Shown: positions 1 through 47,496 of the stretch, one piece after another | Layout of the letters: every line of letters starts with the position of its first letter | How positions within the stretch are numbered: position 1 is the stretch's first letter | Source: Candidatus Gastranaerophilales bacterium | GTDB taxonomy: Bacteria > Cyanobacteriota > Vampirovibrionia > Gastranaerophilales > Gastranaerophilaceae | Assembly: GCA_944322615.1 (NCBI GenBank) | Contig: CALUPH010000014.1 | Location: 1 to 47,496 of the forward strand | Length of the DNA stretch: 47,496 bases | Direction: 5' to 3' | Notes under the pieces: model-generated | The model's database searches: none | Told to the model about the DNA's origin: nothing | What the model saw: only the letters and a program-made list of their open reading frames with translations | Made by a program: the position numbers and the translations under genes

Positions 1-23
1 TAGTTGCCGGATTCAAGTTTAGA

Positions 24-57
24 GGAGTTAGATGATTTTTCATTTAACTCCTTTTTT
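24..57 (+). terminator. Rho-independent terminator of an off-window gene
   Basis: Arms GGAGTTAGATGA (24-35) and TCATTTAACTCC (40-51) form a 12-bp stem with one G-T pair and a TTTT loop, followed by six T. It should end a plus-strand transcript that begins left of the window. Confidence 0.75.
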
Positions 58-139
58 AGTTGGAAAATATGTTAGTTCTTATCCTTCTGTTTTGTTTTAA
101 ACTTCTTATGTTGTTGATTATAAAATAGTTGGAGTACTT

Positions 140-505
140 ATGTCTTTTTTTAATTTGAATTCAAAGAATATTAGATTTAATGTTGTTGATTGTGTTTCTG
201 CATCTAACTCAGAAGATTGTTTTTTAGAGATTACTGTTAAAAAATCTTTTTTTAATGATTTTTTAGTTAATCTACTTTTACTTCAGGATAAGTCGCCTAT
301 TTTGGATGTTACTTTAACCAAACGTGAAAAGCAGGTTTTAAAATGTTTATCTTCCGGTAAAAATAATGCACAAATTGCTCAAGCCATGAATGTTAGTGTG
401 CATACTACTAAAGTCCATATTCATAATATTTTTAGTAAATTGTCGGTTCAGGATAGAACAGAGGCTGTTGTGAAAGCAATAAAATATAAATTAATAGATA
501 TCTAA
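140..505 (+). CDS. LuxR/GerE-type HTH solo transcriptional regulator
   Basis: This 121-residue protein ends in a GerE/LuxR-type DNA-binding domain (about residues 58-115). It shows the usual start LTKREKQVLKCLSSG, then the scaffold and recognition helices (NNAQIAQAMNVSVHTTKVHI) and the distal segment FSKLSVQDRTEAV. The first 55 residues are short and hydrophobic in places and do not look like a receiver domain (no Asp pocket) or an autoinducer domain, so it is a LuxR solo of unknown input. The ATG follows a GGAG Shine-Dalgarno at good spacing. The Gly/Ala-rich gene 70 bp downstream on the same strand could be co-transcribed; there is no clear terminator between them. DNA binding is secure; targets and signal are unknown. 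Confidence 0.85.
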   Translation: MSFFNLNSKNIRFNVVDCVSASNSEDCFLEITVKKSFFNDFLVNLLLLQDKSPILDVTLTKREKQVLKCLSSGKNNAQIAQAMNVSVHTTKVHIHNIFSKLSVQDRTEAVVKAIKYKLIDI

Positions 506-575
506 TATTAACTTTTGTAAACCTCGACGCAATTTTGTTTTTTTAAAATACTTTATTAACATGTAAGGTAGATTT

Positions 576-1598
576 TTGGGGTTTAGTATAAGTATGGTAG
601 ATGTTGCAAATTTTGATGCTATAGATAAATCAACAGCATTAAATTATTCCGACTATAATTCATCTAAACAGGTGGCTTTATCTGACAATGATGTTAGTAT
701 TTTTTCTGATGCTACTTCTATATCTGATGAGAATGTAGATTCTTTACAAATGCAGTTAGATAATGTTGAACAAAAGCAAGGTTTTTTCTCTAATGCTTGG
801 AATGATATAAAGGAAACTACCGGTCTTGGAACCAGTGTTAAAAAATGTGATGAAGCTATAGAAAAATATAAAAATGGTGAAATTTCTTTTGAAGAAGCTT
901 CTAATACAATAGATGAATTTTCTCAAAAGCAAGATAGCAGTTTAGATTTATTTTCTAATATAGCTACAGGTGTAGCCGCTATTGCAGCTGCAAGTCTTGC
1001 CGGTGCTGCGATTGTTGCTTCTGGTGGTACAGCTGCTCCTTTTGTATTAGCTGCTATTGGCGCTGGAACAGGTGCTGTAACAAAGACTACTTATAAACTT
1101 ACTGATAGAGCCACGAACGAAATTGAAGGTGATTCATTGAATGGAAAACAAATGTTAAAAGACGGATTATCAGGTGCTGTAACCGGTGCAATTGGTGCTG
1201 CAACAATGGGTACAGGTAGTGCTGCAGGTTCTCTTGGTTCTTCGGTAACAAAATGTGCTGTTAAAAGCGCAAAAACAGGCTTTGTAACTGGTGCTGTTTC
1301 CGGTTCTTCTAACTATGTAATCGATACTTCACTTGATGAAAATAAGGACTTTGATACAAAAGAATTTTTGACTGCTACTGCAACAGGAGCTGCTGTTGGT
1401 ACCGCTGTGGGTGGTATTATGGGTAGTGCTAATGGTGCTATGCGTTATACAGGTGTATTGAAGCATGGTGGTATGGTAAAAGTTGATAAAAGTACCGGTA
1501 AACTTCTTAATGCTACTACAGAAGATATAGTTGCTAATTCTGCCTGTAATGCCGAGTATAAACTTGTAAATAATGGTATTCGTTCTGTTGCTGCTTAA
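576..1598 (+). CDS. Gly/Ala-rich protein with glycine-zipper-like hydrophobic stretches, function unknown
   Basis: I do not recognise this family. The protein has an acidic, Ser/Asn/Asp-rich N-terminus without a signal peptide (residues 1-65). A short helical region follows (68-120, with FFSNAWNDIKETTGLG and a KYKNGEISFEEASNTI segment). After that come two long Ala/Gly blocks (about 125-170 and 198-240, plus 266-290) built from small-residue patterns such as TGAVTGAIGAATMG and ATGAAVGTAVGGIMG, typical of glycine zippers that insert in or pack against membranes. Two start choices exist: TTG at 576 behind AAGGTAG (340 aa) or ATG at 594 (334 aa). I prefer TTG because of the better-placed ribosome site and because TTG starts are clearly used elsewhere here. 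Membrane-inserting secreted protein or structural surface protein are both possible. A strong terminator follows. Confidence 0.75.
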   Translation: MGFSISMVDVANFDAIDKSTALNYSDYNSSKQVALSDNDVSIFSDATSISDENVDSLQMQLDNVEQKQGFFSNAWNDIKETTGLGTSVKKCDEAIEKYKNGEISFEEASNTIDEFSQKQDSSLDLFSNIATGVAAIAAASLAGAAIVASGGTAAPFVLAAIGAGTGAVTKTTYKLTDRATNEIEGDSLNGKQMLKDGLSGAVTGAIGAATMGTGSAAGSLGSSVTKCAVKSAKTGFVTGAVSGSSNYVIDTSLDENKDFDTKEFLTATATGAAVGTAVGGIMGSANGAMRYTGVLKHGGMVKVDKSTGKLLNATTEDIVANSACNAEYKLVNNGIRSVAA

Positions 1599-1627
1599 TT
1601 TTTTTATTTAATATAATATATCATCAC

Positions 1628-1656
1628 AAAAAAGCAATGTATTTCATTGCTTTTTT
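1628..1656 (+). terminator. Rho-independent terminator after the Gly/Ala-rich gene
   Basis: GCAATG (1634-1639) pairs with CATTGC (1645-1650) across a 5-nt loop, extended by an A6/T6 pairing; the right arm is the T tract. It lies only 16 bp before the rqcH ATG, so rqcH needs its own start site. Confidence 0.85.
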
Positions 1657-1660
1657 AGTT

Positions 1661-1672
1661 TAATATATTTAT
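1661..1672 (+). promoter_or_regulatory. Putative -10 box of a leaderless rqcH promoter
   Basis: TAATAT (1661-1666) is followed by 6 nt and then the ATG. No Shine-Dalgarno is present and a terminator ends at 1656. The same hexamer-6 nt-ATG spacing is seen before mutL and the AlkD-like gene. No convincing -35 is visible. Confidence 0.4.
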
Positions 1673-3304
1673 ATGATTAATTTTGATTCTTTAATATTAA
1701 GACTATTTTTAGAAGAAAACAGTGATTTTTTTGTAGGTGCGAAAATTCAGAAAATTCAGCAGCCAAATCGTTCCGAATTGATTTTTTCTATTCGTAATTT
1801 AGGTGAGTCAAGAAAGTTTTATATTAATTTTAATCCGAGTTTTTATCATATTTGTTTTATGTCTAAAGATAATGAGTATAAAAGAAATATGATTATTCCC
1901 AAAACAGCACCTATGTTTTGTATGCTTTTAAGGAAATATATACAAAATGCAAAAATAATTAGAGTAGATGTTCCCAAACATGAAAGAATTTTTGAGATAT
2001 ATTTTGAATATTTTGATGAACTTAATGAAAAATCCCAATTATGTTTAGCTATAGAGTTAATGGGTAAATATAGTAATGTTATTTTATATAATTATGATAC
2101 CAATGTAATTATTGGCTGTGCTCATAATGTAAGTTCTGAAAAAAGCAGAGAACGTGAACTTTATGGTATGCTTCCTTATATTTATCCTCCGAAGCAGAAG
2201 AAAAATAATCTTACTAAAGTAACTTTTGAGTCATTTAAGAAAAATATTGAAATTGAAAAATTAGCACAATCTATAGCATCTAAATATCATTATCTTACTA
2301 TTTCTTTTGTTCAAGATGTTATCGATTCTATTAATCCTTTTTCTTTGGAAATACTTTATGAAAGGCTTAAGAGTTTCTTAAATCAAAATAAATATAGATA
2401 TTTTATTACTCAGGATTATTCAAAATACTTTTTAGGTGAAGTTAAAAACGCCACTGAATATAATTGCATTAATGATATGATTGATGAATATTTTTCGTAT
2501 CATCAAAATAAAGTTATAATTTATAATTTGAAAACTAAGATTTTCAGATTTATAAATACGCAATTAAAAAAATTATATACATTAAAATCGAAACAGGAAA
2601 TTCTGATAAAAAAAATTGATAAAGCTAATTCATATAAAACAAAAGCTGATATTATTATGGCTAATTTGTATTCATTAAAAAAAGGAATTAGAAAAACATC
2701 TTTATATGATTTTGAAGGGAATATTCAAGAAATTGAGTTGGATGAAAATCTTTCTCCTGTTGATAATGCAAATCGTTATTATAACTTATACAAAAAGGCA
2801 AAAAATGCATATGAACATGCTTCAAAAATGATTCTTGAAACAAATTCTCAAATTTTATATTTTGAAGAAGTATCTTATTTTGTTCAATCTACTAGTGATA
2901 TAAATGAACTTAATGATATTTATTATGAATTAATTGAAGAGAAAGACTCTAATATAGAAAGTGTTCAAAAAATTGATTTTCTTGAATTTCAAGGAACTAA
3001 GATTTACATTGGGAAAAACAAAAAACAAAATGACTATATTTTGTCAAAATTATCATCAGGTGAAGATTTATGGTTTCATCCTTTAAATGCACCGGGTGCT
3101 CATGTTCTGGTTAAATCAAATAATAAAAAAGAGATTATTTCTGATGAAGTCTTGTTAAAGGCTGCCGAACTTACTAAAGAGTTTTCATCTCAAAAAAATA
3201 ATTCAAAAACATCTATAATTTATACAAAAAGAAAATATGTGAAAAAAGCCAATAACAAGCAAGCTTTTGTTACTTATAAAAATGAAACAGAGATTATTGT
3301 CTAG
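1673..3304 (+). CDS. rqcH: Rqc2/NEMF-type ribosome quality control protein RqcH (FbpA/NFACT family)
   Basis: This 543-aa protein has NFACT family architecture: NFACT-N (about 1-200, with PMFCMLLRKYIQNA and IELMGKYSNVILYN), a helical/coiled-coil middle (about 275-420) and the C-terminal NFACT-R/DUF814 domain from about 434 (SSGEDLWFHPLNAPGAH). In bacteria RqcH binds 50S subunits carrying stalled peptidyl-tRNA and recruits tRNA-Ala to add C-terminal alanine tails that mark the chain for proteolysis. The Asp-Arg pair needed for this in Bacillus subtilis (D97/R98) aligns with H-E-R here (E104, R105), a conservative Asp-to-Glu change. The ATG lacks a Shine-Dalgarno and follows a terminator by 16 bp, so the message is probably leaderless. 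It converges on the next gene with only 4 bp between stop codons. Confidence 0.9.
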   Translation: MINFDSLILRLFLEENSDFFVGAKIQKIQQPNRSELIFSIRNLGESRKFYINFNPSFYHICFMSKDNEYKRNMIIPKTAPMFCMLLRKYIQNAKIIRVDVPKHERIFEIYFEYFDELNEKSQLCLAIELMGKYSNVILYNYDTNVIIGCAHNVSSEKSRERELYGMLPYIYPPKQKKNNLTKVTFESFKKNIEIEKLAQSIASKYHYLTISFVQDVIDSINPFSLEILYERLKSFLNQNKYRYFITQDYSKYFLGEVKNATEYNCINDMIDEYFSYHQNKVIIYNLKTKIFRFINTQLKKLYTLKSKQEILIKKIDKANSYKTKADIIMANLYSLKKGIRKTSLYDFEGNIQEIELDENLSPVDNANRYYNLYKKAKNAYEHASKMILETNSQILYFEEVSYFVQSTSDINELNDIYYELIEEKDSNIESVQKIDFLEFQGTKIYIGKNKKQNDYILSKLSSGEDLWFHPLNAPGAHVLVKSNNKKEIISDEVLLKAAELTKEFSSQKNNSKTSIIYTKRKYVKKANNKQAFVTYKNETEIIV

Positions 3305-3308
3305 TTTG

Positions 3309-5249
3309 TTATTTTGTAAAGTTTGTCATATCAGAGAATATATTGTTTGTTTTTTGAGTCTGATTGAAGAAATTCGGATTTAACATATTTATTTTATTTA
3401 ATTGTTTTGTTGATTTTTGAGCTTCTTCTTCTCTAATACGTTTTTTTGTTGCTCTTTCATTAATAGCAGGTAACAAGAAACCTAAGAATACCGGTACTAA
3501 TACAAGAACTGAAAGTGCTGTGAATCTTGCATTAAGTGTTTTCGCTTTTTGTACCCAAGGATTATTTTTATCTTTAAATAAATTTGTTAGTTGTTTTACG
3601 TCATCAGAGTCTATAGCTTTAGATAAAACTTCTTTAATTGTTGAATTATCTGCTGTAGCTATATCTTTACCTTCTTTTGCAAGCAATCTTTGAACTATAT
3701 TTTTTGCTTCATCTGTAACACTAAATACTTTTCCGAGATTTCCGCCTTGTCCTTCTATAAATTCGCAAAAGCCTTTTATTCCGTCTTTATATTTATCAAC
3801 ACCGCTATATTTAGAAATAATCTGTTCTGTTGAAAGAACTTGAACACCTTTTATCGGACGAAGATAATCAAACAATTTTTTTGCAAAACTTTGTTGTTTA
3901 AATCCTTTATCTTTTGCTGCTAAAACAAGTCCTGATTTTGCTTCATTTAATTTTGAAAATCCTTTACGTAGTTCTTTTTCTGCAAAACACATTGTTGCAC
4001 AAGTAACCAAGTCTCTTCTTAAAATTTCTTCTCTGTCATATTTATCTTTTGCTTGGAGTGTACGTGGAATAAGAATACCAAATCCCATAATTCCAAGTAG
4101 CAACGGGAATGAAACATTACAGCCTTCAAATTCGATTGCTCGACCTAATTTACCTATAAGACCATTTCCTGTTAATTTATTTACCAATTGAGCTGATGAA
4201 CCGAATGATGGGTTTGATTTATCTTTATTTTGTTCATTTTCATTAACTTTTACATTATCAAGAGATTTATCTTTTAGGGTTTCTTCTTTCATTAAGCCCT
4301 TTAATCCGGCATTACTTTTTCCTTCTGCACGATTATATAAGCGAGGAATAATTTGTAAAAATGCCATTACTGCTGCATACATTGCGATATTTGCGCCTAG
4401 TCTTTCAATAACTTTTTTATTTGACAGTTTCTTGATGAATTCGTTAATTTTACCTGTATCACAATTTTTAGCTTTTTCAACAATATCATCAGCATATGAC
4501 ATCATATGAGATACTGTTTCTTTAAATGGTGCTGATGCCGTTTTAGAAATTGATGCTATTGTAAAATCTGTATTTGCCGCATCTTTTGCATGGCTTTTTA
4601 TTATTCCGACAAATTCATCGGATAATTTTGTTAGAGTTTCTTTTTGCGCCGCTTTATCTTTTGCTGTTTTTGCAAGTCTTTCTGCAAAATCAGCTGCTTT
4701 TTCCAATGTTTCTTTTGATGCTTGTGGTTCTGATTTTGCATTTTGTATAATTTGCGTAAATGCATTTTTATAGAAATCTTGTTTGCTTATAGCTTGACCG
4801 GCTTCATTTAGAGCTTGAGCTGTATGAATTTCTCCAAAAGATTTTATAAAGTTCATTGGTACATTTACTGTTTTACCAATAACTTTTTTGCCTACACCAA
4901 GCATTCCCATTGGGATTAGGAACATACTTGGACCTGTAAGCATTTCTCTTACAAGTTCTTTGGCTGCAAATTTGATATTTTTCTCGCCTTTATTTTCTTT
5001 TGTATTTCTTCTTAAACCCATAATCGGTCTTGGAAGATTTGTTCCCAACATATCTTGTAGTGTGAATGATATTGCAAGTCCGCCGTTTTCTATTAAATCT
5101 GCAACTCCCAAACAAAAAGAATCAAGACCGCCTTTAAAAGTCGGTACTTGTTTGGAATTTATAATATTATTTGTACTTCTTTTGTTACTATCTGAATTTT
5201 GCTTTATTATTTTTCTTGGAACGGCTGTGTTAACTTGATTTACTTGCAT
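3309..5249 (-). CDS. Large membrane-associated protein with N-terminal PTFKGG motif, function unknown
   Basis: I do not recognise a named domain in this 646-aa protein. The N-terminus is polar and Asn/Lys-rich and leads to VPTFKGG at about residues 36-42; I recall FKG-like motifs at the N-terminus of many gut Melainabacteria proteins, but their role is unknown. Hydrophobic segments lie near residues 105-122 (GPSMFLIPMGMLGVG), 283-303 (NIAMYAAVMAFLQIIP), 383-398 (FPLLLGIMGFGILIPR) and 588-605 (LSVLVLVPVFLGFLLP), separated by long Lys/Glu/Ala-rich helical regions. The last segment is followed by a basic tail (RATKKRIREEEAQK). The ATG has a good AGGAAG site about 7 nt upstream. It is transcribed divergently from dxs and looks like a lineage-specific inner-membrane protein. 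Confidence 0.75.
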   Translation of the reverse strand: MQVNQVNTAVPRKIIKQNSDSNKRSTNNIINSKQVPTFKGGLDSFCLGVADLIENGGLAISFTLQDMLGTNLPRPIMGLRRNTKENKGEKNIKFAAKELVREMLTGPSMFLIPMGMLGVGKKVIGKTVNVPMNFIKSFGEIHTAQALNEAGQAISKQDFYKNAFTQIIQNAKSEPQASKETLEKAADFAERLAKTAKDKAAQKETLTKLSDEFVGIIKSHAKDAANTDFTIASISKTASAPFKETVSHMMSYADDIVEKAKNCDTGKINEFIKKLSNKKVIERLGANIAMYAAVMAFLQIIPRLYNRAEGKSNAGLKGLMKEETLKDKSLDNVKVNENEQNKDKSNPSFGSSAQLVNKLTGNGLIGKLGRAIEFEGCNVSFPLLLGIMGFGILIPRTLQAKDKYDREEILRRDLVTCATMCFAEKELRKGFSKLNEAKSGLVLAAKDKGFKQQSFAKKLFDYLRPIKGVQVLSTEQIISKYSGVDKYKDGIKGFCEFIEGQGGNLGKVFSVTDEAKNIVQRLLAKEGKDIATADNSTIKEVLSKAIDSDDVKQLTNLFKDKNNPWVQKAKTLNARFTALSVLVLVPVFLGFLLPAINERATKKRIREEEAQKSTKQLNKINMLNPNFFNQTQKTNNIFSDMTNFTK

Positions 5250-5570
5250 TTGCTTCCTGAACTATTATACTTACCTTGCTTACTTTTGCATGAAGTATTG
5301 TAAAATAATTAATTTGCGCTTTTTCATGCTATTTATTAACATTTTTTACAAAAGTTAAATAAGTGTATTAAGTATACTTAACATAAAATTTGAATTCAAC
5401 CCAAAACCTTTATTTTGATTAATTTTCTGTAACATTCGTTCTTGTTTTTTGATTTGTTTTTTAGAATAGGTAACAATGTTATTGATGTCTCTTTTACTAA
5501 TTTTTCTTCCTTAATTTGTATTAGGGAAGTTTTTTTATACAATGTTATTAGGTTAGATAAGGAGATTTTT
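5250..5570. other. Divergent intergenic region between the 646-aa gene and dxs
   Basis: This 321-bp A+T-rich region must hold promoters in both directions. A perfect 14-bp palindrome, TTAAGTATACTTAA, lies at 5368-5381 and could be an operator. A reading frame is open through the right half but has no convincing start before the dxs ATG, so I see no gene. Confidence 0.5.
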
Positions 5571-7334
5571 ATGATATTAGATAAAGTAAATTTGCCTTGT
5601 GATTTAAAATGTCTTTCAATTGATGAGATGAATCTTTTGGCTGGTGAAATTCGTGAATTAATCATCAAAAAAGTTAATGCTATTGGTGGTCATATGGCAC
5701 CAAATTTAGGGATTGTTGAAACTACTATTGCTATGCATTATGTATTTAATTCGCCAGTTGATAAATTTATATTTGATGTTTCACATCAATGTTATCCGCA
5801 TAAGATTCTTACAGGTCGTAAAGATGGATTTACTGTTCCTGAAAACTATTTAAAATATACCGGTTATACTGCACCTGAAGAAAGTTTGCATGATTTGTTT
5901 AAAATCGGTCATACTTCTACTTCTGTAAGTTTAGCTGTTGGAGTTGCAAAAGCAAGAGATTTACAAAACAGAAAAGAAAATGTAATTGCTTTAATTGGTG
6001 ATGGTTCTTTAACAGGCGGTGAGGCTATGGAAGGCCTTAATAATGCAGCTTGTCTTGGTTCTAATATTATAATTATTGTTAATGATAATGATATGTCTAT
6101 CGCTGAAAATCATGGCGGTATTTATAAAAATTTAAAATTATTGCGAGATACTAATGGTACGGCTGATTGTAATTTCTTTAAATCTATTGGATTTGACTAT
6201 TTATATGTTGATGACGGTAATAATATCGAAAAAATGATTAAGGCTCTAGAAAAAGTTAAAGATTCGACTCATCCGGTTGTTGTTCATATTAATACTTTGA
6301 AAGGTAAAGGATTAGAAGTTGCTGAAAATAATAAAGAAGCTTTTCACTGGATTTTACCCGGAACCTTAGATAAGAAAGATGAAAAAGTTGTTCAAAATAC
6401 TGAAGATTATACTTCTTTAACAACTAATTATATGCTGAAAAAGGCTAAAGAAGATTCTTCTTTTATTGTCGTTAATGCTGCGACTCCCGGTGTGTTTGGT
6501 TTTTCAAAAGAATTTAGAACAAAAATGGATAAACAATATACCGATGTTGGTATTGCTGAAGAACATGCTGTTGCTTATACTTCGGCACTTGCTAAAATGG
6601 GAGCTAAACCTATTTTTGCGGTTATGAGTTCTTTTATACAAAGAGCATATGATCAATTGTCTCAAGATTTGTGTCTTAACAGTTCTCCTGTTACTATGCT
6701 TGTTTATTGGGGCGGCATATCTAATGCCGATGCTACTCATCTTTGTGTTTTTGATATTCCTTTAATCAGTAATATACCAAATATGGTTTATCTTGCTCCT
6801 ACTTGCAAAGAAGAATATTTAAGCATGCTGGATTGGGCTGTTAATCAGACTCGTTACCCAGTTGCTATAAGGGTTCCTTCTTGTGAACTCATTTCTTCTG
6901 GAGTTAATGATAATACTGATTATTCGATTCTAAATAAATATGAAATAAAAGAAAAAGGTGAAGAAATTGCAATACTTGGTCTTGGCAGTTTCTTTGGACT
7001 TGCTCAAACGCTTAAGGATGAAATTAAAAAGACTTTAAGTATAAATGCAACATTGATTAATCCTAAGTTTATTACAGGCATTGATTCTGAGTTGCTTGAA
7101 AATTTAAAATCTAATCATAGTTTAGTTATAACTTTAGAAGACGGTGTTTTAGATGGCGGCTTTGGTGAAAAGATTTCGAGATTTTATTCCAATTCAGATA
7201 TGAAAGTCATAAACTATGGTGCAATGAAAGAATTTACGGATAGAGTTAGTCTTAAAGAATTATACCAACGATATCATCTGACTAAAGAATTAATAGTTTC
7301 GGATATTCAAAAAATCTTGCAAAAAGTTAGATAG
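5571..7334 (+). CDS. dxs: 1-deoxy-D-xylulose-5-phosphate synthase (divergent, short form)
   Basis: This thiamine-diphosphate enzyme makes 1-deoxy-D-xylulose 5-phosphate from pyruvate and glyceraldehyde 3-phosphate, the first step of the MEP isoprenoid pathway and a source of thiamine and pyridoxal precursors. The ATG at 5571 with an AAGGAG site gives 587 aa, shorter than the usual 620-640. Conserved elements include GGHMAPNLG (H41), DVSHQCYPHKILTGRKD (H72), the ThDP motif GDGSLTGGEAMEG with NDNDMSIAEN, AFHWILPG, DVGIAEEHAV (catalytic Glu), FIQRAYDQL, NADATHLCVFDIP and PVAIRVPS. Active-site residues known from E. coli Dxs therefore appear present, but spacing and sequence are divergent. It may be the only Dxs or a paralogue; transketolase is less likely because of the HQCYPHK and THLCVFD motifs. 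A strong bidirectional terminator follows. Confidence 0.85.
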   Translation: MILDKVNLPCDLKCLSIDEMNLLAGEIRELIIKKVNAIGGHMAPNLGIVETTIAMHYVFNSPVDKFIFDVSHQCYPHKILTGRKDGFTVPENYLKYTGYTAPEESLHDLFKIGHTSTSVSLAVGVAKARDLQNRKENVIALIGDGSLTGGEAMEGLNNAACLGSNIIIIVNDNDMSIAENHGGIYKNLKLLRDTNGTADCNFFKSIGFDYLYVDDGNNIEKMIKALEKVKDSTHPVVVHINTLKGKGLEVAENNKEAFHWILPGTLDKKDEKVVQNTEDYTSLTTNYMLKKAKEDSSFIVVNAATPGVFGFSKEFRTKMDKQYTDVGIAEEHAVAYTSALAKMGAKPIFAVMSSFIQRAYDQLSQDLCLNSSPVTMLVYWGGISNADATHLCVFDIPLISNIPNMVYLAPTCKEEYLSMLDWAVNQTRYPVAIRVPSCELISSGVNDNTDYSILNKYEIKEKGEEIAILGLGSFFGLAQTLKDEIKKTLSINATLINPKFITGIDSELLENLKSNHSLVITLEDGVLDGGFGEKISRFYSNSDMKVINYGAMKEFTDRVSLKELYQRYHLTKELIVSDIQKILQKVR

Positions 7335-7352
7335 TTTTAATATTCATTAAAA

Positions 7353-7388
7353 AAAGAATCCTTTTTACAAAAATAAAAAGGATTCTTT
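7353..7388. terminator. Bidirectional terminator between dxs and the EEP gene
   Basis: AAAGAATCCTTTTT (7353-7366) and AAAAAGGATTCTTT (7375-7388) form a perfect 14-bp stem with an 8-nt loop and A/T tracts on both sides. It serves the convergent genes on each strand. Confidence 0.85.
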
Positions 7389-7392
7389 ACTT

Positions 7393-8364
7393 TTATAATG
7401 AAAATTCTACAAAAACAGGAAAATGGTCGCTTCCAAAAAACTTACCTTGTTTATATTCTATTGGTGTAATATCTTTTGTTGAAAGAATGTGTTCCACGGT
7501 TATTCTTAATATCGGTAAATGATATGTGTTCCAGCTTCCTTCATGGATATTACCGCTTATTGTTTGAGCGTCGTTTATGTTTGTTGATTTTATATATCTT
7601 TTATAAGCTGGTGAAAATGCTGTTGTATTAAAATCTCCTGCTATTATAAGGTTTTTACTATGATTATTTATTATTTCATTTATTTGTTTTAGCATCTCGT
7701 TTCTTATTAGGAAATATTCTTTCTTTAATGGTGGAAGCGTGTGCACTCCATATATTTGAATTTCTCTTCCGTTTATATCTATTTTGGCATTAGCAATAGG
7801 CAGATCATATTCTGTCCATTCTTCAATTTTTGAATTGGTAAAAGGGTATTTTGAATATAATGCAATTCCAAAATTATCATCTCTTTCTTGTTCAATATAA
7901 TACGGATATTGTTTTTTTAATTCTGAAACCCCTAAAAGCCAGTGTCTGTCTACTTCTTGTAAGATGATAATGTCAGGATTTTCTTTTTTTATTTCTTCTA
8001 ATAATATATTATATTTGTTGTTACTGGTTAAAACATTGTATAATCCTAATTTTAAAGTGTTTTGATTTGTTATATTATAGTTTGTTTGGAAAAAATAAGG
8101 TCTCAAATCCGCAAAATTCATTGAAATTATAAGAATTGAAACTATAATTCCTAAAACAAATTTTCTGTTAAAAGTTGAAAGATATAAAAATGTTATAGAA
8201 AAAATGATTCCGATATAAAAATAATGTAATTTAAAATGAGATAAGATTTCGGTTGTATGGTTTGGAGATGGTATATTTGCCAAGATATTTATAACTATGA
8301 ATATAGAAAAAAGTATAATTGCTCTTTTTGTAATAAATCTATTAAGTTTATCTATTAAATTCAT
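7393..8364 (-). CDS. Membrane-anchored endonuclease/exonuclease/phosphatase (EEP) family hydrolase
   Basis: The N-terminal third of this 323-aa protein has three transmembrane helices (about residues 14-32, 49-65 and 69-86). An EEP (DNase I-like) catalytic domain follows from about 104. Visible catalytic motifs are LGLYNVLTSN (Asn110), IIILQEVDRHW (Glu137, metal ligand), YGVHTLPP (His208), IIAGDFNTTAF (Asp244, Asn246) and the C-terminal GSDHFPVFVEF (Asp313-His314). This layout matches widespread membrane EEP proteins whose domain may face the periplasm and act on phosphodiesters of nucleic acids or lipids; the substrate cannot be read from sequence. The ATG follows an AGGA site. It is monocistronic, with a shared terminator at its 3' end. 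Confidence 0.8.
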   Translation of the reverse strand: MNLIDKLNRFITKRAIILFSIFIVINILANIPSPNHTTEILSHFKLHYFYIGIIFSITFLYLSTFNRKFVLGIIVSILIISMNFADLRPYFFQTNYNITNQNTLKLGLYNVLTSNNKYNILLEEIKKENPDIIILQEVDRHWLLGVSELKKQYPYYIEQERDDNFGIALYSKYPFTNSKIEEWTEYDLPIANAKIDINGREIQIYGVHTLPPLKKEYFLIRNEMLKQINEIINNHSKNLIIAGDFNTTAFSPAYKRYIKSTNINDAQTISGNIHEGSWNTYHLPILRITVEHILSTKDITPIEYKQGKFFGSDHFPVFVEFSL

Positions 8365-8507
8365 TTAAAAATTCCTTTTATATACTTCTTGTTATTTTAT
8401 ATCGTAAAATATTTGGAACAAAGAATATATTATTGTCTAATTCATAAATTTGATTACTTCCCTTAATATCAAAAAACTTGATAAAAGAGTGAAAGTTCAA
8501 ATAAATT

Positions 8508-8777
8508 ATGAAAGTTAAAAATATTACTTATAATAATACATTAAAACCTGCTTTTAAGAAATATATAAGCTATGAAGATTATTATTGTGATGATTATGGA
8601 ATATATAACAAACACATCTCTATCAAAGATGTTTTTATATCCTCAAGTATAGTTTCGGGATTACTACTTGTTGCTGGTACGATTTTTACCCACAAAAATG
8701 AACTTGTAAATGTTGTTAAAAAAGCAAAAGACAACCTGCAAAAAACAACAATTGGTAATTTTAATAAAATAGTTTAA
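8508..8777 (+). CDS. Small single-span membrane protein (89 aa), function unknown
   Basis: The protein has a polar, Tyr/Asp-rich N-terminus containing LKPAFKKY (residues 12-19), one transmembrane helix (about 42-60, VFISSSIVSGLLLVAGTIF) and a basic C-terminal tail. The PAFKK stretch recalls the FKG motif of the 646-aa protein. No domain is recognised. The ribosome site is weak (GAAAG). It converges on the transporter gene, with 7 bp between the stop codons. Length, a clean single TM and host-like base composition support a real gene. Confidence 0.6.
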   Translation: MKVKNITYNNTLKPAFKKYISYEDYYCDDYGIYNKHISIKDVFISSSIVSGLLLVAGTIFTHKNELVNVVKKAKDNLQKTTIGNFNKIV

Positions 8778-8784
8778 CTTTGTA

Positions 8785-10353
8785 TTAAATATTGTGTGTT
8801 TGGTCTTTTAATTTCTTCTTCGGATTCGTTTCTATTTTGAATAGCATAGAAAGTGGAATTAAACAAAATGCAATTAGTGCAAAGATTTCAAAAACATCAA
8901 CATATGCCATTAACCGTGATTGTGAAAGTAATGATTTATAAATATAAGCATTTGTTTTAATAGCAGCGAAATTGCTTGATGCATTTGACATAAATGTATT
9001 TAATAATGCGGCAAATTTTTGTTGGAATATTAAATTAAAATTTGACAAATTATCAACCAAATATACCTGATGTATTTGGCTGTGACGTGCTACAAGAGTT
9101 GATGCTACTGATGCTATAATTGCAGTCATTGTACTTTTGCAAAGATTATGAAGACTTGAACCATTTGTTAACTCTGATTTCGGTAATGTTCCAAGTACTA
9201 AAGATGAAATAGGAATAAAAGTTAAAATAACACCCACACCCATTAGAACTTGCGGTATTGTTATATAAATAAACGATATACTCAGGTTTAAATTGGTAAA
9301 GAATAATGTTGAAATTCCTAAGAAGAAAAAGCCTATTGCAATTAGAATTCTATTATCAAAAGTTTTCATTAATGGATTGATTATTATCATCATCAAAACA
9401 CAAGATATAATACGAGGAGCAAGGGCATAACCGCTTAGAATTGCTGTATATCCCATCATATTTTGTAAAAATTGCGGTACAAGTACAATGGTTGAAAATA
9501 CCAACATATTTACCGATGAAGAAAGAATTGTTCCAATTAGGAAATTTCTATCTTTGAATAATCTTAAATTAATCAAAGGAGAACTGCTTTCTAATTCTCT
9601 TACTATGAAAAATACAAGCATACAAGCTGAAAAACCTGCCAGCCAGCTTATCCAAGCACTGTCAAACCAGTTGTATTGTTGTCCTTTGTCCAATACAATT
9701 TGCATTGATAAAAGCCATAAAATTAGTGAAATCATTCCTAAAAAGTCTGTTTTTTTAATTTCTTTTCTGTTTTGTAATTCTTCTATATTAGAATGAACCA
9801 TTGATATTGAAAGGATACCAACAGGAATATTTACAAGATAAATCCATTGCCAGTCAGCATTATCAACTATAAATCCGCCAAATGTAGGTCCTAAAATTGC
9901 AAATACCATAACCGCAATTCCATATAAACTCATAGCTATTCCTCTTTTATCCTGGGGAAATGCTGCAAGAAGAATGGATTGGGCTAATGGTGTCATAGGA
10001 CCGCCGCCTATTCCTTGAATTAATCTTCCCAAAACCATTATATTTAGATTTGGAGCCATTGCACAAATTAAAGAGCCAAGGGTAAATATTCCGATGAAAA
10101 CCTTTAGAAAACGCTTTCTTCCCAATAGGTTTTCCAACCAGCCTGACATTAAAATCAGACAAGAATTGGCAATCATATATGAGGTTATTATCCAATTAGC
10201 TTCATCTATTGTTGAACCAAAGTATCCCGAAATATGCGGAATTGCAACGTTTGTTGCTGATGTTGCAAGACAGGCAAATGATGTTGGCAGTAATATTGAA
10301 AATGCTACCAACCAAAGCGGTGCGGGTTTACTTTTATAGACATATTTTGTCAT
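8785..10353 (-). CDS. EmrB/QacA-type (DHA2) MFS multidrug efflux transporter
   Basis: This 522-aa protein shows the 14-helix pattern of DHA2 drug:H+ antiporters. Landmarks include the first helix with NVAIPHISGYFG, the A-motif region ENLLGRKRFL, GRLIQGIGGGPMTPL, and the TM5 antiporter motif region ILGPTFGGFIVDNADWQWIYLVNIPVG. With the preceding HlyD-type adaptor and the nearby outer-membrane channel it should form a tripartite EmrAB-TolC-like pump exporting hydrophobic compounds. Its ATG overlaps the adaptor's stop codon (TAATG), indicating coupled translation. The operon order is marR, adaptor, transporter. The substrate is unknown. Confidence 0.9.
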   Translation of the reverse strand: MTKYVYKSKPAPLWLVAFSILLPTSFACLATSATNVAIPHISGYFGSTIDEANWIITSYMIANSCLILMSGWLENLLGRKRFLKVFIGIFTLGSLICAMAPNLNIMVLGRLIQGIGGGPMTPLAQSILLAAFPQDKRGIAMSLYGIAVMVFAILGPTFGGFIVDNADWQWIYLVNIPVGILSISMVHSNIEELQNRKEIKKTDFLGMISLILWLLSMQIVLDKGQQYNWFDSAWISWLAGFSACMLVFFIVRELESSSPLINLRLFKDRNFLIGTILSSSVNMLVFSTIVLVPQFLQNMMGYTAILSGYALAPRIISCVLMMIIINPLMKTFDNRILIAIGFFFLGISTLFFTNLNLSISFIYITIPQVLMGVGVILTFIPISSLVLGTLPKSELTNGSSLHNLCKSTMTAIIASVASTLVARHSQIHQVYLVDNLSNFNLIFQQKFAALLNTFMSNASSNFAAIKTNAYIYKSLLSQSRLMAYVDVFEIFALIAFCLIPLSMLFKIETNPKKKLKDQTHNI

Positions 10354-11348
10354 TACTTAACCTTTACTTCTGGCACTACAGACATACCCGGAACTATGTT
10401 ATATTCTGATATGTCCTCATCAAAAGTTATTTTAACCGGTACTCTTTGTACTATTTTTACGTAACTTCCAACTGCATTTTCAGGCGGGAAAAGACTAGCT
10501 TTTGCACCTGTTGAACGTTGTATGCTGTCTACTTTTCCTTTAAATTTTTTATGACCATATGTATCAATCTTAATTTTAACTGGTTGACCCGGTTTCATAT
10601 TCGCAAGTTGAGTTTCCTTAAAGTTTGCTATTACCCATACTTTCGCTGGTACGATTGCAAACAAAGGCTGTGCTGTTTGTATATAATTTCCTTGTTCTAC
10701 AGAACGGTTTGTTATTTTACCGTCAGTTGTTGCATAAATCTTTGTATATGACAGATTTAATTCTTCTTGTTCAACTTCGGCTTCTAATCTTTTAATTGTA
10801 TATTGTATTTCATTATATTTTGCTTTTGCTGCATTATTGTTTGATTGGGCATTTGTTAGTTTGTTTAAGCTGGCTTCATAGTCTTGTTTTGAAGAAATAC
10901 CTTTTTCTTTCATTTTTGAATATCGTTCATAATCATTTTGAGCAAAATCTAAATCTGACAAACTTTTTGTTACTTCATTTTCGGCTCGTATCAACGATGC
11001 TTTTGCTTCTTCCAATTCTGCTTTTTTCTCTCTTAATTTAGCTTGGTAATCATTTGGATCAATTTCCAGTAATAAATCGCCTTTTTTTACATCTTGGTTA
11101 TCTTCTATGTTTAAATTAAGCACAAGACCCGAAACTCTTGGAGCTACTGTTATAATGTTACCTTCTATAAATGCATCATCTGTTGATTTATAATATATAT
11201 TGTGAATTCCATAAAATATTCCTAAAATAAGAAATATTATTCCTGTTATGCTTGGTACAAGTACTCTCTTTTTAAGATATTCAGGGCGAGTATCTTCTAT
11301 CTCAATAATATCTTCTTTTATTGCTTTATTGGCTTTTTTCTCTTCCAA
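10353..11348 (-). CDS. EmrA/HlyD-family membrane fusion protein
   Basis: This 331-aa periplasmic adaptor has a short cytoplasmic N-terminus (to about residue 29) and one TM anchor (about 30-50, VPSITGIIFLILGIFYGI). Next comes a biotinyl-lipoyl half-motif (VAPRVSGLVLNLNIEDNQDVKKGDLL), a helical hairpin (about 95-190), and a second lipoyl half with beta-barrel domain (ATTDGKITNRSVEQGNY, WVIANFKETQLANMKPGQPV). This is the EmrA arrangement. The start codon is TTG, placed 6 nt after an AGGAG Shine-Dalgarno; no upstream ATG fits. It sits 21 bp downstream of marR and overlaps the MFS gene by one base. Confidence 0.9.
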   Translation of the reverse strand: MEEKKANKAIKEDIIEIEDTRPEYLKKRVLVPSITGIIFLILGIFYGIHNIYYKSTDDAFIEGNIITVAPRVSGLVLNLNIEDNQDVKKGDLLLEIDPNDYQAKLREKKAELEEAKASLIRAENEVTKSLSDLDFAQNDYERYSKMKEKGISSKQDYEASLNKLTNAQSNNNAAKAKYNEIQYTIKRLEAEVEQEELNLSYTKIYATTDGKITNRSVEQGNYIQTAQPLFAIVPAKVWVIANFKETQLANMKPGQPVKIKIDTYGHKKFKGKVDSIQRSTGAKASLFPPENAVGSYVKIVQRVPVKITFDEDISEYNIVPGMSVVPEVKVK

Positions 11349-11369
11349 CTTATTCTCCTTTTATTAATT

Positions 11370-11828
11370 TTATATTTGAAGTTTTACTTTGTTTCTTATA
11401 TTTGTATTCATTTTCTCAAGTGTTTTAAATGTAATTGCGAGTTCTTCAGGGGTAATATCTTTTGTTATTTCTTTTCGCATACAAATATCTTTGGGAGAAA
11501 TTTTATCTTTTATTTGTCTGCCTTTTTCTGTGACAATTAATTTGTATATTTTTCTGCCGTTTGAATCAGGAACTTTTTCTATAAGTCCGTTTTTCTGCAT
11601 GATTTCTATTATTCTTGAAATATTTGATCGGTCTTTGAATAAAATTTCACTTAGTTGCCTTTGATACATGATTTCTTTGTTCTCAACAAGTAAAAATAAT
11701 ATTACATATTGATCCGGTGTAATTCCGTAATTTTCTTCAGCAAAAGTTTGGGTCGAAAACCCTCTGACTAATGTCCCGGTTATGTATATTAATGCTCCGA
11801 TTCTTCCGTTTAAATATTCCCTGTACAT
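11370..11828 (-). CDS. MarR-family transcriptional regulator of the EmrAB-type pump
   Basis: This 152-aa winged-helix repressor has the MarR pattern: N-terminal dimerisation helix (MYREYLNGRIGALIYITGTL), DQYVILFLLVENKEI, recognition-helix region FKDRSNISRIIEIMQKNGLI, and a wing containing PDSNGRKIYKLIVTEKG. I chose the ATG at 11828, which follows AAGGT; upstream in-frame codons would run into the operator. The gene heads the operon with the adaptor and transporter and faces a divergent outer-membrane channel gene. A perfect inverted repeat lies 22 bp upstream of the start, so autorepression and repression of the channel are likely. The inducer is unknown. Confidence 0.88.
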   Translation of the reverse strand: MYREYLNGRIGALIYITGTLVRGFSTQTFAEENYGITPDQYVILFLLVENKEIMYQRQLSEILFKDRSNISRIIEIMQKNGLIEKVPDSNGRKIYKLIVTEKGRQIKDKISPKDICMRKEITKDITPEELAITFKTLEKMNTNIRNKVKLQI

Positions 11829-11850
11829 TTTTACCTTATTTACTTTATTT

Positions 11851-11882
11851 TTTTCTTGTGCTGTAATTATAGCACAAGAAAA
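11851..11882. promoter_or_regulatory. MarR operator (12-bp inverted repeat) over divergent promoters
   Basis: TTTTCTTGTGCT (11851-11862) and AGCACAAGAAAA (11871-11882) are perfect inverted repeats 8 bp apart. The spacer supplies a minus-strand TATAAT (11871-11866) for the marR operon, and the site ends 18 bp before the start of the divergent channel gene. This is the expected position for an autoregulatory MarR site controlling both sides. Confidence 0.8.
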
Positions 11883-11900
11883 TTTTAGAGGTAACAAATA

Positions 11901-13277
11901 ATGAGAATAAAAATAATAATTTCCATATTAATGGTGGTTATTATGCAGTTTCCCGTCATTGCAAAAGAAAATTCTACTCAAGAAGTTAATACTATTGAAT
12001 ATATGAATATATCTTGGTGGGAAAAATATAATGATGAACATTTAATTAATAATCTTTTGAAGATTTATCAAAATAATTATGATTTGAAGATTGCAGCATT
12101 AAAGGTTAAGGAAAATGAGCAGATTGTAAAGGCACAATTTGCAAATGAACTCCCTAAACTTGGATTATCAGGTCAATTATATAGGGATTTAAGATCATCT
12201 ATGCAACAATTCGGGGATATGCAAATTCCTAGTTATGCTCAATATAATTACTATTTACCAATTACAGCAAGTTATGAAGTTGATATATGGGGGACAAACA
12301 GACTTCGTACAAAAAGTTCAAAACAGGAACTTGAGATTGTTAAACAGGCTGAGCGTGCCACATATATTGCTTTAACCTCTGACTTTGCAACAGATTATTT
12401 TAACTTGATTAGAACTGACGAATTTTTGAAAATACAAAATGAACTTATTAAATTACAGGAAGAAATTGTATCAAAAATAAAAGATAAGTATGAAGTCGGG
12501 CTTTGTTCAGTTAATGATTTACTTGTTGAACAAAGAGTTTTGACATTGCTTAATGAGGAACGAAATACGTATATTAAAAATCGTGATACATTAATTGATA
12601 CTATTAAAGTATATTTAGCTGATTCATCTGATACTGTTGAACGGAATTCTTATGAAAGTATTACTTTATTGAATGGAATTCCGCTTGAATATAGTACTGA
12701 AATTATCGAAAATCGACCTGATTATCTGCAGGAAGAAGCAAATCTTAAACGTATCGGAATAGATATAAAAGTTGCAAGACGCAATTTTCTTCCAAAGTTT
12801 ATTATTTTTGGGCAAATTGGTCTTAATGCATATCATTTGGATACTTTATTCAATTCTGCTTCGCAAATGTTTAGTGCCGGAGTTTTGCCTTCTATTGATT
12901 TATTTTCGGGCGGCAGAAAGCTTGCTATATTAAGGTTGAAGAAGTTTCAGTATGATGAGGCATTTAATTCTTATAAGAAAACAATTATTGACGGTATTAA
13001 AGATATAAATTTAGGAATTATTAAATATAAGGAAGCACAAGAAAACTATAAAGAAAGTTCTAAACGTTTAGAATTGCAAGATAAAACATATTCTTTAGTT
13101 AAAGATAAGTTGGAAATAGGTTCGGCAAGTGATTTAGATGTTCTTTATGCTAAACAAGCTTATTTAATGGTTAAAAAAGATGAAGTTTCAAACAAAATGA
13201 ATTCTGTAATATCAACAATAGGACTTTATAAAGCTGCGGGCGGAATGGATTTGTATAAAATTAATGAGAATTTATAA
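11901..13277 (+). CDS. TolC/OprM-type outer-membrane efflux channel
   Basis: This 458-aa protein has a Sec signal peptide (cleavage likely after residue 21, PVIA) and no lipobox Cys. It shows the doubled outer-membrane-factor repeats: an N-terminal half with long helices and LPKLGLSGQLYRDL, ASYEVDIWGTNR and DYFNLIRTDEF, then NRPDYLQEEANLKRIGIDI, VARRNFLPKFIIFGQIG and PSIDLFSGGRK. The ATG follows AGAGGTAAC. It forms the exit duct for substrates; its position opposite the MarR/EmrAB operon, with a shared operator, indicates it is the partner of that pump. A terminator follows directly. Confidence 0.9.
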   Translation: MRIKIIISILMVVIMQFPVIAKENSTQEVNTIEYMNISWWEKYNDEHLINNLLKIYQNNYDLKIAALKVKENEQIVKAQFANELPKLGLSGQLYRDLRSSMQQFGDMQIPSYAQYNYYLPITASYEVDIWGTNRLRTKSSKQELEIVKQAERATYIALTSDFATDYFNLIRTDEFLKIQNELIKLQEEIVSKIKDKYEVGLCSVNDLLVEQRVLTLLNEERNTYIKNRDTLIDTIKVYLADSSDTVERNSYESITLLNGIPLEYSTEIIENRPDYLQEEANLKRIGIDIKVARRNFLPKFIIFGQIGLNAYHLDTLFNSASQMFSAGVLPSIDLFSGGRKLAILRLKKFQYDEAFNSYKKTIIDGIKDINLGIIKYKEAQENYKESSKRLELQDKTYSLVKDKLEIGSASDLDVLYAKQAYLMVKKDEVSNKMNSVISTIGLYKAAGGMDLYKINENL

Positions 13278-13290
13278 GTTTTTAGGTTTT

Positions 13291-13344
13291 GTCCTGCCAT
13301 AAAAAAGACCCCAAAAAGGGTCTTTTTAATATTTGCCGAAGGCC
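13291..13344. repeat. Direct repeat copy 1: terminator plus last bases of tRNA-Leu
   Basis: This 54-bp segment matches 13485-13539 except in the terminator loop and one A. It contains a terminator hairpin, the sequence TTTTTAATATT and the terminal 10 bp of the tRNA-Leu 3' end (GCCGAAGGCC on the plus strand), then diverges. It is a second, truncated tRNA 3' end. Confidence 0.8.
13301..13327 (+). terminator. Terminator after the outer-membrane channel gene
   Basis: AAAAAGACCC pairs with GGGTCTTTTT (13318-13327) across a short loop, with a T tract. It is part of direct repeat copy 1 and would also work on the minus strand. Confidence 0.8.
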
Positions 13345-13484
13345 TGGATATAAATAGAACATCACTCGCGCTGTCTTGCTCGTTCGCGATAAACGGCGTT
13401 CAAAACGAAAATTCTTCATTTCCGTTTTTCAGCCTCTGCTCACTCGCGCCGAACCTTAAGCAAAACTTCGTTTTGCCGGTTCTC
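13345..13484. other. GC-richer 140-bp insert between duplicated tRNA-Leu 3' ends
   Basis: No gene is visible. The segment is near 47% G+C against roughly 30% around it. It contains TCACTCGCGC twice and small hairpins (for example CAAAAC-TTC-GTTTTG near 13461-13475). Its right end, reading GCCGGTTCTCGTCCTGCC into the repeat, resembles a tRNA T-arm. It may be the remnant of an integrated element or of a decayed tRNA copy. Confidence 0.5.
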
Positions 13485-13539
13485 GTCCTGCCATAAAAAA
13501 AGACCCTTTTTTGGGTCTTTTTAATATTTGCCGAAGGCC
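13485..13539. repeat. Direct repeat copy 2: intact tRNA-Leu 3' end plus terminator
   Basis: This is the functional partner of the repeat at 13291-13344. It holds the real terminator and the 3' end of the tRNA-Leu gene. Confidence 0.8.
13495..13522 (-). terminator. Terminator of tRNA-Leu
   Basis: AAAAAGACCC and GGGTCTTTTT (13513-13522) pair around a T6 loop. Read on the minus strand the stem is followed by seven T and lies 6 bp past the tRNA 3' end. Confidence 0.8.
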
Positions 13540-13614
13540 GGACTCGAACCGGCACGCAGGGTGAGCTGCGTCAGATTTTGAGTCTGATGCGTCTACCAAT
13601 TTCGCCACTCCGGC
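13529..13614 (-). tRNA. tRNA-Leu(CAA)
   Basis: The minus strand folds as an 86-nt class II tRNA: acceptor GCCGGAG/CTTCGGC, D-arm with GGCGAAATTGGTAGACGC, anticodon stem with loop CTCAAAA (anticodon CAA, reading UUG), a long variable arm, T-arm GCCGGTTCGAGTCCGGC and discriminator A. CCA is not encoded. UUG is also used as a start codon by several genes here. Confidence 0.95.
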
Positions 13615-13638
13615 ATTTTGTATCCGCTGTATTTTATA

Positions 13639-14304
13639 CTATATTAAATATAATTTTTTTTCAATTATTTTTATTATATCTTTTGGTTTTTCTGCAAAAA
13701 GTTTTCCGCCATTTTGTATTAAAAAATCTTTGTCTCTAAAACCCCATAAAACACTTATACATGGAATTCCTACATTTTTCGCGGTTTTTATATCTACATC
13801 GGAGTCTCCTATATAAATTGAATTATCAATACTTGAATTTAATTCTTTTATTGCCTTCATAACTCCGTCTATTTCAGGCTTTTTACGTACTCCTTCACTT
13901 TCTCCGATGGCTATATCTATATATTTACCAAAATAATTCTTGCAAAGTTCTTTTACTGCTGCATCATATTTATTTGAAACTACAGCTAATTTATAGTTAT
14001 TTGCTTTTAGCTCCTCAAGCATGCCTATTATGCCATCATATGGTTTTGTCAGTTCTAACATATGTTCTTCGTAATAGCTTCTGAAATAGTTTACAATTTT
14101 ATTTAACTCACTCTCTTCTATATTTTGGGGAAGTGCTCTTTCAATTGCTTTCTTTATTCCATTCCCTACAAAGCTTTTAATCTCCTCTAAAGTTCTTTTA
14201 GGGTATCCATATTCTGTTATTGCTTTATTAAAACAGGCATGTAAATCTTCAAGTGTATTTAATAAAGTTCCGTCTAAATCAAAAATTATTGTATCTTTTA
14301 TCAT
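13639..14304 (-). CDS. HAD-superfamily phosphatase, phosphoglycolate phosphatase-like
   Basis: This 221-aa protein has all four HAD motifs: I FDLDGTLLNT (nucleophile D9, acid D11), II VVSNK, III Lys within GVRKKPEI, and IV YIGDSDVDIKTAKNVG. A helical C1 cap (about residues 16-85) and VGNGIKKAIERAL match the Gph/PGP branch, which removes 2-phosphoglycolate formed during DNA repair or oxygenase chemistry; pyrophosphatase PpaX is a close alternative. I chose the ATG at 14304 because the upstream extension would run into tRNA-Gly. The ribosome site is weak, and the gene is likely read together with the tRNA just upstream. Confidence 0.85.
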   Translation of the reverse strand: MIKDTIIFDLDGTLLNTLEDLHACFNKAITEYGYPKRTLEEIKSFVGNGIKKAIERALPQNIEESELNKIVNYFRSYYEEHMLELTKPYDGIIGMLEELKANNYKLAVVSNKYDAAVKELCKNYFGKYIDIAIGESEGVRKKPEIDGVMKAIKELNSSIDNSIYIGDSDVDIKTAKNVGIPCISVLWGFRDKDFLIQNGGKLFAEKPKDIIKIIEKKLYLI

Positions 14305-14325
14305 AGTTGTAAAATCTTTATAATA

Positions 14326-14397
14326 AGCGGGCGAGGGGACTCGAACCCCCGACGTCAACCTTGGGAAGGTTGCATTCTACCACTGAATTACACCCGC
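14326..14397 (-). tRNA. tRNA-Gly(CCC)
   Basis: The minus strand folds as a 72-nt tRNA: acceptor GCGGGTG/CGCCCGC, D-arm ATTCAGTGGTAGAAT, anticodon stem CAACC/GGTTG with loop TTCCCAA (anticodon CCC, reading GGG), T-arm GGGGGTTCGAGTCCCC and discriminator T, as usual for glycine. CCA is not encoded. Confidence 0.95.
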
Positions 14398-14516
14398 AAC
14401 TTACTGTTATTATATCACCAGTTTATTAAAATGTATTTCTATATTTTATTATCTCGTTTTTCGCTTCTTTTTTGTAACAATTCTAAAAAATAATAACCTC
14501 AGTTGCTTTAGTATAT

Positions 14517-14528
14517 TAAAATATACTT
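14517..14528 (+). promoter_or_regulatory. Putative -10 box of a leaderless mutL promoter
   Basis: TAAAAT (14517-14522) plus 6 nt precedes the ATG; no Shine-Dalgarno is visible. The hexamer lies within an imperfect inverted repeat with AGTATA/TATACT arms (14510-14527). Confidence 0.35.
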
Positions 14529-16295
14529 ATGAATAGAATAAAACAATTAAGTGTTAATCTTATAAATCAAATTGCAGCAGGCGAAGTTATAGAAAGACCT
14601 GCAAGTGTTGTTAAAGAACTTGTGGAAAATTCTATTGATGCAGGATCGAATAAAATTGAAATTTCTATTTCAAATGAATGTCGTAATATTCGTATTGCAG
14701 ATAACGGTTCTGGTATTCATCCTGATGATATTGAGCTTGCTTTTACAAAACATGCTACAAGTAAATTAACTGATGAAAATAGTCTTTTTAATATTCAAAC
14801 ACTTGGTTTTAGAGGTGAAGCCCTGGCAAGTATTATTTCTATTGCCAAAGTTACCTGCACAACAAGAACTGCCGATTTTGACTATGGTACTTGTGTTGAA
14901 TCTCAAAATTCTGTTGTTAAAACTTCTAAAGTTGGTTGTGCACAGGGTACAATTATGGATGTCCAAGATTTATTCTTTAATCAACCTGCACGTCTTAAAT
15001 TTTTAAAAAGTGCTAAAACAGAATTTGCTTATATTCAAGAATTAATTCAATCACTTGCTATTTCACATCCTGAGATTGCTTTTATTCTTAAAAATAATAA
15101 CTCTACTATCATAAATACAACTCAAAATGCTGACTTGTTAACCAGAATTACAGAAATATATTCAACGGACATATTAAAAGAACTCAAAGAAGTTAAGAAA
15201 ACAGATGTTCTTTCAGGTATTACAATTTCAGGTTTTGTTTCGGTTCCAAGTTATACTCGCTCAAGTAAAAAATCTATTTATACATTTGTAAATTCAAGAG
15301 TTGTAAAATGCCCCATTTTAATGAAAGCTATTGATGTTGCATATAAAAACATGATGCCAAACGGACGTTATCCTTTTGTTGTTATTAATATTGATATTAA
15401 TCCCGAGGAAATTGATGTTAATGCACATCCTACTAAACGTGAAATAAGATATAAAAATCCAAATCAAATTTTTAATTTTGTTCAAAGTGCAGTAAATTAC
15501 GCATTGTCTGCTAATAATATTAAACAAATTGATTCTATTGCACAACAAGAAGATAAAGTAATACCCTTTTCTGAGATTTTTTCTGAAAAAGTTGAAATAT
15601 TAGAAAAAGATGATAAAGAAACTATTTTCCCATTAAATGTTAAGAAACAAAATGAAAAAATTGAGATTGAACCCATAGAACATTCTCAAACTAAAATAGA
15701 TATTAATTTTGAAACACCTGTAAAGCCCAATAAAATAAATGTTATAGGTCAGTTAAAAAATACTTATATTCTTGTTGAAAATGAAGATAATCTTGAAATT
15801 ATAGATCAGCACATAGCAGAAGAACGCTATATTTATGAAAATTTGAAATCGCAAAAAGAAATAGCTTCTCAATTGTTGATAATTTCTGACGTTATAGATG
15901 TTGAACCTGAGGATTTGGAAATTCTTGATAATGCAAAATCGAATCTTTTAAAGTTTGGATATCAAATAGAAAAAGTTTCTGATAATCAAATTATATTTAA
16001 AAAAATTCCTCAAGTATTGTCTAATGTGAAACCAAAAGATATTCTCTCTGAACTACTTCAGAATTTAAGAAATTCACTTGATAATGATTTAGATACAATT
16101 GAAGAGAAAATTCTAATAACGACATCATGTAAAGCGGCAATAAAAGCAGGAGATAAGTTAACGCCTTGGCAAATGGAAGAAATTGTTAAGAAATTAAGAA
16201 CTACAAAGAATCCCTATACGTGCCCGCATGGCAGACCAATCTCTCATTTTATTCCAATAAAAGAAGTTGCGTCGTTTTTTGCAAGAAATATATAG
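14529..16295 (+). CDS. mutL: DNA mismatch repair protein MutL (endonuclease-type)
   Basis: This 588-aa GHKL ATPase couples mismatch recognition by MutS to strand incision. The N-terminus carries the four ATPase motifs: GEVIERPASVVKELVENSIDAG (E30, N34), IADNGSGI (D58, G60), KHATSK and TLGFRGEAL (93-99), with the DNA-binding/transducer domain to about residue 330 and an acidic linker (about 340-400). The C-terminal dimerisation domain keeps the metal-dependent nicking motif DQHIAEERYIYE (426-437, fitting DQHA(X)2E(X)4E with Ala to Ile) and the late motif CPHGRP (from about 565). It is therefore a self-nicking MutL of the kind found in bacteria without MutH. No mutS is adjacent. mlaE starts 51 bp downstream. 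Confidence 0.95.
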   Translation: MNRIKQLSVNLINQIAAGEVIERPASVVKELVENSIDAGSNKIEISISNECRNIRIADNGSGIHPDDIELAFTKHATSKLTDENSLFNIQTLGFRGEALASIISIAKVTCTTRTADFDYGTCVESQNSVVKTSKVGCAQGTIMDVQDLFFNQPARLKFLKSAKTEFAYIQELIQSLAISHPEIAFILKNNNSTIINTTQNADLLTRITEIYSTDILKELKEVKKTDVLSGITISGFVSVPSYTRSSKKSIYTFVNSRVVKCPILMKAIDVAYKNMMPNGRYPFVVINIDINPEEIDVNAHPTKREIRYKNPNQIFNFVQSAVNYALSANNIKQIDSIAQQEDKVIPFSEIFSEKVEILEKDDKETIFPLNVKKQNEKIEIEPIEHSQTKIDINFETPVKPNKINVIGQLKNTYILVENEDNLEIIDQHIAEERYIYENLKSQKEIASQLLIISDVIDVEPEDLEILDNAKSNLLKFGYQIEKVSDNQIIFKKIPQVLSNVKPKDILSELLQNLRNSLDNDLDTIEEKILITTSCKAAIKAGDKLTPWQMEEIVKKLRTTKNPYTCPHGRPISHFIPIKEVASFFARNI

Positions 16296-16346
16296 TTTAT
16301 TGTGGTAGAATAGTTTTGTAATGTAAAACAGGATAAGTTTATATAG

Positions 16347-17081
16347 ATGATTAGCTTTTTAGGACTTTGTGTACAAAATTTTATCCAAACATTGAAGTAC
16401 ATTTTGGGTGGAAATGTTAAATGGAAAAATGTAATGTCTCAAGCCGCTATGATAAGTTATGATTCATTACCTATTGCATTAAGCATTGTTTTTATTGCTG
16501 CTGTTGTAATTGCTCTGCAGGTTTCAAAACAGTTTTTAATGACAGGAGCTGAAAGTTATGTTGGAGGCTTTCTTGCTGTTGCTCTTATTCGTGAGTTAGC
16601 GCCAGGGTTTGCAGCTTTAGCAATTAGCGCCAGAGCCGGTACTGCAATAAGTGCTGAAATTGCTAATATGCAGGTTACATCTCAAGTAGATGCTATAAAA
16701 ACTCTGAAGGTTGACCCAATCGGATACTATTTTGCACCAAGAATTATCTCAGGTGCAATTACAGTTCCTATGGTTGTTATTCTTGCTGAATTATTTGGTA
16801 TTCTTGGCGGAATGATTATTTCTTATTATGCTATAGATTTACATCCTAATCGTTATATGTCATCTGTTTGGTTATGGCTTAATACAAGAGATATTTATAT
16901 AAGTATATTAAGAGGATTTGTTTTTGGCATAATAATTCCTCTTGTATGTGCTACTCAAGGTTATAAAACAAGTGGCGGTGCTAAAAATGTAGGTATATCA
17001 ACAACAAAAGCGGCCATTAAGACTACTGTGTTCTTGCTTATGGCCGATTTGATAATTACTTTTCTTTTTTATGTATGTTAA
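16347..17081 (+). CDS. mlaE: MlaE/YrbE-family lipid ABC transporter permease
   Basis: This 244-aa permease has the five or six helices of the MlaE (TGD1) family and its diagnostic stretch FLAVALIRELAPGFAALAISARAGTA with EIANMQVTSQVDAIKTLKVDP. Its partners would be an ATPase (MlaF) and an MCE-domain lipoprotein (MlaD), moving phospholipids between inner and outer membranes; neither is adjacent, so they are encoded elsewhere. The presence of this gene supports a double-membrane cell. A GGATAAG site precedes the ATG. Its stop codon overlaps the convergent pilT stop by 4 bp. It may be co-transcribed with mutL. Confidence 0.9.
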   Translation: MISFLGLCVQNFIQTLKYILGGNVKWKNVMSQAAMISYDSLPIALSIVFIAAVVIALQVSKQFLMTGAESYVGGFLAVALIRELAPGFAALAISARAGTAISAEIANMQVTSQVDAIKTLKVDPIGYYFAPRIISGAITVPMVVILAELFGILGGMIISYYAIDLHPNRYMSSVWLWLNTRDIYISILRGFVFGIIIPLVCATQGYKTSGGAKNVGISTTKAAIKTTVFLLMADLIITFLFYVC

Positions 17082-18157
17082 TTGTCATCGTTTATACCTG
17101 CGAGTCTTCTTAATTCATCAGGTCTTTGTGATTTCATTAATGCATCTTCCGCAGTTATAAGTTTTTTCTTGTATAATTCAGCTAAAGCCGCTTCAAGTGT
17201 TTGCATACCAAATCCACCACCTGTTTGAATCGCTGAATATATTTGAGCTGACTTTCCTTCTCTAATCATATTTGCAACAGCATTTGTCTTAACCAAAATT
17301 TCTTGTGCCATAACTCGGCCCTTTTTTGTTCCGTCTGCTTGTATTCTAGGAAGAAGTGTTTGGGCAAAAACAGCTTCTAAACAACCGCCCAATTGAACAC
17401 GGATTTGTTGTTGTTGACCTTCTGGGAATACGTCAATAATACGGTCTATTGTTTGTGCGGCAGATGATGTATGCAATGTTCCAAATACTAAGTGACCTGT
17501 TTCTGCGGCTGTTAATGCAAGTCCGATTGTTTCAATATCACGCATTTCGCCGACCAGAATAATATCAGGGTCTTCTCTTAATGATGATTTTAATGCATTT
17601 GCAAATGAACGTGTATCTTGTCCCAATTCTCTTTGGTGAATTACACTTTTCTTTGATTTGTGTACAAATTCGATAGGATCCTCAATTGTTAGAATATGTT
17701 CACTTCTTGTTTCATTAATATAGTCAATCATAGATGCAAGTGTGGTTGATTTACCGCTACCTGTTGGACCTGTAACTAGTATTAAACCTCTCGGACGTTC
17801 TGTTATTGAACGTACAACATCTGATAAGCCTAATGATTCAAAAGATGGAATAACACTATTAATTGTTCTAAATGCTGCAGCATATGTGCCTCTGTTTTTA
17901 TATATATTTACCCTGAAACGTCCTAAGTCTTTTAATCCATAGGACATATCAAGTTCCCATGTTTGTTCTAATGTTCTTCTTTGTTCGTTATTTAACATTG
18001 GAAATAATAAATCTTCAACTCCTTCCGGTGTATAAGGAGGGTATTTAGTTCTTAATAAGTTACCATCAACCCTTATAACAGGTGGTAGTCCAGCTGAAAT
18101 ATGCAAGTCACTTGCTCTATACTGTACAACTTCTTTTAATAAGTCATCAATTATCAT
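17078..18157 (-). CDS. pilT: Twitching motility retraction ATPase PilT
   Basis: This 359-aa hexameric ATPase disassembles type IV pili to drive twitching and DNA uptake. Motifs in order are the N-terminal ASDLHISAGLPPVIRVDG, Walker A GPTGSGKS (130-137), Asp box SEHILTIEDPIEF (152-164), Walker B REDPDIILVGEMRD (194-207), His box TGHLVFGTLHTSSAAQTIDRI (220-240), and AVANMIREGK, the counterpart of the AIRNLIRE retraction motif near the C-terminus. Length and motifs identify PilT rather than PilB. A GAGGT ribosome site precedes the ATG. No other pilus genes are nearby. It lies 50 bp downstream of the amino-acid permease on the same strand. Confidence 0.95.
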   Translation of the reverse strand: MIIDDLLKEVVQYRASDLHISAGLPPVIRVDGNLLRTKYPPYTPEGVEDLLFPMLNNEQRRTLEQTWELDMSYGLKDLGRFRVNIYKNRGTYAAAFRTINSVIPSFESLGLSDVVRSITERPRGLILVTGPTGSGKSTTLASMIDYINETRSEHILTIEDPIEFVHKSKKSVIHQRELGQDTRSFANALKSSLREDPDIILVGEMRDIETIGLALTAAETGHLVFGTLHTSSAAQTIDRIIDVFPEGQQQQIRVQLGGCLEAVFAQTLLPRIQADGTKKGRVMAQEILVKTNAVANMIREGKSAQIYSAIQTGGGFGMQTLEAALAELYKKKLITAEDALMKSQRPDELRRLAGINDDN

Positions 18158-18207
18158 CTCATACCTCTTAAATTCCTTTTTTGATATGTATATGATACCT
18201 TTTTATT

Positions 18208-19590
18208 TTATTTTATACAAGTTCTCGAAAATTTCGATTTTTTCCAAGCATAATAAATTGGAATTCCTGTTGCGATGATAAATAGCGTTTTTATTGAATT
18301 TGCAAACTTATGTATTGTTAAAGAATATATTATGAAGCTTCCTACAATAATGAAAAATACTCCAAATATACTATTAACCTTGTTTTTAATAGTTTCTTTA
18401 TTCTTTATTCTGTATACGAAAATACCGATTGCAGTTAATACATAAAAAATCAAAGCTGCATATATTACATAATCTAAAAGCTCGCTATAATTTCCGCAGA
18501 ATATTATAAATACAGACGACCATATGCACTGTAATAATAATGAATTTTCAGGAACATTTGTTTTATTATTTACAACGGCAAGTTTATTAAATAATAATCC
18601 GTCCTTTGCCATTTGGTAATAAACTCTGGCTCCTGTCATTATTAATCCGTTTGCACTGCCGCATGCGGATATTAGTATTATTATTGCAATGATGATTTTA
18701 CCTATAGTACCTGTTATATTTTGCATTAGAACTACGGCAACAATATCTTCAGGAGCTGTTTTTATTTGTTCTATAGGAATTGAGCATACATACAATATAT
18801 TTATGAGAAGGTAGAGGACCATTACTATAATAACTCCCCAAAACAAAGATTGAGGAATATTTTTTTCAGGCTCTTTAACCTCTGCTGAAATAAAGGTTAT
18901 ATTATTCCAAGTTACCATTGCAAATATAGCCCCGACAGTTGCTGTTGAAATAACCTCTAATGTTGAAAATGATAAATCTGAAAGTTTTAATATATATGGG
19001 AAATTTTCTGTTATTACATTAAAATTACATCCCAAAAATATGCCAAAAACAATTACTCCGACTATAGACATAACTTTTGTAATTGTAAAAATATTTTGTG
19101 TTAGAACACCATATTTTATACCTCTTGAATTTATATACGTTAATAAGCAGCATACAAATAATGCACATAATTGTTGTGTTGAAAAAGAAAAGAATGATGT
19201 TGCAATAAGATAATTTGTTGAACTTATTTGCGGAAATATTATCCCTAGAAATTTTCCGACTGCAATACAAACAGCCCCAATTGTTGCGGTTTGTATTACA
19301 AGAAGCAATGACCAACCATATAAAAAGGCAGTTAAGTCATTGAACATTTTTTTGAGAAACATATATTGTCCGCCGTCTTCTTTTATATTCAAGACTGGTT
19401 CTGCGTATGCAATAGCTCCTGAAAGTGAAAAAACACCTGCTAACAACCATACTATTAATAATAGAAAGGCAGTTTCTACTTGTCTTGCTATGTCAGCTGA
19501 CACAATAAATATTCCGCATCCTACCATGGAACCTACTACTACGGAAATGGAATCTTTTAGATTTAATGTTCTTTTTAAATCATTGCTCAT
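18208..19590 (-). CDS. APC-superfamily amino acid permease
   Basis: This 460-aa inner-membrane transporter has about 12 hydrophobic segments and the APC first-helix motif ISVVVGSMVGCGIFIVSADI, where the broken helix binds the amino-acid backbone. It continues with AIAYAEPVLNIKEDGGQYMFLKKMF and the TM6 region SFSTLEVISTATVGAIFAMVTWNN. This resembles the APA/LAT-type branches (exchangers or cation symporters for amino acids); the substrate cannot be told. Its ATG lies inside the end of the upstream AGCS symporter gene (11-bp overlap), so the two transporters are translationally coupled and likely serve related uptake. Confidence 0.88.
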   Translation of the reverse strand: MSNDLKRTLNLKDSISVVVGSMVGCGIFIVSADIARQVETAFLLLIVWLLAGVFSLSGAIAYAEPVLNIKEDGGQYMFLKKMFNDLTAFLYGWSLLLVIQTATIGAVCIAVGKFLGIIFPQISSTNYLIATSFFSFSTQQLCALFVCCLLTYINSRGIKYGVLTQNIFTITKVMSIVGVIVFGIFLGCNFNVITENFPYILKLSDLSFSTLEVISTATVGAIFAMVTWNNITFISAEVKEPEKNIPQSLFWGVIIVMVLYLLINILYVCSIPIEQIKTAPEDIVAVVLMQNITGTIGKIIIAIIILISACGSANGLIMTGARVYYQMAKDGLLFNKLAVVNNKTNVPENSLLLQCIWSSVFIIFCGNYSELLDYVIYAALIFYVLTAIGIFVYRIKNKETIKNKVNSIFGVFFIIVGSFIIYSLTIHKFANSIKTLFIIATGIPIYYAWKKSKFSRTCIK

Positions 19591-21112
19591 TTTTAAACCA
19601 TACTTTATTTAGTTTGAATATCAGATTATGTCTTTTGCAATATCCGATAAGTTCGGCTTTTATGTCTTGTAGCATTACAAAAATTGCGATTAAGTTTGGT
19701 GCGGCCATTACAAGATATGTTGCATCAGTAAAATCGATTACACTTTGTATATTCATTGTTGAACCGATAATTATAAATAGGCAGAATATAAATTGGTAGC
19801 ACTTTATACGTTTATTACCTTCTCCAACCAAAAAAGTCCAAGCTTTTTGTCCGTAGTAAGCCCAAGATAAAATTGTTGATATCGCAAATAGAATAATTAC
19901 TAAAGCCAGTATGTATGGAAAGAATGGCATTACGCTTGCAAAAGCAGAAGATGTTAATTGTACTCCTGTTATTCCGTCAGTATAGTTTAGATATTCTCCA
20001 GTAATGATAATAACGAAAGCTGTCATTGAACATACAACAACTGTGTCAAGAAATGGTTCTATCATTGATACAAAACCTTGAGATGCCGGTTCGTTTGTTT
20101 TTACTGCCGCATACGCTATAGGTGATGAACCTATACCTGCTTCGTTTGATTGTATTGAACGTCTCAAGCCAATTATTATTGTACCGATAATTCCTCCATA
20201 TATTGCATTCGGGAAAAATGCTTCTTTAAATATTGTGTATATGGCATGAGGTATATGTGTGAAATTGGTCATTACTATAATTATACAAGCAAGTATATAT
20301 AAAATACACATTGCTGGTACGACTTTTGATGTTACTCGTGCTATACTTTTTATTCCGCCTACTATTACTAGGGCAATTATAAATGCTACAATAAAACCAA
20401 ATACCCAAGTGTGCTCATAGAAGAAACTGTTTTTACCGCCTGTAATTAATATAAATTGTTCAGCTGCTTGATTTGTTTGGAGCATGCAACCGCCACCAAC
20501 AGTGCCGGGTAAACAAGCTAAAGCAAATATATATGCTAAAGTTTTACCTATTTTGTGATAACCCTTTTGTGCAAATCCATGTTCAATATAAAACATAGGA
20601 CCACCTGAAACACTTCCGTCTTTATTAAATTTCCTATATTTTAAAGATAGAGTTACTTCACAAAACTTAAGAGCCATGCCAAAAATTGCACCAAAACACA
20701 TCCAAAACATAGCACCAGGACCTCCGATTGAAATAGCAATTGCAACACCTGCTATATTGCCTAAACCTATGGTCCCGGATAATGCTGTGGCTAATGCTCC
20801 GAATGATGATACTTCACCTTTGTGCCCTTCTGTATCTTTTTTATGAAATATTTGAAATAGTGCATGTTTAAAACCCCAAACACAAATACCTCTTAGATAA
20901 AATGTGCAAAAAATACTTGTTGCAATCATTAAAAATATTAAGATTGGAACTTCTGCACCAAATATTGTTATAGGAGCAAATATAAAGTTAGAAAATTCAT
21001 CCGAAAATGGAGCAAAATATTTTTCTATTGCTTCATCAACACTAAACGCATTGGCTTTTTGTGTGCATAACATCAGACTTAAAATAGTAAAAAAAACAAT
21101 GCGGTTTATCAT
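19580..21112 (-). CDS. AGCS-family sodium:alanine/glycine symporter
   Basis: This 510-aa protein has the AGCS signature block GTIGLGNIAGVAIAISIGGPGAMFWM and downstream family motifs (GGPMFYIEHGF, SNEAGIGSSPIAYAAVKTNEPASQGF, GITGVQLTSSAF), with about 11 helices after an N-terminal leader. I start at the ATG at 21112, which has a GGAG site and gives a clear signal-peptide-like N-terminus (cleavage likely after ANA, residue 22); an in-frame GTG at 21151 has a ribosome site too close to it. It imports alanine or glycine with sodium at the inner membrane. It is the first gene of an operon with the APC permease and is divergent from the GT-C gene. Confidence 0.9.
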   Translation of the reverse strand: MINRIVFFTILSLMLCTQKANAFSVDEAIEKYFAPFSDEFSNFIFAPITIFGAEVPILIFLMIATSIFCTFYLRGICVWGFKHALFQIFHKKDTEGHKGEVSSFGALATALSGTIGLGNIAGVAIAISIGGPGAMFWMCFGAIFGMALKFCEVTLSLKYRKFNKDGSVSGGPMFYIEHGFAQKGYHKIGKTLAYIFALACLPGTVGGGCMLQTNQAAEQFILITGGKNSFFYEHTWVFGFIVAFIIALVIVGGIKSIARVTSKVVPAMCILYILACIIIVMTNFTHIPHAIYTIFKEAFFPNAIYGGIIGTIIIGLRRSIQSNEAGIGSSPIAYAAVKTNEPASQGFVSMIEPFLDTVVVCSMTAFVIIITGEYLNYTDGITGVQLTSSAFASVMPFFPYILALVIILFAISTILSWAYYGQKAWTFLVGEGNKRIKCYQFIFCLFIIIGSTMNIQSVIDFTDATYLVMAAPNLIAIFVMLQDIKAELIGYCKRHNLIFKLNKVWFKNEQ

Positions 21113-21283
21113 ATTTAATCTCCACCTTCCTCGACTCATCCAATTCAGCACGACCCTTCAAGAATATATAAAACATGTCATATGTACAAGTAAATTAACT
21201 TCTTTGGCTTACAAAGTGTTACATTAGTAATTCTAATAATAATTTGATGTATCATAAAATTATTATTTATAAAGGTTTATATT

Positions 21284-22705
21284 ATGCAAAGAATCAAGCA
21301 ATTTCTTGTATTTAATAGGTTTAATTTACTTTTGTTGATTTTATGGCTAATAGTAGTTTTATTTACTATGTTTCATCATGAAATATGGAGAGATGAAGCT
21401 CAAGCTTGGTGTATTGTAAGAGATTTGAATTTTATAGATATATATAGGGCTGCAAGGACAGAAGGACATCCTCTTTTGTGGTATCTAATTTTATATCCTT
21501 TTGTAAAATTGGGTTTTCCTGTTGAAATAATGCAAGTTATATCTTTGTTTTTTGTTTTTATTTCTATTATGTTTCTGCTTTTTAAATCACCGTTTAATAA
21601 GTTTGAAAAATCTATTATTTGTTTCTCTGCAGGCATGTTTTATTATCTGCCTGTTGTTGCCAGAAATTATTCAATGATTCCTGTTTCTTTATTTTTGCTG
21701 GCATATTTTTATCCGAATAGAAATAAACATCCATTTTTCTATATATTACTGATAATTCTTCTTTCTCAAACTCATATTTATATGTTGGGGTTATGTGTTA
21801 TTTTGTTCGGTTTATTTATTTTTGAATCAGTTAAGAATAAAATTGGGACAAATGTAAAGCCACTGGTAATTATTTCTGTATATTTCTTATTTATGTTTCT
21901 TATGTTTATTAATACTCCCGGTGAAAATTATGCTTTAGTCCCCGGGGTAAATAATATTATTCCTTTTAAAAATTTAATTATTTTGATTTCTACTGTATTT
22001 ATTTTCCCTTTAATGAACTTACTTGTTCCTTTGCAAAAATATTCTGATTTTATAAGTTTAGTTTTATTAATTCCTTTTTTATTGATAATTACTTATTGTT
22101 TTTTTAAATCAGATAAAAAATTATTTCTTATTTTCTCTTTTTCAATAGGATTTATGCTGTTTGTTTTTACTAAAGTATATTTTAACGGGATTTTATACCA
22201 AAAATCCTTTTTAATATTTTTGGTTGTTCTGTTTTGTTATTGGCTTTATAAACAGGAAAACAAACAAGTTTCTAAATTATTAGCTTTTTCATTTAATTTG
22301 TTATTCATTATAAGTATGATTATCTCTCCAATTGTAATATCGCAAGAAATTAAGTATAACTTTTCAGGCGGAAAAGAAATTGCACAGTATATTAAAAATA
22401 ATTTGGACAAAGAAGATGTATTTATTGCGATTGGTAATCCGTATTTATATTCTCCGATCAGTGCATATTTACCAAATAAAAAGTTTTATAATACACTTTT
22501 CTCTAATTATATTTCATATTATAGTTATGCCTCTCAAAACAAATCGAATAAAAGAGAGTTTCCGAGTAATGCTGAATACTCCATTATTCATGAAGATATT
22601 CAAATAATTAATAAAGATATTTTTGACTTTAAATATAAATCAAGTAAAAAGAACTTAAGTTCTAATACTCAAAGAGAAGTCTTTGCTATATATTCTTTAA
22701 AATAA
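21284..22705 (+). CDS. GT-C fold membrane glycosyltransferase-like protein
   Basis: This 473-aa polytopic protein has about 10 hydrophobic helices. Its first external loop holds the acidic motif HHEIWRDEAQAW (Asp37-Glu38), followed by RTEGHPLLWYLI, the layout of GT-C glycosyltransferases (PMT/GT39 and ArnT-like) that take sugars from polyprenyl phosphates outside the membrane. A short soluble C-terminal part (about 380-473) follows the helices, including PISAYLPNKKFYN. Donor and acceptor are unknown, and no polysaccharide gene cluster surrounds it. AAAGG precedes the ATG at good spacing. It is monocistronic and faces the minus-strand ABC operon. Confidence 0.75.
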   Translation: MQRIKQFLVFNRFNLLLLILWLIVVLFTMFHHEIWRDEAQAWCIVRDLNFIDIYRAARTEGHPLLWYLILYPFVKLGFPVEIMQVISLFFVFISIMFLLFKSPFNKFEKSIICFSAGMFYYLPVVARNYSMIPVSLFLLAYFYPNRNKHPFFYILLIILLSQTHIYMLGLCVILFGLFIFESVKNKIGTNVKPLVIISVYFLFMFLMFINTPGENYALVPGVNNIIPFKNLIILISTVFIFPLMNLLVPLQKYSDFISLVLLIPFLLIITYCFFKSDKKLFLIFSFSIGFMLFVFTKVYFNGILYQKSFLIFLVVLFCYWLYKQENKQVSKLLAFSFNLLFIISMIISPIVISQEIKYNFSGGKEIAQYIKNNLDKEDVFIAIGNPYLYSPISAYLPNKKFYNTLFSNYISYYSYASQNKSNKREFPSNAEYSIIHEDIQIINKDIFDFKYKSSKKNLSSNTQREVFAIYSLK

Positions 22706-22706
22706 G

Positions 22707-22732
22707 AAAAAAGCTATGATTTAATCATAGCT
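22707..22732 (-). terminator. Terminator of the minus-strand ABC efflux operon
   Basis: AGCTATGAT (22712-22720) and ATCATAGCT (22724-22732) form a perfect 9-bp stem with a 3-nt loop. On the minus strand the stem is followed by a T run; the plus-strand side lacks one. About 158 bp of A+T-rich DNA without a gene separates it from the last operon gene. Confidence 0.7.
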
Positions 22733-22890
22733 GTAGATTAGGGATATGTGTATCATCGTTTTTTCCAAGGAATATAGGTTAATATTAGCAGTCCGAACCT
22801 GTTTTTAAATCATACATAATGTTGAATAAATTAATTACACCTTTTGTAATTTTCGTATAAAAGTAGTATGTACGAATTAAAGACTTCTTA

Positions 22891-24003
22891 TTAATCCAGT
22901 TTTCGCTTGAATGTCCAGCTCGCAATTGACAATGTTACTACAGCTATAATTATTAATGGAATTATATTAGACATTACATCTTCTGTTCCCATTCCTTTTA
23001 AGAAAATTCCTCTTGATAAAGTCATGAAATATCTTACAGGGTTTATCATCGTTAAATATTGCCAGCCTATAGGCATATCTTCAATTGGTGATATGAATCC
23101 GGATAGTAATATTGCAGGCATTTGAAATGTTATTACTCCAAGTATTGCTTGTTGTTGTGTTTTGCATATTGAAGAAATAAATAATCCTACTCCGACAATA
23201 GAGAATAAAGATATAAATATTGATATTAAAAATAATGATATAGAACCAGCGAATGGCACTTTAAAACCAAATATTATAATTAAAGTCATTAGGCAAGTTA
23301 AAAACATAGCAATTATTAATGGTGGTATGACTTTCCCAACCATTATTTCAAATGAGGATAACGGGCTTACGATTAATTGGTCAAATGTTCCCATTTCTCT
23401 TTCTCTTGCAATTGATAATGCCGTTAAAAGCATTGTGATAACTACGGACAACATTACTATAATCACAGTCATAATGAACCAGCGATATTCAAGATTAGGA
23501 TTATACCAGTTTCTTACAACTGTATTTATTTTTGCCCCTTGTTTTTTTGACATCTGGCTTCCGTATGAATTTATAATTTCAGAAGCATATCCGCCTGCTA
23601 TTGCTGCTGAGTTTGTCTGTCTGCCGTCTAGAACAACCAAGACTTGCGTTTGCTTTTGTGATTTTATTGCTCTTGAGAAGTCATTATTTATATATATTCC
23701 TATTTTAGCTTTTTGTGTATCAATTTTATTTCGAAACTCGTTTTCATTATCTGCGTAATATATTTTTCTAAAGTGTGGAGAATTTTCAAAATGAGATAGT
23801 AACTCTCTTGATTCTACTGATTTATCTCTATCTACAACAGTTACATCAATATTTTTTACTTCCATAGTTATTGCATTTGCAAAAATAATCAATTGTAATA
23901 AAGGTAATCCTATTATTATGCTTCTTGATTTTGGATCTTTCCAAGTTGTTATTAGCTCTTTCCTTATTAAAGCTATAATTCGTCTTAAACTATCTATTAT
24001 CAT
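22891..24003 (-). CDS. ABC-2 type transporter permease (YbhR-like)
   Basis: This 370-aa permease has the ABC-2 layout: one N-terminal helix (about residues 28-47), a large extracytoplasmic domain with SVESRELLSHFENS and VVLDGRQTNSAAIAGGYAS, then five helices starting near 180. The coupling region is SIAREREMGTFDQLIVSPLSSFEIMVGK and the late helix motif is PAILLSGFISPIEDMPIGWQYLTMINPVRYF. It pairs with the permease encoded just upstream (4-bp overlap) to make the YbhSR-like heterodimer. It is the last gene of the operon. Confidence 0.9.
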   Translation of the reverse strand: MIIDSLRRIIALIRKELITTWKDPKSRSIIIGLPLLQLIIFANAITMEVKNIDVTVVDRDKSVESRELLSHFENSPHFRKIYYADNENEFRNKIDTQKAKIGIYINNDFSRAIKSQKQTQVLVVLDGRQTNSAAIAGGYASEIINSYGSQMSKKQGAKINTVVRNWYNPNLEYRWFIMTVIIVMLSVVITMLLTALSIAREREMGTFDQLIVSPLSSFEIMVGKVIPPLIIAMFLTCLMTLIIIFGFKVPFAGSISLFLISIFISLFSIVGVGLFISSICKTQQQAILGVITFQMPAILLSGFISPIEDMPIGWQYLTMINPVRYFMTLSRGIFLKGMGTEDVMSNIIPLIIIAVVTLSIASWTFKRKLD

Positions 24004-25109
24004 TTTTCTAATCTCATGTTTGTACTTTTGTATACAAGAATGAATAATATTGCGCCTAAAATTGTAAGAAAAATAGAATTTATAACTACAATTTCGAATA
24101 TTGTTCCTGCCATATATTCACTTTCTACAAAAATTATGAAATATTTTGGCGGTAAAATACCTGTTAAGTATTGGAAAAATAGGGGCATGGAACTTATTGG
24201 AAAAATCAAACCCGAAAGTAACAGGGCTGGTAAAAAACCTATACCTAATGAAACTTGACTTGCTAAAAATTGATTTTTAAGTTTTGAAGAAATTAAAAGT
24301 CCTATGCCTAAAAGAGTAAATAAAAATAAAGAACTTACAAGAAAAAATACAAAGTAATTTCCTCTGAATGGTATTTTAAATACACCTATACACATCGAAA
24401 CATTAAATATCATAGAAGTTAAACCTAAACAAAAATATGGAATATATTTGCCTAAGACAATATCAATTCTTCGAACCTGCGTACTTAAAAGAGATTCCAT
24501 AGTGCCTCGTTCCCATTCTCTTGCTACTACAAGTGCTGTTAATAGAATACCTATTAAAGTCATTGTAATAGCTATAGACCCTGGCAGAATAAAATTATGA
24601 CTGTTTAAATCTTGATTATACCAGGCTCTTAATTCTGTGTTTATTATTGGAGGGGTAACGAGGTATTTATATTTACTTGTCATTAGCCAGCCATTTGTAA
24701 TTGATGAAGCGTAGTTTTGAATATAGTTTGCGGTATTAACTTCGGAGCCGTCTGTTATAACTAAAATTTCAGAACTTTCACCTTTTGATAATTTTTTAGA
24801 GAAATCATTCGGAATAATAACCGCACCTTTTATTTTTGAGCGAGTAATTGCTTGTGTTATGTCTTTTTCATTATTGTATGGTATGGAATTAATATATTTG
24901 TTCTTCCCAAAAGATTCTACGAGTGTAGTTACCTCGGGATTCGCATCATCGTTTTTAATTCCGATATTTACTTTAACAGAGTCAAGATTTATTCCGTACA
25001 TATATATCATAATTGAGATAAACGGCAGGACAAAAGCTATAATTATACTGCTTGGATCTCTTATAATTTGTTTAAACTCTTTTTTTATTAAGGCAAGTAA
25101 TATCTTCAT
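24000..25109 (-). CDS. ABC-2 type transporter permease (YbhS-like)
   Basis: This 369-aa paralogue of the next gene has the same one-plus-five helix topology: KEFKQIIRDPSSIIIAFVLPF at the start, an external domain with KGAVIIPNDFSKKL and ILVITDGSEVNTANYIQNY, VAREWERGTMESLLSTQVRR between helices, and LPALLLSGLIFPISSMPLFFQYLTGILPPKYF near the end. It overlaps both neighbours by 4 bp (ATGA-type junctions), so permeases and ATPase are made together. The likely role is the membrane path of a drug or envelope-compound exporter; the substrate is unknown. Confidence 0.9.
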   Translation of the reverse strand: MKILLALIKKEFKQIIRDPSSIIIAFVLPFISIMIYMYGINLDSVKVNIGIKNDDANPEVTTLVESFGKNKYINSIPYNNEKDITQAITRSKIKGAVIIPNDFSKKLSKGESSEILVITDGSEVNTANYIQNYASSITNGWLMTSKYKYLVTPPIINTELRAWYNQDLNSHNFILPGSIAITMTLIGILLTALVVAREWERGTMESLLSTQVRRIDIVLGKYIPYFCLGLTSMIFNVSMCIGVFKIPFRGNYFVFFLVSSLFLFTLLGIGLLISSKLKNQFLASQVSLGIGFLPALLLSGLIFPISSMPLFFQYLTGILPPKYFIIFVESEYMAGTIFEIVVINSIFLTILGAILFILVYKSTNMRLEK

Positions 25110-26587
25110 TCATCATCCTCCTGAACAAGTTTGATAAACGCTTCCTGCATTGTTTCTGCGTTTGCTTTTTCTTTAAGTTCTTTCGGTGTTCCTATCGTTA
25201 TTGCTTCTCCTTTATAAAAAAGACTTATTCTGTCACAAAATTCAGCTTCATCCATAAAATGGGTTGTTACTAATATTGTTACTCCTTTTTTAGCTAAAGA
25301 AGTTATATGATTCCAAAATTGGTGTCTTGCAATTATATCAACTCCTGAAGTTGGTTCATCCAGGAATAGAACAGGCGGATTATGAATTAAAGCGCATGCC
25401 ATTGATAGCCTTTGTTTATATCCTAATGGAAGACTTTCTGATTTTTGATTTGCTATTTCTCTTAAATCAAAAATATCAAGAATTTCATTTATTCTTTCTT
25501 TTCTGTTTAAGATACCAATTCCATATACAGAGGCAAAAAACTTTAAATTTTGTTCTACTGTAAGTGAACCGTATAATGAAAACTTTTGTGCCATATAACC
25601 TAAATTTGAACGTGCTTTTATTGGATTTTCTTTAATATCAATTCCCATAATTTTTGCACTGCCTGAAGTGGGTTTTGTAAGGCCGCACATCATTTTAAAT
25701 GAGGTAGATTTCCCTGCGCCGTTTGGACCTAACAAACCAAAAATTTCGCCTTTTTTTATACAAAAGGTGTTATTTTTTACTGCATAGAAATTACCGTATT
25801 TCTTTTCAAGGTTATCAGCTACAACACTATATTCTATATTTTGTTCTATTGTTTGATAGTTTTCTGCAATTTTTGATATTTCTTTTTTATAACCGCCCAT
25901 TAGTTCAATCACTTTTTTTTCAAACTTGTCGGTAGTTTCTGCTAAATCTGTTGGTTTGCCGTTAAATATAACCTGACCTTTATCAAGAATAACTGCTTTA
26001 TCAAAACTATGTGCTTCATCTAAATATGCGGTTGACCATAAAACAGTTGTCTTGGGCGTAATTAATTCTTTTACCATTTTCATTAAATCTATTCTTGAAA
26101 CAGGATCTACACCTACAGATGGTTCATCTAACAATAAAATTTCGGGATTTCCCAAAAGTGTACAGGCTAAACCCAGTTTTTGTTTCATTCCGCCCGATAA
26201 AGCACCTGCCAATCTGTCTTGGAATTCATATAACCTTGTGAATTCAAGCATTTTCTCAAATTGGTAAGGTTGTTTTCTTAAATCAGCATATAATTTCAAA
26301 TTTTCTATAACGGTTAAATCCTCATATAAACCGAATTTTTGCGGCATATATCCTATTTTTTTTGTAATCTCAGATTTTTGTTTGCTAGGATTCAAATTTA
26401 AAATAGAAATTTCACCATTATCAGGTTCTAAAAGTCCTATTATAAGTCTTATTAATGTTGTTTTACCTGAAGCATCAGCACCAATAAGCCCTGTAATTTT
26501 ACCTTCCTCTATATTTAGAGAAAGATTATTAATTGCAGTTATTTGTCCAAACTTTTTTGTCAGATTTTTTATTATAATGCTGTTCAT
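25106..26587 (-). CDS. Fused double ABC ATPase (YbhF-like)
   Basis: This 493-aa protein has two complete ABC cassettes. NBD1 has Walker A GADASGKT (36-43), signature LSGGMKQ (130-136) and Walker B ILLLDEPSVGVDP; its switch position reads WSTAYLDEA, lacking the usual His. NBD2 has Walker A GPNGAGKS (287-294), a variant signature LPLGYKQRLS, Walker B LFLDEPTSGVD and an intact TTHFMDEAE His switch. This asymmetric fusion is characteristic of YbhF-type ATPases, which power ABC-2 permeases with a HlyD adaptor. It lies between the adaptor (12-bp gap) and the first permease (4-bp overlap). Confidence 0.93.
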   Translation of the reverse strand: MNSIIIKNLTKKFGQITAINNLSLNIEEGKITGLIGADASGKTTLIRLIIGLLEPDNGEISILNLNPSKQKSEITKKIGYMPQKFGLYEDLTVIENLKLYADLRKQPYQFEKMLEFTRLYEFQDRLAGALSGGMKQKLGLACTLLGNPEILLLDEPSVGVDPVSRIDLMKMVKELITPKTTVLWSTAYLDEAHSFDKAVILDKGQVIFNGKPTDLAETTDKFEKKVIELMGGYKKEISKIAENYQTIEQNIEYSVVADNLEKKYGNFYAVKNNTFCIKKGEIFGLLGPNGAGKSTSFKMMCGLTKPTSGSAKIMGIDIKENPIKARSNLGYMAQKFSLYGSLTVEQNLKFFASVYGIGILNRKERINEILDIFDLREIANQKSESLPLGYKQRLSMACALIHNPPVLFLDEPTSGVDIIARHQFWNHITSLAKKGVTILVTTHFMDEAEFCDRISLFYKGEAITIGTPKELKEKANAETMQEAFIKLVQEDDE

Positions 26588-26599
26588 TTCGTTTTCTTA

Positions 26600-27442
26600 T
26601 TATTTTTTCAAATCAATTTTGATTGTGGTTGGCATTCCTTGCCTTAAATAATCATCAACATTATCAATGTAGACTCTTATTCTATATACTAAATCTGTTC
26701 TTAAATCTGTTGTTTGTACTGTCTTCGGTGTAAATTCCGCTACAGGTGAGATGTAACCAATATAACCTTCATAAGAACGTTTTTCTCCGGTATTAGGGTT
26801 TATTGAATCTGTATAAACTTTTGTTTTTTGCCCGTATTTTATGTTTCCTAAATCGGTTTCATTAACGTATGCTCTTATCCATACGGGAGTTGTTTTTGTC
26901 ATTGTATAAACAATTTGACCCTTGTTTACCGTTGCACCTGGTTCTTGTACTCTTACTGTTATTATTCCGTTATCTGGTGCATAAATTTTTGTGTAATCAA
27001 GTTGGTTTTGTGCATATTCTTTTGACGCTATTGCTTTATTGTAATCTGCTTTTGCTTTGTCTTTTGTATTTAATAAAGTATCATAATCTTGTTTTGATAA
27101 AGTGTTATCGGTTGTTAGAGGGGCTTGTCTATTAAATTTATCTTCTGCTTCATTTTTAAGTGCAAGTGCTATTTCTATATCAGCTTGGGCTTTATCTAAA
27201 TTGGCTTTATAATCTTTTGAATCGATTGTAGCTAATAATTCACCTTTTTCTACTTTGTCACCTTCTTCTTTTAGCATTTTTTCTATTTTGCCTGAAACTT
27301 GGAAGCTTAAATCAACTTGCCTTATTTCTATATTGCCGTACAAGGTAAGTTCATCAAGATTTTTATTTTTATGTGTCAGGAAAAATAAAGTTCCTGTCAG
27401 GAATAGTAATAAGAATATTGTTAATACGATTTTTTTCTTCAT
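26600..27442 (-). CDS. HlyD-family membrane fusion protein (YbhG-like)
   Basis: This 280-aa periplasmic adaptor has an N-terminal membrane anchor or uncleaved signal (residues 4-23), a lipoyl half-motif (VDLSFQVSGKIEKMLKEEGD), a helical hairpin (about 70-150), a second lipoyl half (YTKIYAPDNGIITVRVQEPGA) and a beta-barrel domain (PVWIRAYVNETDLGNIKYGQ). The ATG has a near-perfect GGAGGT site. It overlaps the outer-membrane channel gene by 4 bp and should bridge the ABC-2 transporter to that channel. Confidence 0.92.
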   Translation of the reverse strand: MKKKIVLTIFLLLFLTGTLFFLTHKNKNLDELTLYGNIEIRQVDLSFQVSGKIEKMLKEEGDKVEKGELLATIDSKDYKANLDKAQADIEIALALKNEAEDKFNRQAPLTTDNTLSKQDYDTLLNTKDKAKADYNKAIASKEYAQNQLDYTKIYAPDNGIITVRVQEPGATVNKGQIVYTMTKTTPVWIRAYVNETDLGNIKYGQKTKVYTDSINPNTGEKRSYEGYIGYISPVAEFTPKTVQTTDLRTDLVYRIRVYIDNVDDYLRQGMPTTIKIDLKK

Positions 27443-28755
27443 AATTTACCTCCGGAGGCTTTATATAATGTATAGTAATTTACTATACGTTGAGTTTTTG
27501 TTTGAGATTTTTGAATTTCTGCTATTATATACTTCTTTTTCGCTGATAAATATTCATTGTTAGAAATTACTCCTCTATTCAACATTTTTTGTGAATTGTT
27601 GTAATTTTTTGTTTCATAAATCAGTTGATAATTTGTATTATTATCAATGTTTATGTCGTGTTTTATAATACATAGAGCAGTATTGACTTCTTTTACAGCT
27701 TCTAAACTTACTTGTTTATAGTTTTCAAAAAGTTCTTCATATTTTGCCTTTTGAAATTTAAGACTTGCAATTTTTCTGCCTCCTGTGAAGATATCTTGCA
27801 TTGCTCCTGCCATTAATGCTGCTAAAGAAGATTCCCAAGAAAAGAAATTCCCCGGTGCTATAGTATTAAATGCCCAAAGGCCTGTTATGTTAAATGTTGG
27901 TAAAAATTCTTTTCTAGCAATTCTGATATCTATTTGAGCTTTTTCTAACATTGTTTCTGCGGATATTACATCAGGTCTTGAAAAAATTACATCTGATGTG
28001 ATTTCTGTTGGTATTGTTTTTTGATAATCAAAGTCATTAAGTTTTCCTCTTTGAATATCATCTTTACTTTCAGGGCTTGTGCCTGTTAATACAGCCAACT
28101 GCATTAATATTATTTCTCTTTGTTTTTCATAGTTTTCAAGTTTATTTTTAACAGCTTCTAATTCTTTTTTTGAATTATTTAAAACTGTTGAATTAATAAC
28201 TCCGTGTTCAAATTTACGGTTATTATTCTCTAAAATCTCTTGCGATATATTAACCAGCTCTTTTTGTTTGTTTATAATTTCATCATACTGAAGAATATTT
28301 GTATAAGTTGTTGCAACATCAGTTAATAGTGCTATATATATTGCTTTTTCATCCTGCTTGCTTGCTTCATAAGATTTTTTAGTACTTTTCGTTTTATCTC
28401 GGTTCTTTAGCAATATGTCAGCTTCATAATTAGCTATAAATGGTAGGATAAAAGCATTTGTTTTTAGTTGAAAGTTATCTAAATCAGGAACTTTTATTCC
28501 TAAATAATTTGCACCAACACTCAATGATGGCAATTCTCTCCCCAGTGATGATTTTGTTTGTTGTCTGTATTGTTCTACCCTTGCTGTTGCTTGTTTCGCT
28601 GTATGATTATTTTCTATTGCTTCATTTATATATTGCGAAAGACAACCATCATTAAAATTATCAAAAAATTCTGTATTTAGTTCTGTTCTTTCAATTGCAA
28701 ACACATAGTTGCTGCAAAGTAATAATGAAAGAGAAATTAATATTTCTTTATACAA
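27439..28755 (-). CDS. TolC-type outer-membrane efflux channel of the ABC operon
   Basis: This 438-aa outer-membrane factor has a signal peptide (cleavage likely after residue 20, YVFA) and two repeats: RELPSLSVGANYLG and ANYEADILLKNRDKT in the first, FSRPDVISAETMLEKAQIDI and ARKEFLPTFNITGLWAF then DIFTGGRKIASLKFQ in the second. It is only distantly similar to the channel at 11901, so the two pumps use separate ducts. The start is TTG, 6 nt after a GGAGG site that lies inside the end of the TetR gene (8-bp overlap). Confidence 0.9.
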   Translation of the reverse strand: MYKEILISLSLLLCSNYVFAIERTELNTEFFDNFNDGCLSQYINEAIENNHTAKQATARVEQYRQQTKSSLGRELPSLSVGANYLGIKVPDLDNFQLKTNAFILPFIANYEADILLKNRDKTKSTKKSYEASKQDEKAIYIALLTDVATTYTNILQYDEIINKQKELVNISQEILENNNRKFEHGVINSTVLNNSKKELEAVKNKLENYEKQREIILMQLAVLTGTSPESKDDIQRGKLNDFDYQKTIPTEITSDVIFSRPDVISAETMLEKAQIDIRIARKEFLPTFNITGLWAFNTIAPGNFFSWESSLAALMAGAMQDIFTGGRKIASLKFQKAKYEELFENYKQVSLEAVKEVNTALCIIKHDINIDNNTNYQLIYETKNYNNSQKMLNRGVISNNEYLSAKKKYIIAEIQKSQTKTQRIVNYYTLYKASGGKL

Positions 28756-29380
28756 TTTTTTCCTCCTTTAAAAGAGAATTAATATAAAATTTTAAATTTT
28801 CTTTTATTATTTTAATATCTTCTTCAACAAAATCATCCTGCCTTAATAACTTAAGTGAAAAGGATGGCAATATTCTTGGCGAATTAATTTGTGAAATTAT
28901 AAATAGTGTTCTAAATATAATTTCTTTGTCGTTTTCATTTTTATTAAATACTGCACCTACTAAAGTTCTTAAATATTTAAATGTTTCTGAATTCACAGTA
29001 AAATCAGGGTTTTGTTGTTCTTTCAATAAAAATATAATCATATCTTTTGATATATTTTCAGAATAAAAGAATGCTATAAATTTATCCAATATTGTTATAA
29101 GCAGATTTATTTGCTCTTTTTTATCAAGTGTATTGGGATTAACTTTAAAATCAATAAAGCTTTGAGCATATTCTTTAAGACGGGAAAGTAAATCATCTAT
29201 AATCCCTTGATATAGTTCTTTTTTTCCGCCCCAATAGTATGAAATCATACATATATTTGATTTGGAAACTTTACATATTTCTCTTATACTGGTTCCTTCA
29301 TATCCTTTTTCGGCAAATAATTTTACAGCAGCTTTTAGAATACGTTCTTTAGAATTTTTATCAACTTTTTTCATGCTCAA
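28748..29380 (-). CDS. TetR-family regulator of the ABC efflux operon (CecR-like)
   Basis: This 210-aa repressor has a TetR N-terminus: KERILKAAVKLFAEKGYEGTSIREICKVSKSNICMISYYWGGKKELYQGI, read across residues about 10-60, and a helical ligand domain. It heads an operon of channel, adaptor, double ABC ATPase and two ABC-2 permeases; E. coli CecR (YbiH) heads ybhGFSR in the same way, though without a channel gene. I prefer the TTG start at 29380 (AAAGGAT six bases upstream) over the ATG two codons later. Its promoter contains the palindrome CAAACGTTTG between -35 and -10, so autorepression is likely. The inducer is unknown. Confidence 0.88.
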   Translation of the reverse strand: MSMKKVDKNSKERILKAAVKLFAEKGYEGTSIREICKVSKSNICMISYYWGGKKELYQGIIDDLLSRLKEYAQSFIDFKVNPNTLDKKEQINLLITILDKFIAFFYSENISKDMIIFLLKEQQNPDFTVNSETFKYLRTLVGAVFNKNENDKEIIFRTLFIISQINSPRILPSFSLKLLRQDDFVEEDIKIIKENLKFYINSLLKEEKIV

Positions 29381-29397
29381 TTTATATCCTTTATTCT

Positions 29398-29426
29398 ATT
29401 ATAAAACAAACGTTTGATTTATACAA
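29398..29426 (-). promoter_or_regulatory. Promoter of the TetR/ABC operon with embedded operator
   Basis: On the minus strand TTGTAT (29426-29421), a 17-bp spacer and a perfect TATAAT (29403-29398) form a sigma-70-type promoter. The spacer contains the palindrome CAAACGTTTG (29407-29416), extended to an imperfect 18-bp dyad by AAA/TTT flanks, the ideal place for a TetR dimer to block RNA polymerase. Confidence 0.8.
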
Positions 29427-29523
29427 TATTTTTTATATAGTCAATATGAGTAAGTTGATAGGCTATTTTAAATTGTTTTTATGTTATATAATAAGTTTTA
29501 AGATTAGGGAAAAAGGAAGAATA

Positions 29524-30930
29524 ATGAGCAACGGTATTTTAATGCAGGCACAAATGCTAATTGATGAAGAGCAATATGATAGAGCATATGAAATGCTTGA
29601 AAGAGCATATGACAGATTAAAAGAGGATGCTGAGTATCTTGAAAAAATTGCACTTTTAGCAAAGACAATGGATAAAAAAGAGGAAGCTGCAAAATATTGG
29701 GAAGAGCTTGTTGTTGTTAATCCTAATTGTTTGGTCGGTTATTCTGAGTTAATGGATATTTATGACAGTACTAATAAATATAAATATTATATTACTCGTG
29801 CTAAGTATAAGATTTTAAATGAAAAAGTATCTCAATCAATAGATGATTATAAAAAAGCAATTTCTTCAACAACAGAAGAATCAGAACTTGTTAATGCCAG
29901 ATTTTTACTTGCTAAAGCATATGAACATACAGGTAAAATTCAAAATGCAATTGATGAATATTTTAGAATTATTGAAACAAAAGATGATATGGCTATATAT
30001 TATAAGCTTGCAGATTTATATGCGGAGATGGGTGACAGATTCTCTGCTATAAGTGTTTTAGAAAGAGGAGTTAAAGCATTTCCTCAGGTTAATGAATTGG
30101 CTGAATATCTTTCTGCTTTATATATGAAAGAAGGTCAGTTTGATAAGGCTTTAGAAAATTCAAGAAATGATTATTCTAAAACAAAAGCTTTACTAATGAA
30201 AGGTGAAAATGAAGAAGCATTAAAAGTTTTAAATTCAATTCAAGACAGAACAAATGCTAATTATTATGCTTTATTTGCCGAATACTATTTTAACATTAAG
30301 GATTGGGATAAATGTAATGAATACATTGATAAATTCAATGAGCTTTCACCGCAAAATCCTTTAGTATACCAAATGAGAGCACTTGTTGCAGATGCACAAG
30401 ATGATTCATTCGGATATCACTTTAATATGGGTAAATGCTATTCATATAAGCAAGAATATGAACTTGCACTTGCTGAATATTTGAATGCACATAGAGTTGA
30501 TTCAAAAAATGCTGAAGCGATTAAAGAAATAATAAAAATAAATGAAGCCTCAGGTGATAAAACAAGTTTAATGGAATTTTATGAAAAACTTGTAAGACAA
30601 GAACCTGATAACCCTATAGCATTAAAAGGATTAGGCGATGTTTATGCCGATATGTATGAATTCAGAAGTGCTATAGAATATTATGAAAAATTGGCGAAAG
30701 CAGATAAAAATAACTATGAGGTTTATAATAAGCTGGGCTTTTGTTATGAGAAAATAAAAGATATTAAATCAGCAAAAGAGTGTTATGAAAAATACTTATC
30801 CAAGGCGCCTTTATCTCCAGATACTGAAAAATTAAAAGAAAAAATCTTGAAGATGACAGGGACAAATTCTTCAAATGTTGAAAGTGAAGAAGGTTTTATA
30901 GATAAGATAATGAAACTTTTCGGTAAATAA
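29524..30930 (+). CDS. Tetratricopeptide repeat (TPR) protein
   Basis: This 468-aa protein is built almost entirely of TPR-like helical pairs. Clear units include AKAYEHTGKIQNAIDEYFRI, ADLYAEMGDRFSAISVLERG, GKCYSYKQEYELALAEYLNA, GDVYADMYEFRSAIEYYEKL and GFCYEKIKDIKSAKECYEKY. No signal peptide, membrane helix or enzymatic domain is seen, so it is probably a cytoplasmic scaffold; a short acidic tail ends in EGFIDKIMKLFGK, which could form an amphipathic helix. I start at the ATG at 29524 with an AAGGAAG site; an upstream in-frame ATG lacks one and adds a non-TPR extension. Its partner is unknown. Confidence 0.85.
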   Translation: MSNGILMQAQMLIDEEQYDRAYEMLERAYDRLKEDAEYLEKIALLAKTMDKKEEAAKYWEELVVVNPNCLVGYSELMDIYDSTNKYKYYITRAKYKILNEKVSQSIDDYKKAISSTTEESELVNARFLLAKAYEHTGKIQNAIDEYFRIIETKDDMAIYYKLADLYAEMGDRFSAISVLERGVKAFPQVNELAEYLSALYMKEGQFDKALENSRNDYSKTKALLMKGENEEALKVLNSIQDRTNANYYALFAEYYFNIKDWDKCNEYIDKFNELSPQNPLVYQMRALVADAQDDSFGYHFNMGKCYSYKQEYELALAEYLNAHRVDSKNAEAIKEIIKINEASGDKTSLMEFYEKLVRQEPDNPIALKGLGDVYADMYEFRSAIEYYEKLAKADKNNYEVYNKLGFCYEKIKDIKSAKECYEKYLSKAPLSPDTEKLKEKILKMTGTNSSNVESEEGFIDKIMKLFGK

Positions 30931-31019
30931 TTAATTAAATTAATAAAATTTAATGTTAAAACAATAATTGCATAGGGAATTGTTTTTATATAAGAGCAGT
31001 ATATATAAAAGGAGTTTTT

Positions 31020-31148
31020 ATGCACACAGGTTTTGTAATGATTCCGGAAATGATTAAATCGCCTTGTACAGCACTTGTTCTTGGGGAAGATAAAAAAATG
31101 CTTCCTATTGTTGTTGAAGAAGTTTGTACTGCTTTAATTAACTGTTAA
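31020..31148 (+). CDS. 42-aa protein resembling the start of a DUF151/BFN domain
   Basis: This short gene has a strong AAAAGGAG site 5 nt before its ATG. The product reads MHTGFVMIPEMIKSPCTALV, then LGEDKKMLPIVVEEVCTALINC. The stretch CTALVLGEDKKMLPIVV, followed by TALI, resembles the opening strands of bifunctional nuclease (BFN, DUF151) proteins, where a value-of-Leu strand is followed by acidic residues, LPI and a helix of Ala/Ile. A whole BFN domain is over 100 aa, so this is either a truncated relic or an independent mini-protein with three cysteines. The strong ribosome site argues for translation. Confidence 0.5.
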   Translation: MHTGFVMIPEMIKSPCTALVLGEDKKMLPIVVEEVCTALINC

Positions 31149-31176
31149 GTTCTCCATTAATAAAAATGTTCTTTTT

Positions 31177-31201
31177 GTCCATATAAAAGGTGGACTTATT
31201 T
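31177..31201 (+). terminator. Possible weak terminator after the 42-codon gene
   Basis: GTCCA (31177-31181) and TGGAC (31191-31195) form a short 5-bp stem with a 9-nt loop followed by TTATTTTG. The stem is weak. Confidence 0.3.
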
Positions 31202-32239
31202 TGTTTTGCTGATTTTTGTATATTCTTTTAACCCCAAATATATTAAAGCAGCAGAAAGTATTACAATGAAAAATATTATTGATGTATTCTTGTCTGTTAA
31301 ATTTATACCTGCAAAAAACGGGTAGGCTCCGATTATCAGTGCAAGGGTTGTAAGTCCGAATGCAAATCCTTCTCTGTTATTTAACATATTTGAAATAGCA
31401 GTCAAAGTTACAGGCATGGTGAAGTTAAAAAAGAAAATCCCTGTTATAAAAAGTATTGGATTATTAATTCCGAATGCAATTAATGGAGAAGATATAATAA
31501 GTGCACTGACGGTTGTTTTTATCCACCCGACTTTATCTGCAATAATACCTCCTGCCATTTTGCCAAATACTACTGCTAAAGTTAGTGAAAAGGCAAGGGA
31601 TATATTAGCTTTCCAATCAAGAGTTATGCTTAGTCCAATAAATGATCTTATAATAATTGCCAAAAGGAGCATGTTTATAATTAGTAAAAGTTTATTATAT
31701 ATTGGATTCTTTATGTTTTGATTTGTTTCTATCTTAGGTTTATTAATTAGAATTAAAAGAGCGCATATAGAAAGTAAAATTATAAAAATATATGCAGGAA
31801 GTAAATTTTTTTCAGCACTATAAGCCCCCATAAATAATCCCATAGCGCCAGGGGCAACATAAATACCTGGGATTGATGCTTTTTTATTACCAAGTTTCAG
31901 GCAGATTATTCCTCCTCCTACATGGAATGCTGCATTGCCGAAACCTGCCAGTATTGATGTTATTATTGGATTTCTCCAAAATAATACAGCCGATATAGTT
32001 AATAAACATCCTATTATTGCGCATATTTTCGGTTTTTTATTTCTATCAAAAATATTTCCGATAAAAGCTTGTACCCCAAATGCAATTGTATTGTATAAAA
32101 CGATAATGATAAAAGCCAATATACTACTTTTAAGATTATTAAATTTAACAGTTGAATAAAGTACAAAAATACAAGCCGCATCAATTAAAAGATGAGTTAT
32201 GCTATATATAGAAACAGTTTTAATCTTGTTTATTTGCAT
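31196..32239 (-). CDS. MFS transporter, last gene of the small-membrane-protein operon
   Basis: This 347-aa protein has 10-12 hydrophobic helices of the major facilitator superfamily. It shows a shortened A-motif region GNIFDRNKKPK between TM2 and TM3, GFGNAAFHVGGG in TM4 (recalling the FH motif of fosmidomycin-resistance-type MFS proteins), APGAMGLFMGAYSA in TM5 and GGIIADKVGWIKT in the second half. The substrate is unknown. Its ATG, behind AGAG, lies 20 bp inside the end of the small gene B3, so it belongs to the same transcript as the A/B proteins upstream. Confidence 0.82.
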   Translation of the reverse strand: MQINKIKTVSIYSITHLLIDAACIFVLYSTVKFNNLKSSILAFIIIVLYNTIAFGVQAFIGNIFDRNKKPKICAIIGCLLTISAVLFWRNPIITSILAGFGNAAFHVGGGIICLKLGNKKASIPGIYVAPGAMGLFMGAYSAEKNLLPAYIFIILLSICALLILINKPKIETNQNIKNPIYNKLLLIINMLLLAIIIRSFIGLSITLDWKANISLAFSLTLAVVFGKMAGGIIADKVGWIKTTVSALIISSPLIAFGINNPILFITGIFFFNFTMPVTLTAISNMLNNREGFAFGLTTLALIIGAYPFFAGINLTDKNTSIIFFIVILSAALIYLGLKEYTKISKTK

Positions 32240-32429
32240 TATTCTCTTTTATTTCTCTTTTTACGGAAATTGCAATAAAAATAATAATCACTATAAGAAT
32301 TATTGTGAATGGAATAATCGCGATGCTTTTTTCACCTTGAGGAATATAGTTTTTTACAATAATATCAGCAAAAACAGGAAATTCATTAAATAAAGTAATT
32401 ATAAAAAATAAAGCAAGACGTTTTTTCAT
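32220..32429 (-). CDS. Type B small membrane protein (B3), function unknown
   Basis: This 69-aa protein has a signal peptide (cleavage predicted after FPVFA, residue 21) giving a mature N-terminus Asp-Ile-Ile. About 15 external residues, one TM helix (IIPFTIILIVIIIFIAI) and a short basic tail follow, starting SVKREIKEN. The same mature Asp-Ile start and S-[IV]-K-[KR]-[DE]-[IM]-K tail occur in B1 and B2. Its ATG overlaps the A4 stop (ATGA, 4 bp) and is preceded by GGAG. It matches no family I can name. Confidence 0.75.
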   Translation of the reverse strand: MKKRLALFFIITLFNEFPVFADIIVKNYIPQGEKSIAIIPFTIILIVIIIFIAISVKREIKENNANKQD

Positions 32430-32803
32430 TGTAGGAAATCTCCTGTTAAAAGAATATATATCCACAAACAAACTAGAAAAGAAACTGAATTTAAGACAAA
32501 AGATATTCTTAAAAATGGTAGTTTCATTTCTTTTAAATATAATTTTAATAAATTAGATTCAATAATTATAACAAGTAGTTCAAGTGTACAAAGATAATAC
32601 AAACGGTATTTTTCTATTGCTTCACCGGTTTGTGATAAACCAAAACATAATAAAAGAGTTGTAAGTATATTGATAATTAATATATAAGTTATAATTTTTC
32701 GGTTTTTTAAATCAATAATTCTTGAAGTAAGAAATTTTGATATTGATGTAATAATTAATGGAAAAATATAATGCCAAAATACTATTAATAAATTATAATT
32801 CAT
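32426..32803 (-). CDS. Type A small polytopic membrane protein (A4), function unknown
   Basis: This 125-aa protein has about four hydrophobic helices. Shared type A features are INILTTLLL in an early helix, LELLVIIIESNLLKL with acidic residues in the third helix, and MKLPFLRISFVLNSVSFLV leading into the last helix. The end, YILLTGDFLQ, resembles the A2 end FGLLTGAILWN. It lies 21 bp after A3, its closest relative, and is translationally coupled to B3. No known domain is recognised. Confidence 0.75.
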   Translation of the reverse strand: MNYNLLIVFWHYIFPLIITSISKFLTSRIIDLKNRKIITYILIINILTTLLLCFGLSQTGEAIEKYRLYYLCTLELLVIIIESNLLKLYLKEMKLPFLRISFVLNSVSFLVCLWIYILLTGDFLQ

Positions 32804-32824
32804 AAAACTTCAATCTTTTTTTGT

Positions 32825-33145
32825 TTATATCCACAACCCTATCAAAAATGAGGTTGAGTTTATTATAAAAGATATTTTAAATAGAGGCAATTGCTTGCTC
32901 TTAATTACCAATTTTAATAACAACCATTCAATTATTACGACCAATATTTCTAAAAAAATAATATGAAGGAAGTTAAAATCAATATAAGTTTCATTTAATC
33001 TGTTTACAATAAAATTTAAAAGAGGATTTGTAAGAATATTGATTATTATAAGGGAACAGAATAATAATTTTTCTCTGAATCCCAATAAATATATAACTGA
33101 AAGTTCAATAATAATAGTAAATATTAATGCATAAATATAATTCAT
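32825..33145 (-). CDS. Type A small polytopic membrane protein (A3), function unknown
   Basis: This is the shortest type A member (106 aa, about four helices). It carries the clearest motifs: IIINILTNPLLNFIV, FLEILVVIIEWLLLKL (two intramembrane Glu) and KQLPLFKISFIINSTSFLIG. It ends just after the last helix. Its ATG lies 2 bp after the WG-repeat gene's stop codon. The NILTNPLLN and E-x-L-V-V-x-x-E pattern recalls small hypothetical membrane proteins I have seen in other gut bacteria, but I cannot name a family. Confidence 0.75.
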   Translation of the reverse strand: MNYIYALIFTIIIELSVIYLLGFREKLLFCSLIIINILTNPLLNFIVNRLNETYIDFNFLHIIFLEILVVIIEWLLLKLVIKSKQLPLFKISFIINSTSFLIGLWI

Positions 33146-33147
33146 TT

Positions 33148-34128
33148 TTATTCTTGATTATCCGTTTTATTTTCATTGTCTTGTCTTTTCATATCTTTTT
33201 TTATTGATATGGATATAAGTATAATTAAAGTTAGAAGAACCAGTGAAAATTTCCATAAGATATTACCCGCATATACTTCAACTTTAGCTATACCATTTTT
33301 AAAATTGGATGCGCTTCTGTATTGAGGTTTTATAATAGTTTTACCTGTTTTGTCAATATAGCCGTATCTGCCTCTTATGGATTTTCTTACAGCAGCTACA
33401 CCGTCTGAGAATGGAAGTATCTCTTTATACTCGCTTGCATCAATAACAACCTCTCCTTTTTTATTTATATAGCCTATTTTATAGTCATTATAAAAGTAAC
33501 CCTTCTTTAGTTTTTTCATTGCTTCAGCGCGTTCAACGGTAAGAGGTTCTGTTGTATAATATATTCTAGGCAACTCTTTTGTAAGAAGTTTAATATGAAA
33601 TTTATCACCTTCAATTATTCCGTATACTTCATTATTGTATTTAGCGTTATTATCAATTTCTACATCAAAAACAGCATCATATATTTCTTTACTCTGATAT
33701 TCCAGTCTGACTTTAGGTTTTGCATAGTATTTTATGGGGGCAAGTCCCTCGCTAAATATAGTTGCTCCTTTACAATAAGGATCTTCCCTATGCATATTGG
33801 AAATTCCGTTATTATAGCAAATAATGCTAGGGAATTTTGGTTCTATAACCCAATTATTATTTTCATCAATAAAACCCCAATTCCCGTTTTCTCTTTTCAA
33901 AGTTAAGCCTTCATAAAATTTATCGTATACCGGAATCTCTCGGAATGTTGAACTGACAGCTTTTTTCTGTTCTTGATTAGGGAATACAATTTGTCCTTTT
34001 TTATTTATATAAATATAGAATGTTGTTAGCGGCGGCGGAGCTATATCTGCTTTTACAGGTATAATTGTAGCCATAAACATAAAAATAAAAATGATAACTA
34101 TATTTATTTTGATTTTTAGAAATTCCAT
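33148..34128 (-). CDS. WG-repeat membrane-anchored protein (type B, B2)
   Basis: This 326-aa protein has a signal peptide (cleavage after PVKA, residue 27), a mature start DIAPPP, at least three WG/KWG beta repeats (GNWGFIDENNNWVIEPKF, KIGYINKKGEVVIDASEYK, GRYGYIDKTGKTIIKPQY), and a fourth weak unit near residue 38 (FYIYINKKGQIVFP). A C-terminal TM helix (about 290-307) and cytoplasmic tail SIKKDMKRQ follow. The repeats should face the periplasm or the surface and bind a ligand or protein. Its ends match the 69-71-aa B1 and B3 proteins, so it looks like a B protein with a WG domain inserted. AGGAG precedes the ATG, which overlaps A2 by 13 bp. Confidence 0.82.
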   Translation of the reverse strand: MEFLKIKINIVIIFIFMFMATIIPVKADIAPPPLTTFYIYINKKGQIVFPNQEQKKAVSSTFREIPVYDKFYEGLTLKRENGNWGFIDENNNWVIEPKFPSIICYNNGISNMHREDPYCKGATIFSEGLAPIKYYAKPKVRLEYQSKEIYDAVFDVEIDNNAKYNNEVYGIIEGDKFHIKLLTKELPRIYYTTEPLTVERAEAMKKLKKGYFYNDYKIGYINKKGEVVIDASEYKEILPFSDGVAAVRKSIRGRYGYIDKTGKTIIKPQYRSASNFKNGIAKVEVYAGNILWKFSLVLLTLIILISISIKKDMKRQDNENKTDNQE

Positions 34129-34505
34129 AAAATGGCTCCTGTTAACAAACCGAATGAATACATACCTACTATAAAAGCTATAGAATTTACAATTACTGAT
34201 AACTTAAAAAGAGGAAGTTCTTTATTTTCTATATTCATTTTTAACCAGAAATATTCAATTAAAATAACTATTAACAATAATAATAAAAGATAAAATATTC
34301 CAAATTCTTTATATGTTTTATTTGTTAGAAATAAAACTATAGAAAAAATAATATCTGTTATTATACTTATAACCAAAAGGTTTTTATATATTTCTTTCTC
34401 CTTAAGTCCGAGAAGTTTTAACATAATTAATTCTGAACCGATAGTTAAAATTATAGGAATAAAAATGTAAATAGATAATAATATTAAATAGATAATAACG
34501 CCCAT
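34116..34505 (-). CDS. Type A small polytopic membrane protein (A2), function unknown
   Basis: This is a 129-aa, four-helix protein. Family features are ISIITDIIFSIVLF in the second helix, LLIVILIEYFWLKMNI in the third (one intramembrane Glu), and KELPLFKLSVIVNSIAFIVG, followed by the end FGLLTGAILWNF. It starts one base after the B1 stop and overlaps the WG-repeat gene by 13 bp, which points to coupled synthesis with both B proteins. Confidence 0.75.
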   Translation of the reverse strand: MGVIIYLILLSIYIFIPIILTIGSELIMLKLLGLKEKEIYKNLLVISIITDIIFSIVLFLTNKTYKEFGIFYLLLLLLIVILIEYFWLKMNIENKELPLFKLSVIVNSIAFIVGMYSFGLLTGAILWNF

Positions 34506-34506
34506 T

Positions 34507-34722
34507 TTATTTCTTATTTTCCTTTTTTGCTTGTTCTGTTTGTTCCTGTTTCTTAATATCTTTCTTTATTGATATAAAGGTATAAACAGCCAAAATAAAT
34601 AATGCAATGTAAAAAGGAAGTCTTGCTTCTTGTGGAAAAGCTCTGCCGAAGGTATTTACAATATCTGCTCTTACAGGATTTGAAATTAACAATAATAATA
34701 AAAGAATAATTATTCTATACAT
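34507..34722 (-). CDS. Type B small membrane protein (B1), function unknown
   Basis: This 71-aa protein has a signal peptide (cleavage after NPVRA, residue 19), mature start DIVNTFG, one TM helix (about 37-52, PFYIALFILAVYTF) and a highly charged tail starting SIKKDIKKQEQTEQAKK. The ATG at 34722 shares a base with the A1 stop codon (TGATG), which fixes the start over an upstream in-frame ATG. Tail and mature N-terminus match B2 and B3. Confidence 0.75.
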   Translation of the reverse strand: MYRIIILLLLLLISNPVRADIVNTFGRAFPQEARLPFYIALFILAVYTFISIKKDIKKQEQTEQAKKENKK

Positions 34723-35075
34723 CAAAATATACTCCAAAAGAAAATTATACTTGGTAAAAATGATATACAATTCATAAATACAGAAATTTTAAATAAAGGT
34801 AAATTCGTTTCTTGAATTAAAAATTTTAAGCAAAAATATTTAGCAGTAATAACTAAAAAGAGAAAAAAGACCGGTGCACTTCCATATTCTTTGAACGGAA
34901 AGCCCCAAAGAATACCCGTAAATACTGCGGAAATAATCAGAACCCCGCATATTATATTTGAATAGAATATATTGGGGTATGATATAAATTTTTTTAATCT
35001 TAACAATTTTACAGCCATAAGTTCTAAAATACTTATGAAGACTGCATAAAGAAATAGAAATATACCAAAATACAT
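34722..35075 (-). CDS. Type A small polytopic membrane protein (A1), first gene of the operon
   Basis: This 117-aa protein has about four hydrophobic helices and is the most divergent type A member. The motif TNLPLFKISVFMNCISFL before the last helix is preserved, whereas the acidic position of the third helix is replaced (VITAKYFCLKFL). The ATG has an AGAGGT site. It overlaps B1 by one base and begins the minus-strand operon A1-B1-A2-B2-A3-A4-B3-MFS, divergent from gpmI. Confidence 0.72.
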   Translation of the reverse strand: MYFGIFLFLYAVFISILELMAVKLLRLKKFISYPNIFYSNIICGVLIISAVFTGILWGFPFKEYGSAPVFFLFLVITAKYFCLKFLIQETNLPLFKISVFMNCISFLPSIIFFWSIF

Positions 35076-35218
35076 AAAAACCTCTTTGTAATCATAGCAT
35101 TTTATCTATAGTTTGTACATTTTTATAAACATGAATTAATTTTCACATGTCATAGGGGCTTTAAATCTTTTTTTTATATCAGATAATAAAAGTATAATGA
35201 TATGAAAAGGGGAATATT

Positions 35219-36736
35219 ATGAAAAGAGTATTACTTTGTATAATGGATGGTTGGGGTATAAATAAAGATTGCCCTAAAGATGCTACGAAAGTTGCAAAGA
35301 CTCCGAATATGGATAAATTTTATGCAGAAGAAAAAAATATTCAGATTTTTGCAGACGGAGAACACGTTGGACTCCCTGACGGTCAAATGGGAAACTCAGA
35401 AGTAGGACACTTAAACATAGGTGCAGGAAGAGTTGTTTATCAAGATTTAACAAGAATTAATAAAGCAATTAAAGATGGTGATTTCTTTACTAACGAAAAA
35501 TTCTTAAAAGCCGTTGAACATGTTAAAAAATATGATTCGTCACTTCATATGTACGGACTTGTATCAACAGGTGGTGTTCACTCTTCATTAGACCATATTT
35601 TAGCTTTGATAGAATTTGCAAAACAACAAGGTCTAAAAAAGGTTTATTTCCACGCATTTTTAGATGGCAGAGATACTCCTCCGAAAAGTGCGGTTGAATT
35701 CTTATCTCAAGTAGAAGAAAAGCTAAAAGAAGCAGGACTTCCTCCTATAGCATCAGTAAGCGGAAGATACTATGCAATGGATAGAGATAATCGCTGGGAT
35801 AGAGTTGAAAAAGCTTATAATATGCTTGTTTTAGGAGAAGGCAATAAAGCAGAATCTGCAATTGAAGCTGTAGAAGCTTCTTATGCAAAAGATGTAACTG
35901 ATGAATTTGTTGAACCGACTGTTATTAATGTTCCAAATTCAAGAATACAAGATAATGATGCAATTATATTCTTCAACTTTAGACCTGATAGAGCAAGAGA
36001 AATTTCAAAAGCGATGATGTTCGAAAACTTCGATGGATTTAACAGAAAAGCTGTAAGAAAAAATCTATATTATGTAACCTTCAAACAATATGATGCATCA
36101 TTCCCATTCCCGGTTGCATTTGAACCACAACCATTGGTTAATTTGCTTGGTGAAGTTTTGGATAAAAACGGAGTAAAACAATTCAGAACCGCAGAAACAG
36201 AAAAATATGCACACGTTACATTCTTCTTTAATGGCGGTATTGATGAACCAAATAAATTAGAAACAAGAGTACTTATAAATTCACCAAAAGTTGCGACTTA
36301 TGATTTGCAGCCTGAAATGAGTGCACCTGCTGTGTGTGAAGAAGTTTTAAAAGCTATTGATAATAAAGATTACGGTTTTATATTGGTAAACTTTGCAAAC
36401 CCTGATATGGTAGGTCATACAGGTGTTATGGACGCAGCAGTTAAAGCATGTGAAACAGTTGATACTTGTGTCGGTAAAATTGTTGAAAAAGCAAAAGCTA
36501 ATGATGTTGCTGTTGTTCTAACTGCTGACCACGGTAATGCAGAATGTATGGAAGATAAAGTTACACATGCACCATACACTGCACACACAACAAACCCAGT
36601 TCCTTTATTTGTAATGAATGCCGGAAATGTTGAACTTAAAGAAACAGGTGCTTTATGTGATATAGCTCCAACAGTTCTTGACATTATGGGAATAGAAAAA
36701 CCAAAAGAAATGACAGGAGAATCTTTAATAAAATAA
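35219..36736 (+). CDS. gpmI: 2,3-bisphosphoglycerate-independent phosphoglycerate mutase GpmI
   Basis: This 505-aa alkaline-phosphatase-fold enzyme interconverts 3- and 2-phosphoglycerate in glycolysis using two Mn(II) ions and a phosphoserine intermediate. Seen are CIMDGWG (metal ligand D10), MGNSEVGHLNIGAGR (nucleophile S60), HAFLDGRDTPPKSA, VSGRYYAMDRDNRWDR, FFNFRPDRAREI and late metal motifs VGHTGVMDAAVKA and VVLTADHGNAE. Length and all motifs are standard. A GGGGAA site precedes the ATG, with TATAAT about 25 bp upstream. It is monocistronic with a strong terminator. Confidence 0.97.
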   Translation: MKRVLLCIMDGWGINKDCPKDATKVAKTPNMDKFYAEEKNIQIFADGEHVGLPDGQMGNSEVGHLNIGAGRVVYQDLTRINKAIKDGDFFTNEKFLKAVEHVKKYDSSLHMYGLVSTGGVHSSLDHILALIEFAKQQGLKKVYFHAFLDGRDTPPKSAVEFLSQVEEKLKEAGLPPIASVSGRYYAMDRDNRWDRVEKAYNMLVLGEGNKAESAIEAVEASYAKDVTDEFVEPTVINVPNSRIQDNDAIIFFNFRPDRAREISKAMMFENFDGFNRKAVRKNLYYVTFKQYDASFPFPVAFEPQPLVNLLGEVLDKNGVKQFRTAETEKYAHVTFFFNGGIDEPNKLETRVLINSPKVATYDLQPEMSAPAVCEEVLKAIDNKDYGFILVNFANPDMVGHTGVMDAAVKACETVDTCVGKIVEKAKANDVAVVLTADHGNAECMEDKVTHAPYTAHTTNPVPLFVMNAGNVELKETGALCDIAPTVLDIMGIEKPKEMTGESLIK

Positions 36737-36755
36737 CCTGTTAAATTAATAATTG

Positions 36756-36782
36756 AAAGCCCCGATAAAGGGGCTTTTTTTT
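36756..36782 (+). terminator. Terminator of gpmI
   Basis: AAAGCCCC (36756-36763) and GGGGCTTT (36770-36777) form an 8-bp stem with a 6-nt loop followed by a T tract. Confidence 0.92.
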
Positions 36783-36899
36783 ATATGGTTATTTGTAAAT
36801 ATAATGTACATAAATTCTCTTTGTGTTGTTAATGTCTTTAAATTTAAAATTTATATCGGATAATATAAATATAAAAAGTACAAATTAAAGGGCAATAAA

Positions 36900-39548
36900 A
36901 TGAGTTTAACCAAAATTGAAGATTTACCTACAGTTTATAATGCGAAAGAAACAGAAGAAAGTATTTATAAATTTTGGGAAGATAATGAGTGTTTTAAAGC
37001 TGATGCAAAATCAGAAAAAGAACCATATTCAATAGTAATTCCGCCTCCTAATGTTACAGGGGTATTACATATGGGACACGCATTAGACGGTACTCTTCAA
37101 GATATTTTAATAAGATATCATAGAATGTCCGGCTATGAAACATTATGGATGCCGGGTACTGACCATGCCGGTATTGCTACTCAAAATGTCGTAGAAAAAA
37201 AGTTAAGAGGAGAAGGTAAGACTCGTTTTGACCTTGGCAGAGAAAAGTTTGTAGAACTTACTTGGGAATGGGCTAATGAACATAAAAGTGCAATTCTTCA
37301 TCAATTCAAGAGATTAGGTGCTTCCTTTGACTTATCAAGAGAACGCTTTACTTTGGATAAAGGCTGTAGTGAAGCAGTAAAAGAAGTTTTTGTAAAATTG
37401 TACGAGAAAGATTTGATTTATAAAGGTGCCTATATTGTAAACTGGTGTCCTCGTTGTCAAAGTGCTATTTCAGATGTCGAAACAGATTATGAAACAGAAA
37501 AAAGTAATTTGTGGGAAATAAGTTATCCTTTGAAAGATGAAAAAGGAGCCATTGTAGTAGCAACAACAAGACCTGAAACTATCTATGGTGATGTTGCTGT
37601 TGCAGTTAATCCAAGTGATTTTAAATATAAAGATTTAATAGGAAAAACAGTTCTTATACCTTTAACAGGAAGAGAAATTCCTATAATAGCAGATGATTAT
37701 GTAGATAAACATTTTGGTACAGGTGCTTTAAAAATTACTCCCGCTCATGACCCTAACGATTTTGAAGTAGGAAAACGTCATAATTTGAAACCGATATGGG
37801 TAATAGATGAAGAAGGCAAAATGAAGGCATGTGAAGAAGTTCACTATGCTGTTCAAGGCTTAACAAGAGAAGAGGCTCGTATAAAAACAGTTGAAATGCT
37901 TCAAGAAAAAGGAAGATTGGTAAGAATTAAACCAATTGAACATAATGTTGGTAAATGCCAAAGATGTAATACAACTATAGAACCATTACTTTCGGAACAA
38001 TGGTTTGTAAGAATGGAACCTCTTGCTAAAGCTGCAATTGCGGCTATTGAAAATGGAGATATTAAATTTGTCCCTGAACGTTGGACAAAAAATTATCTTG
38101 GTTGGATGACAAACATTCGTGATTGGTGTATCTCTCGTCAATTATGGTGGGGACATCAAATACCTGCATATTATAATAATGAAACAGGTGAAATGGTTGT
38201 AGCAAAATCAAATCCTGATCCGTCTAAATATACACAAGAATCAGATGTTCTCGATACTTGGTTTTCATCAGGTCTATGGCCATTTTCAACAATGGGTTGG
38301 CCAAATACTGAAAGTGAAGATTTCAAAAAATTCTATCCTACTTCAACACTTGTAACAGGATTTGATATTATTTTCTTCTGGGTCGCAAGAATGATTACTA
38401 TGGGTGAAGAATTTACGAAGAAAGCTCCATTTTCAACCGTATATATTCACGGTTTGATTAGAGATGAAAATGGTCAAAAAATGTCAAAGTCTAAAGGTAA
38501 TACAATTGATCCTGTCGGTATAATTGATAAATATGGCTGCGATGCACTAAGATTTACTCTTACATCTTTGTGTACATATGGTGGTCAAGATATCAAAATC
38601 AGTGATGAAAAATTTGAATACGGAAGAAATTTCGCTAATAAAATTTGGAATGCTTCAAGATTTGTACTTATGAATCTTGAAGGTATTGATAATAATGATA
38701 TTGATTTTGAAAAGTTAACTCTTGCTGATAAGTGGATTTTGAATAAATTAAATGAAACAGCAAAAGAAACTAATGAAAATATTCAAAATTATAGAATTGG
38801 TGAAATGGCTCATACTTTATATGATTTCTTCTGGAACTCATATTGTGATTGGTATGTTGAAATCGCTAAGATTCAACTTCAGGATGATAGTTTAAAATTA
38901 AATACTCAAAGAGTATTAAGATATGTTCTTGATATGACATTAAGACTAATTCATCCTATTATGCCTCATATTACAGAATCTATTTGGCAATTGATGCCTA
39001 ATAAAAAGGACGTTAAAGCAATAATGCTTTCAAAATATCCTATATATGATGAAAAACTTAATTTTGCAGATGAAAATACCCAAATGGAATTGGTATTTGA
39101 AACTATCAAATCTTTAAGAAATTTAAGACAAAGTTTTAATATCCCAGTTTCAACCAAAGTTAATATTGAAATTTTGGCAGGTAATGGTGAAGAAAAAATC
39201 TTTGAAAAAGTAGAATCATATATTCATCGATTGGCAAGGGTAGAAGAAATTAAGTATGTTGATGAATCACATAAAACTATAAAACAATCAGCATCTGCTG
39301 TTGTAAGTAATTCTAAAATAATAGTACCTTTAGCCGGTTTGATTGATTTAAATGAAGAAATTAAACGTCAAAATAAAAAACTGGAAAAGCTTCTTTCTGA
39401 AAAGAATAGCTTACTTGCAAGAACAAACAATGAGAAATTTATGGCTAATGCAAAACCTGAATTAATCGAACAGACAAAAAACAGAATTGAGGAAATAATT
39501 GTTCAGGAAAAAGCTATAAATGATTTGATAAATTCATTGAAAGATTAA
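36900..39548 (+). CDS. valS: Valyl-tRNA synthetase
   Basis: This 882-aa class I synthetase charges tRNA-Val. Motifs are PPPNVTGVLHMGHAL (HMGH, 57-60), the editing domain region ATTRPETIYGDVAVAV and TGALKITPAHDPNDF, zinc-ribbon-like pairs CPRC and CQRC, DWCISRQLWWGHQIPAYY, LDTWFSSGLWPFSTMGWP, QKMSKSKGNTIDP (KMSKS, 527-531), an anticodon-binding domain and a C-terminal tRNA-binding coiled coil (about 815-882). The ATG follows AAAGGG. No T-box leader is visible in the 117 bp upstream. Confidence 0.97.
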   Translation: MSLTKIEDLPTVYNAKETEESIYKFWEDNECFKADAKSEKEPYSIVIPPPNVTGVLHMGHALDGTLQDILIRYHRMSGYETLWMPGTDHAGIATQNVVEKKLRGEGKTRFDLGREKFVELTWEWANEHKSAILHQFKRLGASFDLSRERFTLDKGCSEAVKEVFVKLYEKDLIYKGAYIVNWCPRCQSAISDVETDYETEKSNLWEISYPLKDEKGAIVVATTRPETIYGDVAVAVNPSDFKYKDLIGKTVLIPLTGREIPIIADDYVDKHFGTGALKITPAHDPNDFEVGKRHNLKPIWVIDEEGKMKACEEVHYAVQGLTREEARIKTVEMLQEKGRLVRIKPIEHNVGKCQRCNTTIEPLLSEQWFVRMEPLAKAAIAAIENGDIKFVPERWTKNYLGWMTNIRDWCISRQLWWGHQIPAYYNNETGEMVVAKSNPDPSKYTQESDVLDTWFSSGLWPFSTMGWPNTESEDFKKFYPTSTLVTGFDIIFFWVARMITMGEEFTKKAPFSTVYIHGLIRDENGQKMSKSKGNTIDPVGIIDKYGCDALRFTLTSLCTYGGQDIKISDEKFEYGRNFANKIWNASRFVLMNLEGIDNNDIDFEKLTLADKWILNKLNETAKETNENIQNYRIGEMAHTLYDFFWNSYCDWYVEIAKIQLQDDSLKLNTQRVLRYVLDMTLRLIHPIMPHITESIWQLMPNKKDVKAIMLSKYPIYDEKLNFADENTQMELVFETIKSLRNLRQSFNIPVSTKVNIEILAGNGEEKIFEKVESYIHRLARVEEIKYVDESHKTIKQSASAVVSNSKIIVPLAGLIDLNEEIKRQNKKLEKLLSEKNSLLARTNNEKFMANAKPELIEQTKNRIEEIIVQEKAINDLINSLKD

Positions 39549-39564
39549 TGATAATAATTTAAAT

Positions 39565-39597
39565 AAGAGGGAACATTATAAGTGTTCCCTTTTATTT
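39565..39597 (+). terminator. Terminator of valS
   Basis: GGGAACA (39569-39575) and TGTTCCC (39583-39589) form a 7-bp stem, extended by A/T pairs, followed by TTTTATTTT. Confidence 0.88.
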
Positions 39598-39703
39598 TAT
39601 ATAGTAAATTATAAAAATCTTGATTTGAAAAAATATAAAAAATTTGATATTTTATAGTAATGAAATTCAACTTGATAGATGAATTCTAAGTTGTTCAGGT
39701 ATA

Positions 39704-39716
39704 GTACAATTTGTAC
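39704..39716. promoter_or_regulatory. Palindrome directly before the DHH gene ribosome site
   Basis: GTACAA-T-TTGTAC is a perfect dyad immediately 5' of the GGAGG site of the DHH gene. It could be an operator, an mRNA hairpin or chance. Confidence 0.35.
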
Positions 39717-39727
39717 GGAGGACTATT

Positions 39728-40678
39728 ATGAGTGAAACATATACACTATATACAAGAAGTAATTTTGACGGTTTAGTATGTGCCGCATTATTAAAAGAAA
39801 TTGGTTTAATTGATGAGGTAAAATTTGTTCATCCTAAAGATGTACAAGATGGAAAAATTCAGTTGGGTGAAACTGATATTACTGCAAGTTTGCCATATTG
39901 CAGCGGTGTTTATATGGCATTTGACCATCATTCAAGTGAGGCCGTAAGGACAAAAGAAGTAAAAGAAAATTATATTATAGAGCCGGCAGCACCATCTTCA
40001 GCAAGAATTATTTATGAATATTTTGGCGGAGAAGATAGATTTTCTTCTAATTTGCATGATTTGATGGAAGCTGTTGATAAAGCGGATTGTACAAATTTCT
40101 CTGAAAATGATGTATTGAATCCTGAAGGTTGGGTATTCTTAAATTATTTGATGGATCCAAGAACAGGTTTGGGGCGTTTTAGAAATTTCAATATTTCAAA
40201 TTATAACTTAATGCTTAAGTTAGTAGATTTATGTCCTAAAAAATCAATTACGGAAATAATGGAAGACCCTGATGTTCGTGAAAGAATTGCTCTTTATAAT
40301 GAAGAACAAGAAAAATTTAAAGAACAAATTAAACGTTGTACTAAAGTTGATGGAAAAATTGCAATATTGGATGTACGCAATGAAGATGTTATTCATGTAG
40401 GAAACAGATTTATGGTATATGCTTTATTCCCTGAATGCAATGTTTCTGTTCACATTTTTTATGGTAAGCAAAATCAAAATACAGTTTTTGCTGTTGGGAA
40501 GTCCATAATAAATCGTTCTTGTCCTATTGATATAGGTGCGATGATGTATGAATATCAAGGTGGTGGACATATGAACGCCGGTACTTGCCAAGTAGATAAT
40601 GATAAAGCAGATGAAACTTTAAAAAGTATTATAGAAAATATAAAAAAACTGGAAGCAGAATCTGTAGTGCAAGAATAA
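39728..40678 (+). CDS. DHH/DHHA1-family phosphoesterase
   Basis: This 316-aa protein has a DHH N-domain with TRSNFDGLVCAALL (D14), a metal motif AFDHHSSEAV (D66-H67-H68) and MEAVDKADC (D117/D120), and a C-terminal DHHA1 domain with YQGGGHMNAGTCQV. Family members are manganese phosphodiesterases or pyrophosphatases that cleave nanoRNA, cyclic dinucleotides or polyphosphate. The first motif reads N-F-D rather than the usual D-x-D (N12, D14), so the exact substrate is open. GGAGG is 6 nt before the ATG. It is monocistronic with a strong terminator. Confidence 0.85.
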   Translation: MSETYTLYTRSNFDGLVCAALLKEIGLIDEVKFVHPKDVQDGKIQLGETDITASLPYCSGVYMAFDHHSSEAVRTKEVKENYIIEPAAPSSARIIYEYFGGEDRFSSNLHDLMEAVDKADCTNFSENDVLNPEGWVFLNYLMDPRTGLGRFRNFNISNYNLMLKLVDLCPKKSITEIMEDPDVRERIALYNEEQEKFKEQIKRCTKVDGKIAILDVRNEDVIHVGNRFMVYALFPECNVSVHIFYGKQNQNTVFAVGKSIINRSCPIDIGAMMYEYQGGGHMNAGTCQVDNDKADETLKSIIENIKKLEAESVVQE

Positions 40679-40704
40679 TAAAATAATAATATAATTTAAT
40701 ATGT

Positions 40705-40730
40705 AAAACAGCCTCGAATGAGGCTGTTTT
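40705..40730. terminator. Bidirectional terminator after the DHH gene
   Basis: AAAACAGCCTC (40705-40715) and GAGGCTGTTTT (40720-40730) form a perfect 11-bp stem with a GAAT tetraloop; T tracts follow on both strands, serving the convergent zinc-ribbon gene too. Confidence 0.92.
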
Positions 40731-40736
40731 TGTTTT

Positions 40737-41114
40737 CTATTTTCCTGCACCAATTAGTTTTCTCTCTTCTATTAAGTTGTCCTCCTTTTCTATCCAAACT
40801 TGCCTAATTGTATATTTGTTTTGTGGAATTACAATTTTTTTGAAAATGGCATAGTGAACATCAATAAAACTGACTTTATCAAGTTCCTGAATATAAAAGT
40901 CTGTAGCACCGCAATTGGGGCAGAACTTAGTATCAGGTTTTATTTCACTATATTCAGTGTGTGCGCTTCTTTTAATATTGCAACAACTGCAGCGAACAAG
41001 GAACCACTTATTTTTTATTAATGCACCACAGTCAGGACAGTAAGCTTCATCCACATCTATTGGTACATTTTTATGATTACATTCGTGTTTTTGTTTTAGA
41101 AAATCGAGTAACAT
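40737..41114 (-). CDS. Zinc-ribbon protein, function unknown
   Basis: This 125-aa protein has cysteine knuckles YCPDCG (C26, C29), RCSCC (C42, C44, C45) and FCPNCG (C65, C68), enough for one or two zinc ribbons, and an N-terminal CNHKN. The C-terminal third is mixed beta/alpha (VHYAIFKKIVIP, YTIRQVWIEKED) without a recognised domain. No signal peptide or membrane helix is seen, so a cytoplasmic nucleic-acid or protein-binding role is plausible but unproven. It starts 54 bp from the divergent AlkD-like gene; the ATG lacks a clear Shine-Dalgarno. Confidence 0.72.
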   Translation of the reverse strand: MLLDFLKQKHECNHKNVPIDVDEAYCPDCGALIKNKWFLVRCSCCNIKRSAHTEYSEIKPDTKFCPNCGATDFYIQELDKVSFIDVHYAIFKKIVIPQNKYTIRQVWIEKEDNLIEERKLIGAGK

Positions 41115-41156
41115 ATTTTATATATAATTGTCTTTTTTATAAAGTCAAAATTTATG

Positions 41157-41168
41157 TATAATTTATTT
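41157..41168 (+). promoter_or_regulatory. -10 box of a probable leaderless AlkD-like gene
   Basis: A perfect TATAAT (41157-41162) is followed by 6 nt and the ATG at 41169; there is no Shine-Dalgarno. An upstream ATG at 41154 overlaps this box, so it would lie outside the transcript. Confidence 0.5.
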
Positions 41169-41846
41169 ATGGACATATTAAAAAGACTGGAAAAAGAAGC
41201 AGATAAAAATTATCAGAAGTTTAGTTCTTCCTTGCTCCCTAATATTAATAATGTTTTGGGTGTCAGACTTCCAATATTGCGTAAATTGGCAAAGGAAATT
41301 GTGATAGAAAATAAATTTAAAAGTTTTCTTTCTGAAAAAAAGCATAAATATATGGAAGAATATATGCTAAAAGGTATGTTAATAGGTCTTTTAAAAGAGC
41401 CTGTTGAAGTAATTATCAATTATATAAAATTATTTGTTCCGCAAATTGATAATTGGGCAGTATGTGACAGCTTCTGTAATAGCTTAAAATTTACTAAATA
41501 TAATTTAAAAGAAGTATGGGATTTCCTTCAGCAATATTTTGAATCTTCATCTGAGTATGAGATTCGTTTCGCTTATGTAATGTTGTTAAATTATTATCTT
41601 AGTGATGAATATATAGATAAGGTGTTTTGTTTAGTTGATAAATTTAAGGATGATAGATATTATGCCCAAATGAGTGTGGCTTGGCTTGTTTCAATTTGTT
41701 ATATTAAATATCCATCGAAAACTGAACAATATTTAAAAAAATCAAAACTTGACAATTGGACTTATAACAAGAGTATACAAAAAATTTGTGAGTCTTTAAA
41801 AATAGATAAAGAAACAAAAATAAAACTAAGAATGATGAAACGCTAA
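41169..41846 (+). CDS. DNA alkylation repair protein (AlkD-like HEAT-repeat glycosylase)
   Basis: This 225-aa all-helical protein matches the AlkD family that removes N3- and N7-alkylated purines without base flipping. It shows LPNINNVLGVRLPILRKLAKEI at the start, then HEAT-like helices, IDNWAVCDSF (W96 and D100, at the spacing of the catalytic Trp and Asp of Bacillus cereus AlkD), FESSSEYEIRFAYVMLLNYYL, MSVAWLVSICYIKYP and LDNWTYNKSIQKI. I chose the ATG at 41169 rather than 41154 because the latter overlaps a TATAAT box and family members start near this point. It converges on the SNF2 gene with a 4-bp gap. Confidence 0.87.
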   Translation: MDILKRLEKEADKNYQKFSSSLLPNINNVLGVRLPILRKLAKEIVIENKFKSFLSEKKHKYMEEYMLKGMLIGLLKEPVEVIINYIKLFVPQIDNWAVCDSFCNSLKFTKYNLKEVWDFLQQYFESSSEYEIRFAYVMLLNYYLSDEYIDKVFCLVDKFKDDRYYAQMSVAWLVSICYIKYPSKTEQYLKKSKLDNWTYNKSIQKICESLKIDKETKIKLRMMKR

Positions 41847-41850
41847 TTTT

Positions 41851-44800
41851 TTAGTCCAAAGTAAAAATATCTTGTAAATCAGCATAAGTAAGTGTTTTAC
41901 CGATGTTTCTATCTACAGAAATTACAGAGTCTACAAGATTTCTTTTATCCATCTTTAATTTTTGAATTTTTTCTTCAACAGTATTTTTTGTAATTAACCT
42001 ATATACAAATACTTTCTTGGTTTGTCCTATACGATAGGCTCTATCTGTAGCTTGATCTTCAACAGCAGGGTTCCACCAAGGATCATAATGTATAACATAA
42101 TCAGCACCAGTTAAATTCAAACCTGTACCGCCTGCTTTTAAACTTACTAAGAATATTGGAATTGAACTGTCGTTATTGAATCTTTCAACAACTTCTTGTC
42201 TATTCTTTGTTGAACCTGTCAGGTATTCATGTTTTATACCTTCTTTTACAAGCCATTCTTTAACTATATCAAGCATATCTACAAATTGAGAGAATAGAAG
42301 AATTCTATGACCTTCAGATATAATTTCTTCAAGCATTGATTTTAATTGTTCAAATTTACCTGATGTTTCAATACCTTTTTTATTTTCTTTATCATATAAG
42401 CGAGGGTGACAGCATATTTGACGCAATCTTAAAAGTGCAGAGAATATACTCATGCGGCTTTTTTCCAGTCCGTTTTCGGCAATGGATTTAAATAATTCTT
42501 CTTTTGTAGAATCCAATACTTCAAGATAAAAGTCTTTTTGTTCCGGAGTAAGTTCGCAGTATGTTATGTTTTCAACTTTATCAGGTAAGTCTTTTGCAAC
42601 ATCTCTTTTCATACGTCTTAAAATAAACGGATATATTTGTGATTTTAATCGTTTTTCAACAATTTTTTCGCCTCTGTCTACAATTGGAGTGACATATCTA
42701 TAATTGAACTCTGACTGGCTTAATAAAAATCCAGGCATTAAAAAGTCAAATACAGACCATAATTCTTCCAGCTTATTTTCTATTGGTGTACCTGATAGCG
42801 CAAGTTTATGTTGACCATTTAAAGTTTTAATACATTTTGCTGTCATTGATTCAGGATTTTTTATATTTTGAGATTCATCCAAAATGATATATCTAAACTC
42901 ATATTTTTTAAGTTTTTCAATGTCGCGCCTAATTAAAGCATAACTTGTAATGATTATATCGTGTTTAGGTATTTCTTTAAAATGCTCTTTTCTGTCAACG
43001 CCCGATAATTTGAGACATTTCAATGTCGGTATAAATTTCTGTACTTCAGATTCCCAGTTAAAAACAACAGAAGTTGGGCATACAACTAAGCTTGGAGCTT
43101 TTTTATCTTTTTCTTTTGCTTTCTGTAAAAGAGTTAATGCTTGCAGCGTTTTACCTAAGCCCATATCATCAGCTAAGATGCCATTTAAACCATACTTGTA
43201 TAGGAACCATAGCCAACTGAAACCTTTATATTGATATTCTCTGAGCTCTGCATTTACACCTTTTGGAAGCGGAGCATTATCCATTGTTGAAAATGTTGAA
43301 ATTTGTTTCCAAAAGCTTGAAAAACGACGGCTCATTTTTAATTTAAAGCCAAGGTTTTGCATTTCGGATAATAAACCGGCACGGTATGTTTTTACTATGT
43401 ATCTGTTATCTTCATTTTTATATACGTCAAATGTGTTAAATGATTTTAAAAGTGAGAATATATCTTGTCCGGGGACTTCAACAAAACCATATCCTTTTAC
43501 TCTTAAATATTTATCACCTTCAATAATTAAATCATATATTTCTTCAAAAGAAATTTCTTCATCACCGACTTTCCCGTATAAAGAAACTTCAAAACTATCT
43601 GTTGAGTCAAGAGAAAAATCAATATCAGCAACCATTTCAAATGGTTTTTCGGAAAGTTTAAAGAAAGACATATCATCTTTTTCTTCAAATTTCCATCCGT
43701 CTCCTGCTTGTTTAAGATAATAGTTATAAAAATCTATTGCGTTTTCTTTCTCAATAGCCAAATTATTTGTTTGCATTGGGGCAAATTTACAAGCCAGAAG
43801 CATTTGGTATGCTCTTTCTTCGTGAGCAATATTTCTTCTTACCCAATATAATAAGTCCTCTTTTGGCTTCTTAATTGTTACATAAGGACTTTTTGATGCA
43901 GATTTGGAATATGCTACTCTTGTACCGTCATAATCAAATTCCAGTTCGGCTTTTAATGCACCATCGTAATCAAGCCCCATTGTTACTATGTTTAAAGGCG
44001 GTTTTTGTTCTAATGTTAAACGATCTATTACTTCTGATACTTCACAAGGAATTAAATTTCTAAGTTTTGGAAGTTCTTCATATAAGAATTTTGCACCTTC
44101 TGCATCTTTTACATCAGTAAATGTAGATTTGATTAGGTTTTGAGGCAAAGATGATAATGCTATATTTATTGGAAATACTTTGTTTTTATATCTTCCCCAT
44201 TTTAATTGTCTTGAAAAGTATCTTACTTCTTCAAAAGGAATAATATCATCTTTATCAGGTCTTTGCCAATATAAAGATAATAGAACATTACCAACCATAG
44301 AGAAATTGACAGCTAAAGATAATTTCCATTCTTCATTACCAAAAACAAGTTTTTGTTTTGATTTACCGTCAATTACATCATCAGCTTTTGCCAAAAGTTG
44401 GAAAAAACCGTCAAATTTTGCAATCGGGATATCATACCAACCTGCTTTTTTATCTAATCTTGAGTTTTTCATTAATAATTGGAATATTGCTAATTCTACT
44501 TTTTGAGAATTATTTAACTCAAAATTAGGATCTGCTTTTTGTGCTGCAATAATTGCTTTTAGAAGAGCTTCTATATCTCTGATTACTTTGTTTGTATTTC
44601 TATCCATAACTAAAATGGAAAAGAAGTTTTGACGGCGTTTTGCATTAAAATGGAATATATAACCGCCTTGCGGATTTTGATTCATCTGTGTTTGGAAATC
44701 AGAATAATCAGGTGCTATTTTAAAACGACGTTCTAAAAATTCATCATATGAATGATTTTCAATTGCTTTAATTGCAACTGCTATAGCATGTTTACACCAT

Positions 44801-45027
44801 TTTTCTTTTAATGGGCAAGAACATGTAGGTTCAACGCTTGTTTTTTTAAATTTTAATTCAACATCATAAAAAGATTTAAAATTGCCTTTTACTTTTGCTT
44901 TAATACCTGTTTTTCCAACCTCAAATGAAGCCACCTGCTCTTTTTGGTGGTATTCATATCCTCTTCTCCAGCTTCCCGGGGTTGAATTTTCTTTTAAATA
45001 CTTAAAATTGAAATCGCAAATTGTCAT
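41851..45027 (-). CDS. SWIM zinc-finger SNF2-family ATPase
   Basis: This 1058-aa DNA-dependent ATPase has a SWIM zinc finger at the N-terminus ([17 protein letters not shown]; C69, C71, C78, H80). A long uncharacterised middle region (about 100-560) follows, then the SNF2 helicase core: [18 protein letters not shown] (about 612-630), box II [9 protein letters not shown] (about 715, Ser in place of the usual Ala/Gly), [20 protein letters not shown], then RecA2 with [39 protein letters not shown] and [13 protein letters not shown]. This is the widespread bacterial SWIM-SNF2 (RapA-unlike) architecture; likely roles are chromatin or transcription-complex remodelling or repair. AGAGAT precedes the ATG. 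Confidence 0.93.
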   Translation of the reverse strand: [1058 protein letters not shown]

Positions 45028-45106
45028 TTAATCTCTTTTGTGGTCTCTTCTGCAAAAAAACATTCTACATGTTGAGCAGTAACATTCTGTATAACCTACA
45101 GAGAAT

Positions 45107-45134
45107 ATTATACAAGAAATAAATATTTAGGCAA
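45107..45134 (-). promoter_or_regulatory. Promoter of the SNF2 gene
   Basis: On the minus strand TTGCCT (45134-45129), a 16-bp spacer and a perfect TATAAT (45112-45107) predict a start near 45100 and a leader of about 70 nt. The rest of the 305-bp gap 45028-45332 is extremely A+T-rich and holds no gene that I can see. Confidence 0.65.
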
Positions 45135-45309
45135 CAAAAATCAAAAAACAATATTATTTTTTTGTAAAAAATATGAAGTAATATTTGATTGTTCTTTGTT
45201 TTTTCTATATTTAATAAATATTTTTTATAAAAAGACTCATATATATTTGGTTATTTTTAAAATTTTAGATGATTTATAATAAATAGGTATTGTATTTTTT
45301 TTTTTAGCG

Positions 45310-45315
45310 TATAAT
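45310..45315 (+). promoter_or_regulatory. -10 box of tRNA-Met
   Basis: A perfect TATAAT sits 17 bp before the tRNA 5' end; a TTGTAT at 45290-45295 is only 14 bp upstream, so the -35 is uncertain. Confidence 0.55.
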
Positions 45316-45332
45316 AATTATTTTAGCTTTTT

Positions 45333-45406
45333 GGCTGGGTAGCTCAGTTGGTGAGAGCGCACGGCTCATACCCGTGAGGTCGAGAGTTCGAATCTCTCCC
45401 CAGCTA
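45333..45406 (+). tRNA. tRNA-Met(CAT), elongator type
   Basis: This is a 74-nt cloverleaf: acceptor GGCTGGG/CCCAGCT with a G1-U72 pair, D-arm TAGCTCAGTTGGTGAGAGC, anticodon stem CACGG/CCGTG with loop CTCATAC (anticodon CAT), T-arm GAGAGTTCGAATCTCTC and discriminator A. It lacks initiator features (three G-C pairs in the anticodon stem, 1-72 mismatch). A lysidine-modified tRNA-Ile2 is a less likely alternative. CCA is not encoded. Confidence 0.92.
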
Positions 45407-45612
45407 TTTTTAGTGTTTAAAAACGGGTAATCACCGAAGCGCTGTTTTTCCAAAACAATTCAAGTTATGTTCATTACTTCACATAACTTTCATTGGAGCG
45501 CACGGTCCCTCTCGTAAAAAGATATTAATTTAACAGAATTACCGTTTTGATTTGTACACTTGAAATGATTTTTAAGGGCTATGTCCGTTTTGAGAGCTAT
45601 TTGAAAAATGTA
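45407..45612. other. Structured non-coding segment between tRNA-Met and the restriction-modification operon
   Basis: No gene is visible in these 206 bp. They contain a hairpin AAGTTATG/CATAACTT (near 45472-45490), a long-range inverted repeat (45420-45431 and 45538-45548), and GAGCGCACGG, a 10-bp match to the D-to-anticodon region of the adjacent tRNA. The position suggests a recombination junction or mobile-element remnant. Confidence 0.45.
45420..45548. repeat. Inverted repeats bounding about 130 bp
   Basis: AAAACGGGTAAT (45420-45431) and ATTACCGTTTT (45538-45548) are inverted copies differing by one extra G. They could be terminal repeats of a miniature element or the base of a large RNA fold. 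Confidence 0.4.
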
Positions 45613-46455
45613 CTATCTTTTTATACTTCCATACAAATTACATATTTTATTTTTTTGTTTCTTTAATTTTTCAGGAACAACATATACTTGATTGAAAATT
45701 TCTTTTAATACTTCAATATATGCTTTTGCTTCTTGTGAACTAAATTTTTCGTGGATTGACTGTTCATGTACTTGATCACACATTATTCCTTGAATTCCAA
45801 CCAACATATCAATATAATCATCGTCCAATAGTTTATATTTACCTTTTAATGATTTCATTTTATCTTCATACGATTCACCGATAGCTTCTTCCTTAATTAA
45901 AAATTCATAAATAGCTTTTCTTATGCATGCTGATGCTCCGGTTAAACAGTTGTTTTTTATACACTTTTCAGCTTCTTCAATTAAATCTCTTAGTTTTCTT
46001 GAAATCCTTTCATCTATTGTAAAAAATGATGATGGTATATTTAAAATAATAGTATTATCATCACAAACAGCTTTTAAAGATTTTTCATTTTCATCACCTG
46101 TTTCAATATTATATTTGTTAAGTCCCCATCCCTCAATATAATTTTTATTATTTCCTGAATAAGTTCTTAATTCATCGGTATAATTTCCTGTGAGTTTAAA
46201 ATTATAATTAACAGGATAACTTGCTACACCATTGCTTTCTATAGTTGAGAACTCACCTAATTTATCATTTTTTATTAAATGCATTGAAATTTTATGACAA
46301 TGAGAACATTCAACAAATACTGCATATAATTGCTTTGTATTACTTTCGTCAAATTTTACAATTCCCAATACTACATACTTTATCCCCCTATTTTTACAAA
46401 ATGGGCAATTATATTTGTTTTCATCTATAAAATATTTATTTTCAACATTTTCCAT
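45613..46455 (-). CDS. DUF4145-like protein with N-terminal zinc ribbon, restriction-modification associated
   Basis: This 280-aa protein starts with a zinc ribbon (CPFC at about 17-20, CSHC at about 50-53). A middle region of unknown fold leads to a helical C-terminal domain (about 150-265) with IEEAEKCIKNNCLTGASACIRKAIYEFL and DYIDMLVGIQGIMCDQVHE. That helical block resembles DUF4145 proteins, commonly found beside restriction systems, with an unknown role (perhaps nucleotide or effector sensing). I start at the ATG at 46455, preceded by AAGG; the upstream TTG has no ribosome site. It is the third gene of the operon, 28 bp after the nuclease stop. Confidence 0.7.
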   Translation of the reverse strand: MENVENKYFIDENKYNCPFCKNRGIKYVVLGIVKFDESNTKQLYAVFVECSHCHKISMHLIKNDKLGEFSTIESNGVASYPVNYNFKLTGNYTDELRTYSGNNKNYIEGWGLNKYNIETGDENEKSLKAVCDDNTIILNIPSSFFTIDERISRKLRDLIEEAEKCIKNNCLTGASACIRKAIYEFLIKEEAIGESYEDKMKSLKGKYKLLDDDYIDMLVGIQGIMCDQVHEQSIHEKFSSQEAKAYIEVLKEIFNQVYVVPEKLKKQKNKICNLYGSIKR

Positions 46456-46483
46456 TTGCCTTACACCTTTTACATTTAAAATT

Positions 46484-47008
46484 TTAATTTTCAACAGGCA
46501 ACCCTAATCTTTGAAGCGGAATATAGTTAAAATAATAATCACACCCAACACTATGAATATATGCCAAAACATCTTTATATTCAGGTTTTTTAAACCATTC
46601 ATTAAGAATATAAATATATTCAACCTCAAAATTCAAAGCTGCTAATAGTCTTTTGTATTGTTTTTTTTTGAAGTCGCAGGTTTGCAATTTTTCATCAACC
46701 GAACCATCTACTTGCTGATATTTGCACTCAATAATGTAAAAAGTATTATTTAAGATTACATATATAGAATCATCAGGTAATAGCTTTTTTGATAAATAAT
46801 CTTCCCAATTGACATTATTTTTCTTCAAAAACCTATATAAATCATATTTTACAAATATCATTCCTACCAATTTGTCTTTATAAAAAACATTGTTTTCTTC
46901 ATCAACTTTATAATTTTCAACACCATTAAGTAATGTTTTTAAATCAGCTTTGCATTCAAAAACCAAACCTGTTTTAGTATTACCACCACCAAATCCTTGT
47001 TTTTTCAT
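46484..47008 (-). CDS. PD-(D/E)XK-type restriction endonuclease (type II, putative)
   Basis: This 174-aa protein begins MKKQGFGGGNTKTGLVFE and carries a PD-(D/E)XK core: LLPDDSIYVILNN with candidate metal-binding D79/D80, then TFYIIECKYQQVDGSVDEKL (E94-x-K96). The following FKKKQYKRLLAALNFEVEYIYILNEWF is typical of such nucleases. It is short, as many type II enzymes are. The ATG shares a base with the methyltransferase stop (TAATG) and has an AGGAA site, so methylase and nuclease are produced in that order. Recognition site is not predictable here; GATC is one possibility given the Dam-family partner. Confidence 0.78.
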   Translation of the reverse strand: MKKQGFGGGNTKTGLVFECKADLKTLLNGVENYKVDEENNVFYKDKLVGMIFVKYDLYRFLKKNNVNWEDYLSKKLLPDDSIYVILNNTFYIIECKYQQVDGSVDEKLQTCDFKKKQYKRLLAALNFEVEYIYILNEWFKKPEYKDVLAYIHSVGCDYYFNYIPLQRLGLPVEN

Positions 47009-47496
47009 TAATAATTCCTCACTAAAACTTCTGTAATTTTGCCTCTACCTTTTGCATTAGCATTTACAGCACGAGAAGCAAAAACTTTTTTTATTTTATA
47101 ATTTGCATACAATTCATTAACCAATTTGGTATCAGAATTTGAAAGCATGAATTTTACACCCCTTGAATCTAATTCATCACAAATATCTCTCAGCTTAAAC
47201 TGCATATCCAAATCAAAACCATCTTTTGTGTATGAAGTAAAACTCGATGTCTCATTTAATGGAACATATGGAGGGTCAAAATAGACAAAATCGCCTTTTT
47301 GAACTTTCTCTAAAATCACTGAAAAATCTGCACATTTAATTTCTGTATTATTAAGTAATTTTGAACAGTTTATTAAATTATTTGCATCAACAATTCTTGG
47401 ATTTTTATAGTTTCCAAATGGGACATTAAATTGTCCTTGAGAATTTACTCTGTATAATCCGTTAAAACAAGTTCTATTTAAGTATATAAAACGACT
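47008..47496 (-). CDS. Dam/D12-class adenine-N6 DNA methyltransferase, 5' end outside window
   Basis: The frame is open from the window edge through 162 codons to TAA, so the start lies beyond 47496. The edge-proximal part reads FIYLNRTCFNGLYRVNSQGQ and FNVPFGNYKNP, a hallmark of Dam-family enzymes, followed by motif IV VYFDPPYVPL, the target-loop region SSFTSYTKDGF, FMLSNSDT and the C-terminal RAVNANAKGRGKITEVLVRN. D12-class enzymes methylate adenine, commonly in GATC or a related palindrome. A GTG at 47319 is internal, not the start. It protects host DNA from the co-encoded nuclease. Confidence 0.9.
   Translation of the reverse strand, partial: SRFIYLNRTCFNGLYRVNSQGQFNVPFGNYKNPRIVDANNLINCSKLLNNTEIKCADFSVILEKVQKGDFVYFDPPYVPLNETSSFTSYTKDGFDLDMQFKLRDICDELDSRGVKFMLSNSDTKLVNELYANYKIKKVFASRAVNANAKGRGKITEVLVRNY

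Follow-up and report, generated by a model that had tools for sequence, protein, structure and literature searches.

In Anabaena, septal junctions and nanopores depend on FraC (PMC6463045), a membrane protein of the septum that has four helices in the inner membrane and no enzyme motif. MFS transporters such as Spns1, Spns2, OxlT, and also SfMCT have a common 12-helix fold, conserved motif-A aspartates, and buried charged residues. In animals, monocarboxylate transporters together with basigin or embigin represent an MFS protein with a single-TM partner bearing a variable outer domain.

In this study, we analysed an operon on a contig of 47,496 bp, here called the window, from the genome of a gut bacterium (1.96 Mb, approximately 30% GC). 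The operon encodes proteins of two families, called A and B, and an MFS-fold transporter. A shares with FraC the four helices in the inner membrane, the lack of an enzyme motif, and the spacing within one hairpin (FraC TM1-TM2 corresponds to A hairpin 2); the ANxxSY carried by the last helix of FraC was also counted among the likenesses. In contrast to FraC, A is shorter, has two E...N hairpins, is not part of a FraD/FraE operon, lies next to B and often next to MFS, and occurs in archaea and most bacterial phyla. For comparison by hhalign, FraC sequences from cyanobacterial genomes were aligned. A hairpin 2 matched FraC hairpin 1 with a probability of 93% (E 4e-7), while reversed and MFS controls remained below 3%. 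The spacing E-x22-N-x2-[ST]-x3-G was found in 46/72 A proteins, 12/22 FraC proteins, and 4/1568 other ORFs; this pattern was chosen after viewing the alignment and is thus supportive, not independent. Of the FraC models, NF045624 matched 3/72 A proteins (best E 1.5e-5) and PF24301 one (E 1e-4); A3 of the window was matched by neither, and A stays below the FraC curated cut-off. The order fraC-fraD-fraE was not found at the window and its relatives, where gpmI and a TPR gene are the flanking genes, while cyanobacterial FraC loci show FraD/FraE-like neighbours. A distant relation of A and FraC at the level of the hairpin is likely, and by score and gene order A does not qualify as a FraC member.

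The transporter of the window differs from the known MFS proteins in forming its own subfamily with the motif GNAxFHVGGG and invariant H16, D20, H106, and R198, and in scoring below Pfam MFS_1. The likeness to monocarboxylate transporters with basigin or embigin is an analogy only, without any claimed sequence relation, and the bacterial system adds the four-helix A and the N-terminal D-[I/V] motif of B. WG repeats (PF14903) are present in B2 and in the long B3 of sister genomes as the outer domain of some B proteins only; most B proteins elsewhere have other domains or none. A similarity of A to EmrE/SMR found little support: only one glutamate position is shared, Pfam gave no match, and the fold scores of EmrE (Foldseek E of 4.0; VIA Z of 3.1 over 48 residues) are at noise level. 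No description of A/B was found in the open-access literature searched, subscription journals not being covered. With no curated family or description found, the A/B system is likely to be new, and its biochemical function is unknown.

Organization of the operon

The initial annotation, made without database searches, had proposed an eight-gene operon of alternating small membrane proteins transcribed in the order A1-B1-A2-B2-A3-A4-B3-MFS. All eight ORFs are present on the minus strand (31196-35075), and the gene order and all proposed overlaps and gaps were confirmed (Table 1). Assuming ATG starts for B1 (34722) and B3 (32429), A1/B1 overlap by 1 bp, A2/B2 by 13 bp, A4/B3 by 4 bp, and B3/MFS by 20 bp, while B1/A2, B2/A3, and A3/A4 are separated by 1, 2, and 21 bp. 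The term small membrane proteins does not hold for B2 with its three WG repeats. The operon is flanked by gpmI and a TPR gene, and its neighbours are housekeeping genes.

Table 1. Genes of the operon in the window, in order of transcription
Gene	Position	Strand	Features
A1	34722..35075	-	117 aa; diverged 4-helix A protein without E66 and E73
B1	34507..34722	-	signal peptide with mature end A|DIVNTFGRAFP; single TM and basic tail; 71 aa counted from ATG
A2	34116..34505	-	129 aa; A protein without E66, N36, and N40
B2	33148..34128	-	signal peptide followed by A|DIAPPP; WG repeats (PF14903); single TM and basic tail; 326 aa
A3	32825..33145	-	106 aa; canonical A with full E14/E66/E73/N96 set; contains E-x22-N-x2-S-x3-G
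A4	32426..32803	-	125 aa; A protein with K in place of E14
B3	32220..32429	-	signal peptide followed by A|DIIVKNYIP; TM and basic tail; 69 aa counted from ATG
MFS-fold transporter	31196..32239	-	347 aa; 12 predicted helices; motif GNAAFHVGGG

The annotation had also regarded the A proteins as related and the B proteins as alike at both ends, and both claims held. A1 to A4 are mutually homologous (A2-A3 37.5% identity, E 7e-27; A3-A4 39%, E 3e-24; A1-A2 E 5e-16), also in profile searches. B1, B2, and B3 resemble each other at the signal-peptide end and at the TM/basic-tail end (B1-B3 E 2.6e-8; B2-B3 tail E 2e-6); the E-values of these comparisons within the window come from a small database. 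The picture of the A proteins must be qualified, as only A3 has the complete set of conserved motifs. In B2, Pfam detected WG_beta_rep in three stretches (E 2.2e-29; 101.6 bits versus a cut-off of 25.6). Stop codons and frameshifts are absent from the array. No match to PADLOC defence models was obtained among the eight operon proteins, a viral-contig scan using the MFS protein gave no match, and a promoter scan was uninformative (42 found versus 34 expected).

The A/B pair in Bacteria and Archaea

For A3, AlphaFold2 predicted four helices with a pLDDT of 95. Foldseek and VIA gave no confident match of this fold in the PDB or a viral library, and DgkA with a Z of 6.2 is within the noise of helical bundles. 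Conservation over 83 A proteins was highest for N96 (83), E14 (80), and E73 (80), followed by E66 (75), S99 (75), G103 (74), P41 (71), and T39 (71). A appears as a double two-helix hairpin with E14...N36..T39 in hairpin 1 and E73...N96..S99 in hairpin 2, and the two hairpins resemble an internal repeat (hhalign 47% versus 1% for reversed sequences). A topology with both ends outside and the basic loops 1-2 and 3-4 inside is inferred. No Pfam or NCBIfam family covers the 72 members scanned, and A shows none of the catalytic dyads of known membrane enzymes. The set E14/E66/E73/N96 is complete in 67/72 A proteins. The five exceptions, namely A1, A2, and A4 of the window and the second A of two further loci (L087 and L088), are all extra copies in multi-A loci. 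Since A3 keeps the full residue set and has the shortest branch among the A proteins of the window, it may be the functional reference copy, with A1, A2, and A4 as specialised or decaying partners; this is inferred from sequence.

Mature B begins with D-[I/V/M], usually followed by P, and the cleavage-site pattern is V-x-A|D-[IVML]..P, so that the constant element of B falls exactly at the signal-peptidase cleavage site. In 65/68 B candidates D is found at the mature end, and the next residue is I (24), V (21), M (10), or L (7). While these ends are constant, the outer domain differs by lineage and can be absent, consist of WG repeats, be peptidoglycan-binding, or be another exported domain; also, the anchor differs (TM with basic tail, T9SS tail, or MYXO-CTERM-like tail). 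Pfam identified WG repeats in the window, PG_binding_1 in L064, and Por_Secre_tail in L081, but no family of their own for the B and fused B-A sequences tested. By eye, the D-V motif apparently lacks a cleavable signal peptide in a few loci (L078, L104, L115, and L127). A B protein of two units, each ending with CGC...TM...RRR as in a MYXO-CTERM-like sorting tail, was also seen by eye (L124, 7489-8760).

A scan of 84,980 species genomes with the MFS alignment gave 235 relatives, of which the best 80 were taken as loci. These come from Gastranaerophilales, Clostridia, Chloroflexota, Bacteroidota, Myxococcota, Planctomycetota, Elusimicrobiota, Acidobacteriota, several CPR phyla, Methanosarcina, Diapherotrites, and Micrarchaeota. 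An A model seeded with seven Gastranaerophilales A proteins and one relative from another genus matched 58 loci at first; iteration then yielded 71 sources with 83 proteins (70/80 loci and one seed locus), with accepted matches at E 1e-17 or better. An A gene on the same strand within 2.5 kb of MFS is present in 68/80 loci, and the B motif is found beside A and MFS in most MFS loci. Reversed A ORFs reached 24 bits (E 1e-5) with the iterated model due to composition; therefore, weak A matches of about 20 bits (L049, L051, and most of the matches with E 0.003-0.008) were not counted. Candidate B-A fusions beside an MFS relative in L049 and L051, two loci of the cyanobacterial phylum, were dropped with A scores at noise level, and a putative MFS-A fusion of 544 aa in L124 proved to be a wrong-frame ORF in GC-rich DNA, leaving no Rosetta-stone fusion. 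Clustering of neighbours across loci revealed no constant fourth gene family. In 12 genomes searched as a whole, A was usually single-copy, and the positions checked were those of the MFS-linked copy. Distances of A and MFS correlate (rho 0.48; 0/1000 permutations), species relatedness not being removed.

Genomes without the transporter were informative about the core of the system. Within the order of Ruminiclostridium (58 genomes), MFS is present in seven genomes, with an adjoining stand-alone A in six, the seventh MFS being a fragment; the remaining 51 genomes contain no stand-alone A better than E 1e-20. In many Clostridia, a single protein, not accompanied by MFS, runs from a signal peptide and A|D-x-G-P-K-P (or a closely similar motif) through an outer domain to an A domain at the C-terminus. 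Single-protein B-A sequences with A|D-x-GPKPS/T (or NSAxPP) form a large family common in Clostridia, with one archaeal case (L156-L169, L174, L187), and fusions of this type had no Pfam family in those tested. In the class of Methanosarcina (100 genomes), all four genomes with MFS have A at about 50 bp from it, and 26 further genomes have A without an MFS of this family. The locus of Methanosarcina sp. KYL-1 has the order A-MFS-B. Of the archaeal loci with A and without MFS, 19 were read: in 18 of them, a signal-peptide protein B carrying A|D[IV] immediately precedes A, and in one B and A are fused. The B motif is enriched upstream of archaeal A (17/18 versus 7/85 other signal-peptide ORFs; Fisher p 5e-13). 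Since archaeal and Clostridia pairs or fusions occur without MFS, the core conserved in both Bacteria and Archaea is the B and A pair, whether as neighbours or as a fusion, and MFS is an optional third part. That the pair is also a functional unit is likely. In many Methanosarcinia (L176-L179, L182, L184, L195), B-A is closely followed downstream by a pentapeptide-repeat-like protein of about 173 aa; in the MFS locus L192, such a protein is located upstream of A.

The initial annotation knew of no named system with this layout and would have been refuted by a described pair. No such pair was found: there is no Pfam or NCBIfam family for A, nor for B outside the added domains. It had further stated that it would be refuted by homologues lacking a conserved neighbourhood or by proteins unrelated in profile comparison. 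The former did not occur, as the A-B neighbourhood is conserved, nor did the latter for the A proteins. Its idea of heteromeric complexes remains a suggestion without interaction data. Not contained in it were the variable outer domains of B, the recurrence of MFS as partner elsewhere, and the pan-prokaryotic spread of the pair. Overall, its interpretation as a candidate undescribed A/B system is supported, with the exception of complex formation.

The transporter and possible roles of the pair

The AF2 model of the transporter (pLDDT 96; pTM 0.93) shows a canonical 12-helix MFS fold, and Foldseek/VIA gave 495 PDB chains with Z of at least 8. The nearest folds were Spns1 (Z 35.3, the best value, over 343 residues) and Spns2 (34.6), followed by OxlT (32.9). 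The lead of the two lipid transporters is small, and likeness of fold gives no substrate. No relative of the protein in the PDB was found by sequence. Pfam MFS_1 did not match the window protein at E up to 1, while 27/69 family members match (best E 7e-16). Of the residues named above, all four are invariant in 69 sequences and K227 is near-invariant, which might suit proton-coupled transport of an organic anion or amphipath; this is inferred without substrate data.

Our proposal is a docking of B on A, by which transport would be gated or assisted. Without data on interaction, substrate, or phenotype we give it a probability of only about 0.35. In this view, the constant D-[I/V/M] end of the exported B, left by signal-peptidase cleavage, would dock at the outer face on A, against its conserved intramembrane acidic and amide residues. 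The outer domain of B would read the envelope or bind a ligand, A would relay the state of B to MFS or stabilise MFS, and the substrate moved by MFS would be an organic anion or an amphipathic compound. Among the copies of the window, A3 would be the working one paired with MFS, and A1, A2, and A4 would be diverged partners of other B proteins. Regulation of MFS cannot be the sole role of A/B because the pair is complete without MFS. Also, B proteins with a Por_Secre_tail should leave the inner membrane, an argument against B as a stable subunit. The few loci with a D-V motif that apparently lacks a cleavable signal peptide likewise count against the proposal. A bolder and improbable reading is that A is a membrane receptor for the D-[I/V] N-terminus made by signal peptidase, as an ancient pan-prokaryotic module handing envelope-facing domains to machines such as MFS, with FraC as a specialised offshoot; the receptor would have been multiplied in the window, and the copies other than A3 would have lost parts of the binding site.

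Several other explanations have to be weighed against docking and gating. A could act on B as an enzyme or sorting factor, either modifying its new D-[I/V] end after removal of the signal peptide or passing it on, with MFS, if present, supplying or removing substrate or product. This remains possible, as the invariant element of B coincides with the cleavage site, conserved polar residues lie within the membrane and, as the best argument, several B proteins go elsewhere (T9SS tail; MYXO-CTERM-like tail in L124). However, B-A fusions would be their own substrates, internal D-V motifs apparently occur without signal peptide, a catalytic dyad of known membrane enzymes is missing, and the diverged A1, A2, and A4 are retained. 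Alternatively, A/B could be a FraC-like structural envelope module (channel, plug, or scaffold) that MFS uses only for placement. The match of A hairpin 2 to FraC hairpin 1 with identical spacing and the need of FraC for septal junctions and nanopores (PMC6463045) speak for it, but only a single hairpin aligns, FraD/FraE neighbours are absent, most hosts are not filamentous cyanobacteria, and the biochemical role of FraC itself is unknown, so that we consider it unlikely.

Equally doubtful is a role of A/B as a sensor or small transporter in its own right, for instance for cations via the three glutamates, with MFS as a co-regulated neighbour. The pair without MFS in archaea and Clostridia and the acidic intramembrane triad would fit, whereas the close, recurrent linkage of A and MFS in many phyla and the lack of a match of the A fold to any transporter would not. 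Least probable is that the array consists mostly of decaying or drifting duplicates without a special role. A1, A2, and A4 lack some conserved residues, the array is found in 6 of about 24 genomes of the genus, and dN/dS is above that of gpmI; against this stand the absence of stops and frameshifts, the tight overlapping junctions, dN/dS below 0.4 in most comparisons, and the retention of the same array in four genomes.

Irrespective of which of these explanations applies, a two-protein membrane module of Bacteria and Archaea with conserved intramembrane residues and a conserved exported partner apparently has neither a family entry nor a described function. The module is small and experimentally accessible; its hosts include Methanosarcina, which is genetically tractable, and Clostridia that are in culture. 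If the link to FraC is true, a septal-junction protein with unknown biochemical role would gain in A its first outside relative, thereby offering a route to asking for the origin of bacterial cell-cell channels.

The array within the genus

With the A profile, A proteins were detected in 6 of about 24 genomes of the same genus, with a weak match in one more, and five genomes besides that of the window contain the array in whole or in part. The arrangement in G192 is that of the window, G189 and G269 have A1-B1-A2-B2-A3-B3long-MFS, and G208 and G210 have the minimal unit A-B-MFS. In G189 and G269, A4 is absent and its place is occupied by B3long, a WG-type B of 363 aa. At this site (window 32220-32803 versus 7385-8476 in L023), A4 and short B3 in two genomes thus stand against the WG-type B3 in two sisters, and the final residues NNANKQD are identical in both forms of B3. 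Given these arrangements, the array of the window is most likely an expansion of an A-B-MFS unit, in which the B nearest to MFS gave way to A4 and a short B3 that shares its C-terminal tail.

In the A tree, the A proteins of the window and the single A of sister genomes form one clade (support 100/98); A1 has the longest branch. This in-lineage clade, starred in the tree, supports the repeated duplication claimed in the initial annotation for its A part. Values of dN/dS were 0.16-0.38 in most comparisons within the genus, based on small counts, and those of the array exceed that of the housekeeping neighbour gpmI. Given these values and the copies within the genus, the operon genes are coding and conserved. 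In B1-A2-B2 (33148-34722), only 3/322 synonymous differences were counted versus 33/320 in gpmI (p 5e-8; window versus G189, G192, and G269, L022-L024). This approximately ten-fold deficit may point to recent exchange by recombination.

Some minor differences were also observed. In a different genus of this family, an orphan A-like gene is located immediately behind carB (L025, 8629-9006), without B or MFS in the stretch read. Between gpmI and valS (window 36737-36899), the sisters (L022, L023, L024) have one or two additional genes of about 300 aa that the window does not have. In G210, the A-B-MFS region is present twice with small differences on two contigs (C39 and C43; L019 and L020), representing either a duplication or the presence of more than one strain in the MAG.
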